Assembly (NCBI GenBank): GCA_023246145.1
Contig: JAHFIZ010000003.1
Location: 1-35,531 of the forward strand
DNA from: Candidatus Uhrbacteria bacterium
GTDB taxonomy: Bacteria; Patescibacteriota; Patescibacteriia; UBA9934
Direction: 5' to 3'
Length of the DNA stretch: 35,531 nt
Shown: positions 1 through 35,531 of the stretch, in pieces
Position numbering within the stretch: the first letter of the stretch is position 1
Layout of the letters: each line of letters begins with the position of its first letter
Notes under the pieces: generated by a model
Databases searched by the model: none
Told to the model about the DNA's origin: nothing
Seen by the model: the letters and a program-made list of their open reading frames with translations, nothing else
Made by a program: the position numbers and the translations under genes

Positions 1-1383
1 CGGCTTCACCGGGAAGAAAAGCGTTCCATTCAAACGCACATAGAAGCCGGACTGCATGCTCTCCTTGGTGTCAGTATTTTCAAAGTCAAATAGCACCACG
101 TCTCCCGGAGCTATGTCCGTCTGGCTGGCTTTAATGACCGGAGGCGGCGGGGGCGTAGTATCAATACGCACAGCGTGATGAGCAATCCTTGTCTGCAGGC
201 CATCCCTCGTCTCAAGAACATGAACATAGAAGAGACCATCCTCTTTGGCTAGAAAATTTGCATGGCTATCGGTGACCATAGGCTCACCGGATGGAACAAA
301 GTCAGGAATAGCATTAAAAGCGTACGCATACGCGTATCCGGGTTGCGCCAGCCAGAATGCTGAAACATTTTTTTTGTTATACCAGCGTTCGCTATTTGGG
401 TGAGTAAAGGAGTAAACATCAAGCACGCTCCCCGCCTGTTCGGACAATCTGGCTCCAGAAACCTGATAGTTTCCGCCCGTCTTGCTCCGCAGCACATTTG
501 TTCCTAACCCGTCATTCGCAAGAACCTGAGTCTCCTCTTCAAAACTGAGTGCAAACTCCCCCTCAGAGAGCGGTCGCACCACAAGTTCTGCTACCGTACC
601 CCTCCCCTCTGTGAAGCCAGGATTCGGTACCGCGCAAGCCACGGTGACTCGCCCGCTCGCTTCATCATTTGTTTTCTCAATAATAAATCCATCGCCGCAG
701 AGTGAATTCCCTGTCAGGATATCTTCTACTTTTACCTTGCTCGGGTCATAATTCACAACGACCTTTACGGCATTAACCGCCTCCCCTCCCGTAAGAAGAG
801 CTATTGCTACAGTCTGTTCATCATTTATCTTAAACACACCAGACTCAGGATCCATGGTTATTGTAGAGTTATAAAGCGCATAGGAAGGCTCCTCAAGCTC
901 AAGAGAGAGACGAATAATGGCAAAATAGAGCGTGAAAAAAGTGAGAAAAAAGAGCGTCAGCGCGAGCGTTGTTACGTAATACATTTCATGCCGCCCGTGT
1001 TTTGACCGTATCTGCTTGGCGCCGCGTAGTAGGGTGCTTAATACAAGGAAGATGCAGGTTGCAAAAATCGCCACCACCGTGGCTGCCGCAATAGGTTGAA
1101 AAGGAATAAAGAGTAGCGCCGAACCTATATCATTACCCTCAATGTCCCGAAACGGGATAGCGCGGACAATGTAATACTTTTCCTCAAGGATAATTGCCCT
1201 CTGAAAGGAGCCGTCATCCATCGCAGGTTCGTCTGGCGGAGAAAAAGAGATGGAAAGAAGCCGATTGACTTCTTCAGAATCAAAACTAGATCCTACGATT
1301 CCCGCACCGTCCGTATAAAAAGCAATCTCACCACCGGGACCTAAATGGGACTCTCGCCAATTTTTGGCGTAATCGTTATTCAA
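1..1383 (-). CDS. C-terminal part of a Cache/cohesin-like membrane surface protein (runs off the window edge; frameshifted from 1380-1940)
   Basis: The minus-strand frame whose codons fall on multiples of three is open from 1383 to base 1, about 461 codons with no stop, and continues beyond the window. In order it encodes the rest of an extracytoplasmic sensor-like region (starting LNNDYAKNW), two hydrophobic segments (IAAATVVAIFATCIFLVLS and YYVTTLALTLFFLTFFTLYF), and a cohesin-type domain (VNAVKVVVNYDPSKVKVEDI through a FALSFEEE stretch). It ends with an Ig-like module containing THPNSERWYN, DGLFYVHV and IDTTPPPPP, a pattern common in CPR surface proteins. The frame has no convincing start of its own, and it joins the 1380-1940 frame if one T is added to the T run at 1382-1385. 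I infer one envelope protein with an outward-facing cohesin/Ig tail. Its function is unknown. Confidence 0.75.
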   Translation of the reverse strand, partial: MNNDYAKNWRESHLGPGGEIAFYTDGAGIVGSSFDSEEVNRLLSISFSPPDEPAMDDGSFQRAIILEEKYYIVRAIPFRDIEGNDIGSALLFIPFQPIAAATVVAIFATCIFLVLSTLLRGAKQIRSKHGRHEMYYVTTLALTLFFLTFFTLYFAIIRLSLELEEPSYALYNSTITMDPESGVFKINDEQTVAIALLTGGEAVNAVKVVVNYDPSKVKVEDILTGNSLCGDGFIIEKTNDEASGRVTVACAVPNPGFTEGRGTVAELVVRPLSEGEFALSFEEETQVLANDGLGTNVLRSKTGGNYQVSGARLSEQAGSVLDVYSFTHPNSERWYNKKNVSAFWLAQPGYAYAYAFNAIPDFVPSGEPMVTDSHANFLAKEDGLFYVHVLETRDGLQTRIAHHAVRIDTTPPPPPVIKASQTDIAPGDVVLFDFENTDTKESMQSGFYVRLNGTLFFPVKP

Positions 1384-1940
1384 AAGATCGTTCGGATAAC
1401 TGATCCAATATACTCCGTGTCCCGATAGAGAGGAGCACCGGCCACAATGGAGAGCGTCACGTTTCCCACGCCACTTGAAAGTGTGGAGATTTCGTTCCCC
1501 GCGGCAAGATATCTACCCCAAAGTGTTGTAAGAAAAACATTATCCGCATTTTTCGTAGGAACGCGCGTGCGAGAAAGCACAAAACCCTCGCTATCGGTAA
1601 TCACAACGCCCTCTACGGAACGCCTGCGGGATTCCTTCGTACCCACCGCAAGAAGCCTGAAATCATCTCTGCTTTCTACGGCCGAAAGAATATCCGTATT
1701 TGCGGCGAGCTCCTGCGACTGCCGCAGCAGATACGCCTCCCGTTCTAAAATATCCTGCTCAGCCTGCGTAAACGCGCTGCTTGAAGCCCAACCGCCAAGC
1801 ACACGAACAATACGGTCAACATTAAAGGAAAGCACGCTCAAAACCACAACAACAACAAAAAAGAAGATCACGGTCCTGCCGTGTTCCCGTAATAAATCGC
1901 TCACGGAAAAAAATGGATGAACGGCGCGGCGTACCCTCAT
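1380..1940 (-). CDS. N-terminal part of the same Cache-like membrane protein, ending at an apparent frameshift
   Basis: From ATG 1940 this reads 186 residues: a short basic N-terminus (MRVRRAVHPFF), one strong membrane helix (TVIFFFVVVVVLSVLSF), a helical stalk (TQAEQDILEREAYLLRQSQEL), then an alpha/beta region (VEGVVITDSEGFVLSRTR; SIVAGAPLYRDTEYIGSVIRTIF) resembling the extracytoplasmic Cache domains of bacterial sensors. It stops at TGA 1380-1382, in the middle of a domain. The other frame continues in register with LNNDYAKNW. The start at 1940 is preferred over 1970 and 2060 because an extended -10 box lies at 1952-1957, which would leave a leader of only a few bases. Whether the break is an assembly error, a mutation or slippage cannot be settled here. 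Confidence 0.7.
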   Translation of the reverse strand: MRVRRAVHPFFSVSDLLREHGRTVIFFFVVVVVLSVLSFNVDRIVRVLGGWASSSAFTQAEQDILEREAYLLRQSQELAANTDILSAVESRDDFRLLAVGTKESRRRSVEGVVITDSEGFVLSRTRVPTKNADNVFLTTLWGRYLAAGNEISTLSSGVGNVTLSIVAGAPLYRDTEYIGSVIRTIF

Positions 1941-1951
1941 AAACTCGCTCA

Positions 1952-1960
1952 AGTATAGCA
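1952..1960 (-). promoter_or_regulatory. Extended -10 promoter of the Cache/cohesin-like gene
   Basis: The minus strand reads TGCTATACT, an extended -10 (TGn plus TATACT at 1957-1952), 11 bases before ATG 1940. There is no Shine-Dalgarno and no clear -35. The same TGCTATACT precedes the FG-GAP gene at 30843-30851. It implies a near-leaderless transcript. Confidence 0.55.
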
Positions 1961-1986
1961 GATATCTCATGGATCTTTTGGGGAGA

Positions 1987-1994
1987 TGTATACT
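1987..1994 (+). promoter_or_regulatory. -10 promoter element of the queuosine-precursor transporter gene
   Basis: TGTATACT lies 13 bases before ATG 2008 and contains TATACT at 1989-1994. It is back to back with the divergent promoter at 1952-1960, so the two start sites lie some 55 bases apart. No clear -35 is visible. Confidence 0.45.
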
Positions 1995-2007
1995 AGAGAA
2001 CACTCCT

Positions 2008-2673
2008 ATGAACACCATTCTCATTCTGGTAATTGCCATCATTGAAATCCTTTGCCTCATTGAACTCGTAACGTTAAAAAAGGAATGGCATTACGGGTTC
2101 ATCTCAGCCAACCTCTTCCTCGTAACACTTCTTGGTGCAAAAATTATCTCGTTCTCATCTTTTATTACGAACGCGGGAAATATTTTTTACGTCTCTGCCG
2201 TGATAGGTATGCTCCTCCTCATAGAGGCGCACGGGAAAAGATCCGCCTTTGAGAGCATTCTCGCCGCGGTTCTGAACGTAGGGCTCTCCATTATCATGAT
2301 CGGACTTGTGATCGGAATGAGAGGTCCGGGTTCGGATCGCGTCTTTGATCAGGCGCTCTACACCCTTTTTAGCCCAATGCCGCGCATTGCTTTTGCTAGC
2401 CTCTCTTCTTTTGTCTTTACGCAATCAATTGCAATTTATTTCTTTCACTGGCTCAAAGAGAAAAAGACCGCGTTCTTCTCCCGGCTTATCCTCGCGGTTC
2501 TGCTCAGTCAAATGCTTGATAGCCTCATTTTCTTCTCAGTCGCGTTTTCAGGAAAAATAACAAGTGACGCGCTGATTATTTCCGTGCTGCTCGGCCTCTG
2601 TCTCAAGGTAGGCTTTGCTATCATCGCAAGCCCATTTATCATTGTCCGCATGAACGCCGTGGCTAAAATATAA
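2008..2673 (+). CDS. Queuosine precursor transporter, YhhQ/VUT (DUF165) family
   Basis: A 221-residue polytopic membrane protein with about six to seven hydrophobic segments. Family hallmarks in the second half are PRIAFASLSSFVFTQ and SQMLDSLIFFSVAFSG, which match the R-ASL-SF-Q and SQ-LDS-IF motifs of the YhhQ family. Those proteins import queuosine precursors (preQ0/preQ1 in characterised members) across the inner membrane. The start at ATG 2008 is chosen over 1969 because a -10 box (1989-1994) lies between them and because MNTILILV begins the first membrane helix. The gene stands alone and is convergent with aspS across a shared terminator. An importer would fit a reduced organism that salvages the tRNA modification precursor; no queuosine enzyme is in this window. 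The substrate assignment is by family only. Confidence 0.8.
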   Translation: MNTILILVIAIIEILCLIELVTLKKEWHYGFISANLFLVTLLGAKIISFSSFITNAGNIFYVSAVIGMLLLIEAHGKRSAFESILAAVLNVGLSIIMIGLVIGMRGPGSDRVFDQALYTLFSPMPRIAFASLSSFVFTQSIAIYFFHWLKEKKTAFFSRLILAVLLSQMLDSLIFFSVAFSGKITSDALIISVLLGLCLKVGFAIIASPFIIVRMNAVAKI

Positions 2674-2704
2674 AAACTTCCGGACAAGGGTGTCCGGAAG
2701 TTTT
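2673..2704. terminator. Bidirectional intrinsic terminator between the transporter gene and aspS
   Basis: A perfect 14-bp stem (2673-2686 with 2691-2704, core CTTCCGGACA/TGTCCGGAAG) has a 4-base AGGG loop. It is flanked by A's on one side and T's on the other, so it can terminate both convergent transcripts. The transporter's TAA (2671-2673) runs into it. Confidence 0.9.
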
Positions 2705-2708
2705 ATTA

Positions 2709-4109
2709 TTAGACTGACGTAATGTTCGCTTCCTTCAGCGCCTTCTCTGGCAGTGGAGAAGGAGCACCCATCATGTGATCCCTTGCCGCGCCGTCCTTAG
2801 GGAAGGCCATAACTTCTCGAATGTTTGCTTCTCCACGGAAGAGGGCCATGACGCGGTCCACACCAAGCGCTATTCCGCCGTGCGGTGGCGCCCCAAACTC
2901 AAAGGCCTGCATCATGTGGCCAAACTGCTCGTCGATAGTACTCGCTTCAAAGCCCATAATCTCAAACACTTTTCTAAGAGCCTGCGGTTCATGGTTACGG
3001 ATAGATCCTCCGCCGATCTCGAACCCGTTCAACACAATATCGTACTGGCTCGTGATGATGCTGCCAATATCTTCTTTGTTCATGAGCCTCTCTTTCCATT
3101 CAGGGAGTGCGGCGGAGAATGGGTTATGCGTAAACGTCCAACCACCGTCCTCCGTCTTTTCAAAGAATGGGAAATCAATCACCCAACAGAAGGCGAAGAG
3201 ATTTGGATCATTCTTATCTTCACGAATATCCGGACGATCAGTGCCATATTTCTCCACGGCTTCCTTGTACGTCATTCGCGGGAATGGGAGCGCCTGAATC
3301 CTGGCTTCCGGTTTGTGGGTTTTCACGAGTTCGATCAATAAGTTCTCGATCAAGCTCATGACATCCTCACGCTCTACAAAGCTCATCTCAAGGTCGAGCT
3401 GCGTAAACTCGGGCTGACGGTCACCGCGCTGATCTTCATCACGGAAACATTTTGCCAATTGGTAATATCGTTCTACACCAGACACCATGAGCAGCTGTTT
3501 AAACTGCTGGGGAGATTGTGGAAGCACGTAGAAATTTCCAGCATGCAAACGGGAAGGCACAATAAATTCTCGTGCGCCTTCGGGAGTACCTTTAGTAAGC
3601 ACCGGCGTTTCCACTTCTATGAATCCATTTTCACCCAAATACTTTCTCATGTGCTGGAACATGGCGTGACGTGAGCGAAGGTTGGCCTGCATGCGCTCGC
3701 TTCTGAGATCAAGGTAGCGATACGTCAATCGGGTTTCCTCGTTAACCGGCCGAGTATCTTTATCAATCTCAAACGGCGGCGTCTTGGCTTCGTTTAATAC
3801 CTTAACCGATTTCGCCAAGAGCTCGACTGTACCTGTCACCAGCTTGTCATTCACCTGCTTGGCTCCACGAGCCTGAACTACACCTTCAAATTCCACCACC
3901 CATTCCGGACGGATAGTGCCAGAAAGTTCTGCAAACTCTCCAAGCTCAGAAGGCACGGCCACAATCTGCAACAGACCATCTTTGTCCCGAAGGTCAAAAA
4001 AGGCCACCTTTCCCATATCCCGACGGGCATGAATCCAGCCAGCCACCTTCACCGTCTCCCCCACCTTTTGAACCGTTTGTGACGTAAATAAACGCTCCAT
4101 ATCGTGCAT
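2709..4109 (-). CDS. aspS: Aspartate--tRNA ligase, bacterial type without the GAD insertion domain
   Basis: Class II synthetase that charges tRNA-Asp. The 466 residues show the N-terminal anticodon-binding OB fold (about 1-105, with GWIHARRDMGKVAFFDLRD), motif 2 at 222-240 (FRDEDQRGDRQPEFTQ) and motif 3 near 413-424 (GIALGVDRVMAL). Bacterial AspRS is usually near 590 residues with a GAD domain between motifs 2 and 3. Here YGTDRPDIR (288-297) leads almost directly into CWVIDFPFFE (308-317), so that domain is absent. Residue M32 sits where some non-discriminating AspRS have a His, which weakly suggests a tRNA-Asp-specific enzyme. Two ATGs are possible (4109 and 4100). The gene is monocistronic and sits behind a promoter and a T-box-like attenuator at 4128-4254. 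Confidence 0.95.
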   Translation of the reverse strand: MHDMERLFTSQTVQKVGETVKVAGWIHARRDMGKVAFFDLRDKDGLLQIVAVPSELGEFAELSGTIRPEWVVEFEGVVQARGAKQVNDKLVTGTVELLAKSVKVLNEAKTPPFEIDKDTRPVNEETRLTYRYLDLRSERMQANLRSRHAMFQHMRKYLGENGFIEVETPVLTKGTPEGAREFIVPSRLHAGNFYVLPQSPQQFKQLLMVSGVERYYQLAKCFRDEDQRGDRQPEFTQLDLEMSFVEREDVMSLIENLLIELVKTHKPEARIQALPFPRMTYKEAVEKYGTDRPDIREDKNDPNLFAFCWVIDFPFFEKTEDGGWTFTHNPFSAALPEWKERLMNKEDIGSIITSQYDIVLNGFEIGGGSIRNHEPQALRKVFEIMGFEASTIDEQFGHMMQAFEFGAPPHGGIALGVDRVMALFRGEANIREVMAFPKDGAARDHMMGAPSPLPEKALKEANITSV

Positions 4110-4127
4110 TATCTGGTGCCCGTGAAT

Positions 4128-4171
4128 AAAAAATACCCTTAGAGAACAACCTATAGGTTATTCGTTAAGGG
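4128..4171 (-). terminator. Attenuator terminator of the aspS T-box
   Basis: The stem CCCUUA/UAAGGG encloses a second helix, GAAUAACC/GGUUGUUC, with a UAUA loop. It is followed by U-A then UUUUUU (4133-4128), just before the aspS start. Its 5' arm overlaps the antiterminator, so the two folds exclude each other. Confidence 0.85.
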
Positions 4172-4254
4172 CGAATTTCTCCGCGGTGCCACCTTAATTT
4201 AGACTTTTCTTTGATTTTCCTCAATCGCGGGTGTCAGACCGCGAGCAACTACCC
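4128..4254 (-). promoter_or_regulatory. Compact T-box riboswitch upstream of aspS (specifier GAC)
   Basis: Read on the minus strand. A short hairpin (CGCGG 4243-4239 with CCGCG 4230-4226) has an 8-base loop, UCUGACAC, containing GAC (4235-4233), the Asp codon. About 28 bases later comes a complete T-box antiterminator: UUAAGG (4197-4192), bulge UGGCACC (4191-4185), GCGGA (4184-4180), GAAA tetraloop, UUCGC (4175-4171), CCUUAA (4170-4165). In the bulge UGGC, the C matches the G discriminator of tRNA-Asp. The 3' arm is shared with a competing terminator: CCCUUA (4171-4166) with UAAGGG (4141-4136), an inner 8-bp helix with UAUA loop, then six U's (4133-4128). Uncharged tRNA-Asp should favour read-through into aspS. 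The usual long stem I, stem II and pseudoknot are missing, resembling ultrashort-stem-I T-boxes of actinobacterial ileS, but with a transcriptional output. Confidence 0.85.
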
Positions 4255-4258
4255 ACGC

Positions 4259-4286
4259 ACCATACCCCATAGAATAGGCCTGTCAA
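4259..4286 (-). promoter_or_regulatory. Promoter of aspS
   Basis: A sigma70-like promoter: TTGACA (4286-4281), 16-base spacer, TATGGT (4264-4259). The predicted start, near 4252-4254, leaves only about ten bases before the specifier hairpin, which supports the small size of the T-box leader. Confidence 0.8.
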
Positions 4287-4320
4287 GAAGGGGATAAGTC
4301 TTTTCATAGAGAAAAGATCA

Positions 4321-4352
4321 TGTTATGGTCGCTTAGTCGTTCCAACCAGGAG
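4321..4352 (+). promoter_or_regulatory. Extended -10 promoter and Shine-Dalgarno of the gene at 4358
   Basis: TGTTATGGT (4321-4329) is an extended -10, and AGGAG (4348-4352) lies five bases before the GTG at 4358 and decides that start. The promoter is divergent from that of aspS. Confidence 0.6.
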
Positions 4353-4357
4353 TACAC

Positions 4358-4714
4358 GTGACACTGATCAGTTCTGCCCACACCGAACCCCCAGCGCCTC
4401 CCCGCGTGAACTTCACGATCGAGATTCGGCGTCCGGAAGACCGGAAGCCACTCGAAGAGGCGAAGAACATTCTTTCCGCGGCGCTCCGTTACGTGAACGG
4501 GAACGCCAGTGATGAAAACTGGAGGGCCTTCCTCCGGTGTACGAATGCCGGCATCATTCCCGCTGGGATGACGGACGGAAAGCGAGCAAAACGATTGAAC
4601 ACCTCCCAGGAGGCGTTCGATCAGATCCTCGAAGGACGCGGCGGTAGTCGCGCCACCGAGCTCGCAAACCACCTCCTCATCCTGCTCGGCATCAAACCGA
4701 GCGCCCCCTCCTAG
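4358..4714 (+). CDS. Hypothetical protein (118 aa), GC-rich codon use
   Basis: I do not recognise this protein. It starts at GTG 4358 behind a good Shine-Dalgarno and is closed by a strong terminator, so it is very likely a real single-gene unit. The sequence has a Pro-rich start (TEPPAPPRVNF), a charged stretch (IEIRRPEDRKPLEEAKN) and predicted helices (ILSAALRYVNG; ATELANHLLILLGIK). There is no signal peptide, membrane segment or cysteine cluster, so a small cytoplasmic protein is likely. Codons are markedly richer in G/C at third positions than in the neighbours. In this and in its strong Shine-Dalgarno it resembles only the gene at 25950-27188. Possibly a lineage-specific or acquired gene. 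Confidence 0.7.
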   Translation: MTLISSAHTEPPAPPRVNFTIEIRRPEDRKPLEEAKNILSAALRYVNGNASDENWRAFLRCTNAGIIPAGMTDGKRAKRLNTSQEAFDQILEGRGGSRATELANHLLILLGIKPSAPS

Positions 4715-4745
4715 CGCCTTCTCTCATGCTGGCGCTCCACCGCCT

Positions 4746-4786
4746 ACGCCGTCCCTGCTCCCCGCATGGACGGCGTCGCTCTTTTT
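4746..4786 (+). terminator. Intrinsic terminator of the gene at 4358
   Basis: A 9-bp stem, ACGCCGTCC (4746-4754) with GGACGGCGT (4768-4776), is followed by CGCTC and T's at 4782-4786. The T run overlaps the recO stop codon on the other strand. Confidence 0.85.
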
Positions 4787-5579
4787 AAGAAATAGCTCTG
4801 GGTTCCATGGCCGGAATGAGATGCCAGTACGGAGATTCGGTATATCCCGGCACGTGCGTACGCATGAGGTCATGCACGCAGGAAGCAAACGCTCCCACAT
4901 GATCGGCCTTGAGTGCCGGGCGCAAAAGATCCGTATATGCAGCGTCACGCGCAAATCTGAGAAGCATGACAATTTCTTCTTCTATAGCGCGGGAGGCAAA
5001 CCAATCTTGCGGAAATTTTAAAACACAATTGGTACAAACCAACCCGCCACGGCCGTCATGCCAGCGGAAAGAAAGAGGGACAATATCGTCTTTGCAGGAG
5101 AGGCAGGAAGTCAGTTCCAAATCGTAACCAAGCAGACGAAGTAATCGCAAAAGGAATCCGCCGAGCAAAAGAGTGTTTCGGGTGAGAGGAAGCGAAGGAA
5201 CGGCGTCAAGAAATCGAAGGAGTCCTAAAAATTCTTCGTAGAGATCTAAATCTTCAAAATCAGGTTTAACGGTCTTATCCAGTAACGCTCCGGCGGCAGA
5301 AGCGAGCAGGCGATGTTCAAGTGAATTGGCTAACCCGGAAAATGCCTCTCTCCGCTCCACACCTATCACCGTCATCTGGCGCGCGCCGCGGATAATCTCC
5401 AGATCCACTATGGCGTACAGGGAAAGATGCGCGGAAAGTTTTGCTTTGCCTTTCCGGGCCCCGCGGCCAATAAACTCAATTTTCCCGTGCCTAGGGGTTA
5501 AAGCGCGGTAACGCGTATCCGCTTCTCTGTGCGGTTCCGCCGTTAAAATAATTGCTTCAGTTTTGAGTGCCGACCACAT
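4785..5579 (-). CDS. recO: DNA repair protein RecO
   Basis: RecO helps load RecA onto SSB-coated single-stranded DNA in the RecFOR pathway. The 264 residues start with the family's OB-fold opening (MWSALKTEAIILTAEPHREADTRY), followed by GKIEFIGRGARKGKAKLSAHL and the helical C-terminal half. A Cys4 zinc site is visible at C159-x2-C162 and C182-x2-C185 (SCLSCKDD; LVCTNCVLKF). ATG 5579 is preferred over 5597 and 5642 because it puts the OB fold at the N-terminus. It overlaps the end of ruvX by 23 bases, so the two are probably translationally coupled. It is the last gene of the adk-map-ruvX unit and is convergent with the gene at 4358. Confidence 0.88.
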   Translation of the reverse strand: MWSALKTEAIILTAEPHREADTRYRALTPRHGKIEFIGRGARKGKAKLSAHLSLYAIVDLEIIRGARQMTVIGVERREAFSGLANSLEHRLLASAAGALLDKTVKPDFEDLDLYEEFLGLLRFLDAVPSLPLTRNTLLLGGFLLRLLRLLGYDLELTSCLSCKDDIVPLSFRWHDGRGGLVCTNCVLKFPQDWFASRAIEEEIVMLLRFARDAAYTDLLRPALKADHVGAFASCVHDLMRTHVPGYTESPYWHLIPAMEPRAIS

Positions 5580-5976
5580 AATTTGTTGCCCCTTCATCAA
5601 AAAATGCTTGGAGAATGAGCATGGCAGCAATCGCGTCCTCACCTGCGGTTCCGCCGTATTCAGAGCGGATTCTGCGTGCTTCCGTGGAAGAAAACTGCTC
5701 GTCCACTACAGAGACTAAGAGGCCGCTCGCCTCCCCCAGGGCCTTCACAAACGCTACCACACGCAACAGCTGATCTTCATTCTGACTGGCGTTCGTAGGA
5801 ATAGGCAGGCCCACCACAAAAGCTTCTATTCCTTCGCTTTTCACTATTTCTAAAACACGCGGGATGGTTTCCTTACCACCAGCAATCACGTCAAAAGGAA
5901 CCGCCACGGCTGCCGTGCTGTCCCCTACTGCAAGACCGGTCTTCCTCATGCCGTAATCAATGCCGAGATACTTCAC
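5557..5976 (-). CDS. ruvX: Putative pre-16S rRNA nuclease, YqgF/RuvX family
   Basis: A 139-residue RNase H-fold protein of the YqgF family, which matures the 5' end of 16S rRNA and was once annotated as a Holliday junction resolvase. Expected motifs are all present: GIDYG with Asp7, VVGLPIPTNASQNED, VSVVDEQFSSTEAR, and the C-terminal EDAIAAMLILQAF with the third acidic residue. It starts with GTG, which overlaps the TGA of the preceding gene (GTGA, 5973-5976), a sign of tight coupling. It ends in TGA, showing that TGA is a stop in this genome. It sits between a small membrane protein gene and recO in the same transcription unit. Confidence 0.92.
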   Translation of the reverse strand: MKYLGIDYGMRKTGLAVGDSTAAVAVPFDVIAGGKETIPRVLEIVKSEGIEAFVVGLPIPTNASQNEDQLLRVVAFVKALGEASGLLVSVVDEQFSSTEARRIRSEYGGTAGEDAIAAMLILQAFFDEGATNYVVGTQN

Positions 5977-6416
5977 AGAGGAAGAGAGAAGCCCCGCTTA
6001 ATGACTGCACCGTTGGACATGACCGGTAAATCTACGCCCGCTTCATACACACCATCGCCGTCATCGGCAAACAAAAGTGCAAAATAATCGTTTTCAGCAG
6101 AAAGCGTTGTGGGTATTTGGTAATCAATATACGTTCCTGCCTTCAAATACGGAGAAGAAGAAATGATCGGGCCAGGAGCTTCGCCTATAGCCTGATGAAT
6201 AACAACAAACCCAGGCTTCACAAGGGTGGCGCTTACTTTTACAAAATCTTTCTGATCTTTGGCTGGCGCAATCACCACTAAGTCACTCCCTGTGACTTCA
6301 ACGGGTTTGTACGTAATCTCCGGAGCCTGAGGAGCAAAGGCAAAAAACGCTCCTACGAGGAGAATAATGAAAACCACCACGCCTATTCCCAACCAATCTT
6401 CTTTTTTAAGCAGCAT
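5973..6416 (-). CDS. Membrane-anchored extracytoplasmic protein, DUF7282-like
   Basis: 147 residues. One N-terminal membrane helix (WLGIGVVVFIILLVGAFFAF, about 8-28) follows a short basic start, so the rest should face outside. The exposed part reads like a compact beta-sandwich: VKPGFVVIHQAIGEAPGPIISSSPYLKAGTY, then FALLFADDGDGVYEAGVDLPV. The pattern 'pG-VVIH ... G-IIG-S-yL-aG ... D-G-G-yE-G-D-PV' resembles the DUF7282 domain known mainly from archaeal surface proteins. That link is from pattern memory. The function is unknown. The acidic DDGDG could bind a metal (inference). It overlaps the gene upstream by 11 bases and ruvX by 4. Confidence 0.75.
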   Translation of the reverse strand: MLLKKEDWLGIGVVVFIILLVGAFFAFAPQAPEITYKPVEVTGSDLVVIAPAKDQKDFVKVSATLVKPGFVVIHQAIGEAPGPIISSSPYLKAGTYIDYQIPTTLSAENDYFALLFADDGDGVYEAGVDLPVMSNGAVIKRGFSLPL

Positions 6417-6615
6417 AGGATTTCAAACGTTCCTTAATATACGCCTCGTTCTTTTCTTCTAGAGCTTCGTAATCCACAAAAAAATCATGTGTCCCTACCC
6501 TCACCTCGTATCCGCCATCATACGTATTCTCGGTCACATAGACCACCTCGTCAATCCCAAAATCCTTAATAGTCTGACGGAGAAATTCCTCATGCAGGGC
6601 TGCATGTTCATGCAT
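6406..6615 (-). CDS. Small hypothetical protein (69 aa)
   Basis: I do not recognise this protein. It is 69 residues, acidic, with no membrane segment. Its layout suggests helix-strand-strand-helix: EEFLRQTIKDFGI, VVYVTENT, YEVRVGTHDFFVDYEAL, EAYIKERLKSY. It starts two bases after the map stop and its end overlaps the next gene by 11 bases, so it is embedded in the adk-map-ruvX-recO unit and is very probably translated. It could be a small cytoplasmic regulatory or adaptor protein, but nothing in the sequence says which. Confidence 0.65.
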   Translation of the reverse strand: MHEHAALHEEFLRQTIKDFGIDEVVYVTENTYDGGYEVRVGTHDFFVDYEALEEKNEAYIKERLKSYAA

Positions 6616-6617
6616 AA

Positions 6618-7400
6618 CTAGAGTCCGATGTTTGGAAGCGGAGTCAAAATCTCCGGCCCCTCCGGAAGAACAGCGATGGTTACTTCAAAATGTGCAGCCA
6701 ATGACCCATCTGTGGTCACAATCGTCCAGCCATCTTTACCGGTCATCACGTCATCCGTGCCGAGGGTGAGCATAGGCTCAATAGCCAGACACATACCAGA
6801 CTTGAGTGGCACTTTAGGAAAACCTCCGCCCGTATAGTTAGGAACATGCGGTGATTCGTGGACCGCGTGGCCCACACCGTGACCTACGAGTGACTTTACT
6901 ATCCCGTATTTCTTTTGATTGACCGCGCCTTCCACGGCAGCACTAATATCACGAACGTCACCGCCCACAAGTGCAGCCTCTACTCCGGCCATCATAGATG
7001 CTCTGGTAGCAATCAGAAGATCCGTACACTCCTTGGAAATCTTCCCTACAGGCACGGTAACGGCCATGTCCGTACACATTTTTTTATACCAACAGCCAAT
7101 ATCCAGGCCCACAATGTCTCCTTCGTTTAAAACAACTCCCCTGGAACCAACTCCATGCACCACCTCCTCATTCACAGAAATACATACCGTGGAGGGAAAC
7201 GGTATCTTACTGCCACCCTTGTAGCCCTTAAATGAAGGCGTGCCTCCGGCCTCCTCAATCACGTGGGTAGCAATGTCGTCCAACTCGCGCATGGTCACAC
7301 CAGGCTTCACCGCGTCTACCGCCGCCTGCAGAGCACGAGAAAGCAGCACTCCGCCTTCGCGTAGTGCCTGGATCTCTTCAGTTGTTTTTATCATCGCCAT
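6618..7400 (-). CDS. map: Methionine aminopeptidase, type I
   Basis: Removes the initiator Met from nascent proteins. The 260 residues fit a type I enzyme with the pita-bread fold. All five metal ligands are visible: Asp100 (GLDIG), Asp111 (CTDMAVT), His174 (GHGVGH), Glu208 (AIEPM) and Glu239 (HFEVTI). The substrate-side His82 (VVHGVG) is also present. It follows adk, the usual bacterial order (secY-adk-map), but a terminator separates secY from this pair. ATG 7400 and ATG 7394 are both possible, with no Shine-Dalgarno to decide. No N-terminal zinc-finger or SH3-binding extension is present. Confidence 0.96.
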   Translation of the reverse strand: MAMIKTTEEIQALREGGVLLSRALQAAVDAVKPGVTMRELDDIATHVIEEAGGTPSFKGYKGGSKIPFPSTVCISVNEEVVHGVGSRGVVLNEGDIVGLDIGCWYKKMCTDMAVTVPVGKISKECTDLLIATRASMMAGVEAALVGGDVRDISAAVEGAVNQKKYGIVKSLVGHGVGHAVHESPHVPNYTGGGFPKVPLKSGMCLAIEPMLTLGTDDVMTGKDGWTIVTTDGSLAAHFEVTIAVLPEGPEILTPLPNIGL

Positions 7401-7430
7401 AAAAATATTTTTGCAGGCGATTTCGCCCGC

Positions 7431-7982
7431 TTACAATACAAAGGAACGTTTGATTTCGGAAGCAACCGCTTCAATAGTCCCCGTGCCGTCCACATCTCGT
7501 ACAATACCGCGTTTCCGGTATTCCTCAATCATTGGCAGGGTGTCAGCTTCATAGATATCCAAACGGCGAGCAATAACATCCGGCGTATCATCCGTGCGAT
7601 TTTCCAGTTCCGCACGCTTGCTCAAGCGCTCTATCGAAACCGCTCTTGGGATAGTGATCACAATAACTGCCGTTGGCTGATCACAATCTTCAAAGGCTAA
7701 GAACTGTTCAATATTCCGTGGGAAGCCGTCCAGAATATACCCGTCCTTGGCGTCAGGGAGTCCCAAGCGTTTCAAAAGAACTTCCTTCACTACTACGTCG
7801 GGAACCAAGCTGCCACTGTTTAAGATACTCTGAATCTTTTCTGACAGCTCACCCCCGGCACTCGCTTCCTCCCGGAGGAGATGCCCCATAGACAGGTGCG
7901 GGATACCAAGATATTCGGACAAAATGGTGGCCTGTGTGCCCTTGCCGCATCCCTGGGGACCTAAGATGAAAATTCTATGCAT
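7431..7982 (-). CDS. adk: Adenylate kinase, short-LID form
   Basis: Interconverts ATP + AMP and 2 ADP in the cytoplasm. 183 residues: P-loop GPQGCGKGTQ (8-17), AMP-binding HLSMGHLLREE, LDGFPRN and the ARRLDIYEADTLPMIEEY region. The LID is short (KRAELENRTDDTPDVIARR) with none of the zinc-binding cysteines of long-LID bacterial enzymes; residue numbers below 190 fit that class. It starts at ATG 7982 and heads the adk-map-ruvX-recO unit, downstream of the secY terminator. A possible -10 (TATGAT, 8002-7997) lies 14 bases before the start, but its -35 is weak, so read-through from the ribosomal operon may also contribute. Confidence 0.95.
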   Translation of the reverse strand: MHRIFILGPQGCGKGTQATILSEYLGIPHLSMGHLLREEASAGGELSEKIQSILNSGSLVPDVVVKEVLLKRLGLPDAKDGYILDGFPRNIEQFLAFEDCDQPTAVIVITIPRAVSIERLSKRAELENRTDDTPDVIARRLDIYEADTLPMIEEYRKRGIVRDVDGTGTIEAVASEIKRSFVL

Positions 7983-8020
7983 AAATAGAGGAAATGATCA
8001 TATACTAAACCGCTTGAAAT

Positions 8021-8050
8021 AAAAAGGCGGGGATGAATCCCCGTCTTTTT
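8021..8050 (-). terminator. Terminator at the end of the S10-spc-secY operon
   Basis: A stem with one mismatch (8021-8034 with 8037-8050, GGCGGGGAT/ATCCCCGTC core) and a 2-base loop, flanked by A's and T's. It overlaps the secY TAA and precedes adk, so the long ribosomal transcript probably ends here. Confidence 0.85.
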
Positions 8051-9317
8051 ATTTCGCCTCGTAGGAGCGCATGGAGAGCTGGGCCTCTACCTGTTTTACA
8101 ATGTCCACAATCACGGAAACCACGATGATCACGGAAGAGCCACCCACCACCAGGTTCTGGGTACCGGTCACTTCCTGCATGATCACCGGAAGAACAGCAA
8201 TGATGCCAAGGAAAGCTGCACCAAGAAGAAGGATGCGATTCACTACCCACTGAAGGTACTTTGCGGTCTGCTCTCCTGGACGAACGCCCGGAATAAAGCC
8301 GCCCTGTTTCTGGAGGTTCTCGGCTACCTGCTCCGGCTTAAACACCACGGAGGCGTAGAAGAACGTGAAGGCAAAAACGAGAATGAAGTACACCACACCG
8401 TAGAAGGTGTTATTGCCAAAAAGCGCGATGGTCTTGGTAGCAAAATCTCGAACAACCTGCGTCTTTGCATCTGTGAAGAACTGCGCCACAAGCGGCGGCA
8501 GAACAATCAGGGAAAGCGCAAAGAGAATAGGGATCATACCGCCCATGTTCACGCGGAGCGGAAGCGAGGAGGTCATAGAGGAGCCACCAGAAGCGCCGCC
8601 ACGAGCGTACTGCACCGGAATGTTCCGCTGAGCCTCACTAACCACTACCACGCCCACCACCGTCACGAGGGTCAGACCCACGTAGAGGAGAATGTTCATG
8701 GTGTCAGAAGAGGTATACGTAGAGAAAGACTGGGCAATGAATCCTGGGAAGGAGGCAATGATACCGGCAAAAATCATGATGGAAATACCGTTACCCATCT
8801 TGAGCTCTGAGATGAGCTCACCAAGCCACATGAGGAACACGGTACCAGCTGCCAAACAAATCATGGCAATCAAGTAATCCACTGGGGAAAGCGCAATATT
8901 CGCTCCAGCCAAAGCACCCTGACGCGTCAAAAGCGCAATCAAGCTGTACCCCTGCAAGAAGGCAAGCGGCACGGTAGCAAAACGCGTCCAGCGGTTAATC
9001 TTCTGTCTTCCCTGTTCTTCCTTCTGCATCTCCTCAATAGACGGGAAGATCATTCCAAGGAGCTGGAAGATGATGGAAGAAGTGATGTACGGCCCTACGC
9101 CGAGCGCCACAATGGAGAAGCTTTTCAGCGTTCCGCCGGAGAAGATGTTCAGGAGCCCAAGGAACTGGTTTCCTGAGAGAAGCGCCGAGAGACCGGATGC
9201 GTCAATACCCGGAACCGGGATGTGAGCGGCAACGCGGAAAACCGTTATCGCGAGGATAATGAGAAATAACCCGCGGCGAAGTTCCGGCGTTTTCAAGATG
9301 CGCAAGACGGCGTTCAT
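8049..9317 (-). CDS. secY: Protein translocase subunit SecY
   Basis: The channel subunit of the SecYEG translocon in the inner membrane. The 422 residues contain about ten hydrophobic segments and the expected motifs: RVAAHIPVPGID at the start of TM1-plug, ALGVGPYITSSIIFQL in TM2, IPVQYARGGASGG in the cytoplasmic loop, GMIPILFA in TM7, and QEQGGFIPG-like KQGGFIPGVRPGEQT before TM9. It follows rplO by 9 bases, the usual spc-operon place, and is the last gene before a terminator. The infA-rpmJ-rpsM-rpsK-rpsD-rpoA block that often follows is not in this window. Confidence 0.97.
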   Translation of the reverse strand: MNAVLRILKTPELRRGLFLIILAITVFRVAAHIPVPGIDASGLSALLSGNQFLGLLNIFSGGTLKSFSIVALGVGPYITSSIIFQLLGMIFPSIEEMQKEEQGRQKINRWTRFATVPLAFLQGYSLIALLTRQGALAGANIALSPVDYLIAMICLAAGTVFLMWLGELISELKMGNGISIMIFAGIIASFPGFIAQSFSTYTSSDTMNILLYVGLTLVTVVGVVVVSEAQRNIPVQYARGGASGGSSMTSSLPLRVNMGGMIPILFALSLIVLPPLVAQFFTDAKTQVVRDFATKTIALFGNNTFYGVVYFILVFAFTFFYASVVFKPEQVAENLQKQGGFIPGVRPGEQTAKYLQWVVNRILLLGAAFLGIIAVLPVIMQEVTGTQNLVVGGSSVIIVVSVIVDIVKQVEAQLSMRSYEAK

Positions 9318-9326
9318 AAGAACTTG

Positions 9327-9764
9327 TTAAGCTTCGATTTTTCCACCAGCAGCCGTAATCTTTGCGGCAGCAGATGCAGACACCTCACAGTTCTTCACGG
9401 TCACTGGATGCGTGAGTTCTCCCGTACCCAAAAGCTTCACCGTACGATCATTGGAAGGAATCAATCCCTTCTTGGCAAGCGTACGCGGTGTCACTACTTC
9501 ATTTGCAAGGTAGGTCTTCTCAAGCTCTCCCACGTTCACACTATAATCCTTTGCCGCAAGTGAGCGGAAACCGCGCAACTTTGGCGTAGCGAGCATGGTG
9601 TGACGCATACCCAAACGCTTAAGGCCACCCACACCGGAGCGTGAGCTTTGGCCCTTCTGTCCGCGGCCGGCGGTCGTACCCTTAGAGCTCAAGCCGCGAC
9701 CCACGCGCTTCTTGGAACTCTTTGCGCCAAATCCTGAGCGCAAATTTGAAAGCGTAATTGCCAT
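9327..9764 (-). CDS. rplO: 50S ribosomal protein L15 (uL15)
   Basis: 145 residues. The basic Gly-rich N-terminal arm (KRVGRGLSSKGTTAGRGQKGQ) that threads into 23S rRNA is intact, followed by LPKLRGF-like TPKLRGFRSL and a C-terminal domain ending in VSASAAAKITAAGGKIEA. It begins five bases after rpsE ends. The small uL30 gene (rpmD), which in most bacteria lies between S5 and L15, has no room here. Loss of uL30 is established for CPR bacteria. Confidence 0.96.
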   Translation of the reverse strand: MAITLSNLRSGFGAKSSKKRVGRGLSSKGTTAGRGQKGQSSRSGVGGLKRLGMRHTMLATPKLRGFRSLAAKDYSVNVGELEKTYLANEVVTPRTLAKKGLIPSNDRTVKLLGTGELTHPVTVKNCEVSASAAAKITAAGGKIEA

Positions 9765-9769
9765 AGAGT

Positions 9770-10408
9770 TTATTTGCTCTTTGCCACAACGTGCGTTGAT
9801 GGCAGTTTCGCAAGGCCACGGAGCGCCAGGAAAGTTGCCTTGGCGTTATTAATCTTGTTTTTTGAACCGAGAATCTTTGAGACCGCGTTCGGCACGCCCG
9901 CAAGTTCCAAAACAATACGTGTCGGTCCACCGCTCTTCAATCCCGTACCCTTAGGAGCCGGTTTCAAGAGCACAATAGCAGCAGCAAACTTTCGGTTGAT
10001 CTGGTGCGGAATGGTTTCGTTCACAAGCGGAACCGTAACCATATTTCTCTTGGCCTGACGGAAAGCTTTTTCCACGGCCATGGCTACGTCTCCACCCTTC
10101 GCTACGCCAAAACCTACACGGCCACGGCGATCGCCGATGACCAATGAAGCGCGGAAACGCATGCGCTTACCACCCTTGGTAACACGGGTCACACGTGCGA
10201 GCTCTAAAATCTTCTGCTCGAATTCACGTGGTTCGCGCTCCGGGCGTCCACCGCCACTGCGGCGCTGACCACCACCGGCACCACCGCGTCCGGCCTGGCC
10301 GCCACGGTTTCCGCCCTGAGGACCTCCGGCATTTCTGCGTGGTCCGCGGTTGCCCTGAGGAGCTGCACCCGCCGTAGTTGGTTGAGTTGTTTTTACTGCT
10401 TCTTCCAT
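9770..10408 (-). CDS. rpsE: 30S ribosomal protein S5 (uS5) with RGG-like N-terminal extension
   Basis: S5 contributes to decoding accuracy and to the mRNA entry channel. From ATG 10408 (MEEAVKTTQ) it has 212 residues. The S5 core begins near EFEQKILELARVTRVTKGGKRMRFRA, followed by GRVGFGVAKGGDV and the conserved C-terminal half. Before it lie about 60 residues of low complexity rich in Gly, Arg and Gln (GGPQGGNRGGQAGRGGAGGG), like an RGG RNA-binding tail. ATG 10450 is possible but would overlap rplR by 38 bases. Such tails recur in CPR ribosomal proteins, in my recollection. Confidence 0.94.
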   Translation of the reverse strand: MEEAVKTTQPTTAGAAPQGNRGPRRNAGGPQGGNRGGQAGRGGAGGGQRRSGGGRPEREPREFEQKILELARVTRVTKGGKRMRFRASLVIGDRRGRVGFGVAKGGDVAMAVEKAFRQAKRNMVTVPLVNETIPHQINRKFAAAIVLLKPAPKGTGLKSGGPTRIVLELAGVPNAVSKILGSKNKINNAKATFLALRGLAKLPSTHVVAKSK

Positions 10409-10412
10409 ATGA

Positions 10413-10775
10413 TTAGAACTGAAGTCCACCTTCACGTGCGGCATCGGCAAGCGCCTTCACCCGTCCATGATATCGGTAGGAACCTCGATCAAAAATGACC
10501 GTTGTAATGCCTGCTGCCTTTGCTTTCTCGGCCACTTCCTTGCCAATGGCTGCCGCTACTTCCATAGCCTTCTTGCCCTTCTTCTCAAGCTTCATGTCAG
10601 AAGCTGCGGCCAGCGTGCGGCCGTTTGCGTCATCAATCAGCTGGACGCTGACGTGCTTGAGTGAACGGAACACGCTCATGCGCGGACGCTCCTTGGTGCC
10701 CGAAATCTTCGCACGCGTTCTGATAGCGCGGCGCTTAGCTTGTGCTCGTTTTGCAATGATGTCTTTTGGAGTCAT
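10413..10775 (-). CDS. rplR: 50S ribosomal protein L18 (uL18)
   Basis: A 120-residue 5S rRNA-binding protein of the central protuberance. The basic N-terminus ([30 protein letters not shown]) and the C-terminal [26 protein letters not shown] are diagnostic. It lies in standard order between rplF and rpsE, with gaps of five and four bases. Confidence 0.96.
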
Positions 10776-10780
10776 ACGGT

Positions 10781-11335
10781 TTACTTATCGCTCTTCGCAG
10801 CCTTACCGGCCTTGCGACGGACGATTTCGTCAGTGTATTTGAAGCCCTTACCCTTGTACGGTTCCGGCTTTTTCAGCGAACGAATCTCTGCTGCAGCGCG
10901 ACCTACGGCCTCGGCATCAATGCCGGAGAGGGTCAACACGTTTCCAGCAATGGACACAGCAACACCTTCGGGAAGTTCGTAATCAACATCATGGGAGAAG
11001 CCGAGAGAAAACAGGAGGCCTTTGCCCTTGAGGTTCATTTTGAAACCCACGCCGTTCAATTCAAGCGTTTTAGAGAATCCGTCCGTAACACCGGTAACCA
11101 TTTTAGCCAGAAGTGCGCGCATAGTTCCCCAGAGCGGACGATCGTCTTTTTCTGGATCGTTGACGGTAACGTCAAGACGCGCGCCCGTTTCTGAGGCGGT
11201 CTCCGTAACGGTGGCGTGAGGATGAAGCTTGAGCGTGAGCTCGCCCTTCGGTCCCTTGATCGTTACGTCTTTGTCCTTCAAGCTGACGCTGACGCCAGCG
11301 GGAAGGAAAATAGGTTTTTTACCGATTCGAGACAT
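10781..11335 (-). CDS. rplF: 50S ribosomal protein L6 (uL6)
   Basis: 184 residues with the duplicated L6 fold. The start [15 protein letters not shown] (ATG 11335) is canonical; an upstream ATG (11389) would overlap rpsH and is rejected. Signature residues include [42 protein letters not shown] and the C-terminal [10 protein letters not shown]. It packs near the sarcin-ricin loop in the factor-binding region. The rpsH stop is one base upstream. Confidence 0.96.
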
Positions 11336-11336
11336 A

Positions 11337-11732
11337 TTAGTACACTTCGCAAATAAGCTCTCCGCCCAAACGACGCTTGCGCGCTTCATTGCTCGTCATA
11401 AGACCATTTGGCGTTGAGAGAATGGCAATGCCATATCCTGAACGGACGGTCTTCAAGTCATCAGCCTTCACGTAAACGCGGCGGCCAGGCTTGCTGACAC
11501 GCTTCAGGCTGGAAACTTTAGGGGCACCATCAAGGTCATAGCTGATCTTGAGCTTGAGGACAGGGCGATCAGCCTTTTCTCCTGCTTCAACAGAAGCCAG
11601 GAATCCTTCAGCCTCAAGAATCTTCGCAATGGCAAACTTCATGCGCGAGAGTGGCATTTCCACGTCCCGAGCTTTCACCATAGCCGCGTTGCGGATACGG
11701 GTGATCATGTCTGAAATAGGATCGGTCATCAT
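11337..11732 (-). CDS. rpsH: 30S ribosomal protein S8 (uS8)
   Basis: 131 residues. DPISDMITRIRNA at the N-terminus and the C-terminal GYGIAILSTPNGLMTSNEARKRRLGGELICEVY are the classic S8 signatures. S8 binds the central domain of 16S rRNA, and in Escherichia coli it represses the spc operon. Two adjacent ATGs (11732, 11729) are possible starts. It follows rpsN by six bases. Confidence 0.96.
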   Translation of the reverse strand: MMTDPISDMITRIRNAAMVKARDVEMPLSRMKFAIAKILEAEGFLASVEAGEKADRPVLKLKISYDLDGAPKVSSLKRVSKPGRRVYVKADDLKTVRSGYGIAILSTPNGLMTSNEARKRRLGGELICEVY

Positions 11733-11738
11733 AGAAGT

Positions 11739-11924
11739 TTACCAGCTAGCTTTTCGAACGCCCGGAATCTCTCCGACGTTTGCAAGTTCACGGAAGCAGA
11801 TACGGCAGAGGCCGAAGGCTCGCATGAAGAAGCGCTTTCGACCACAGCGCCAGCATCGGTTTACCCGACGCGTCATGAACTTTGGGGTCTTTTTGGATTT
11901 GGCGATTTGATTGGTAGTTGCCAT
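11739..11924 (-). CDS. rpsN: 30S ribosomal protein S14, zinc-binding type Z
   Basis: 61 residues, the short zinc-ribbon form of S14. The four cysteines are CWRCGR and CRICFR, with the family's [28 protein letters not shown] spacing broken only by basic residues. The C-terminus, [11 protein letters not shown], is typical. It lies in normal spc order between rplE and rpsH. The type Z form needs zinc, unlike the longer C-minus form. Confidence 0.96.
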
Positions 11925-11927
11925 ATC

Positions 11928-12476
11928 TTATTTCTGCTCTTTCTTAGCAAACGGGAAGCCGAGAGCTCTGAAAAGAGCAACGCCCTCTTCATGATTCTTT
12001 GCGGTAGTGGTGATGGTCACCTGCAGGCCGTGGAGTGATTCCACTTCATCCGGAGGAATTTCCGGGAATGCCGTGTGTTCCGTAAAGCCGTAGTTGAAGT
12101 TTCCGTCTCGGTCCACGGAAGATTCCGGGACTCCGCGGAAGTCGCGGATACGAGCGAAGGCAATGCGGGAAAGCTTCTCCAAGAAGTCCCACATCTTGTC
12201 TCCGCGAAGCGTGGTGGAAACACCTACCACCATGCCCTCACGAACCTTGAATCCGGCAATAGACTTGCGCGCCTTCGTTTTCAAAGGCTGCTGGCCTGAG
12301 ATGCGGCGGAGCGTGTCCACTACTACATCTGCAAACTTTGCATCTTTGCCTTTGCCAAACCCAGCGTTCAGCGTGATCTTCATGACGTGCGGCGTCTCGT
12401 GGACATTTTTCAAACCGAAGTCCTTGCGGAGTGCAGGTCCGAGAGTCTTCGTAAATTGTTCTTTGAGATTTTGCAT
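11928..12476 (-). CDS. rplE: 50S ribosomal protein L5 (uL5)
   Basis: A 182-residue 5S rRNA-binding protein of the central protuberance. Diagnostic stretches are ETPHVMKITLNAGFGKGKDA, GQQPLKTKARKSIAGFKVREGM, LEKLSRIAFARIRDFRGV and FTEHTAFPEIPPDEVESLHGLQVTI (the last seen in parts). The start at 12476 lies two bases after the rplX stop. Nothing unusual. Confidence 0.96.
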   Translation of the reverse strand: MQNLKEQFTKTLGPALRKDFGLKNVHETPHVMKITLNAGFGKGKDAKFADVVVDTLRRISGQQPLKTKARKSIAGFKVREGMVVGVSTTLRGDKMWDFLEKLSRIAFARIRDFRGVPESSVDRDGNFNYGFTEHTAFPEIPPDEVESLHGLQVTITTTAKNHEEGVALFRALGFPFAKKEQK

Positions 12477-12478
12477 AC

Positions 12479-12805
12479 CTAGCCGATCACTTTTGTGGTT
12501 TTCTTGGTGCGGAGCACGCGGACCTTCTTGCCTTCCTTGTCTGTGGAGTACCCTACGCGGCCATGTTCCTTACCCTCCACAAGCGCCACGTTTGAAACGC
12601 GCACTGGAGCGTTAAAGTTCACACGCTGCCCTTTTGGTTTCTCGCCGTTCACACCCTTACCTTTTGGCTTCAGGTGACGAACGCTTTGTCTCAAGCCTTC
12701 AACAACTACGAGCCCAAGCTTAGGAAATGCCTGCGTGACCTTTCCTTCCTTGCCCTTGTCTTTCCCCACCATGATGCGAACGGTGTCGCCGGTTTTGATT
12801 TTCAT
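12479..12805 (-). CDS. rplX: 50S ribosomal protein L24 (uL24)
   Basis: 108 residues from ATG 12805 (MKIKTGDTVRIMVGKDKGKEG), which contains the KOW motif of this assembly initiator. RQSVRHLKPKGKG and the C-terminal YSTDKEGKKVRVLRTKKTTKVIG complete it. A longer frame reaches back to 13003, but that part is inside rplN and is rejected. It sits ten bases after rplN. Confidence 0.96.
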   Translation of the reverse strand: MKIKTGDTVRIMVGKDKGKEGKVTQAFPKLGLVVVEGLRQSVRHLKPKGKGVNGEKPKGQRVNFNAPVRVSNVALVEGKEHGRVGYSTDKEGKKVRVLRTKKTTKVIG

Positions 12806-12815
12806 ATAGAGGAAA

Positions 12816-13187
12816 TTAGAGGACTTCAGGAGCAAGGGAAACGATCTTCGCGAATCCAGCCTGGCGAAGTTCGCGAGCGACTGGTCCAAAGATACGTGTT
12901 CCGCGCGGATCTTTCGTGGCGCGGTTGATGAGCACGGCTGCGTTCTCATCAAAGCGGATGTAGGAACCGTCCTTGCGACGCACTTCTTTGCGGGTGCGCA
13001 CAATCACGGCGTGGACTACGTCGCTTTTCTTGACCGGGTTATGTGGATCAGCAGTCTTTACAACCGCCGTTACCACATCTCCCAGGCGCGCGTAGCGCTT
13101 TTTGTAGCCGCCAAGGACACGGATGACCTGGAGCTTTTTGGCGCCGCTGTTATCTGCAGCGACGATCATTGATCGATGTTGAAGCAT
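12816..13187 (-). CDS. rplN: 50S ribosomal protein L14 (uL14)
   Basis: 123 residues with family signatures intact: [36 protein letters not shown]-like [28 protein letters not shown], and [13 protein letters not shown]. It binds at the subunit interface and contacts bridge B8. The start [15 protein letters not shown] is standard. It lies nine bases after rpsQ. Confidence 0.97.
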
Positions 13188-13196
13188 ATAAATGGA

Positions 13197-13454
13197 CTAT
13201 GCTTTTGAAACAACTCTCCAACGCTTCAGTGCTGAAAGCGGGCGAGTTTCTTCAATCACAACCTTATCCCCGGACTGAATGTCCGGTGATTCGTTATGCG
13301 CAAGATATTTTGCGCTCACCGCGTAACGCTTACCGTACTTTGGATGCACCACGGTGCGGTCCACACGTACAGAAACCGTCTTCATCATCTTCATAGAGAC
13401 GACGGTGCCGATCAAACGGCGGCGACGCGGAGTTGGCTTTGTTGTGTTTGTCAT
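13197..13454 (-). CDS. rpsQ: 30S ribosomal protein S17 (uS17)
   Basis: An 85-residue OB-fold protein that binds the 5' domain of 16S rRNA. It reads LIGTVVSMKMMKTVSVRVDR, HPKYGKRYAVSAKYLAHNE and SGDKVVIEETRPLSALKRWRVV, all in family order. A short basic tail (TPRRRR) precedes the fold. It begins one base after the rpmC stop. Confidence 0.96.
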   Translation of the reverse strand: MTNTTKPTPRRRRLIGTVVSMKMMKTVSVRVDRTVVHPKYGKRYAVSAKYLAHNESPDIQSGDKVVIEETRPLSALKRWRVVSKA

Positions 13455-13455
13455 A

Positions 13456-13644
13456 TTAAGTCTTTGATGCGGTGACCTTGTGGAGCATGCGAGCGATGTC
13501 CTTGCGAACTTCGCGGATAGAACGCACGTCCGGGAGCTGGTTCATAGAACGCTTGAGGCGAAGTTCATGCAGCTGTGCACGAGACTCAGACACGAGAGCG
13601 AGCAGCTCTTTTTCTTCCTTACCTTGGAGATCTTTATACTGCAT
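13456..13644 (-). CDS. rpmC: 50S ribosomal protein L29 (uL29)
   Basis: 62 residues forming the usual two-helix hairpin near the exit tunnel. It contains DLQGKEEKELLALVSESRAQ and the KRSMNQLPDVRSIREVRKDIARM signature (in parts). It is one base after rplP and one base before rpsQ, as expected for a translationally coupled cluster. Confidence 0.95.
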   Translation of the reverse strand: MQYKDLQGKEEKELLALVSESRAQLHELRLKRSMNQLPDVRSIREVRKDIARMLHKVTASKT

Positions 13645-13645
13645 A

Positions 13646-14059
13646 TTAGTTGCGTGTAATGATCTTGGTTTTTACAGGAAGTTTGTAGGCCGCGAGGCGG
13701 AAAGCCTCTTTGGCTACCTCAGGTTCTACGCCGTCCATCTCGAACATCACAGTTCCAGCGCGTACTGGGGTCATGTAGTAATCCACGCCACCCTTACCTT
13801 TACCCATCGGAGCTTCTGCGCCGTGGTTCGTAACTGGGTGATCAGGGAAGATACGGATCCAGATCTTTCCTCCGCGCTTGATAGCGCGCGTCATAGCGCG
13901 ACGCGCTGCTTCAATCTGGCGGGCGGTGACCCAAGCTTCAGTGATCGCTTTCAAGCCGTAGGTGCCAAAGGCAACATCCAGCTTCTGCGTGGCAAGACGA
14001 TCACCAACGGTGCGTCTCTTATGCCACTTGCGATATTTCATTTTTTTAGGAAGCAACAT
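13646..14059 (-). CDS. rplP: 50S ribosomal protein L16 (uL16)
   Basis: 137 residues. MLLPKKMKYRKWHKRR, the AFGTYGLKAITEAWVTARQIEAARRAM region and the GGKIWIRIFPDHPVTNHGAEAPMGKGKG loop near the peptidyl-transferase centre are diagnostic (listed in parts). It follows rpsC by six bases. Confidence 0.97.
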   Translation of the reverse strand: MLLPKKMKYRKWHKRRTVGDRLATQKLDVAFGTYGLKAITEAWVTARQIEAARRAMTRAIKRGGKIWIRIFPDHPVTNHGAEAPMGKGKGGVDYYMTPVRAGTVMFEMDGVEPEVAKEAFRLAAYKLPVKTKIITRN

Positions 14060-14065
14060 ATCGGC

Positions 14066-14794
14066 TTAGCGATTATTTCCTGAACGAGAACGAGGAGCAC
14101 GTGCCGGGCGGCGTTCGCCGGCTTCAGCGGACTGTGCTTCAGGCTTTACTTCGCCTTCAAACACGTCACCACGGTAAATCCATACCTTCACACCAATCAC
14201 GCCGTAAACCGTAGTTGCGCGGACACGAGCAAAGTCAATGTCTGCACGGAGGTTATGAAGCGGAATGCTGCCCTGAGCAATGGTTTCTGTTCGGGCAATT
14301 TCTGCGCCGTTCAAACGGCCGGAAAGCGTGAGCTTTACTCCCTTTGCTCCACCCTTCATGACGCGCTCAATAGCCATCTTCATGGAGCGGCGGAATGGGA
14401 GGCGGCGCTCAATATCAAGCGCAATAGCCTGACCCACAATTTCTGCGGCCAAGTTTGGACGAGAAACTTCCGTAACATTGATGTTCAACGTTACGCGGCG
14501 GCCGCGATAGAAGGTCTTCAAGATTTTCTTCTTGAGGTCTTCAATTCCGGCACCGGAGCGACCAATCACGAATCCTGGCTTTGCAGCGTGGATGGTGATG
14601 GTGAGCTGCTTTGGCGTGCGCTCAATTCCTACATCATTCAACCCTGCATCTTTGAGGTTCTTACGGAAGAATTCTCTAAGCTCAACATCTTCCTGAAGTT
14701 GAGAGACGAAATTCTTACCGCGAGCAAACCACTTGGAATCCCAAGAGTAGATGGTTGAAAGGCGGAATACTTTTGGATGGACTTTATGACCCAT
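14066..14794 (-). CDS. rpsC: 30S ribosomal protein S3 (uS3)
   Basis: 242 residues. It begins MGHKVHPKVFRL, has the KH domain with its GFVIGRSGAGIEDL loop, and continues with RLNGAEIARTE and the GVIGVKVWIYRGD C-terminal domain. It ends in a basic tail (RRPARAPRSRSGNNR). S3 lines the mRNA entry channel with S4 and S5. It is six bases after rplV. Confidence 0.97.
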   Translation of the reverse strand: MGHKVHPKVFRLSTIYSWDSKWFARGKNFVSQLQEDVELREFFRKNLKDAGLNDVGIERTPKQLTITIHAAKPGFVIGRSGAGIEDLKKKILKTFYRGRRVTLNINVTEVSRPNLAAEIVGQAIALDIERRLPFRRSMKMAIERVMKGGAKGVKLTLSGRLNGAEIARTETIAQGSIPLHNLRADIDFARVRATTVYGVIGVKVWIYRGDVFEGEVKPEAQSAEAGERRPARAPRSRSGNNR

Positions 14795-14800
14795 AGGAAT

Positions 14801-15187
14801 TTAAGCGGCGGATGCCTTCTTTTTATTCACAGCTTTCTTCACCTTCTTTGCTTCGGCGCCTGCACTCACCACGATGGTGATATGTGACATGCGGAGGCGA
14901 ATAGGCGTGGCGCGTCCCTGTGCCCGAGGGGTGTGACGCTTGATCTTTGGACCTTCATCCACGAAAGCCTTGGAAACCATGAGACTCTTTTCATCGAGCT
15001 TCAAGTTATTCACGGCGTTCGCAACAGCAGAGTTCAAAGCTTTCAAAACGGGTTTGGCAGAAATCTTCGTGGACACCAAGAGCTGGCGACGGGCAGCCTC
15101 AATAGTGAGCCCACGGATGAGCCCAATGACGAGACGCGTCTTTCTTGGCGCGATACGAACGAATCTTGCTTTGCTAATTGCTTCCAT
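14801..15187 (-). CDS. rplV: 50S ribosomal protein L22 (uL22)
   Basis: 128 residues. The fold starts at AISKARFVRIAPRKTRLVIGLIRG. The long beta-hairpin that reaches the exit tunnel is encoded by GPKIKRHTPRAQGRATPIRLRMSHITIVV (in parts). The C-terminus carries a Lys/Ala tail (KKVKKAVNKKKASAA). It is five bases after rpsS. Confidence 0.96.
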   Translation of the reverse strand: MEAISKARFVRIAPRKTRLVIGLIRGLTIEAARRQLLVSTKISAKPVLKALNSAVANAVNNLKLDEKSLMVSKAFVDEGPKIKRHTPRAQGRATPIRLRMSHITIVVSAGAEAKKVKKAVNKKKASAA

Positions 15188-15192
15188 ACATT

Positions 15193-15522
15193 TTAGCGGC
15201 TGATCTTTTTATCAGGCGCGGGAGCTGCGGCGGCCGGTGCTGCAGCAGGAGCTGCGGCAGCGGCGGTCTTACCAGCGTGACGGACAAACTTACGCGTAGG
15301 CGCAAATTCTCCAAGCTTGTGACCTACCATGTTCTCCACCACACGTACCTGGATAAAATCCTTGCCGTTATGTACTCCGAAGGTGAATCCCACCATGCCT
15401 GGAGTAATAGTAGAGGAACGCGACCACGTCTTCACGACAGTCTTATCTCCCGGGCGCAGCTTATCAACCTTCTTCTGAAGGTGAGCGGCGACGAACGGTC
15501 CTTTTTTTAAACTTCGTGTCAT
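15193..15522 (-). CDS. rpsS: 30S ribosomal protein S19 (uS19) with Ala/Pro-rich tail
   Basis: 109 residues. The core [19 protein letters not shown] through [18 protein letters not shown] is standard S19, which sits in the 30S head and contacts S13 and the A-site finger. After it comes a tail of about 25 residues that is almost all Ala and Pro, ending PDKKISR. The tail is low-complexity, beyond the usual family length (about 90), and of unknown role. It is three bases after rplB. Confidence 0.96.
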
Positions 15523-15525
15523 AGG

Positions 15526-16374
15526 TTAGGCTGCGCGATTCTTATCGTGGTTGCGGCGGCGAACGATCATCTTGTCAGAAGCCTTCTTCTTACGGGTCTT
15601 CACACCAAGCGCTGGCTTACCAGTAGGCGTCTTAGGATGCTTAAGACCAATAGAGTTTCTAGCTTCACCTCCACCGTGCGGGTGATCCACAGGGTTCATG
15701 GCCTTACCACGAACACTTGGGCGGATACCGCGCCAACGGCTGCGGCCTGCTTTACCCCAGCGGACCAGACCCCAATCAGGGTTTGAAACAGTTCCGATGG
15801 TGGCCATACAGGTCTTCAGTACTCGGCGCATTTCGCCGGACGGAAGACGGAGCGTAGCGTGATCTCCTTCAATAGCAAGGAGTTCAGCTGCGGTTCCTGC
15901 ACCGCGGACTACCTGTCCACCGGCGCCTGGCTGGAGCTCAAGGTTAAACACCTGCATACCCACCGGGATCTTTTCAAGCGGGAAACGGTTGCCAACGGCT
16001 GGCTCACCTTTTTCCTTGCTCGTAATGACCGTCATGCCGACCGTCATACCATGCGGAGCGAGCACGTACGTCTTCTCTCCATCTGCGTAAGCAAGAAGGG
16101 CAAGACGTGCGCCACGGTTCGGATCGTATTCAATGGTCTGCACCTTGGCAGGGATATCAAATTTTGTGCACTTCCAGTCAACAATACGTACATGCGTACG
16201 GCTTCCACCGCCACGATGACGAACGGTGATCTTTCCGCCTGCGCCGCGACCGGCCATCTGCTTGCGGGCAAAGAGAAGTGACTTTAAAGGCTTCGCACTC
16301 GTCACGTCAGCAAAAGACTGAACGCTTGATTTGCGGCGGCCTGCGGTTGTAGGTTTATAATTCTTAATCGGCAT
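15526..16374 (-). CDS. rplB: 50S ribosomal protein L2 (uL2)
   Basis: 282 residues. It has GRGAGGKITVRHRGGG, the RNA-binding SH3-like domains (AVGNRFPLEKIPVGMQVFNLEL) and the highly conserved MNPVDHPHGGGEAR with the His needed near the peptidyl-transferase centre. It ends TRKKKASDKMIVRRRNHDKNRAA. It lies three bases after rplW. Confidence 0.98.
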   Translation of the reverse strand: MPIKNYKPTTAGRRKSSVQSFADVTSAKPLKSLLFARKQMAGRGAGGKITVRHRGGGSRTHVRIVDWKCTKFDIPAKVQTIEYDPNRGARLALLAYADGEKTYVLAPHGMTVGMTVITSKEKGEPAVGNRFPLEKIPVGMQVFNLELQPGAGGQVVRGAGTAAELLAIEGDHATLRLPSGEMRRVLKTCMATIGTVSNPDWGLVRWGKAGRSRWRGIRPSVRGKAMNPVDHPHGGGEARNSIGLKHPKTPTGKPALGVKTRKKKASDKMIVRRRNHDKNRAA

Positions 16375-16377
16375 ACA

Positions 16378-16797
16378 CTAGAGCGTGAAGAGATCGATTC
16401 TCGTTCCTTTTGGTACCGTGACCAGCGCTTTCTTCCAATCGCTTGCGCGGCTCTGGACTCCGCCGAAGCGTTTCTCCTTGCCGTGCACGCGCATGATGTT
16501 CACGCTCGTAGGGATGACCTTGTAAAGTTCGCGGAAAGCGTCCCGTACTTCCGTGCGGTTCGCGCTTGCCATGACCTCAAAGACATAAACGCCTTCATCA
16601 GACAAGTGAGCGCTCTTTTCCGTCACGAGCGGCTGAAGCTTGACGCGCATGGAAAGTTCGGAAAAACCGCTCTTCAACACACGTTTCTCTTCAGTCTTCA
16701 CTTCTTTTGCTTCTGCTTTCTTCACGGTCTTTTTCACTTTTGTCTCTCCCGCTTTCTCGTCCAAAGACGCCGGGGTCTTTTTTTTGAAGATAGCCAT
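16378..16797 (-). CDS. rplW: 50S ribosomal protein L23 (uL23) with Lys-rich N-terminal extension
   Basis: 139 residues from ATG 16797 (MAIFKKKTPASL). About the first 45 are a charged Lys/Glu segment (TKVKKTVKKAEAKEVKTEEK), and the L23 core then begins near LQPLVTEKSAHLSDEGVYVFEV. L23 sits at the tunnel exit and docks trigger factor and SRP; the docking-site residues are in that core. The family is usually near 95-100 residues, so the extension is a real addition. An upstream ATG at 16848 lies inside rplD and is rejected. Confidence 0.94.
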   Translation of the reverse strand: MAIFKKKTPASLDEKAGETKVKKTVKKAEAKEVKTEEKRVLKSGFSELSMRVKLQPLVTEKSAHLSDEGVYVFEVMASANRTEVRDAFRELYKVIPTSVNIMRVHGKEKRFGGVQSRASDWKKALVTVPKGTRIDLFTL

Positions 16798-16798
16798 A

Positions 16799-17431
16799 TT
16801 AGAGAGCAAAAGTCTGTTCAAGAATCTCGATCGCTGCCTTTGAGGCAACTACTACGGAGTACTTGGCCAAATCTCTGACGTTCAAGCTATGTGCATACAT
16901 GCTGTCCGTCTTTGGCAAGTTCTTCAAAGCCTTGATCATGTTGTTATCTCCGGAAGTGAGGAGCACGAGAGCGGACTTCTTAGCATGCGGGAGCGCCATT
17001 CTCATGTTCGCTGCAAGCTTAGTTTTTGCTTCCTTGAGACCCATGTCTTCAACGGCAATGAACAAATCTTCTCTGAGCTTATCCGTGAGCAACATGGCCA
17101 GTGCCAAACGCTTGGTCTTTTTATTCACCTTCAAGGAGAAATTCTGTTCCTTGTGTGGACCGTGCGTGACACCACCACCAATCCAGATAGGTGAACGGCT
17201 AGAACCGTGACGAGCACGTCCTGTTCCCTTCTGTTTCCATGGCTTTCGTCCTCCTCCGCGCACTTCTGAACGATCTTTTACGTGAGCGTGAATAGCACGG
17301 CTGTTGGCATCCTGAGCGGTGATAACACCGTGGATAACGGAAAGCTTTGGTTCCACAGCAAAAAGCTTGTCGGAAAGTGGAATCATTCCGGCTTCTTTGC
17401 CTTCAAGAGTGTAAAGTTTTACTTCAGCCAT
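16799..17431 (-). CDS. rplD: 50S ribosomal protein L4 (uL4)
   Basis: 210 residues. The tunnel-lining loop is clear (GGGRKPWKQKGTGRARHGSSRSPIWIGGG, in parts), preceded by RAIHAHVKDRSEV and followed by the C-terminal Rossmann-like domain. L4 of Escherichia coli also represses its own S10 operon, which makes it the obvious candidate regulator of the structured leader at 18080-18324 (inference). Its start overlaps the end of rplC by 13 bases. Confidence 0.97.
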   Translation of the reverse strand: MAEVKLYTLEGKEAGMIPLSDKLFAVEPKLSVIHGVITAQDANSRAIHAHVKDRSEVRGGGRKPWKQKGTGRARHGSSRSPIWIGGGVTHGPHKEQNFSLKVNKKTKRLALAMLLTDKLREDLFIAVEDMGLKEAKTKLAANMRMALPHAKKSALVLLTSGDNNMIKALKNLPKTDSMYAHSLNVRDLAKYSVVVASKAAIEILEQTFAL

Positions 17432-18027
17432 ACATTTCCGTCAGTGGTATGAATCGTCACGAGACCTCCGCGAGCTCCAGGAACTGCACCCTTCACACCG
17501 AGAATGTTTCTTTCTTTATCAATGGTGATGACCTCCAAATTTTTCACCGTTACGCGATCTCCACCCATCCGTCCAGCCATGCGCATGCCTTTAAACACGC
17601 GCTGGATGCCGCCGGCTCCAATGGAACCAGACTTACGGAGCTGATCTTTGTGACCGTGGGTAGAAGGGTGACCGCGGAAGCCATGGCGTTTAACAACACC
17701 CTGGAAACCGTGACCCTTACTCGTTCCCGTGACCGCAATTTCGTCTCCAACGGCGAAAGCTTCCACGGAAATAACTGCGCCCGGCTCAAGCGTCTCGCCC
17801 TCCTTCAGGCGAAGCGTGCGCAAATGCGTGAACGCTTCTTTTCCCTGAGCTTTGGCAGGATGCTTCTTTTTACCAAATCCGATCAGCGCTACATCGTGGC
17901 CGGCGTCATCTTTGGTGATGCGGGCAACGGTGCAAGGACCGGCCTCAATAAGCGTTACCGCGACTGAGGTGCCATCCTCACGGAAGGCCTGGGTCATTTC
18001 AAGTTTTGTACCAATGATATATTTCAT
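17419..18027 (-). CDS. rplC: 50S ribosomal protein L3 (uL3)
   Basis: 202 residues. MKYIIGTKLEMTQAF, VTGTSKGHGFQGVVKRHGFRG, the THGHKDQLRKSGSIG segment and MAGRMGGDRVTVKNLEVI are diagnostic. It is the first gene after the structured region at 18028-18334 and the head of the long L3-to-SecY gene string, with spacings from a 13-base overlap to ten bases. There is no strong Shine-Dalgarno before ATG 18027. Confidence 0.97.
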   Translation of the reverse strand: MKYIIGTKLEMTQAFREDGTSVAVTLIEAGPCTVARITKDDAGHDVALIGFGKKKHPAKAQGKEAFTHLRTLRLKEGETLEPGAVISVEAFAVGDEIAVTGTSKGHGFQGVVKRHGFRGHPSTHGHKDQLRKSGSIGAGGIQRVFKGMRMAGRMGGDRVTVKNLEVITIDKERNILGVKGAVPGARGGLVTIHTTDGNVWLK

Positions 18028-18079
18028 AGAATCATGCGTTCATGCCGTAAAAGGCAGTGGAACGTTTCTCTTTTGAAAG

Positions 18080-18111
18080 AAAAAGACCAGAAGTCTTCAT
18101 TGAAGACTTCT
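18080..18111 (-). terminator. Intrinsic terminator/attenuator between rpsJ and rplC
   Basis: A perfect 10-bp stem, AGAAGTCTTC (18111-18102) with GAAGACTTCT (18098-18089), 3-base loop, then GGTC and TTTTT (18084-18080). It lies inside the S10 operon, before rplC, with no convincing promoter after it. Confidence 0.8.
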
Positions 18112-18324
18112 AGCCTGAAGTATCGTGCCCGAAAATCGTTCGGGGACTCGTACCATCAGGTTGTTTTCTCTCAAAGTGTGAATAGGCAATCTCCTCACAG
18201 AACTCCGCACGAAGCTTCGGGAAGGTTTTCCATAAATGGATCTTTCTTTCCGGTTCGCTGTAGGAGGTTTCGTACGGGACTGCGATCAGGGAATTTCTTT
18301 TGAAACTCGCTTATCGCAGGCCCG
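18080..18324 (-). promoter_or_regulatory. Structured leader RNA between rpsJ and rplC, probable ribosomal-protein attenuator
   Basis: The 307 bases 18028-18334 hold no gene, yet read as several strong hairpins on the minus strand. P1: CGGG-c-CTGCGAT (18324-18313) with ATCGCAG-t-CCCG (18286-18275), enclosing GAGTTTC-AAAA-GAAATTC (18308-18291). P2: TCCT-ACAG (18265-18258), then AAC, pairing with GTT-CTGT-g-AGGA (18203-18192). P3: CCTGA (18160-18156) with TCAGG (18118-18114), enclosing CCCGAA (18144-18139) with TTCGGG (18133-18128). A terminator follows immediately at 18080-18111. The position, just after the rpsJ stop and before the main ribosomal string, suggests transcription attenuation, perhaps by L4 or another cluster product. 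It does not match any leader I recognise. Confidence 0.65.
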
Positions 18325-18334
18325 CACAGGCACA

Positions 18335-18691
18335 TTACATTTTTATTTCTACGTCTACTCCGGCGGGCAAGTTGAGGCTCATCAGAGCGTCAATCGTGCG
18401 TTCCGTAGGATTCACGATGTCGATCAAGCGTTTATGGATACGCATCTCGTATTGATCACGGGATGTCTTATCAATAAAGGTTGAGCGGTTCACCGTGTAG
18501 CGGCGGCGATCCGTAGGCAGTGGTACTGGGCCGAGCACACTGGCTCCGCTGCGTTCCGCTGTTTTGATGATCGTAACCGTAGCCGTATCTATGATCTTGT
18601 GATCATAGGCTCGGATCTTGATGCGGATCCGTGACTGTGTGTCAGCGGGCGCTTTTGTTTTTGCAGTTTCAGCCATACGAACAAAGGACAT
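18335..18691 (-). CDS. rpsJ: 30S ribosomal protein S10 (uS10)
   Basis: 118 residues from ATG 18691, or 113 from ATG 18676 ([14 protein letters not shown]); no Shine-Dalgarno decides. The core [50 protein letters not shown] (in parts) and [29 protein letters not shown] is standard. S10 is both a 30S head protein and, in other bacteria, NusE of antitermination complexes. It is separated from tuf by a perfect hairpin and from rplC by the structured leader. Confidence 0.95.
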
Positions 18692-18703
18692 TTTTCTACA
18701 GAG

Positions 18704-18731
18704 GTAGGGGCGGGTTTTAAGCCGCCCCTAC
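18704..18731. repeat. Palindromic hairpin element between tuf and rpsJ
   Basis: A perfect 10-bp inverted repeat, GTAGGGGCGG (18704-18713) and CCGCCCCTAC (18722-18731), with an 8-base A/T loop. There is no T run, so it is not a terminator. Its core resembles GTAGGGGC-type palindromic repeats that I recall from many CPR genomes, and the AGGGGCCGAC palindrome in leuS. It could also be an RNA processing or stability signal between tuf and rpsJ. Confidence 0.6.
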
Positions 18732-18741
18732 ATGTGGGAGA

Positions 18742-19935
<1,194 letters not shown>

Positions 19936-20015
19936 ATCTATGAGGAGCGTTTTTTCCCCGTTTAGGAGAAAAGGCGCAAAGATAATGAAAATTTCTAAGA
20001 TTGAAATGCGCGAAG

Positions 20016-20044
20016 AGTGTAACAGAATCAATAAGGATACGCAA
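20016..20044 (-). promoter_or_regulatory. Promoter of tuf (and probably rpsJ and the S10 string)
   Basis: TTGCGT (20044-20039), 17-base spacer, TACACT (20021-20016), with an upstream TGt that makes an extended -10. The rest of 19936-20124 is the tuf leader, rich in A/T, plus the terminator of the preceding gene. I see no gene there. Confidence 0.65.
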
Positions 20045-20097
20045 GGGGTGACGGGGGCAGATGCGCAGCGTGAGGCCCTAAAAAACCTCAAAAAAAG

Positions 20098-20123
20098 AAA
20101 AAGCCTGTATTTACAGGCCTTTT
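20098..20123 (-). terminator. Terminator of the acidic-protein gene
   Basis: The stem AAAGCCTGTA/TACAGGCCTTT with a 2-base loop is followed on the minus strand by a long T-rich run (to about 20091). It separates the 20125 gene from the tuf promoter. Confidence 0.8.
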
Positions 20124-20124
20124 C

Positions 20125-20589
20125 TTAAACCGCCTCCATGTAAAACTGCTCCTCCCCCGCTTCTTTTTGGGCATTTCTTCGGGCAATAGGCTGGCGCTCT
20201 TCCTCGGCCCGCTCCCCCAATTCGTTGGCGGGATTAGGTGCCACCGGAACCATTTCCGGCTCTTCCATGACCATAGCTGCCATAACCTGTTCCTCAAGGG
20301 CCGCTGGGTCAAACTCCCCTTCTAGCTCCCCCTCTGCCCCGTCATTTGCTTCATCTTGGCCAAAATCCGCCGCTACGAAAGGCGCAGACTCTGAAACATC
20401 CGGAGCAAATCCTTCTTGGTGGTCTTCACTTTTTGCACTCCGGCGAAAGCTTTTGTAATCAAGGAGGCCCTCATACTCCGCAAGCGGCAAAATCACGACC
20501 GGCTCTTTACCGGATGGATCCGTCACAATAAGACGATCCCCCGTCCTTTGCGCTAACTTGAGCAACCGTTCAAATTGGGAATTCTGCAT
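20125..20589 (-). CDS. Hypothetical acidic protein with Phd/YefM-like N-terminus
   Basis: 154 residues. The first 45 (FERLLKLAQRTGDRLIVTDPSGKEPVVILPLAEYEGLLDY, in parts) look like the fold of Phd/YefM antitoxins (repress-and-bind proteins with 'viit-nGkp-vvl-s-eyE-L'). The rest is a long Glu/Ala-rich, probably disordered tail. No toxin gene is adjacent, so a toxin-antitoxin role is not supported. I cannot name its function. Start 20589 is chosen because the promoter's -10 box (20603-20598) lies just upstream, leaving about one leader base. The gene is alone between the fusA terminator and tuf. Confidence 0.7.
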   Translation of the reverse strand: MQNSQFERLLKLAQRTGDRLIVTDPSGKEPVVILPLAEYEGLLDYKSFRRSAKSEDHQEGFAPDVSESAPFVAADFGQDEANDGAEGELEGEFDPAALEEQVMAAMVMEEPEMVPVAPNPANELGERAEEERQPIARRNAQKEAGEEQFYMEAV

Positions 20590-20597
20590 ATGCGGCA

Positions 20598-20626
20598 ATC
20601 TTATGTAGTCAGATGAGGAAAGTCAA
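20598..20626 (-). promoter_or_regulatory. Promoter giving a leaderless mRNA for the acidic-protein gene
   Basis: TTGACT (20626-20621), 17-base spacer, TAAGAT (20603-20598). Transcription should begin within a few bases of ATG 20589, which lies 8 bases after the -10 box. There is no Shine-Dalgarno. Confidence 0.75.
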
Positions 20627-20643
20627 AGGATGAGAGGGAAAAG

Positions 20644-20672
20644 AAAAACGACCCCGTAAAAGGGTCGTTTTT
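20644..20672 (-). terminator. Terminator of the rpsL-rpsG-fusA operon
   Basis: A perfect 11-bp stem, AAAAACGACCC (20644-20654) with GGGTCGTTTTT (20662-20672), 7-base loop, shortly after the fusA stop. It has T's on the minus-strand exit side. Confidence 0.88.
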
Positions 20673-20679
20673 CTTTTCC

Positions 20680-22770
20680 TTACTTTCCTGAACGTTCTTT
20701 GATAATGGTTTCTGAAACGTTGCGTGGAACTTCTACGTATTCCCCGAACTCCATAGAGTAAGAGGCACGTCCCTGCGTCATAGAACGCAAGTGCGTAGCG
20801 TAGCCGAACATTTCTGCGAGTGGAACGGTGGCACGGATAGCTTTCACATTTCCGCGATCCATCATCTCCAGGATCTGTCCGCGCTTTGCATTCAAGTCTC
20901 CAACAACCGTACCCATGAAATCTTCCGGAGTAACCACTTCTACTTTCATGACCGGCTCAAGAAGCACTGGCTTAGCATTTTTAATTGCTTCCTGGAACGC
21001 CATAGAGCCCGCCATCTTAAAGGCCGCTTCATTGGAGTCCACATCGTGGTAAGAACCATCAAACACCGTAGCCTTAATGTTGATGAGCGGGAAGCCTGCC
21101 AAGACACCCTTATCACAAGCTTCACGTGCACCCTTTTCAATTGGCGCGATGAATTCACGTGGAATGGCTCCACCCTTCACCTCATCAAAGAACATAAAGT
21201 TCTCATGCTCTTCTGCATCTGTGTTTGGTTCTACGCGGAGCCAAGCGTGGCCGTACTGACCACGTCCACCGGACTGCTTCACGTACTTACCTTCACCTTC
21301 AGCAGCAGCACGGATGGTTTCGCGGTAACTTACCTGCGGCTTACCTACCGTTACTTCTACGCCGTACTCACGCTTCATGCGGTCCACCATGATTTCCAGG
21401 TGAAGTTCGCCCATACCGGCGATGATGGTCTGGTTTGTATCCTTATCCGTAGACACATGGAACGTAGGATCTTCTTCCATGAGCTTTGAAAGCGCCATAC
21501 CCATCTTCTCCTGGTCAGCCTTAGTCTTAGGCTCAATAGCCTGAGAGATAACTGGACGCGCGAAGCTGATAGATTCAAGCACAATAGGGTGCTCCGGATC
21601 ACACATGGTGTGGCCAGTAGCGGTACCCTTCAGACCTACGGCAGCAGCGATTTCACCGGCGTACACCTGGTCTACTTCCTCACGAGAGTTGGCGTGCAAA
21701 CGAACAATGCGAGACAGACGCTCCTTTTCTCCGGTAGTGGAGTTCAAAACGTAGGAACCTGCTTTCACGCTGCCGGAATACACACGGAAGAAGGCGAGCT
21801 TACCCACAAACGGGTCAGCGGCAATCTTAAAGGCGAGGGCGGCAAATGGTGCGTCATCCTTAGGAAGACACTCAATGAGCTCCTCTGGGTTGTCCGGGTT
21901 AAAACCTGTTACCGCTGGGCGATCAAGTGGGGATGGCAAGAATTCAATCACGGCATCAAGCATCTGCTGTACGCCCTTGTTTTTCAAAGATGATCCACAG
22001 ATAACTGGGAAGATGTTCATGGCTACAACGCCCTTGCGGAGCGCAGCTTTCAAATCCGGCACGGCAATTTCTTCACCAGCCAAATACCGCTCCATGAGAA
22101 TTTCATCATTCTCCACAATAGCTTCCACCAATTCTCCGCGATACTTCTCTACCTTCTCTTTGTATTCTTCAGGAACATCAATCTCATCAATCTCCTTACC
22201 AAGGTCATCCTTGTAGACGTACGCCTTGCGGGTAAAGAGATCGATCAGGCCAACGAAGTTTGCTTCCGTTCCAATAGGGAGCTGGATAGGATAGGCCTTA
22301 GTGGAAAGACGTTTGTGAATGGAATCAAGATCTTTGTAAAAGTCAGCGCCTGTGCGGTCAAGCTTGTTGATATAGCAAACACGCGGCACATGATATTTAT
22401 CAGCCTGGTGCCAAACAGTTTCTGACTGCGGTTCCACGCCAGCAACACCGTCAAAAACAGTTACTCCTCCGTCCAAGACGCGAAGAGAACGCTCCACTTC
22501 AACCGTGAAGTCTACGTGGCCCGGGGTATCAATGATGTTAATACGGTGATCCTTCCAGAAACAGGTGGTGGCAGCCGCAGTGATGGTGATACCACGCTCC
22601 TGCTCTTGCTCCATCCAGTCCATAGTGGCCTCACCCTCATGCACCTCACCAATCTTGTGCTTCTTTCCGGTATAGAAAAGCACGCGCTCTGTGGTAGTAG
22701 TCTTGCCGGCGTCAATATGCGCAATGATACCGATGTTTCGTACCCGTTCTAGTGGATAGTCGCGGTTCAT
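20680..22770 (-). CDS. fusA: Elongation factor G
   Basis: A 696-residue translocation GTPase. G1 [23 protein letters not shown]3 [21 protein letters not shown] and G4 [14 protein letters not shown] lie in the first 160 residues (seen in parts). Domain II ([25 protein letters not shown]) and the domain IV-V segments ([46 protein letters not shown]) follow. The length is ordinary. It is the third gene of the str operon, 35 bases after rpsG. That gap holds a small GGGGAA/TTCCCC hairpin. There is no duplicate fusA here. Confidence 0.98.
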
Positions 22771-22805
22771 AAAAATATTGCGGGGAACTTCCCTTCCCCA
22801 TTAAA

Positions 22806-23273
22806 TTACCGAGCAAGGTGAGCGAACGCACGGTTAGCTTCTGCCATACGCTGCACATCAGCGCGCTTCTTCACGGCCTCTCCTTCATTCTTAGCAGCGA
22901 GCATGATTTCTTCTGCGAGCTTTTCAGCCATAGGCTTGCCCTTCTTGCCACGAGCAGCTTCGAGCACCCAGCGGTACGCCAAAGCGTAGCGGCGATCACC
23001 GCGCACTGGCATAGGCACCTGGTAGTTTGCACCACCCACGCGCTTAGATTTCACTTCAACGGTAGGAGTGATGTTCTTCAAAGCGTTATCAAACACATCC
23101 ATGGGATTCTGTTTGGTTTCTGCTTCAATAATTTCAAAACAATCGTGAACAACACGCTCAGCGACGGATTTCTTTCCGTCATACATCACATAGTTCACAA
23201 GCTTCGCAACCAAAACGCTCCCGTACTTATGATCAGGAGCGATGTCGCGTTTTATAGCGGCCTTACCACGCAT
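22806..23273 (-). CDS. rpsG: 30S ribosomal protein S7 (uS7)
   Basis: 155 residues from ATG 23273 (MRGKAAIKRDIAPDHKYGSVLVAKL), matching the family length. Diagnostic parts are NYVMYDGKKSVAERVVHDCFE, VGGANYQVPMPVRGDRRYALAYRW and EAVKKRADVQRMAEANRAFAHLAR (in parts). S7 organises the 30S head and in Escherichia coli represses its own operon by binding the rpsL-rpsG spacer. A hairpin in the matching spacer here (23292-23331) makes that plausible. A longer frame from 23333 runs into the hairpin and is rejected. Confidence 0.97.
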   Translation of the reverse strand: MRGKAAIKRDIAPDHKYGSVLVAKLVNYVMYDGKKSVAERVVHDCFEIIEAETKQNPMDVFDNALKNITPTVEVKSKRVGGANYQVPMPVRGDRRYALAYRWVLEAARGKKGKPMAEKLAEEIMLAAKNEGEAVKKRADVQRMAEANRAFAHLAR

Positions 23274-23291
23274 ATTATTTTTCGTTTTGGT

Positions 23292-23331
23292 GTTTCCGGA
23301 ACTTCCCACGTGGTGCGTGGTACTCGGAAAC
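23292..23331 (-). promoter_or_regulatory. Hairpin in the rpsL-rpsG spacer, candidate S7 autoregulatory site
   Basis: An outer 7-bp helix GTTTCCG/CGGAAAC (23292-23298 with 23325-23331) encloses CCACG/CGTGG (23306-23310 with 23316-23320), separated by an internal loop. It lies 18 bases before the rpsG start in a spacer of about 79 bases. The Escherichia coli S12-S7 spacer is a known S7 target; equivalence here is inferred from position only. Confidence 0.5.
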
Positions 23332-23352
23332 AAAGTTAGTTAGTGAGAACGG

Positions 23353-23790
23353 TTACTTCTTTTTTGCAGCACCAGCCTTTGGACGCTTGGTTCCGTACAA
23401 GGAACGGCTGCGGTTGCGGCCTTCTACTCCCGTTGCGTCATAGCGACCGCGAACGATGTGGTAGCGCACACCCGGCAAGTCTTTCACGCGTCCTCCACGG
23501 ATCATGACAATGGAGTGCTCCTGAAGGTTATGACCTTCACCCGGAATGTACGCCGTGACTTCCGTTCCATTAGAGAGACGGACACGAGCGATCTTACGGA
23601 GAGCCGAGTTTGGCTTCTTAGGTGTCATGGTAGTCACCTTAACGCAAACGCCGCGCTTGAACGGTGCACCTTTGCGGAGCATGGTTCTCTTGCGGTGCAA
23701 GGAGTCAAGCGTGTACTGCATGGCAGGCGACTTTGATTTCGCCTTTGAGGTCTTGCGACCCTTGCGGATGAGCTGGTTGATAGTAGGCAT
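23353..23790 (-). CDS. rpsL: 30S ribosomal protein S12 (uS12)
   Basis: A 145-residue decoding-centre protein. It begins [13 protein letters not shown] and has the conserved [20 protein letters not shown] and [32 protein letters not shown] loops (in parts), with the two lysines where streptomycin-resistance changes arise elsewhere. About 14 extra residues ([18 protein letters not shown]) sit between KSKSPA and the PFKRGVC region, an insertion also known in some Firmicutes and Mollicutes S12 proteins. It heads the str operon behind a good promoter, with about nine leader bases. Confidence 0.97.
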
Positions 23791-23805
23791 AAAACTAGTG
23801 GCAAG

Positions 23806-23834
23806 ACTCTAACACAAGAGAAAAAATGGGTCAA
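23806..23834 (-). promoter_or_regulatory. Promoter of the rpsL-rpsG-fusA operon
   Basis: TTGACC (23834-23829), 17-base spacer, TAGAGT (23811-23806), 15 bases before ATG 23790. The predicted leader is under ten bases and has no Shine-Dalgarno. Confidence 0.75.
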
Positions 23835-23842
23835 TACTGATC

Positions 23843-24526
23843 CTATCCGCCAAGGTATGAGCTCAAAACGCCAAAACAGGAGATCCCAGACATGGCGTCA
23901 CAGGCAAAAGAGGCCGGAATCTGCACAAAAAAGAAAATATTGATAGGAGTGACCAGGGAAAGGATGACGAGGCCGAGCATGATACGCGGTCCCCAGATCT
24001 CCAATGAGGAGCGGAGCTTTTCCGCGCCCACCTGATACAAAATGGCATCAAGTACCTTAGAACCATCAAGCGGAGGCACCGGAATCAAGTTAAAAAATAA
24101 CAGCAGCATGTTCACGAGCATGAGGAAAATGAGGAATGCGGGAAGGACTGAAGAGAAGTTCATAGCGCCGCTTTCTGCGAGCGATTTATAAAGCGCCGCC
24201 GCAATGACCGCCAAAAATAAATTGGCAGCTGGACCCGCGAGCGCAATGAGCACGCCGTCCTTCAAAGGATTTTTAAGTTTACGCGGATCAAACGGCACCG
24301 GCTTGGCCCAACCAAAACCAATGGTAAGCAGCATGAGCGTGCCTAAGGGATCAAGATGCGCAAAGGGATTGAGGGAAAGTCTTCCCATGCGTTCCGCCGT
24401 ATCATCTCCCTTCCACTTCCCTACAAGCGCGTGCGCAAATTCATGCACGGTCAGTGACAGAATAAGGGCCACCGCCCACGCGAGTGCGAGAAGCGGAGAA
24501 ACCTGAAGAAGTTCTAGGAGAAACAT
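23843..24526 (-). CDS. Site-2 protease family zinc metalloprotease (membrane)
   Basis: A 227-residue intramembrane protease of the M50B family. HEFAH (28-32) supplies two zinc ligands and the catalytic Glu, and NLIPVPPLDG (146-155) supplies the third ligand in a later membrane helix. Other expected parts are GDDTAERMGRLSLNPFAHLDPLGT and LAGPAANLFLAV. This is the compact type without PDZ domain. The substrate is unknown. The start MFLLELLQVS (24526) lies one base after the murA stop. A longer frame (24595) would intrude into murA and is rejected. It is the second gene of a murA-protease pair. Confidence 0.9.
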   Translation of the reverse strand: MFLLELLQVSPLLALAWAVALILSLTVHEFAHALVGKWKGDDTAERMGRLSLNPFAHLDPLGTLMLLTIGFGWAKPVPFDPRKLKNPLKDGVLIALAGPAANLFLAVIAAALYKSLAESGAMNFSSVLPAFLIFLMLVNMLLLFFNLIPVPPLDGSKVLDAILYQVGAEKLRSSLEIWGPRIMLGLVILSLVTPINIFFFVQIPASFACDAMSGISCFGVLSSYLGG

Positions 24527-24527
24527 A

Positions 24528-25829
24528 TTACGCTTCAGTAATTTCAATATCGGCGCCCACGGATTGCAATCTATTATACAAGTCCTCATACCCACGCTCC
24601 AAATGCTCTACGCCAGTAACATGTGAAGTGCCCTCCGCAACGAGTGCTGCAATAACACAAGCCAAACCCGCGCGAATATCCTTCACCACAAAATCTGTAG
24701 CATGAAGCGGTGTAGGTCCCTTAATAATGGCCGAGTGTTTGTAATTCTGATCTTTATACCGACAGGCCACCTCCCCCAAACAATTTTCAAATAACGTAAT
24801 GTCTGCCCCCATCTCTTTCAGCGTTTCTGTATAGGCGAAACGATCTTCAAAGACCGTCTCATGAATGACGGAAGTTCCTTCCGCCTGCGTGAGCGCTACC
24901 ACAAACGGCTGCTGCCAGTCCGTCATGAAGCCGGGATGTGTATCCGTTTCAATCTGCAAACCAGAATATTTTTCTGCTCCGCAAAAACGAATGCCTTCTT
25001 CCTGCACCTCATACGTACCGCCCATACGGCGTACGGCATTTAAAAATGTCAGCATGTCTCTGTGGTCAGCGCCTTTGCAGAAGATGTCACCGCGGGTAGC
25101 GAGTGCGAGTGATCCGTATGATGCAGCCTCCATGCGATCAGGGAGAATGCGATGCGTGCAGCCGTGCAAGGCTTCGACACCGGTAATTTCAATGTGACGC
25201 CCTGCGCCCATCTCAATGATGGCGCCCATTTTCTGGAGCATCAAAATAAGATCTACCACCTCAGGTTCAATAGCGGCATTCTTAATAACCGTTCGCCCCC
25301 GAGCAAGAACGCCTGCAAAAAGTGCCGTTTCTGTAGATCCAACGGAAGGATATGGGAGATCAATCAGCGCTGCCTTCAGGCCGTCTTTCGCCGTGGCACG
25401 GTACCCTTCATCGTCTATATCAATAGTTGCGCCCATCTTCTCGAGCGCATCCAAATGGAAATTCACGGGGCGCGGACCGATCTTGTCGCCGCCTAACTTT
25501 GGCACGTACCCCTCCCCTGCACGGTGGAGTAAAGGTGCGAGCGCTAAAATAGCCAAACGATTTTTTCTGGACAACTGCATGGCAGAAGTGCCGGCAATCT
25601 TTGGAACGGAAATTTTCAATGTGTGATCAGTAAGCTCCGTCTTGGCACCAAGCATGGTGACGAGCTCACGGGCAATTTCCGTTTCCTGCTGCAGCGGAAC
25701 ATTCTCCAAGATCACTTCATCTGCCGTTAACAAACAAGCAATGATCATTTTAGATGCCGCATTTTTAGCTCCGGAAATCTGCACCGTACCCTTAAGTGGC
25801 TTGCCTCCGGTAATGGAAAGAGTTTTCAT
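24528..25829 (-). CDS. murA: UDP-N-acetylglucosamine 1-carboxyvinyltransferase with natural Cys115Asp
   Basis: First committed step of peptidoglycan synthesis: transfers enolpyruvate from PEP to UDP-GlcNAc. 433 residues from ATG 25829. Lys22-Asn23 (GAKNAASKM) and Arg120 (KIGPRPV) are where expected, as is the PEP-binding DIRAGLA near the C-terminus. The catalytic-loop Cys115, usually in GGCxIGxRPV, is Asp here (LGGDKIGPR). Asp at this place keeps activity and is known to give fosfomycin insensitivity in mycobacteria and others. It has its own promoter (25846-25874) and is followed by the site-2 protease gene. It implies the cell builds its own peptidoglycan precursors. Confidence 0.95.
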   Translation of the reverse strand: MKTLSITGGKPLKGTVQISGAKNAASKMIIACLLTADEVILENVPLQQETEIARELVTMLGAKTELTDHTLKISVPKIAGTSAMQLSRKNRLAILALAPLLHRAGEGYVPKLGGDKIGPRPVNFHLDALEKMGATIDIDDEGYRATAKDGLKAALIDLPYPSVGSTETALFAGVLARGRTVIKNAAIEPEVVDLILMLQKMGAIIEMGAGRHIEITGVEALHGCTHRILPDRMEAASYGSLALATRGDIFCKGADHRDMLTFLNAVRRMGGTYEVQEEGIRFCGAEKYSGLQIETDTHPGFMTDWQQPFVVALTQAEGTSVIHETVFEDRFAYTETLKEMGADITLFENCLGEVACRYKDQNYKHSAIIKGPTPLHATDFVVKDIRAGLACVIAALVAEGTSHVTGVEHLERGYEDLYNRLQSVGADIEITEA

Positions 25830-25845
25830 AAAGTAGGTTGGACAA

Positions 25846-25874
25846 GTTATACCTGAAAGCCTTTTTTTTCTCAA
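25846..25874 (-). promoter_or_regulatory. Promoter of murA
   Basis: TTGAGA (25874-25869), 17-base spacer with an A run, TATAAC (25851-25846), 17 bases before ATG 25829. It overlaps the exit side of the terminator of the gene before it. Confidence 0.7.
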
Positions 25875-25875
25875 T

Positions 25876-25920
25876 AAAACGACGAAACCCGCGTTCCACC
25901 CAGAGGATGGTCAACGCGGG
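25876..25920 (-). terminator. Terminator of the gene at 25950
   Basis: An 8-bp stem, CCCGCGTT (25888-25895) with AACGCGGG (25913-25920), and an inner ACC/GGT pairing. On the minus strand it is followed by TTTCGTCGTTTT. Confidence 0.8.
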
Positions 25921-25949
25921 CTATGGCGGGGCGGGTCAGGACCCCCTTG

Positions 25950-27188
25950 CTACCGCAGTGCGGCGAGCATCTTGCTGTGGTCCACGGATCCTTCCCGGAA
26001 ATCGACGCCGAAGATAAAACGTGGACGAACAAACGGGAGGTAGCTTGGATAGAGCTGGGTGAAGCGGTACCAGCTGTGACGGACATCCGTATCTGAGAAG
26101 ATGGTATTCGCGAAGTCCTGCAGGAGCTGCAGGTTTACCTCAATCGGAACCGTCTTTCCGGATTTCGGATCCGCATAATCCAAGATATATCGAACCGCAC
26201 GGTAGTGATCGCTCGTCGCGCTATTCGTACGGGCAGAGCCGCTCTTCCCGGAGATATTCTCCACATCCCCCCGAATAGAGAATGGAGGCTTGCTCACCAC
26301 GGACTTGAAGCGACTCTCTACCTGCCTGAAGTCTTCGGGCCGGGGGATGATAAGCGTAAACCGACGCATATCCTTCTCGACTTCAGGACGAGTCCCCTTC
26401 CGAATCACCTTCACGATCATGTCGAAGTCGTCCTTCAGGCCAGTCATTAGGATGACAGGAATGAGCCTGCCATCCCGAGCATCGACGAACCGAGACGTGG
26501 TGGTCCGCGAACGGATCACGAGACCCGACGGAACTCCTGAGAGATCGGGGGGTTCATTCACCGCGTACCTGACCTCCTGCGCGAGCAGGGACTGATCTGG
26601 ATCAAGTGCGGCGGCCCAGTTGAAGTCCTCGCTCTTATTCTTATGGAAAAACTGACCAATGAACGTGTCGAGCATGAGGACGAAACCGTCGTCGATCTTC
26701 GCACTACTTACGTCAGGACCCATATCGAGCAGCATGCTCGTGACCATGTAGTTGGTGAGCCCGCGGATACGCCGCTGACGAGAGAGTCGGTCGCTGCCGT
26801 TCGCCGCAAAAGCAGCTTCGATCAGACGAATGGGATTCGACGTCCATTCGATCCGGCTCTCCTGTTCGAAACGATCGAAGACCGGTCCGGCATACTCAAG
26901 GAGGAGAAGCTTCTCCCGCATCCTTAGGTACGCGGCCTTGTCACGAAACGTCTCGTCCAGCTGCTGCACACTGAGGTCGCTTGGCTCGTAAATCCGTCGT
27001 CGGAACCGGCCGAACCTCACATCCTCGAGCATCTTGTCACCTTCTCGTACGATGAGCTCGTGCATCTGCTGAGCCCTCAGGTACTCACGTCCGAGAACCG
27101 GATGACTGTGGATGCTTTGCATCCACGTCTCGTAGGATCCATCATCGATCGGGAATCCAACCGACACTTTTTCACTCCCTTCCTGCAT
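25950..27188 (-). CDS. Hypothetical protein (412 aa), possible degenerate RelA/SpoT-like fold
   Basis: I do not recognise this family with certainty. From ATG 27188, chosen because GGAGGAG lies four bases upstream, it has 412 residues, no signal peptide and no membrane helix. The first half is charged and helical (RRRIYEPSDLSVQQLDETFRD). The second half has KDMRRFTLIIPRPEDF, then DHYRAVRYILDY, TVPIEVNLQLLQDF and RHSWYRFTQL. This loosely recalls the D-x-x-G-x-R, Y-x-S-x-H and EIQIRT order of RelA/SpoT synthetase domains, but with key residues changed, so any activity is doubtful. GC-rich codons and a strong Shine-Dalgarno set it apart, like the gene at 4358. It is a single-gene unit with its own terminator. 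Confidence 0.75.
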   Translation of the reverse strand: MQEGSEKVSVGFPIDDGSYETWMQSIHSHPVLGREYLRAQQMHELIVREGDKMLEDVRFGRFRRRIYEPSDLSVQQLDETFRDKAAYLRMREKLLLLEYAGPVFDRFEQESRIEWTSNPIRLIEAAFAANGSDRLSRQRRIRGLTNYMVTSMLLDMGPDVSSAKIDDGFVLMLDTFIGQFFHKNKSEDFNWAAALDPDQSLLAQEVRYAVNEPPDLSGVPSGLVIRSRTTTSRFVDARDGRLIPVILMTGLKDDFDMIVKVIRKGTRPEVEKDMRRFTLIIPRPEDFRQVESRFKSVVSKPPFSIRGDVENISGKSGSARTNSATSDHYRAVRYILDYADPKSGKTVPIEVNLQLLQDFANTIFSDTDVRHSWYRFTQLYPSYLPFVRPRFIFGVDFREGSVDHSKMLAALR

Positions 27189-27209
27189 GTCTCCTCCAGA
27201 ATTTTGCTG

Positions 27210-27270
27210 CCCGCGGGAATGCGGACAGACAGGGGAAGTTATCAAAGATTTATCAATTGTGCAAACGTGA
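27210..27270 (-). promoter_or_regulatory. Likely promoter region of the gene at 25950
   Basis: The minus strand reads TTGCAC, a 17-base A/T-rich spacer and TAACTT, ahead of the GGAGGAG Shine-Dalgarno and ATG 27188. The exact boxes are less certain than elsewhere. The rest of 27189-27364 holds a purine-rich stretch (about 27270-27305) and the ndk terminator. I see no gene. Confidence 0.45.
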
Positions 27271-27320
27271 GAAGGGTAGAAGGGGTTGAGGAGGTAGAGG
27301 GGGTAATGAATCATTCGAAA

Positions 27321-27346
27321 AACAAAAAATCGCCCAGAAAGGCGAT
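27321..27346 (-). terminator. Terminator of ndk
   Basis: A 6-bp stem, ATCGCC (27329-27334) with GGCGAT (27341-27346), loop of six, then T's on the minus strand down to about 27321. It lies 18 bases after the ndk stop. Confidence 0.8.
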
Positions 27347-27364
27347 CTCTTGTTTGTGTTGTGT

Positions 27365-27832
27365 TTAGATCCCCTCGCCGAAGTGATACTTGTCCGTGAA
27401 CTTTTCGTAGTTGAAGACTTCTTCTGGTTTGAAAAAGCGATTAATTTCTGCAACGGCCGCTTCTACGGAATCTGAAGCATGCACCATGTTTGACGGCACG
27501 TTCATGGAGAGATCAGCGCGGATGGTTCCGGCGTCTGCTACACGAGGGTTAGTAGAACCCACAATAGCGCGGACGGTGTCTACCGCATCCAAACCTTCCA
27601 AGACCATAGCCACAATAGGCGTCTGCATCATGAACTGGAGAAGTGACGGGAAGAACGGCTTTTCCTTCAAATGACCGTAATGCTCAGTAAGCGTTACCTC
27701 ATCAAGATGCGTCATTTTCATGGCGCAAAGCTTGAGACCCTTCTCTTCAAAACGGACCACTACCCGTCCAACAAGTTCTCGCTGGATAGCATCAGGCTTA
27801 ATGAGTACAAGTGTTTTTTGAATATCGGCCAT
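27365..27832 (-). CDS. ndk: Nucleoside diphosphate kinase
   Basis: Moves the gamma phosphate from ATP to other nucleoside diphosphates through a phospho-histidine. 155 residues with LVLIKPDAIQRELVG at the start, TNPRVADAGTIRADLS, and the active-site His118 in NMVHASDS. A C-terminal extension of about 15 residues (EVFNYEKFTDKYHFGEGI) goes beyond the shortest bacterial forms. It is a single gene with its own promoter (27857-27885) and terminator. Confidence 0.96.
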   Translation of the reverse strand: MADIQKTLVLIKPDAIQRELVGRVVVRFEEKGLKLCAMKMTHLDEVTLTEHYGHLKEKPFFPSLLQFMMQTPIVAMVLEGLDAVDTVRAIVGSTNPRVADAGTIRADLSMNVPSNMVHASDSVEAAVAEINRFFKPEEVFNYEKFTDKYHFGEGI

Positions 27833-27856
27833 AAAAATTTCAGTTAGTTGGCCTGA

Positions 27857-27885
27857 AAGATACGTGAAGCGGAGAGAAAAGTCAA
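27857..27885 (-). promoter_or_regulatory. Promoter of ndk
   Basis: TTGACT (27885-27880), 17-base spacer, TATCTT (27862-27857), 24 bases before ATG 27832. It lies in the 57-base gap after the FG-GAP gene. Confidence 0.75.
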
Positions 27886-27889
27886 AAAG

Positions 27890-30832
27890 CTACCTCAAGG
27901 TCTCACGTTTTTTCATGTGCGAAGTATCACGGGCAGAAAAATCCGTAATATTCTCGCCGAGCAAAAGATCATGGAAGAAGGTTTCCGGAATGTCCACAAT
28001 ATAGTCTGCCCAATCAGCACCAAACAGGGAGATAGCTTCTGCTTCACCAGGAATCCAGCGAATGCGTACTTTATCCTCATTCACAGGATCCACTTCAGAA
28101 ACGTACACCTGAGGTGAAGAAGCGAGCTTCAAAAGCACTACGCCCGGCTTAGGAAGCATGGGCTGTCCCAAAGAATAATAGGAAAGCGTGGCCGGAGTAA
28201 CAGTGAAGACGTGAGAGAAAGAATTCTGCCAGGTAAAAAAGAACATGGCGCTAATAAACGGACGACGTAGTCCTTCATTAGATAAGTAATACACGGCTGG
28301 ATAATTTTCACTCTTAAAGTACGTGCCGGGGTACAGCACGTTAATCTCCTGACGCATGCCATCAAACGGAGAATCGCCGTAGATAGGTGCGCCGCGGGTA
28401 TCAATACCCTCTTGCGTTTCCGTCACATCTCCCCCACCCACACCATCTGGAGCAGCAGCCGTGCCAATACCAAAGGATGGAGAAATATCTTCTGCAAGCG
28501 TATCTACAAGATCCGTGGCTTCTACCTTTATGTGCACCGTGCCGGAAGTAATATTAGGCGCTGTCCAAGAATACAGACCATCATTATTCGTGTTTTCTAC
28601 TATGGAGGAGTACGTGATTCCATCGGTCGAATATGACAGCCGAATGCTGCCTACGCTGCCCGTTCCGCCCGTAGCCCAAGCAATGGTGACCGAATCTCCC
28701 TGCGCATACATAGCGCCGCCGGCAGGAGAAGAAAGCGCTACCGTATACGTAGGTTCTGGTGTAGGAGTAAATCCGCCATCAGAAAGATGGAACATACCGC
28801 GGCAGTTTGTACTGACCGTAATAGGCGCAGTAACACAGGCTGGGTATGCCCCGAGCGTAATGACCACCTGCGCGCCAACTCCCGTAGTAATGGAAGAAAA
28901 AGCCGTGTCATCTACCTCAGCTGAACGGTAACCAGTTTTTGAAAGCTGAAGCGAAGCTCCTGCTCCGGCAGTATCCGCAAAGTAAAGTGTGTTTGCAGAT
29001 GAAAATTCGGGGACGACGCCTCGGAGCGTACTCACACTGAGACCAGTAATCGGAGAACCAACTTCGCTCGCCACAACCACCTTCACGCCATAGAGGAGCG
29101 AAAGCGGACTACTGGAATCATCAACCTGGGCTGCCGGCTGCAAAGAAAGTGCGGAGGTACTCGTGCCGGTGTTGGATACAAAACCGGTAGTGGCTACTGC
29201 GCGCGTCACGGAAGTAGCAGCAGCAATAGCAAAGTCATACACACCAGAACCAATCTCTTTAAAATCTGCATGTGCGGTACCAAAAGTAAAGTTACCCGTA
29301 ACAAGTCCGGTGGCATTTCCTCCCGTAGATTCTTTTATCACCTTCATCCGATAGTTCCCGGTCATGGTGCGGCTGATGGAGTTCAGTGCCGCGGTGGAGT
29401 AATTAGATGGAATAGTGCTATCAATGACGTAACCATCTTTCTTCACATCAAACTGGGTAAACACCGGATTTCCCGCGGTACACAAGGAGCTGTCCGCAGC
29501 AATGCGCGCCCCATCCCGAGTAATGGTGCCATTTGTTAATCCATCATCATCCCCCGTCCCGCCGTCTATTACCGTGACCAAAGATCCACCTGTGCACTTA
29601 TAAGAAACGCTTGCACCGGTGAGCGCAGTGGTGCCATCCATCTTTTTCACCGCCAGCCGCATATCGCCGTTCGTGGTTTGGAAAAAGACCCCGAACATAT
29701 TCCCCGCAAAATCTGTCGCCACAATATCCGCGCCTCCATCGCCATTAAAATCTCCCGTGGAGACGGCGTTTGGAGCCGCGCTTGCGGTGTAATACAGCGG
29801 GTCAGAAAAAATAGCGCTGCCATTGTTCAAGAGAACAGAAACACGAGCCACATCCCCGTTTGCAAGAATAATATCCTTATCACCATCTCTGTCAGCGTCA
29901 GCTATGGCAATTGAGAACAGGAAGCTTCCGCCGGTATACGCCACCGCAGAGGCAAACACACCCGAACCGTCATTCAAAAGCACAGAAACCACACCGCCCG
30001 TAAAATCCGTTACCGCCACATCAATATCGCCATCGCTATCAAAATCTGCACCACTCAGAACAACGGGCGTTCCTCCGGCCGGATAATTTACCGCAGCGGC
30101 AAAGGTGCCTGAACCGTTGTTCTTAAGAACAGAAATGTTATCACCTCCCTGGTTAGCGGTAACGATATCCTTATCCGTGTCACCATCTATGTCCGCCACA
30201 AAAACGTCAGCCACGCTCGTTCCAGCCGTATGAGCAACCGGTGCCGCATAGGTGCCTGAACCATTATTCAGGAGCGTATAGACGGCATCTGCGCCAAACT
30301 GGCTGGCTTCAATGATGTCAAAGTCTAAGTCACCGTCTATATCCGCAGCCGCTATGCCGCCCGGGGATCCGCCGAGTGCAAAATTTGTGGCCGCGGCAAA
30401 CACACCCGAACCGTTATTTTTCAACACCGACATGGTAACGCTGTTCGTATTATTCACTACAAGGTCAATATCCCCGTCACCGTCCACATTCACCGCGAGA
30501 ACGTTTACCGGACCTTTGCCAACCGCATAAGAAACCGGAGCAGCAAAAGAACCCGTACCCGTATTCAATAAAATGGAAACGTTACCGTTCGTGCCTGAAC
30601 CAGCGTAATTTGTGACCGCGAGATCAATGTCCAAATCTCCGTCAAAGTCAGCGGAGACTGAAGCATAAGCGCCCGTCACGGTATGCATGACTTCCGTGGA
30701 AAAATTGGCGTGACTGGGGCGGAAAACAAAAAACATGAGCAATGAAACCATCACCGCCGCAGCAATAAGAAAGACGCATTGATGCGGGAAATCGAGCGCG
30801 AACAATCGCTCGGTTAAAGCCTTTTTCTTCAT
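27890..30832 (-). CDS. Large surface protein with seven FG-GAP/VCBS repeats
   Basis: 980 residues. A basic start and a membrane helix (about 20-37) suggest an uncleaved anchor or signal. Then come seven repeats of about 48 residues, each with a Ca-binding loop of the type DxDGDxDxD (ADFDGDLDIDLAV, AVNVDGDGDIDLVV, AADIDGDLDFDII, and so on), enough for one seven-bladed beta-propeller (about 55-395). A long beta-rich middle follows, then an Ig-like module (SIRLSYSTDGITYSSIVEN ... GLYSWTAPNITSG). It ends in a domain with paired 'vYY-sneG-RRpFis' and 'vYVsevdp-RWIpgE' units, a type I associate with CPR surface proteins. The role is likely adhesion or host contact (inference). It has its own extended -10 promoter. 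Confidence 0.88.
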   Translation of the reverse strand: MKKKALTERLFALDFPHQCVFLIAAAVMVSLLMFFVFRPSHANFSTEVMHTVTGAYASVSADFDGDLDIDLAVTNYAGSGTNGNVSILLNTGTGSFAAPVSYAVGKGPVNVLAVNVDGDGDIDLVVNNTNSVTMSVLKNNGSGVFAAATNFALGGSPGGIAAADIDGDLDFDIIEASQFGADAVYTLLNNGSGTYAAPVAHTAGTSVADVFVADIDGDTDKDIVTANQGGDNISVLKNNGSGTFAAAVNYPAGGTPVVLSGADFDSDGDIDVAVTDFTGGVVSVLLNDGSGVFASAVAYTGGSFLFSIAIADADRDGDKDIILANGDVARVSVLLNNGSAIFSDPLYYTASAAPNAVSTGDFNGDGGADIVATDFAGNMFGVFFQTTNGDMRLAVKKMDGTTALTGASVSYKCTGGSLVTVIDGGTGDDDGLTNGTITRDGARIAADSSLCTAGNPVFTQFDVKKDGYVIDSTIPSNYSTAALNSISRTMTGNYRMKVIKESTGGNATGLVTGNFTFGTAHADFKEIGSGVYDFAIAAATSVTRAVATTGFVSNTGTSTSALSLQPAAQVDDSSSPLSLLYGVKVVVASEVGSPITGLSVSTLRGVVPEFSSANTLYFADTAGAGASLQLSKTGYRSAEVDDTAFSSITTGVGAQVVITLGAYPACVTAPITVSTNCRGMFHLSDGGFTPTPEPTYTVALSSPAGGAMYAQGDSVTIAWATGGTGSVGSIRLSYSTDGITYSSIVENTNNDGLYSWTAPNITSGTVHIKVEATDLVDTLAEDISPSFGIGTAAAPDGVGGGDVTETQEGIDTRGAPIYGDSPFDGMRQEINVLYPGTYFKSENYPAVYYLSNEGLRRPFISAMFFFTWQNSFSHVFTVTPATLSYYSLGQPMLPKPGVVLLKLASSPQVYVSEVDPVNEDKVRIRWIPGEAEAISLFGADWADYIVDIPETFFHDLLLGENITDFSARDTSHMKKRETLR

Positions 30833-30842
30833 AGTTGCTCAA

Positions 30843-30851
30843 AGTATAGCA
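30843..30851 (-). promoter_or_regulatory. Extended -10 promoter of the FG-GAP protein gene
   Basis: The minus strand reads TGCTATACT with TATACT at 30848-30843, ten bases before ATG 30832. There is no Shine-Dalgarno or clear -35. It is the same element as at 1952-1960, including a following (T)TGAGC. Confidence 0.6.
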
Positions 30852-30886
30852 CCACTCAAACGAAAAAAATCGCTGATATTTGCGGA

Positions 30887-31741
30887 CTATAGGCTCAAGG
30901 TGGATATCTCAGGTTCGCCCGCTTCTGAAGTCACCCGAATGTCTCCGTGCACGTCCGTGCGATAAACCGTGCTGCCAAATTTTGCCAAACGAGAGAGCAC
31001 ATCTTCATCCGGAAGTCCGTAGTCATTTACTGCGGCTACAGAAATAATCACCGCGCTTGGCGTAGTCTCCCGCAAAAGATCTTCGCTAGAGGATGTTCTG
31101 CTGCCATGATGCCCCGCCTTCAAAATGTCGATGTGCGGCAAATTCCACTCCCCCTCCTCCGCTACGCCGGCGTCCCCGGTGAGCAGCATGGTGGTCTCTC
31201 CGTACTCTAAAAGAAATACTACGGAACCGTCATTCGGATCACTGATCTCTTTATTCTCGTAAGACGATTCTGGCCAAACCGTGGTCAGGAACGCGCCACC
31301 ACCAAGATCTATCTTCCCGCCGGCTACAATCGCGCGATGACGCGGTGCAAGTTCAGTATATTTGGCGAACTCGGCCGTGCCGTAGCCCTGGCCGCTGTCA
31401 TAGACGTTCGTCACCTGATAGCGTTCAAGCACTGGCAGGAGTCCGTTCACGTGATCTGCGTGCGGATGTGTTAGTACCACGTCATCAATCGTCCTATCCC
31501 ACGGCATCATGACGGACGAAAGCTTTTCAAGCACCTTGGCATCCGGTCCGCCGTCAATGAGCACCTGTCTCTCGGGACCATCGATAAATATCGCGTCGCC
31601 CTGTCCAATATCAAAAACCCACACGGTCAGATCACCCGAACGAAACAACTTCCCTCGCACGTTTTCCTTATACAACAAAAATCCGGCGCATAGTGCGACG
31701 AGGATAAACGAAGCAATGAGCGACGATTTATCAATCTTCAT
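30887..31741 (-). CDS. ComEC-type metallo-beta-lactamase-fold hydrolase, stand-alone
   Basis: 284 residues. One N-terminal membrane helix (SLIASFILVALCAGFLLY) puts the rest outside. The hydrolase domain has FDIGQGDAIFI (44-54), the metal motif HPHADH (92-97), TGDAG (188-192) and GHHGSRTS (210-217), all as in the C-terminal domain of ComEC/Rec2. In most bacteria that domain is fused to the ComEC channel. Here it is a separate gene whose ATG overlaps the channel gene's TGA (31738-31741). It probably degrades the non-transported strand during DNA uptake, as proposed for ComEC, but this is by homology only. Confidence 0.9.
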   Translation of the reverse strand: MKIDKSSLIASFILVALCAGFLLYKENVRGKLFRSGDLTVWVFDIGQGDAIFIDGPERQVLIDGGPDAKVLEKLSSVMMPWDRTIDDVVLTHPHADHVNGLLPVLERYQVTNVYDSGQGYGTAEFAKYTELAPRHRAIVAGGKIDLGGGAFLTTVWPESSYENKEISDPNDGSVVFLLEYGETTMLLTGDAGVAEEGEWNLPHIDILKAGHHGSRTSSSEDLLRETTPSAVIISVAAVNDYGLPDEDVLSRLAKFGSTVYRTDVHGDIRVTSEAGEPEISTLSL

Positions 31742-33147
31742 AACGGAAGAACAGCAAATGGCAAGGCCGACATTGCATCGATAATACGCAAAATGATCTC
31801 AAGAAAAAACCAACCCGGTACAAGAAAGACGGACGGGACGGCAGAGAAAAATGCATTCACAAACATGGTCAGAGCTATTCCTGCAGTGCCCGCCGCCATG
31901 GCGTACGGCAGAAACGGCAAGACAAGCAGGTTCGTGATTGGTCCCACAATTGAAATTCGACCAAAGCCAAAGATGATCACTGGCAGCGTAAACGTTGTCG
32001 CCGCAAGCGTGGACGAGAACGACTCTCTGAGGCCAAACATCTCAGGAATGAATCCCAGCTTCTCCGCGATCGGTTTCGAAATAAAAATCAATCCTGCCGT
32101 TGAAAGTACCGACAACTGAAATCCCGCATCGTCCCTCAGGATTCGCGGCTCAATCAGCAGCATAACGGCTGCCACAAGCAGCAATGCATTTCTGGCCGAA
32201 CTTTTTCTGCCGAGCTGTGTGGCAGTCAAAGCCACCGCACCCATAATCCCGGCGCGCGTCACTGCCGCCTCCCCGCCCGCAAGGATCACGAATCCCGCAA
32301 TCGCCAAAATCACAAACGGAAACGCGTATTGTCGTTTAAGCCCTGCATAAATAAGAAACGCCAGAGCAAGGCTCGAAACAAGCGCGATGTTATACCCAGA
32401 TGCTGCAACCACATGGGACGTTCCAGTCCTCCTGAACTTTTCTTTCCAGGCGTCAGAGAAATTATCGTCCCCAAGGAGCAAGCCCGATAACAGCTGAGCG
32501 TGCGGTTCGCCAAAATACTTTGCTACAAGCCCCACCGCATCTTCATGAACCTTTCGTATGAGGATTACCACGTCCTGTCTGGCCCCCTTCTCCATCACGA
32601 ACGGCGTCCGGCGGCTATAACACGTGGCGTAAATATGTTTGGCCGCAAGAAACCTGTCATACGCAAATCCCTCAATCGGTTCCGGCTTTTCCAGCTCACA
32701 TTCCACCGCCACCCTATCCCCAAGCTCAGCCTTAGGATACGCATTGGTAAAGATCTGGACCAAATCATCCCGCCTATCCCCGTCCACCACCAAATCGCCG
32801 AGCGTTATTTTCTGCGATCCCTCCCCCGTTTCCTGCTTCATGACTACGCCCACCACGCTCCGCACCCCGCCTACGTTATGAGCTACTGATGCATTCGAGG
32901 GGACGGCGAGGCTTAATCGAAAAGCACCGAACACTAAACTCACCGCAAAAAGAACTATGACCACCCCCGACCCCTCCTTGGAAAGGAGGGGTGAGCTCCC
33001 TCGCCCCTTAAACAACCCCAAAACAAAACAAATACTCGCAACTGACAACCCAATCGCAATCTCAAAAGAAAAATACGAAAATAACAAAACACCGAGAATG
33101 AAACCTGCAAGAATGCTTGCCAGGATCACGCTCGGCGTTTTCTTCAT
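31738..33147 (-). CDS. comEC: ComEC/Rec2 competence channel protein without the hydrolase domain
   Basis: A 469-residue polytopic membrane protein. It has two N-terminal helices, an OB-like exposed region (VVGVVMKQETGEGSQKITLGD), and the Competence domain with the diagnostic GLLLGDDNF and TGTSHVVAASGYNIALVSSL, followed by many helices. ComEC forms the inner-membrane channel for single-stranded DNA during transformation. The hydrolase domain is encoded by the next gene. Residues 51-61 (SSPLLSKEGSG), between helices 2 and 3, are encoded by a palindromic repeat (32971-32991). The start is one base after the leuS stop. Confidence 0.92.
   Translation of the reverse strand: MKKTPSVILASILAGFILGVLLFSYFSFEIAIGLSVASICFVLGLFKGRGSSPLLSKEGSGVVIVLFAVSLVFGAFRLSLAVPSNASVAHNVGGVRSVVGVVMKQETGEGSQKITLGDLVVDGDRRDDLVQIFTNAYPKAELGDRVAVECELEKPEPIEGFAYDRFLAAKHIYATCYSRRTPFVMEKGARQDVVILIRKVHEDAVGLVAKYFGEPHAQLLSGLLLGDDNFSDAWKEKFRRTGTSHVVAASGYNIALVSSLALAFLIYAGLKRQYAFPFVILAIAGFVILAGGEAAVTRAGIMGAVALTATQLGRKSSARNALLLVAAVMLLIEPRILRDDAGFQLSVLSTAGLIFISKPIAEKLGFIPEMFGLRESFSSTLAATTFTLPVIIFGFGRISIVGPITNLLVLPFLPYAMAAGTAGIALTMFVNAFFSAVPSVFLVPGWFFLEIILRIIDAMSALPFAVLPL
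32971..32991. repeat. Palindromic repeat inside comEC, in frame
   Basis: A perfect 9-bp inverted repeat, CCCCTCCTT and AAGGAGGGG with loop GGA, encodes SPLLSKEGS in the comEC frame. CCCCTCCTT-type palindromes giving 'PLLSKEG' peptides are, in my recollection, dispersed repeats in many bacterial genomes. Confidence 0.6.
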
Positions 33148-33148
33148 A

Positions 33149-35515
33149 CTAGATCACGAAGTTCACGATCTTTCCTTTCACCACAATCGTCTTCTTCACC
33201 TCCCCCGTCAGGAATTTGCTCACCTTCTCATCGTTCTTCGCCATCTCGATGAGCTCGGCCTCTGCGATATCTGATGGCACGACAATCGTTCCACGCAACT
33301 TTCCATTCACCTGAACGGAAATGGTGGCCTCTGCATCGATAATCAGTTTTGCATCAAACTGTGGCCACTCAGTCGCCTCAACAAATCCTTCGTTTCCTGA
33401 TTTCTCCCAGAGCTCGTTGGCGATATGTGGCGCGAATGGGACGAGAATCCTGAGGAAAAGATCGAAAAGCTCTTTGGAAACTCCCCCCTTCTCCTGCGCT
33501 TCATTCACGAACGTCATGAGCGAAGAAACGGCGGTGTTGAATTTGAAGGCTTCAATATCTTCCGTCACTTTCTTGATGGTTTTATGTAACGCCTTTTCTA
33601 CCTCGGCCAGTGACGGGCCGACAGGGACGTCGGCCCCTGCGACCTCGGACAAACGGACAATCTTGTCCAGGAACCGACGAACGCCAATGAGTCCGCTCGT
33701 GGACCACGGCACATGTTCTTCAAACGGTCCCATGAATAAAATGTAGGTGCGCAAAGTGTCAGCACCAAACTCCTGCACAATGTCATCCGGATTCACCACG
33801 TTCCCCTTGCTCTTGCTCATCTTGGTTCCATCTTCTGCCATGATGAGGCCATGGCTGTGACGGCGAGCATACGGTTCGCTTGTTGGCACGAGCCCCTGAT
33901 CAAACAAGAACTTGTTCCAGAAGCGTGAGTACAGTAAGTGGAGCGTAGTGTGCTCCATGCCGCCGTTATATAAATCCACAGGCATCCAATCCTTCAGTGC
34001 CTTCTTGGAAGCGAACGCTTCATCATTATGCGGATCCGTATAACGCAAGAAATACCAGCTTGATCCTGCCCAGTTAGGCATGGTGTCCGTTTCACGCTTG
34101 GCCGAACCGCCACAGGTAGGACAGGTAGTGTTCACGAATTCGTGAATCACTGCGAGTGGAGATTCTCCGTTATCCGTTGGCTCGTATTTCTCAACTTGCG
34201 GCAAAACCACCGGCAGCTGATCATCCGGTACCGGCACCCAACCGTCCTTCTCACAATGGATCAAAGGAATAGGCTCGCCCCAATAGCGCTGGCGTGAGAA
34301 CACCCAGTCACGAAGCTTATACGTGGTCTTCTTTTTCCCACCGGACTTTTCAATGGCTTCATCAAACGGAATGAACGGCTCATCGACTATAGGAAGCTGA
34401 TACTTTTCGGCGAATGCTCTATCACGATCATCATGCTCAGGCACCGCCATGATGGCGCCCGTTCCGTAGTTCGGCAAAACGTAATCCGCGATAAACAGCG
34501 GGATCTCTTCTTTGGTAACAGGATTAATCGCCTTCACGCCCTTGAGTTCAACACCCGTCTTCTCCTTGTCATCATTGGTGCGATCAATGTCAGTTTTCCG
34601 CGCAGTGCTTTCCACGTACGCCCTCACCTCTTCTTTGTTCTCAAGTACATCATGACTATCGTCTATAGCTAGCTTCACCCATGGATGCTCAGGTGCGAGC
34701 ACTAAAAATGTTGCGCCATTGATGGTGTCAGGACGCGTGGTAAAGACAGGAATGGCTGCCTTCTCACCGTTTGGTCCGCGATTCTTGTTTGCTTCCGGCG
34801 TGTGCGTGAAATTGAGCTCAAAAGAAATTTCGGCGCCTTCACTCTTCCCAATCCAATCCTCCTGCTGCTTCTTAATCTTCGGCAAATAATCTACGTCCTT
34901 CAGGTCTTCAAGGAGTCGGTCAGCATATTTGGTAATAGCGATCATCCATTGTTCTTTTTCCCGCTTTTCCACAGGTGTTCCACAACGTTCGCAGCATCCA
35001 CCTACCACTTCTTCATTAGCGAGACCGATTTTATCCTTAGGGCACCAGTTAATTTCTGCCTTGGCTTTATAGGCGAGTCCGGCTTTATAGAATTGCAAAA
35101 ACATCCACTGCGTCCAGCGGTAATACTTAGGATCAGTGGTATCTACCTCTCGTGACCAGTCAAAACTGAAACCGATGGATTTCAACTGCCGGCGAAAAGT
35201 AGCAATGTTCTCTTTGGTAATGACGCTAGGGTGAATGCCGGTTTTGAGCGCGTAGTTTTCTGCCGGAAGACCAAAAGCGTCCCAGCCCATGGGGTACAAC
35301 ACATTCTTCCCTTCCATGCGCTTCTTACGCGCCACTACATCCAGAGCCGTATAGCTGCGCGGGTGTCCTACATGAAGTCCGGCGCCGGACGGAAAAGGAA
35401 ATTCTACAAGAACGTAAAACTTTTCTTTTTTACTTTTTGTTTCAGCGTTAAAAATGCCAGCGTCTTCCCATTTCTTCTGCCACTTGGCGTCAACGGATTT
35501 GTGGTCGTAGGACAT
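33149..35515 (-). CDS. leuS: Leucine--tRNA ligase
   Basis: A 788-residue class I synthetase. The HIGH motif is HVGH (48-51). The zinc-type segment is NWCPKDKIGLANEEVVGGCCERCG (in parts). The CP1 editing domain has TTRPDTINGATF and GTGAIMAVPEHDDRD, so proofreading residues look intact. KMSKS is TKMSKSKGNVVNPDD, and the C-terminal domain ends TIVVKGKIVNFVI. Between RFLDKIVRL and HKTIKKVTEDIE an extra stretch, EVAGADVPVGPSLAEV (about 620-636), is encoded by a palindromic repeat (33615-33636). The gene heads leuS-comEC-hydrolase. A -10-like TAGGAT lies at 35530-35525, nine bases before the start. Confidence 0.97.
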   Translation of the reverse strand: MSYDHKSVDAKWQKKWEDAGIFNAETKSKKEKFYVLVEFPFPSGAGLHVGHPRSYTALDVVARKKRMEGKNVLYPMGWDAFGLPAENYALKTGIHPSVITKENIATFRRQLKSIGFSFDWSREVDTTDPKYYRWTQWMFLQFYKAGLAYKAKAEINWCPKDKIGLANEEVVGGCCERCGTPVEKREKEQWMIAITKYADRLLEDLKDVDYLPKIKKQQEDWIGKSEGAEISFELNFTHTPEANKNRGPNGEKAAIPVFTTRPDTINGATFLVLAPEHPWVKLAIDDSHDVLENKEEVRAYVESTARKTDIDRTNDDKEKTGVELKGVKAINPVTKEEIPLFIADYVLPNYGTGAIMAVPEHDDRDRAFAEKYQLPIVDEPFIPFDEAIEKSGGKKKTTYKLRDWVFSRQRYWGEPIPLIHCEKDGWVPVPDDQLPVVLPQVEKYEPTDNGESPLAVIHEFVNTTCPTCGGSAKRETDTMPNWAGSSWYFLRYTDPHNDEAFASKKALKDWMPVDLYNGGMEHTTLHLLYSRFWNKFLFDQGLVPTSEPYARRHSHGLIMAEDGTKMSKSKGNVVNPDDIVQEFGADTLRTYILFMGPFEEHVPWSTSGLIGVRRFLDKIVRLSEVAGADVPVGPSLAEVEKALHKTIKKVTEDIEAFKFNTAVSSLMTFVNEAQEKGGVSKELFDLFLRILVPFAPHIANELWEKSGNEGFVEATEWPQFDAKLIIDAEATISVQVNGKLRGTIVVPSDIAEAELIEMAKNDEKVSKFLTGEVKKTIVVKGKIVNFVI
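33615..33636. repeat. Palindromic repeat inside leuS, in frame
   Basis: A perfect 8-bp inverted repeat, GGGCCGAC and GTCGGCCC with loop AGGGAC, lies in the leuS anticodon-binding region and encodes part of GADVPVGPS. Its AGGGGCCGAC arm resembles the GTAGGGGCGG palindrome at 18704-18731. Confidence 0.6.
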
Positions 35516-35524
35516 ACGCCTGCG

Positions 35525-35530
35525 ATCCTA
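35525..35530 (-). promoter_or_regulatory. Possible -10 box of leuS
   Basis: TAGGAT lies nine bases before ATG 35515. The -35 region is outside the window, so this is tentative. It would again give a leader of only a few bases. Confidence 0.35.
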
Positions 35531-35531
35531 C

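Follow-up and report, generated by a model that had tools for sequence, protein, structure and literature searches.

The window analysed here is a 35,531-nucleotide stretch of a Candidatus Uhrbacteria contig, whose genome is labelled G000 among the compared genomes. On its minus strand lies an aspartyl-tRNA synthetase gene, aspS, whose product scores 628 bits against the NCBIfam model PRK00476 (cut-off 443) and for which homology makes ATG 4100 (MERLFTS) the more likely start. The closest AspRS records among named genomes are from Candidatus Uhrbacteria (67-68% identity), so the CPR assignment holds. The leader (4126-4286, minus strand) runs in the order promoter, hairpin, purine-rich linker, antiterminator, terminator and aspS, with the following features:

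4259..4286, minus strand: sigma-70-type promoter TTGACA-N16-TATGGT (consensus scan, 10/12)
~4252, minus strand: predicted transcription start, from the promoter position
4225..4244, minus strand: ultrashort stem I, a 6-bp hairpin UCGCGG-UCUGACAC-CCGCGA (from the sequence, with counterparts in G008, G010, G018 and G007)
4233..4235, minus strand: specifier GAC (Asp), followed by A4232, complementary to the anticodon GUC of the genome's own tRNA-Asp
4198..4224, minus strand: linker with purine flanks AAAAG-UCU-AAA at the place of stem III (31 nt up to the T-box GGUGG)
4166..4196, minus strand: antiterminator (RF00230 positions 183-216; fold -6.7 kcal/mol)
4188..4191, minus strand: UGGC facing the GCCA end of tRNA-Asp (G73), from own-genome tRNAs and from the agreement of the bulge base with tRNA base 73 in the different synthetase gene groups
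4128..4171, minus strand: intrinsic terminator, CCCUUA...UAAGGG then UAUUUUUU (U run; fold -17.1 kcal/mol; equivalents in G007, G008, G010 and G018)
2709..4109, minus strand: aspS, aspartyl-tRNA synthetase (NCBIfam PRK00476 and TIGR00459, above cut-off)

The apical loop of stem I is 8 nt long (UCUGACAC), and the antiterminator comprises helix A1 (UAAGG/CCUUA), the bulge UGGCACC, helix A2 (GCGGA/UUCGC) and a GAAA loop. In the fold, CCCUUA is a strand common to the terminator and the antiterminator, which makes the two mutually exclusive, with computed energies of -17.1 versus -6.7 kcal/mol; the same overlap occurs in G000, G007, G008, G010 and G018. A simple terminator scan missed the window terminator owing to its interrupted stem. 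The parts that the original prediction had read from the letters (a GAC hairpin, an antiterminator with UGGCACC and GAAA, a terminator with U run, and aspS behind them) were thus all recovered in place on the minus strand; position 4286 of its range belongs to the -35 box and not to the RNA, the transcript probably starting at ~4252. As a separate observation, the stem I strand CGCGGU (4238-4243, minus strand) can pair with the T-box ACCGCG (4182-4187) in the terminated fold, which may be fortuitous or represent a further OFF conformation.

Both matches to tRNA-Asp that had been proposed, GAC with GUC and UGGC with GCCA, agree with the genome's own tRNA-Asp, which has the anticodon GUC (GTC in DNA) and a 3' end, GCCA, complementary to the UGGC bulge; the three tRNA-Thr and the tRNA-Gly of the same genome end in UCCA, tRNA-Val and tRNA-Pro in ACCA. 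In a set of 99 T-box leaders from CPR genomes, the bulge base was A for thrS (57/58) and glyS (5/5), C for aspS (13/15), asnS (8/8) and trpS (3/3), and U for valS (5/5) and proS (2/2), where UGGA before thrS and glyS fits U73, UGGU before valS and proS fits A73 and UGGC before aspS and asnS fits G73. The two of 15 aspS leaders with U may reflect wobble, trpB is an exception (C in one, U in two), and the tRNA ends of one genome stand in for other CPR genomes in this comparison. The cognate codon was found in the hairpin loop of 51 of the 99 leaders, against 29.7 expected with gene labels shuffled (sd 3.2, maximum 42; none of 5000 shuffles reached 51). The aspS leaders of the genus (four genomes) have GAC-A as the specifier; in G018, whose first gene NCBIfam identifies as asnS, AAC-A occupies the same site. 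A loop triplet varying freely before aspS would have refuted the original prediction; GAC is present in all four. Other aspS-related leaders carry GAC or AAC, both AspRS-related codons.

Two covariance searches had been suggested, with RF00230 and with a custom model. RF00230 matched the antiterminator only (4167-4199, 26.4 bits, E 2.3e-4 genome-wide), which was the sole match in the genome with E below 1; at gathering thresholds Rfam returned no match in the window, the gathering score of RF00230 being 93. The window shares with the model the antiterminator helices and the UGGN-ACC bulge, whilst model positions 1-182 have no counterpart. The custom hold-out model R2, built from G008, G010 and G018 with the window genome excluded, matched the whole 83-nt element (4164-4246) at 70.6 bits and E 1.3e-12; its best match beyond this minimal group had E 6.5e-5. 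An earlier model, R1, contains the window and was left out of the homology evidence in favour of R2; its strong matches in the class sample were only G000, G010 and G018, G008 being unlisted in that sample. A first MAFFT alignment with leaders of sister genus g7 (A2) placed their second hairpin on stem I and was not used to build models.

The minimal form was found in four genomes only (G000, G008, G010 and G018), in which the hairpin-to-T-box spacing is 31-34 nt, the three relatives keeping it within 3 nt, versus 90-120 nt in other aspS T-boxes. The alignment columns AA.AGU..AAA.U.AGGUGGCACCGCG are invariant across the four and, on our analysis, resemble the purine flanks that PMC7583486 describes for stem III, with stem III itself gone. 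A motif search of the 31 nt that link stem I to the T-box in the window found no S-turn or F-box motif, and the window leader shows no recognisable distal stem I, K-turn, stem II, IIA/B pseudoknot or stem III. By eye, neither G000 nor G010 has a K-turn, and a K-turn-like layout GGC-NNN-GA...GA-GCY is present in G007 and G018. Since the congener G007 has, besides a short stem I, a retained stem II whose S-turn and F-box motifs precede the T-box, loss of stem II within the genus is the simplest history, and we infer that the minimal form probably arose in this way from a G007-like short-stem-I T-box. T-boxes before bacterial-type aspS were not seen in other genera of the family.

Taken alone the window hairpin is weak evidence, because 1.1% of dinucleotide shuffles of the 60-nt leader produce a hairpin with 6 bp or more and GAY plus purine in the loop; the comparative evidence carries it. 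Folding energy of the leader is uninformative as evidence: the isolated leader is no stabler than shuffles (z -0.5), and the stem I hairpin is not the minimum-energy fold alone in G008, G010 or G018. Covariation is part of the evidence for stem I. Twelve aspS-type hairpins show both-side changes in all five pairs and a covariation score of 1.00 versus 0.26 when shuffled (0/500), which supplies the covariation in CPR hairpins that had been looked to as a check. As these twelve were selected as hairpins, a pairing-blind test is the fairer measure: the flanks of NYACCRA before thrS form at least five pairs in 23/36 occurrences versus 1.6% of control positions, and those of NN[GA]ACA before aspS/asnS at least four pairs in 18/42 versus 7.7% of controls.

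Judged by sequence, transcriptional T-boxes with ultrashort stem I appear common across CPR, with apical-loop specifiers that fit thrS, aspS, asnS, valS, glyS, ileS and proS. The transcriptional ultrashort T-box that had been predicted is supported and is not an isolated case: many CPR synthetase genes carry such leaders, and T-boxes as such are not rare in CPR. RF00230 matched at E 1e-4 or better in 149 of 381 genomes of the class and 125 of 380 of the phylum (lower bounds, given strict filters), 10 and 13 genomes respectively exceeding the Rfam cut-off; the phylum figures suggest that the gathering threshold misses most such switches. Outside the class, inspection by eye identified short-stem leaders at 20 more loci of the phylum; their loops include AUC before ileS, GUC before valS, ACC before thrS and GAC before aspS. 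Another family of the same order has thrS T-boxes with a long stem I and IDTM-like motifs, so long- and short-stem forms coexist in CPR. The fetched sample was partly chosen for short spans and gives no share of short-stem forms; most comparison loci were named by motif, ten being confirmed by NCBIfam.

Without any experiment, we consider it very probable that the window element regulates aspS as a T-box riboswitch by transcription attenuation and retains only a specifier hairpin, a short linker rich in purines and an antiterminator/terminator pair. Uncharged tRNA-Asp would place its anticodon GUC on the loop GAC and its GCCA end on UGGC, and this pairing would stabilise the weak antiterminator against the stronger terminator, such that a shortage of aspartyl-tRNA would switch aspS on; charged tRNA would be unable to engage the bulge and transcription would stop. 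tRNA binding, sensing of charging and read-through are inferred, with comparative evidence and no bench data behind them, from parts, conservation, covariation, a promoter position, a gene identity, two tRNA matches and a terminator/antiterminator overlap that are directly observed.

A larger stem I at 4260-4340, with transcription starting further upstream, is suggested by the whole-region minimum-energy fold of 4110-4340, which pairs ACGACUAAGCGACCAU with AUGGUGCGUGGGUAGUUG; we give this very little credence. The 10/12 promoter sits between that upstream arm and the hairpin and is conserved in the genus, with its layout kept in G010 (TTGACA..TATGGT), G008 (TTGACA..TATCTT) and G007 (TTGACG..TATCTT), and only 14 nt separate the end of the predicted -10 box from the hairpin, too few for a long stem I. 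Similarity between leaders is strong from the hairpin to the T-box, unlike the 100 nt upstream of the promoter, which are unconserved in three of four pairwise comparisons, including those with G008 and G018; G000 versus G010 is the exception, with some upstream similarity (z 3.3) that counts against our reading. No AGUA or IDTM motif was seen in the upstream region, and the window leader has no long stem I with IDTM. The placement recurs elsewhere: 43 of 54 CPR short-stem leaders with a cognate hairpin have a promoter score of at least 9/12 (shuffled controls 17%), several with a perfect TTGACA-17-TATAAT, at a median of 20 nt from -10 box to hairpin. The original prediction, which had listed the absence of a long stem I, stem II and pseudoknot and would have fallen had orthologues shown a larger stem I upstream, survives on both counts: the sigma-70 promoter abuts the hairpin, as it does in the aspS leaders of the genus, and the 31 nt contain no S-turn or F-box.

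The leader could also be a decayed T-box, whose antiterminator survives whilst tRNA sensing is lost and aspS is attenuated at a constant level, as most known tRNA-contacting modules are missing and Rfam recognises the antiterminator only. This we regard as improbable, given that G000, G008 and G010 (and, with AAC, G018) jointly retain the hairpin, the loop GAC-A, the linker length and the terminator/antiterminator overlap where other sequence has diverged; random loss would not keep the spacing within 3 nt. Short stem I being typical of translational T-boxes (PMC7583486), the element might alternatively resemble the actinobacterial ileS T-boxes and the terminator be incidental. That can hardly be sustained against a stable hairpin that, in each of the five genomes checked, overlaps helix A1 and leads into a U run, with the U run before the start codon and no Shine-Dalgarno sequence within the alternative helix.

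By every available sequence test the window element is a T-box, and it lies outside class III as defined. The four recognised classes (PMC10482949) comprise long-stem-I forms that have stem II, glycine-only long-stem-I forms that lack it, short-stem-I forms that require it and mostly act on translation, and an intermediate class; none of them combines a short stem I and a terminator with the absence of stem II. With class III (Nocardia farcinica, Mycobacterium ileS) the window shares the apical-loop specifier in a short stem I, the purine after the codon and the standard bulge. That class is mostly translational and needs stem II with S-turn and IIA/B pseudoknot, with described apical loops of 5-6 nt (PMC10482949), whereas the window has a terminator and no recognisable counterpart of those modules, the K-turn or stem III, being more reduced than the actinobacterial ultrashort T-box. 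Class II (Bacillus subtilis glyQS) is likewise transcriptional without stem II, yet is glycine-specific with a long stem I and tRNA-elbow-binding IDTM, against a 6-bp stem I and an Asp codon here; CPR glyS leaders may also combine a short stem I with no stem II, a possible parallel to glycine class II. CPR short-stem-I T-boxes (thrS, valS, aspS, ileS and glyS; for example G007 aspS, L216, L247 and L274) share with the window the ultrashort stem I, the terminator and the promoter just upstream; many of these keep a K-turn-like base, those of aspS and valS keep stem II with S-turn and F-box motifs, and their hairpin-to-T-box distance is two to three times that of the window.

The window element appears smaller than any described T-box class and the extreme of the CPR short-stem type. 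We lean towards regarding it as a fifth class that acts on transcription and has a short stem I but neither stem II nor pseudoknot nor stem III. In this class a codon hairpin placed ~31 nt from the antiterminator would be enough for reading the tRNA, and the window element would be the end point of a CPR-wide radiation of transcriptional short-stem T-boxes that also gave rise to forms with two codons (Asp and Asn). According to reviews, a transcriptional T-box generally requires a long stem I, and one with a short stem I requires stem II. Departures from the first rule appear widespread in CPR genomes, and the window leader departs from both. If tRNA is bound, this would be the minimum RNA for reading a codon, the end of a tRNA and its charging state, and its small size would suit structural studies and design. 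As stem II is needed for tRNA binding in published short-stem-I T-boxes (PMC7583486, PMC10482949), the stemless-II form might bind tRNA weakly. The results suggest that CPR bacteria, despite reduced metabolism, keep amino-acid-specific control of synthetases. Our literature search found no paper linking T-box riboswitches with CPR/Patescibacteria, although most subscription papers lay outside it and a prior report is not excluded.

Several other leaders were observed in the comparison set, among them two-specifier forms (GAC plus AAC) in sister genera. In five genomes (G001-G005) the leaders of an asnS-aspS operon (L008, L010, L012, L021 and L017) each have two specifier hairpins, with loop GUGACA (GAC, Asp) followed by loop CAAACAA (AAC, Asn), the stem of the latter showing both-side changes in five pairs. 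The hairpins apparently lie inside a three-way junction (ACCGA/UCGGU or CACUGA/UCAGUG, the outer helix by eye only), and there is one UGGC antiterminator, G73 being present in both tRNA-Asp and tRNA-Asn; a two-tRNA T-box is possible. Sister genus g7 (G014-G017; L330, L329, L163 and L164) has a similar pair ahead of asnS, AGG-CCUGACA..-CCU (GAC) and then CGCUG-CUUAACGAC-CAGCG (AAC). T-boxes before full-type aspS in other CPR families (L247, L255, L256, L214 and L217) carry AAC (Asn), not GAC, which suggests a non-discriminating AspRS under tRNA-Asn control. Some thrS leaders (e.g. L281, L283, L285, L286 and L322) have a short stem I with loop YACCRA plus a second hairpin, both seemingly inside an outer helix (in L285, AACAGC/GCUGUU), and GAUUG and CUAAG are conserved there; judging by eye, this may be an undescribed junction that replaces stem II. 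Further CPR T-boxes precede trpB (L251, L307 and L316), trpS (L155) and, in L055, L057, L059 and L291, an unidentified gene family with the motif KIRMREAL.

Follow-up and report, generated by a model that had tools for sequence, protein, structure and literature searches.

In Escherichia coli, the S10 operon is controlled by one of its own products, L4, which acts at both transcription and translation, the former by attenuation with NusA, and the L4-responsive leader is described as the 5'UTR of the operon (PMC10931766). The gap between rpsJ and rplC in Candidatus Uhrbacteria resembles that system in that it lies in the same operon, combines a structured leader with an intrinsic terminator and would control the block from rplC on. 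However, as a first-pass annotation of this DNA had already pointed out, the layout is not that of E. coli: there the leader precedes rpsJ, whereas the putative switch described here follows it in 57 of 57 relatives, and the rpsJ–rplC gap is 32 bp in E. coli as against 307 nt here. An L4 leader candidate from Archaeoglobi precedes rplC, rplD, rplW and rplB, with L4 as the proposed ligand, but is archaeal and is rated uncertain by its own authors, and it is by its description that it is likened to the present gap (PMC7247131). In the B. subtilis rplJL leader, which is attenuated by L10(L12)4, a ribosomal protein likewise provokes intrinsic termination within its own leader; that leader is reported to have a kink-turn domain and a defined antiterminator (PMC10931766), whereas no antiterminator is supported here. 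The rimP-leader also has a terminator stem of conserved sequence in a transcription/translation operon, and contact of NusA with its upstream arm has been discussed; as described, it differs in its operon, in its motif GGGc..gCCC and in being without a larger conserved domain (PMC2965389). Finally, the boxA of the suhB leader is a NusB–S10 site that regulates a non-rRNA gene, but it represses translation (PMC5725501), whereas here there is just a degenerate site ahead of a terminator.

Rfam release 15 gave no match at gathering score in the window, i.e. the whole 35,531-nt stretch of DNA that was analysed, and only noise at a relaxed E-value; on 20 related loci its sole match was the 16S rRNA in one of them (L090). 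As far as titles and the openings of abstracts in the open-licence literature reveal, no publication on an rpsJ–rplC attenuator or on a ribosomal leader of Patescibacteria was found. On this evidence the RNA is new in its family and layout, and as a kind, most likely an attenuator under the control of a ribosomal protein, it is known.

Patescibacteria, a large and for the most part uncultured branch of the bacteria, have very small genomes, and to our knowledge little is known of their regulation. We read the rpsJ–rplC gap, with moderate confidence, as a cis-acting attenuator of transcription that answers to a ribosomal protein encoded in the same operon, L4 being the likeliest candidate and L3 a less likely one. 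If so, it would be a feedback switch on the largest ribosomal operon of these bacteria, built from an RNA outside Rfam and placed where tuf and rpsJ lie beyond its reach, and would show how ribosomal parts are balanced.

Setting of the rpsJ–rplC gap

The genes around the gap lie on the minus strand in the order EF-G, a small protein, EF-Tu, S10, gap, L3, L4, L23, L2 and the rest of an S10/spc-type cluster. S10, L3, L4, L23, L2, EF-Tu and EF-G were identified by NCBIfam; downstream of the gap this test covered L3, L4, L23 and L2, the remainder being named by order and size. From rplC to rplO there are 19 ORFs of ribosomal-protein size in the standard order, followed by secY, adk and map (assigned by order and by look), in line with the some 20 downstream genes counted before.

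The gap folds at -113.8 kcal/mol, compared with -78.05 (sd 5.4) in 100 shuffles. Together with the terminator P4 (Table 1), this confirms the earlier observation that the cluster contains, behind rpsJ, a structured RNA and an internal terminator; the interpretation then put on it is partly supported. At least two helices beyond the first hairpin had been predicted, and P2, P3 and P5 answer to them.

Table 1. Features of the rpsJ–rplC gap and its neighbouring genes (window coordinates)
Feature	Position	Strand	Evidence
rpsJ–rplC region, whole candidate leader/attenuator	18028..18334	-	Fold z -6.6; gap of 218-446 nt in 57/57 relatives
rpsJ (S10/NusE), adjoins the putative switch on its upstream side	18335..18691	-	NCBIfam TIGR01049/NF001861 above cut-off
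P1, long stable hairpin following rpsJ; accessory, without sequence conservation	18273..18326	-	Fold; comparable hairpin in 42/55 relatives
P2, putative ligand-binding domain: inner hairpin and closing helices	18199..18267	-	R1 match 18205-18263; covariation; fold
P2 internal loop, 5' half, near-invariant, AAAGAAAGAUC	18239..18249	-	Alignment and fold
P2 internal loop, 3' half, GAAAACCUUC	18221..18230	-	Alignment and fold
Purine element GAGGAG after P2	18191..18196	-	AGGA/GGAG-type element 8-45 nt past core in 47/55 spacers (loose pattern)
Weak boxA-like element, UAUUCACACUU	18174..18184	-	Score 7.4 vs mean 16.5 for rrn boxA sites
P3, hairpin adjoining the terminator	18114..18160	-	Fold only
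P4, intrinsic terminator stem, AGGCUAGAAGUCUUC...GAAGACUUCUGGUCU	18084..18116	-	Terminator scan; 11/11 tested pairs changed on both sides (57 sequences)
Terminator U-rich tail	18076..18086	-	Terminator scan and fold
P5, small hairpin ahead of the rplC start; family-level only	18037..18064	-	Pattern in 9/57 spacers
rplC (L3), first gene past the putative attenuator	17419..18027	-	NCBIfam TIGR03625 above cut-off
rplD (L4), likeliest ligand source by inference from E. coli	16799..17431	-	NCBIfam TIGR03953 above cut-off

The conserved hairpin P2

As judged by sequence comparison, the gap contains a conserved, covarying structure and a conserved terminator in a fixed place, and many relatives leave no space behind P4 in which a promoter would fit. 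L3 was used to search 59 genomes of the order and was found in 58, of which 57 could be judged, one contig stopping short of rpsJ. The first-pass annotation had staked its reading on a comparable spacer in relatives; S10 upstream and a gap of 218-446 nt are present in all 57. One of these spacers, from genome G021 (locus L015), is identical to that of Candidatus Uhrbacteria contig CAITFQ010000065.1.

Alignment around the loop places the P2 core in 55 of the 57 spacers, the exceptions being L040, with a variant core, and L016, with a degenerate one. These two were left out of alignment A1 (55 loci, 53 distinct), in which 12 pairs are formed with 87% of cells paired and nine pairs are changed on both sides. 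Covariation scores 0.388 here, a value reached by 0/500 shuffled alignments, which score 0.140; slid controls do not exceed 0.118. The internal loop, AAGAAAGAUC...GAAAACCUU, is near-invariant: its 5' AAAGA and 3' AAAC stay constant while the flanking helices vary, GGAAG/CUUCC being replaced by UGGAG/CUCCA, GCGGAG/CUCCGU or AUAAAG/CUUUAU.

A class-wide alignment of P2 (A2) was made from 30 of the 57 order loci and 14 others, one of these being the order's L040; L194, with a long loop, was left out, and L018 and L040 are misaligned. Covariation in it scores 0.479, compared with no more than 0.170 in the controls. At least as many pairs with changes on both sides (10) turned up in 41/500 shuffles and at least as many pair types (29) in 266/500, so these two measures lend the class-wide P2 no support, which comes from the score and the pairing.

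Taxonomic range

Genome-wide searches with model R1, built from the order, gave matches in 33 of 285 genomes of the class. Outside the order, 11 of 13 R1 loci (L186-L198) lie between rpsJ and rplC, all 11 with the P2 core, and the remaining two have no ribosomal-protein neighbour; matches without such neighbours (L192, L198 and L219) were treated as chance. Three matching genomes (G106, G248 and G259) yielded no locus in that search, G248 being placed in the gap later via L280. Among 80 named L3 loci from many phyla, R1 was convincing for the Uhrbacteria locus only (E 3.6e-14; next 0.083). R1 failed to pick up three contigs of Magasanikbacteria whose gaps, 313-434 nt long, carry a variant core (AAGAU...AAAAC) but keep the terminator sequence unchanged.

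In a sample of 52 loci from about 45 other families of the class, the gap is 136-765 nt in 51, a few of the upper values being upper bounds (L3 start taken from search coordinates), and 11 nt in one. Model R2 matches 14 of these loci and R3 six others, neither matching the remaining 32; with a permissive script, a terminator-like hairpin was seen in 36 of the 52. In other classes, S10 lies within 1.1 kb in 14 of 20 sampled genomes, at gaps of 5 to 804 nt.

Eight loci from Bacteroidetes-type genomes, mostly Chitinophagales-like (L101, L113, L119, L127, L129, L131, L161 and L163), have rpsJ–rplC gaps of 320-530 nt with no convincing R1 match; these gaps may hold a different leader.

The terminator P4 and what lies behind it

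P4 was placed downstream of P2 by script in 55 of the 57 order spacers, and L014 and L042 have the same stem just below the U-run threshold; in L024 and L058 the script initially chose another hairpin as terminator. Alignment A3 comprises all 57 sequences (56 distinct), with terminator bounds reset by pattern for L014, L042, L024, L058 and L008. In it, 95.1% of cells are paired, every tested pair shows changes on both sides and the covariation score is 0.394 against at most 0.125 in slid controls; the covariation among related spacers for which a search had been proposed is thus found in P2 and P4 alike. The sequence of the stem is also kept, as GGCUAGAAG...CUUCUAGC or CUUCUGGU. A terminator had been placed at 18080-18111; it is present, but that span omits the first five bases of the stem, which is followed by the U-run.

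The distance from the end of P4 to the rplC start ranges from 7 to 130 nt, and is at most 30 nt in 18 of the 57 genomes and at most 20 nt in 11. A distance of 30 nt or less leaves no room for a promoter, so that expression of rplC needs polymerase to pass P4. These short distances argue against P4 being an operon boundary that closes the tuf–rpsJ transcript, with rplC served by its own promoter; the strength of the terminator and the up to 130 nt behind it in some relatives would suit such a boundary, but a simple consensus scan found no sigma-70-like site on the minus strand within the window's gap, in agreement with the earlier remark that no convincing promoter follows, and a promoter ahead of P4 would leave P4 an attenuator. 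We regard this arrangement as very unlikely.

That P4 is kept across the order and has tuf–rpsJ directly upstream would also be expected of a fixed partial terminator, which merely lowers transcription after these highly expressed genes without sensing anything, P1-P3 serving to protect RNA ends. Such a device would leave unexplained the near-invariant P2 loop with its covariation as well as the conservation of the P4 stem sequence, and is considered unlikely. Less credible by far is the release of a trans-acting small RNA from the 3' end of the tuf–rpsJ transcript: a stable, structured RNA with a terminal terminator would fit, but the conserved loop sits paired in a hairpin with no open seed, and its place directly before rplC is kept throughout.

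As a candidate antiterminator, the 3' flank of P2 (GCUUC) paired with the 5' arm of P4 (GAAGC) was frequently the best duplex, yet it was rejected, as GAUU variants retain GAAGC. This pairing is possible in about half of 49 spacers and variants are uncompensated, as judged by inspection; in the scan, six of 55 spacers were without the arm and two more without a duplex.

Ligand and mechanism

Under the attenuator reading, the nascent RNA would fold P2, with its near-invariant internal loop, as polymerase leaves rpsJ. A ribosomal protein of the operon, likeliest L4 and less likely L3, would bind P2 when in excess over free rRNA and so favour termination at P4; tuf and rpsJ would then still be made, and rplC and the about 20 genes behind it would not. 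When the ribosomal protein is scarce, polymerase would pass P4. That read-through is regulated, that a protein is the ligand, which protein it is and the direction of control are what we infer. The ranking of L4 before L3 follows the rules for such leaders, i.e. prior ligand and then closest gene (PMC7247131), and any of the proteins encoded in the operon may be the ligand.

A conserved, covarying RNA before ribosomal-protein genes, as is typical of ribosomal-protein leaders, is found here, and P4 is a predicted expression platform. Resemblance to an rRNA site, which is not required of all members, was not found. Among 30 23S loci none gave a real match to R1 (best E 0.55), R3 had none in 30 23S and 29 16S loci, and a motif scan matched 4 of 59 rRNA loci, at differing places. 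Mimicry by P2 of the L4 site of 23S rRNA, or of the L3 site, was accordingly rejected, as these searches of rRNA from the lineage itself gave nothing consistent for L4 and nothing for L3.

The idea of a leader moved behind rpsJ gains no support, as neither R1 nor R3 matches the E. coli S10 region (L250) and P2 matches no Rfam family; it is therefore not demonstrably the same leader.

A boxA-like site and S10

In this lineage the boxA of the rrn genes is easily recognised, preceding 23S in 26 of 30 loci and 16S in 25 of 29, and a boxA-like site occurs in the linker between P2 and P4. The mean score of the linkers is 1.71, compared with -0.37 in 60 dinucleotide shuffles (highest shuffle mean 1.23). 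In a second control, with 300 column-permuted matrices, none reaches the score of the true matrix and one reaches its count. Putative boxA sites ahead of rpsJ have been reported for a few gammaproteobacterial genera (PMC5725501). It may then be that free NusB–S10 binds the linker site and lets polymerase pass the terminator, so that the product of the preceding gene opens the switch. However, the linker sites are degenerate, with a mean of 4.05 against 16.5 for the rrn sites, only 26 of 55 spacers have their best site within the linker (29 of 55 with a shorter matrix) and P2 is left unexplained, which makes this an improbable account. For the S10 antitermination proposed in the first-pass annotation there is a boxA-like site, and the degeneracy of that site leaves the idea suggestive only.

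A slightly less probable version joins both inputs in a switch that would be old in Patescibacteria, one loop family in the gap reading a ribosomal protein and the neighbouring boxA-like site reading free NusB–S10. If true, S10, made just ahead, would permit the other ribosomal proteins to be transcribed and couple them to antitermination at rRNA. The gap also lends itself to testing how S10 and Nus factors act beside a putative ribosomal-protein switch.

The 16S and 23S genes of the order appear to be non-adjacent, conserved-sequence patterns finding no 16S in the stretches of up to 4 kb that precede 23S in 20 genomes. The boxA upstream of the separate genes is GAWCNTTYACAAYTGAA (23S, L059-L088; 16S, L220-L249), and the 16S leaders have, by eye, a further common element near TGTGTGATTGCAACGTYTATTCC.

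Other elements of the gap

The hairpin first placed at 18275-18324 is present and extends two bases further on each side, as P1. The emphasis laid on it was misplaced: it is absent or weak in 13 of 55 relatives and is the least conserved part of the gap, and P1 was rejected as the key element. Apart from P5, a different hairpin, GUCC..GGACCA, stands just before the rplC start in 7 of 57 spacers, and such small family-specific hairpins are possibly a layer of translational control. A small leader peptide was also rejected: 18 of 57 spacers have an ORF of at least 30 aa that begins close to the rpsJ stop, but its length and offset differ among them.

A second motif in the same gap

In some other families of the phylum, the rpsJ–rplC gap has a second hairpin motif, AGGUUCU...AGAUAACGAUU, in place of the first (L286, L287, L294, L296, L300, L323 and L353-L356), with a covariation score of 0.640 against at most 0.219 in slid controls (10 sequences). 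As an exact pattern it occurs in 4 of 379 phylum genomes, each time between rpsJ and rplC, the reversed control giving none. Both motifs have the loop form 5' RRG-W-UC / 3' GA-W-AAC (W = A or U), the W positions in the order being A/A in 49, U/U in three and U/A in two (n=54). R3, built from the second motif, matches none of 41 first-type loci, so that it is through our reading of the loop that the two are joined and may be supposed to have a common origin.

Other features of the window

The small protein between EF-G and EF-Tu (20125-20598, minus strand; 157 aa) has no NCBIfam match and a weak, sub-cut-off Pfam match to Phd/YefM antitoxins (E 7e-5, 23.0 bits vs 29.8). After this gene behind fusA and just upstream of tuf, a second strong terminator-like hairpin of 14 pairs followed by a U-run lies at 20095-20126 on the minus strand, and expression of EF-Tu may likewise depend on read-through, or on a promoter, at this hairpin.
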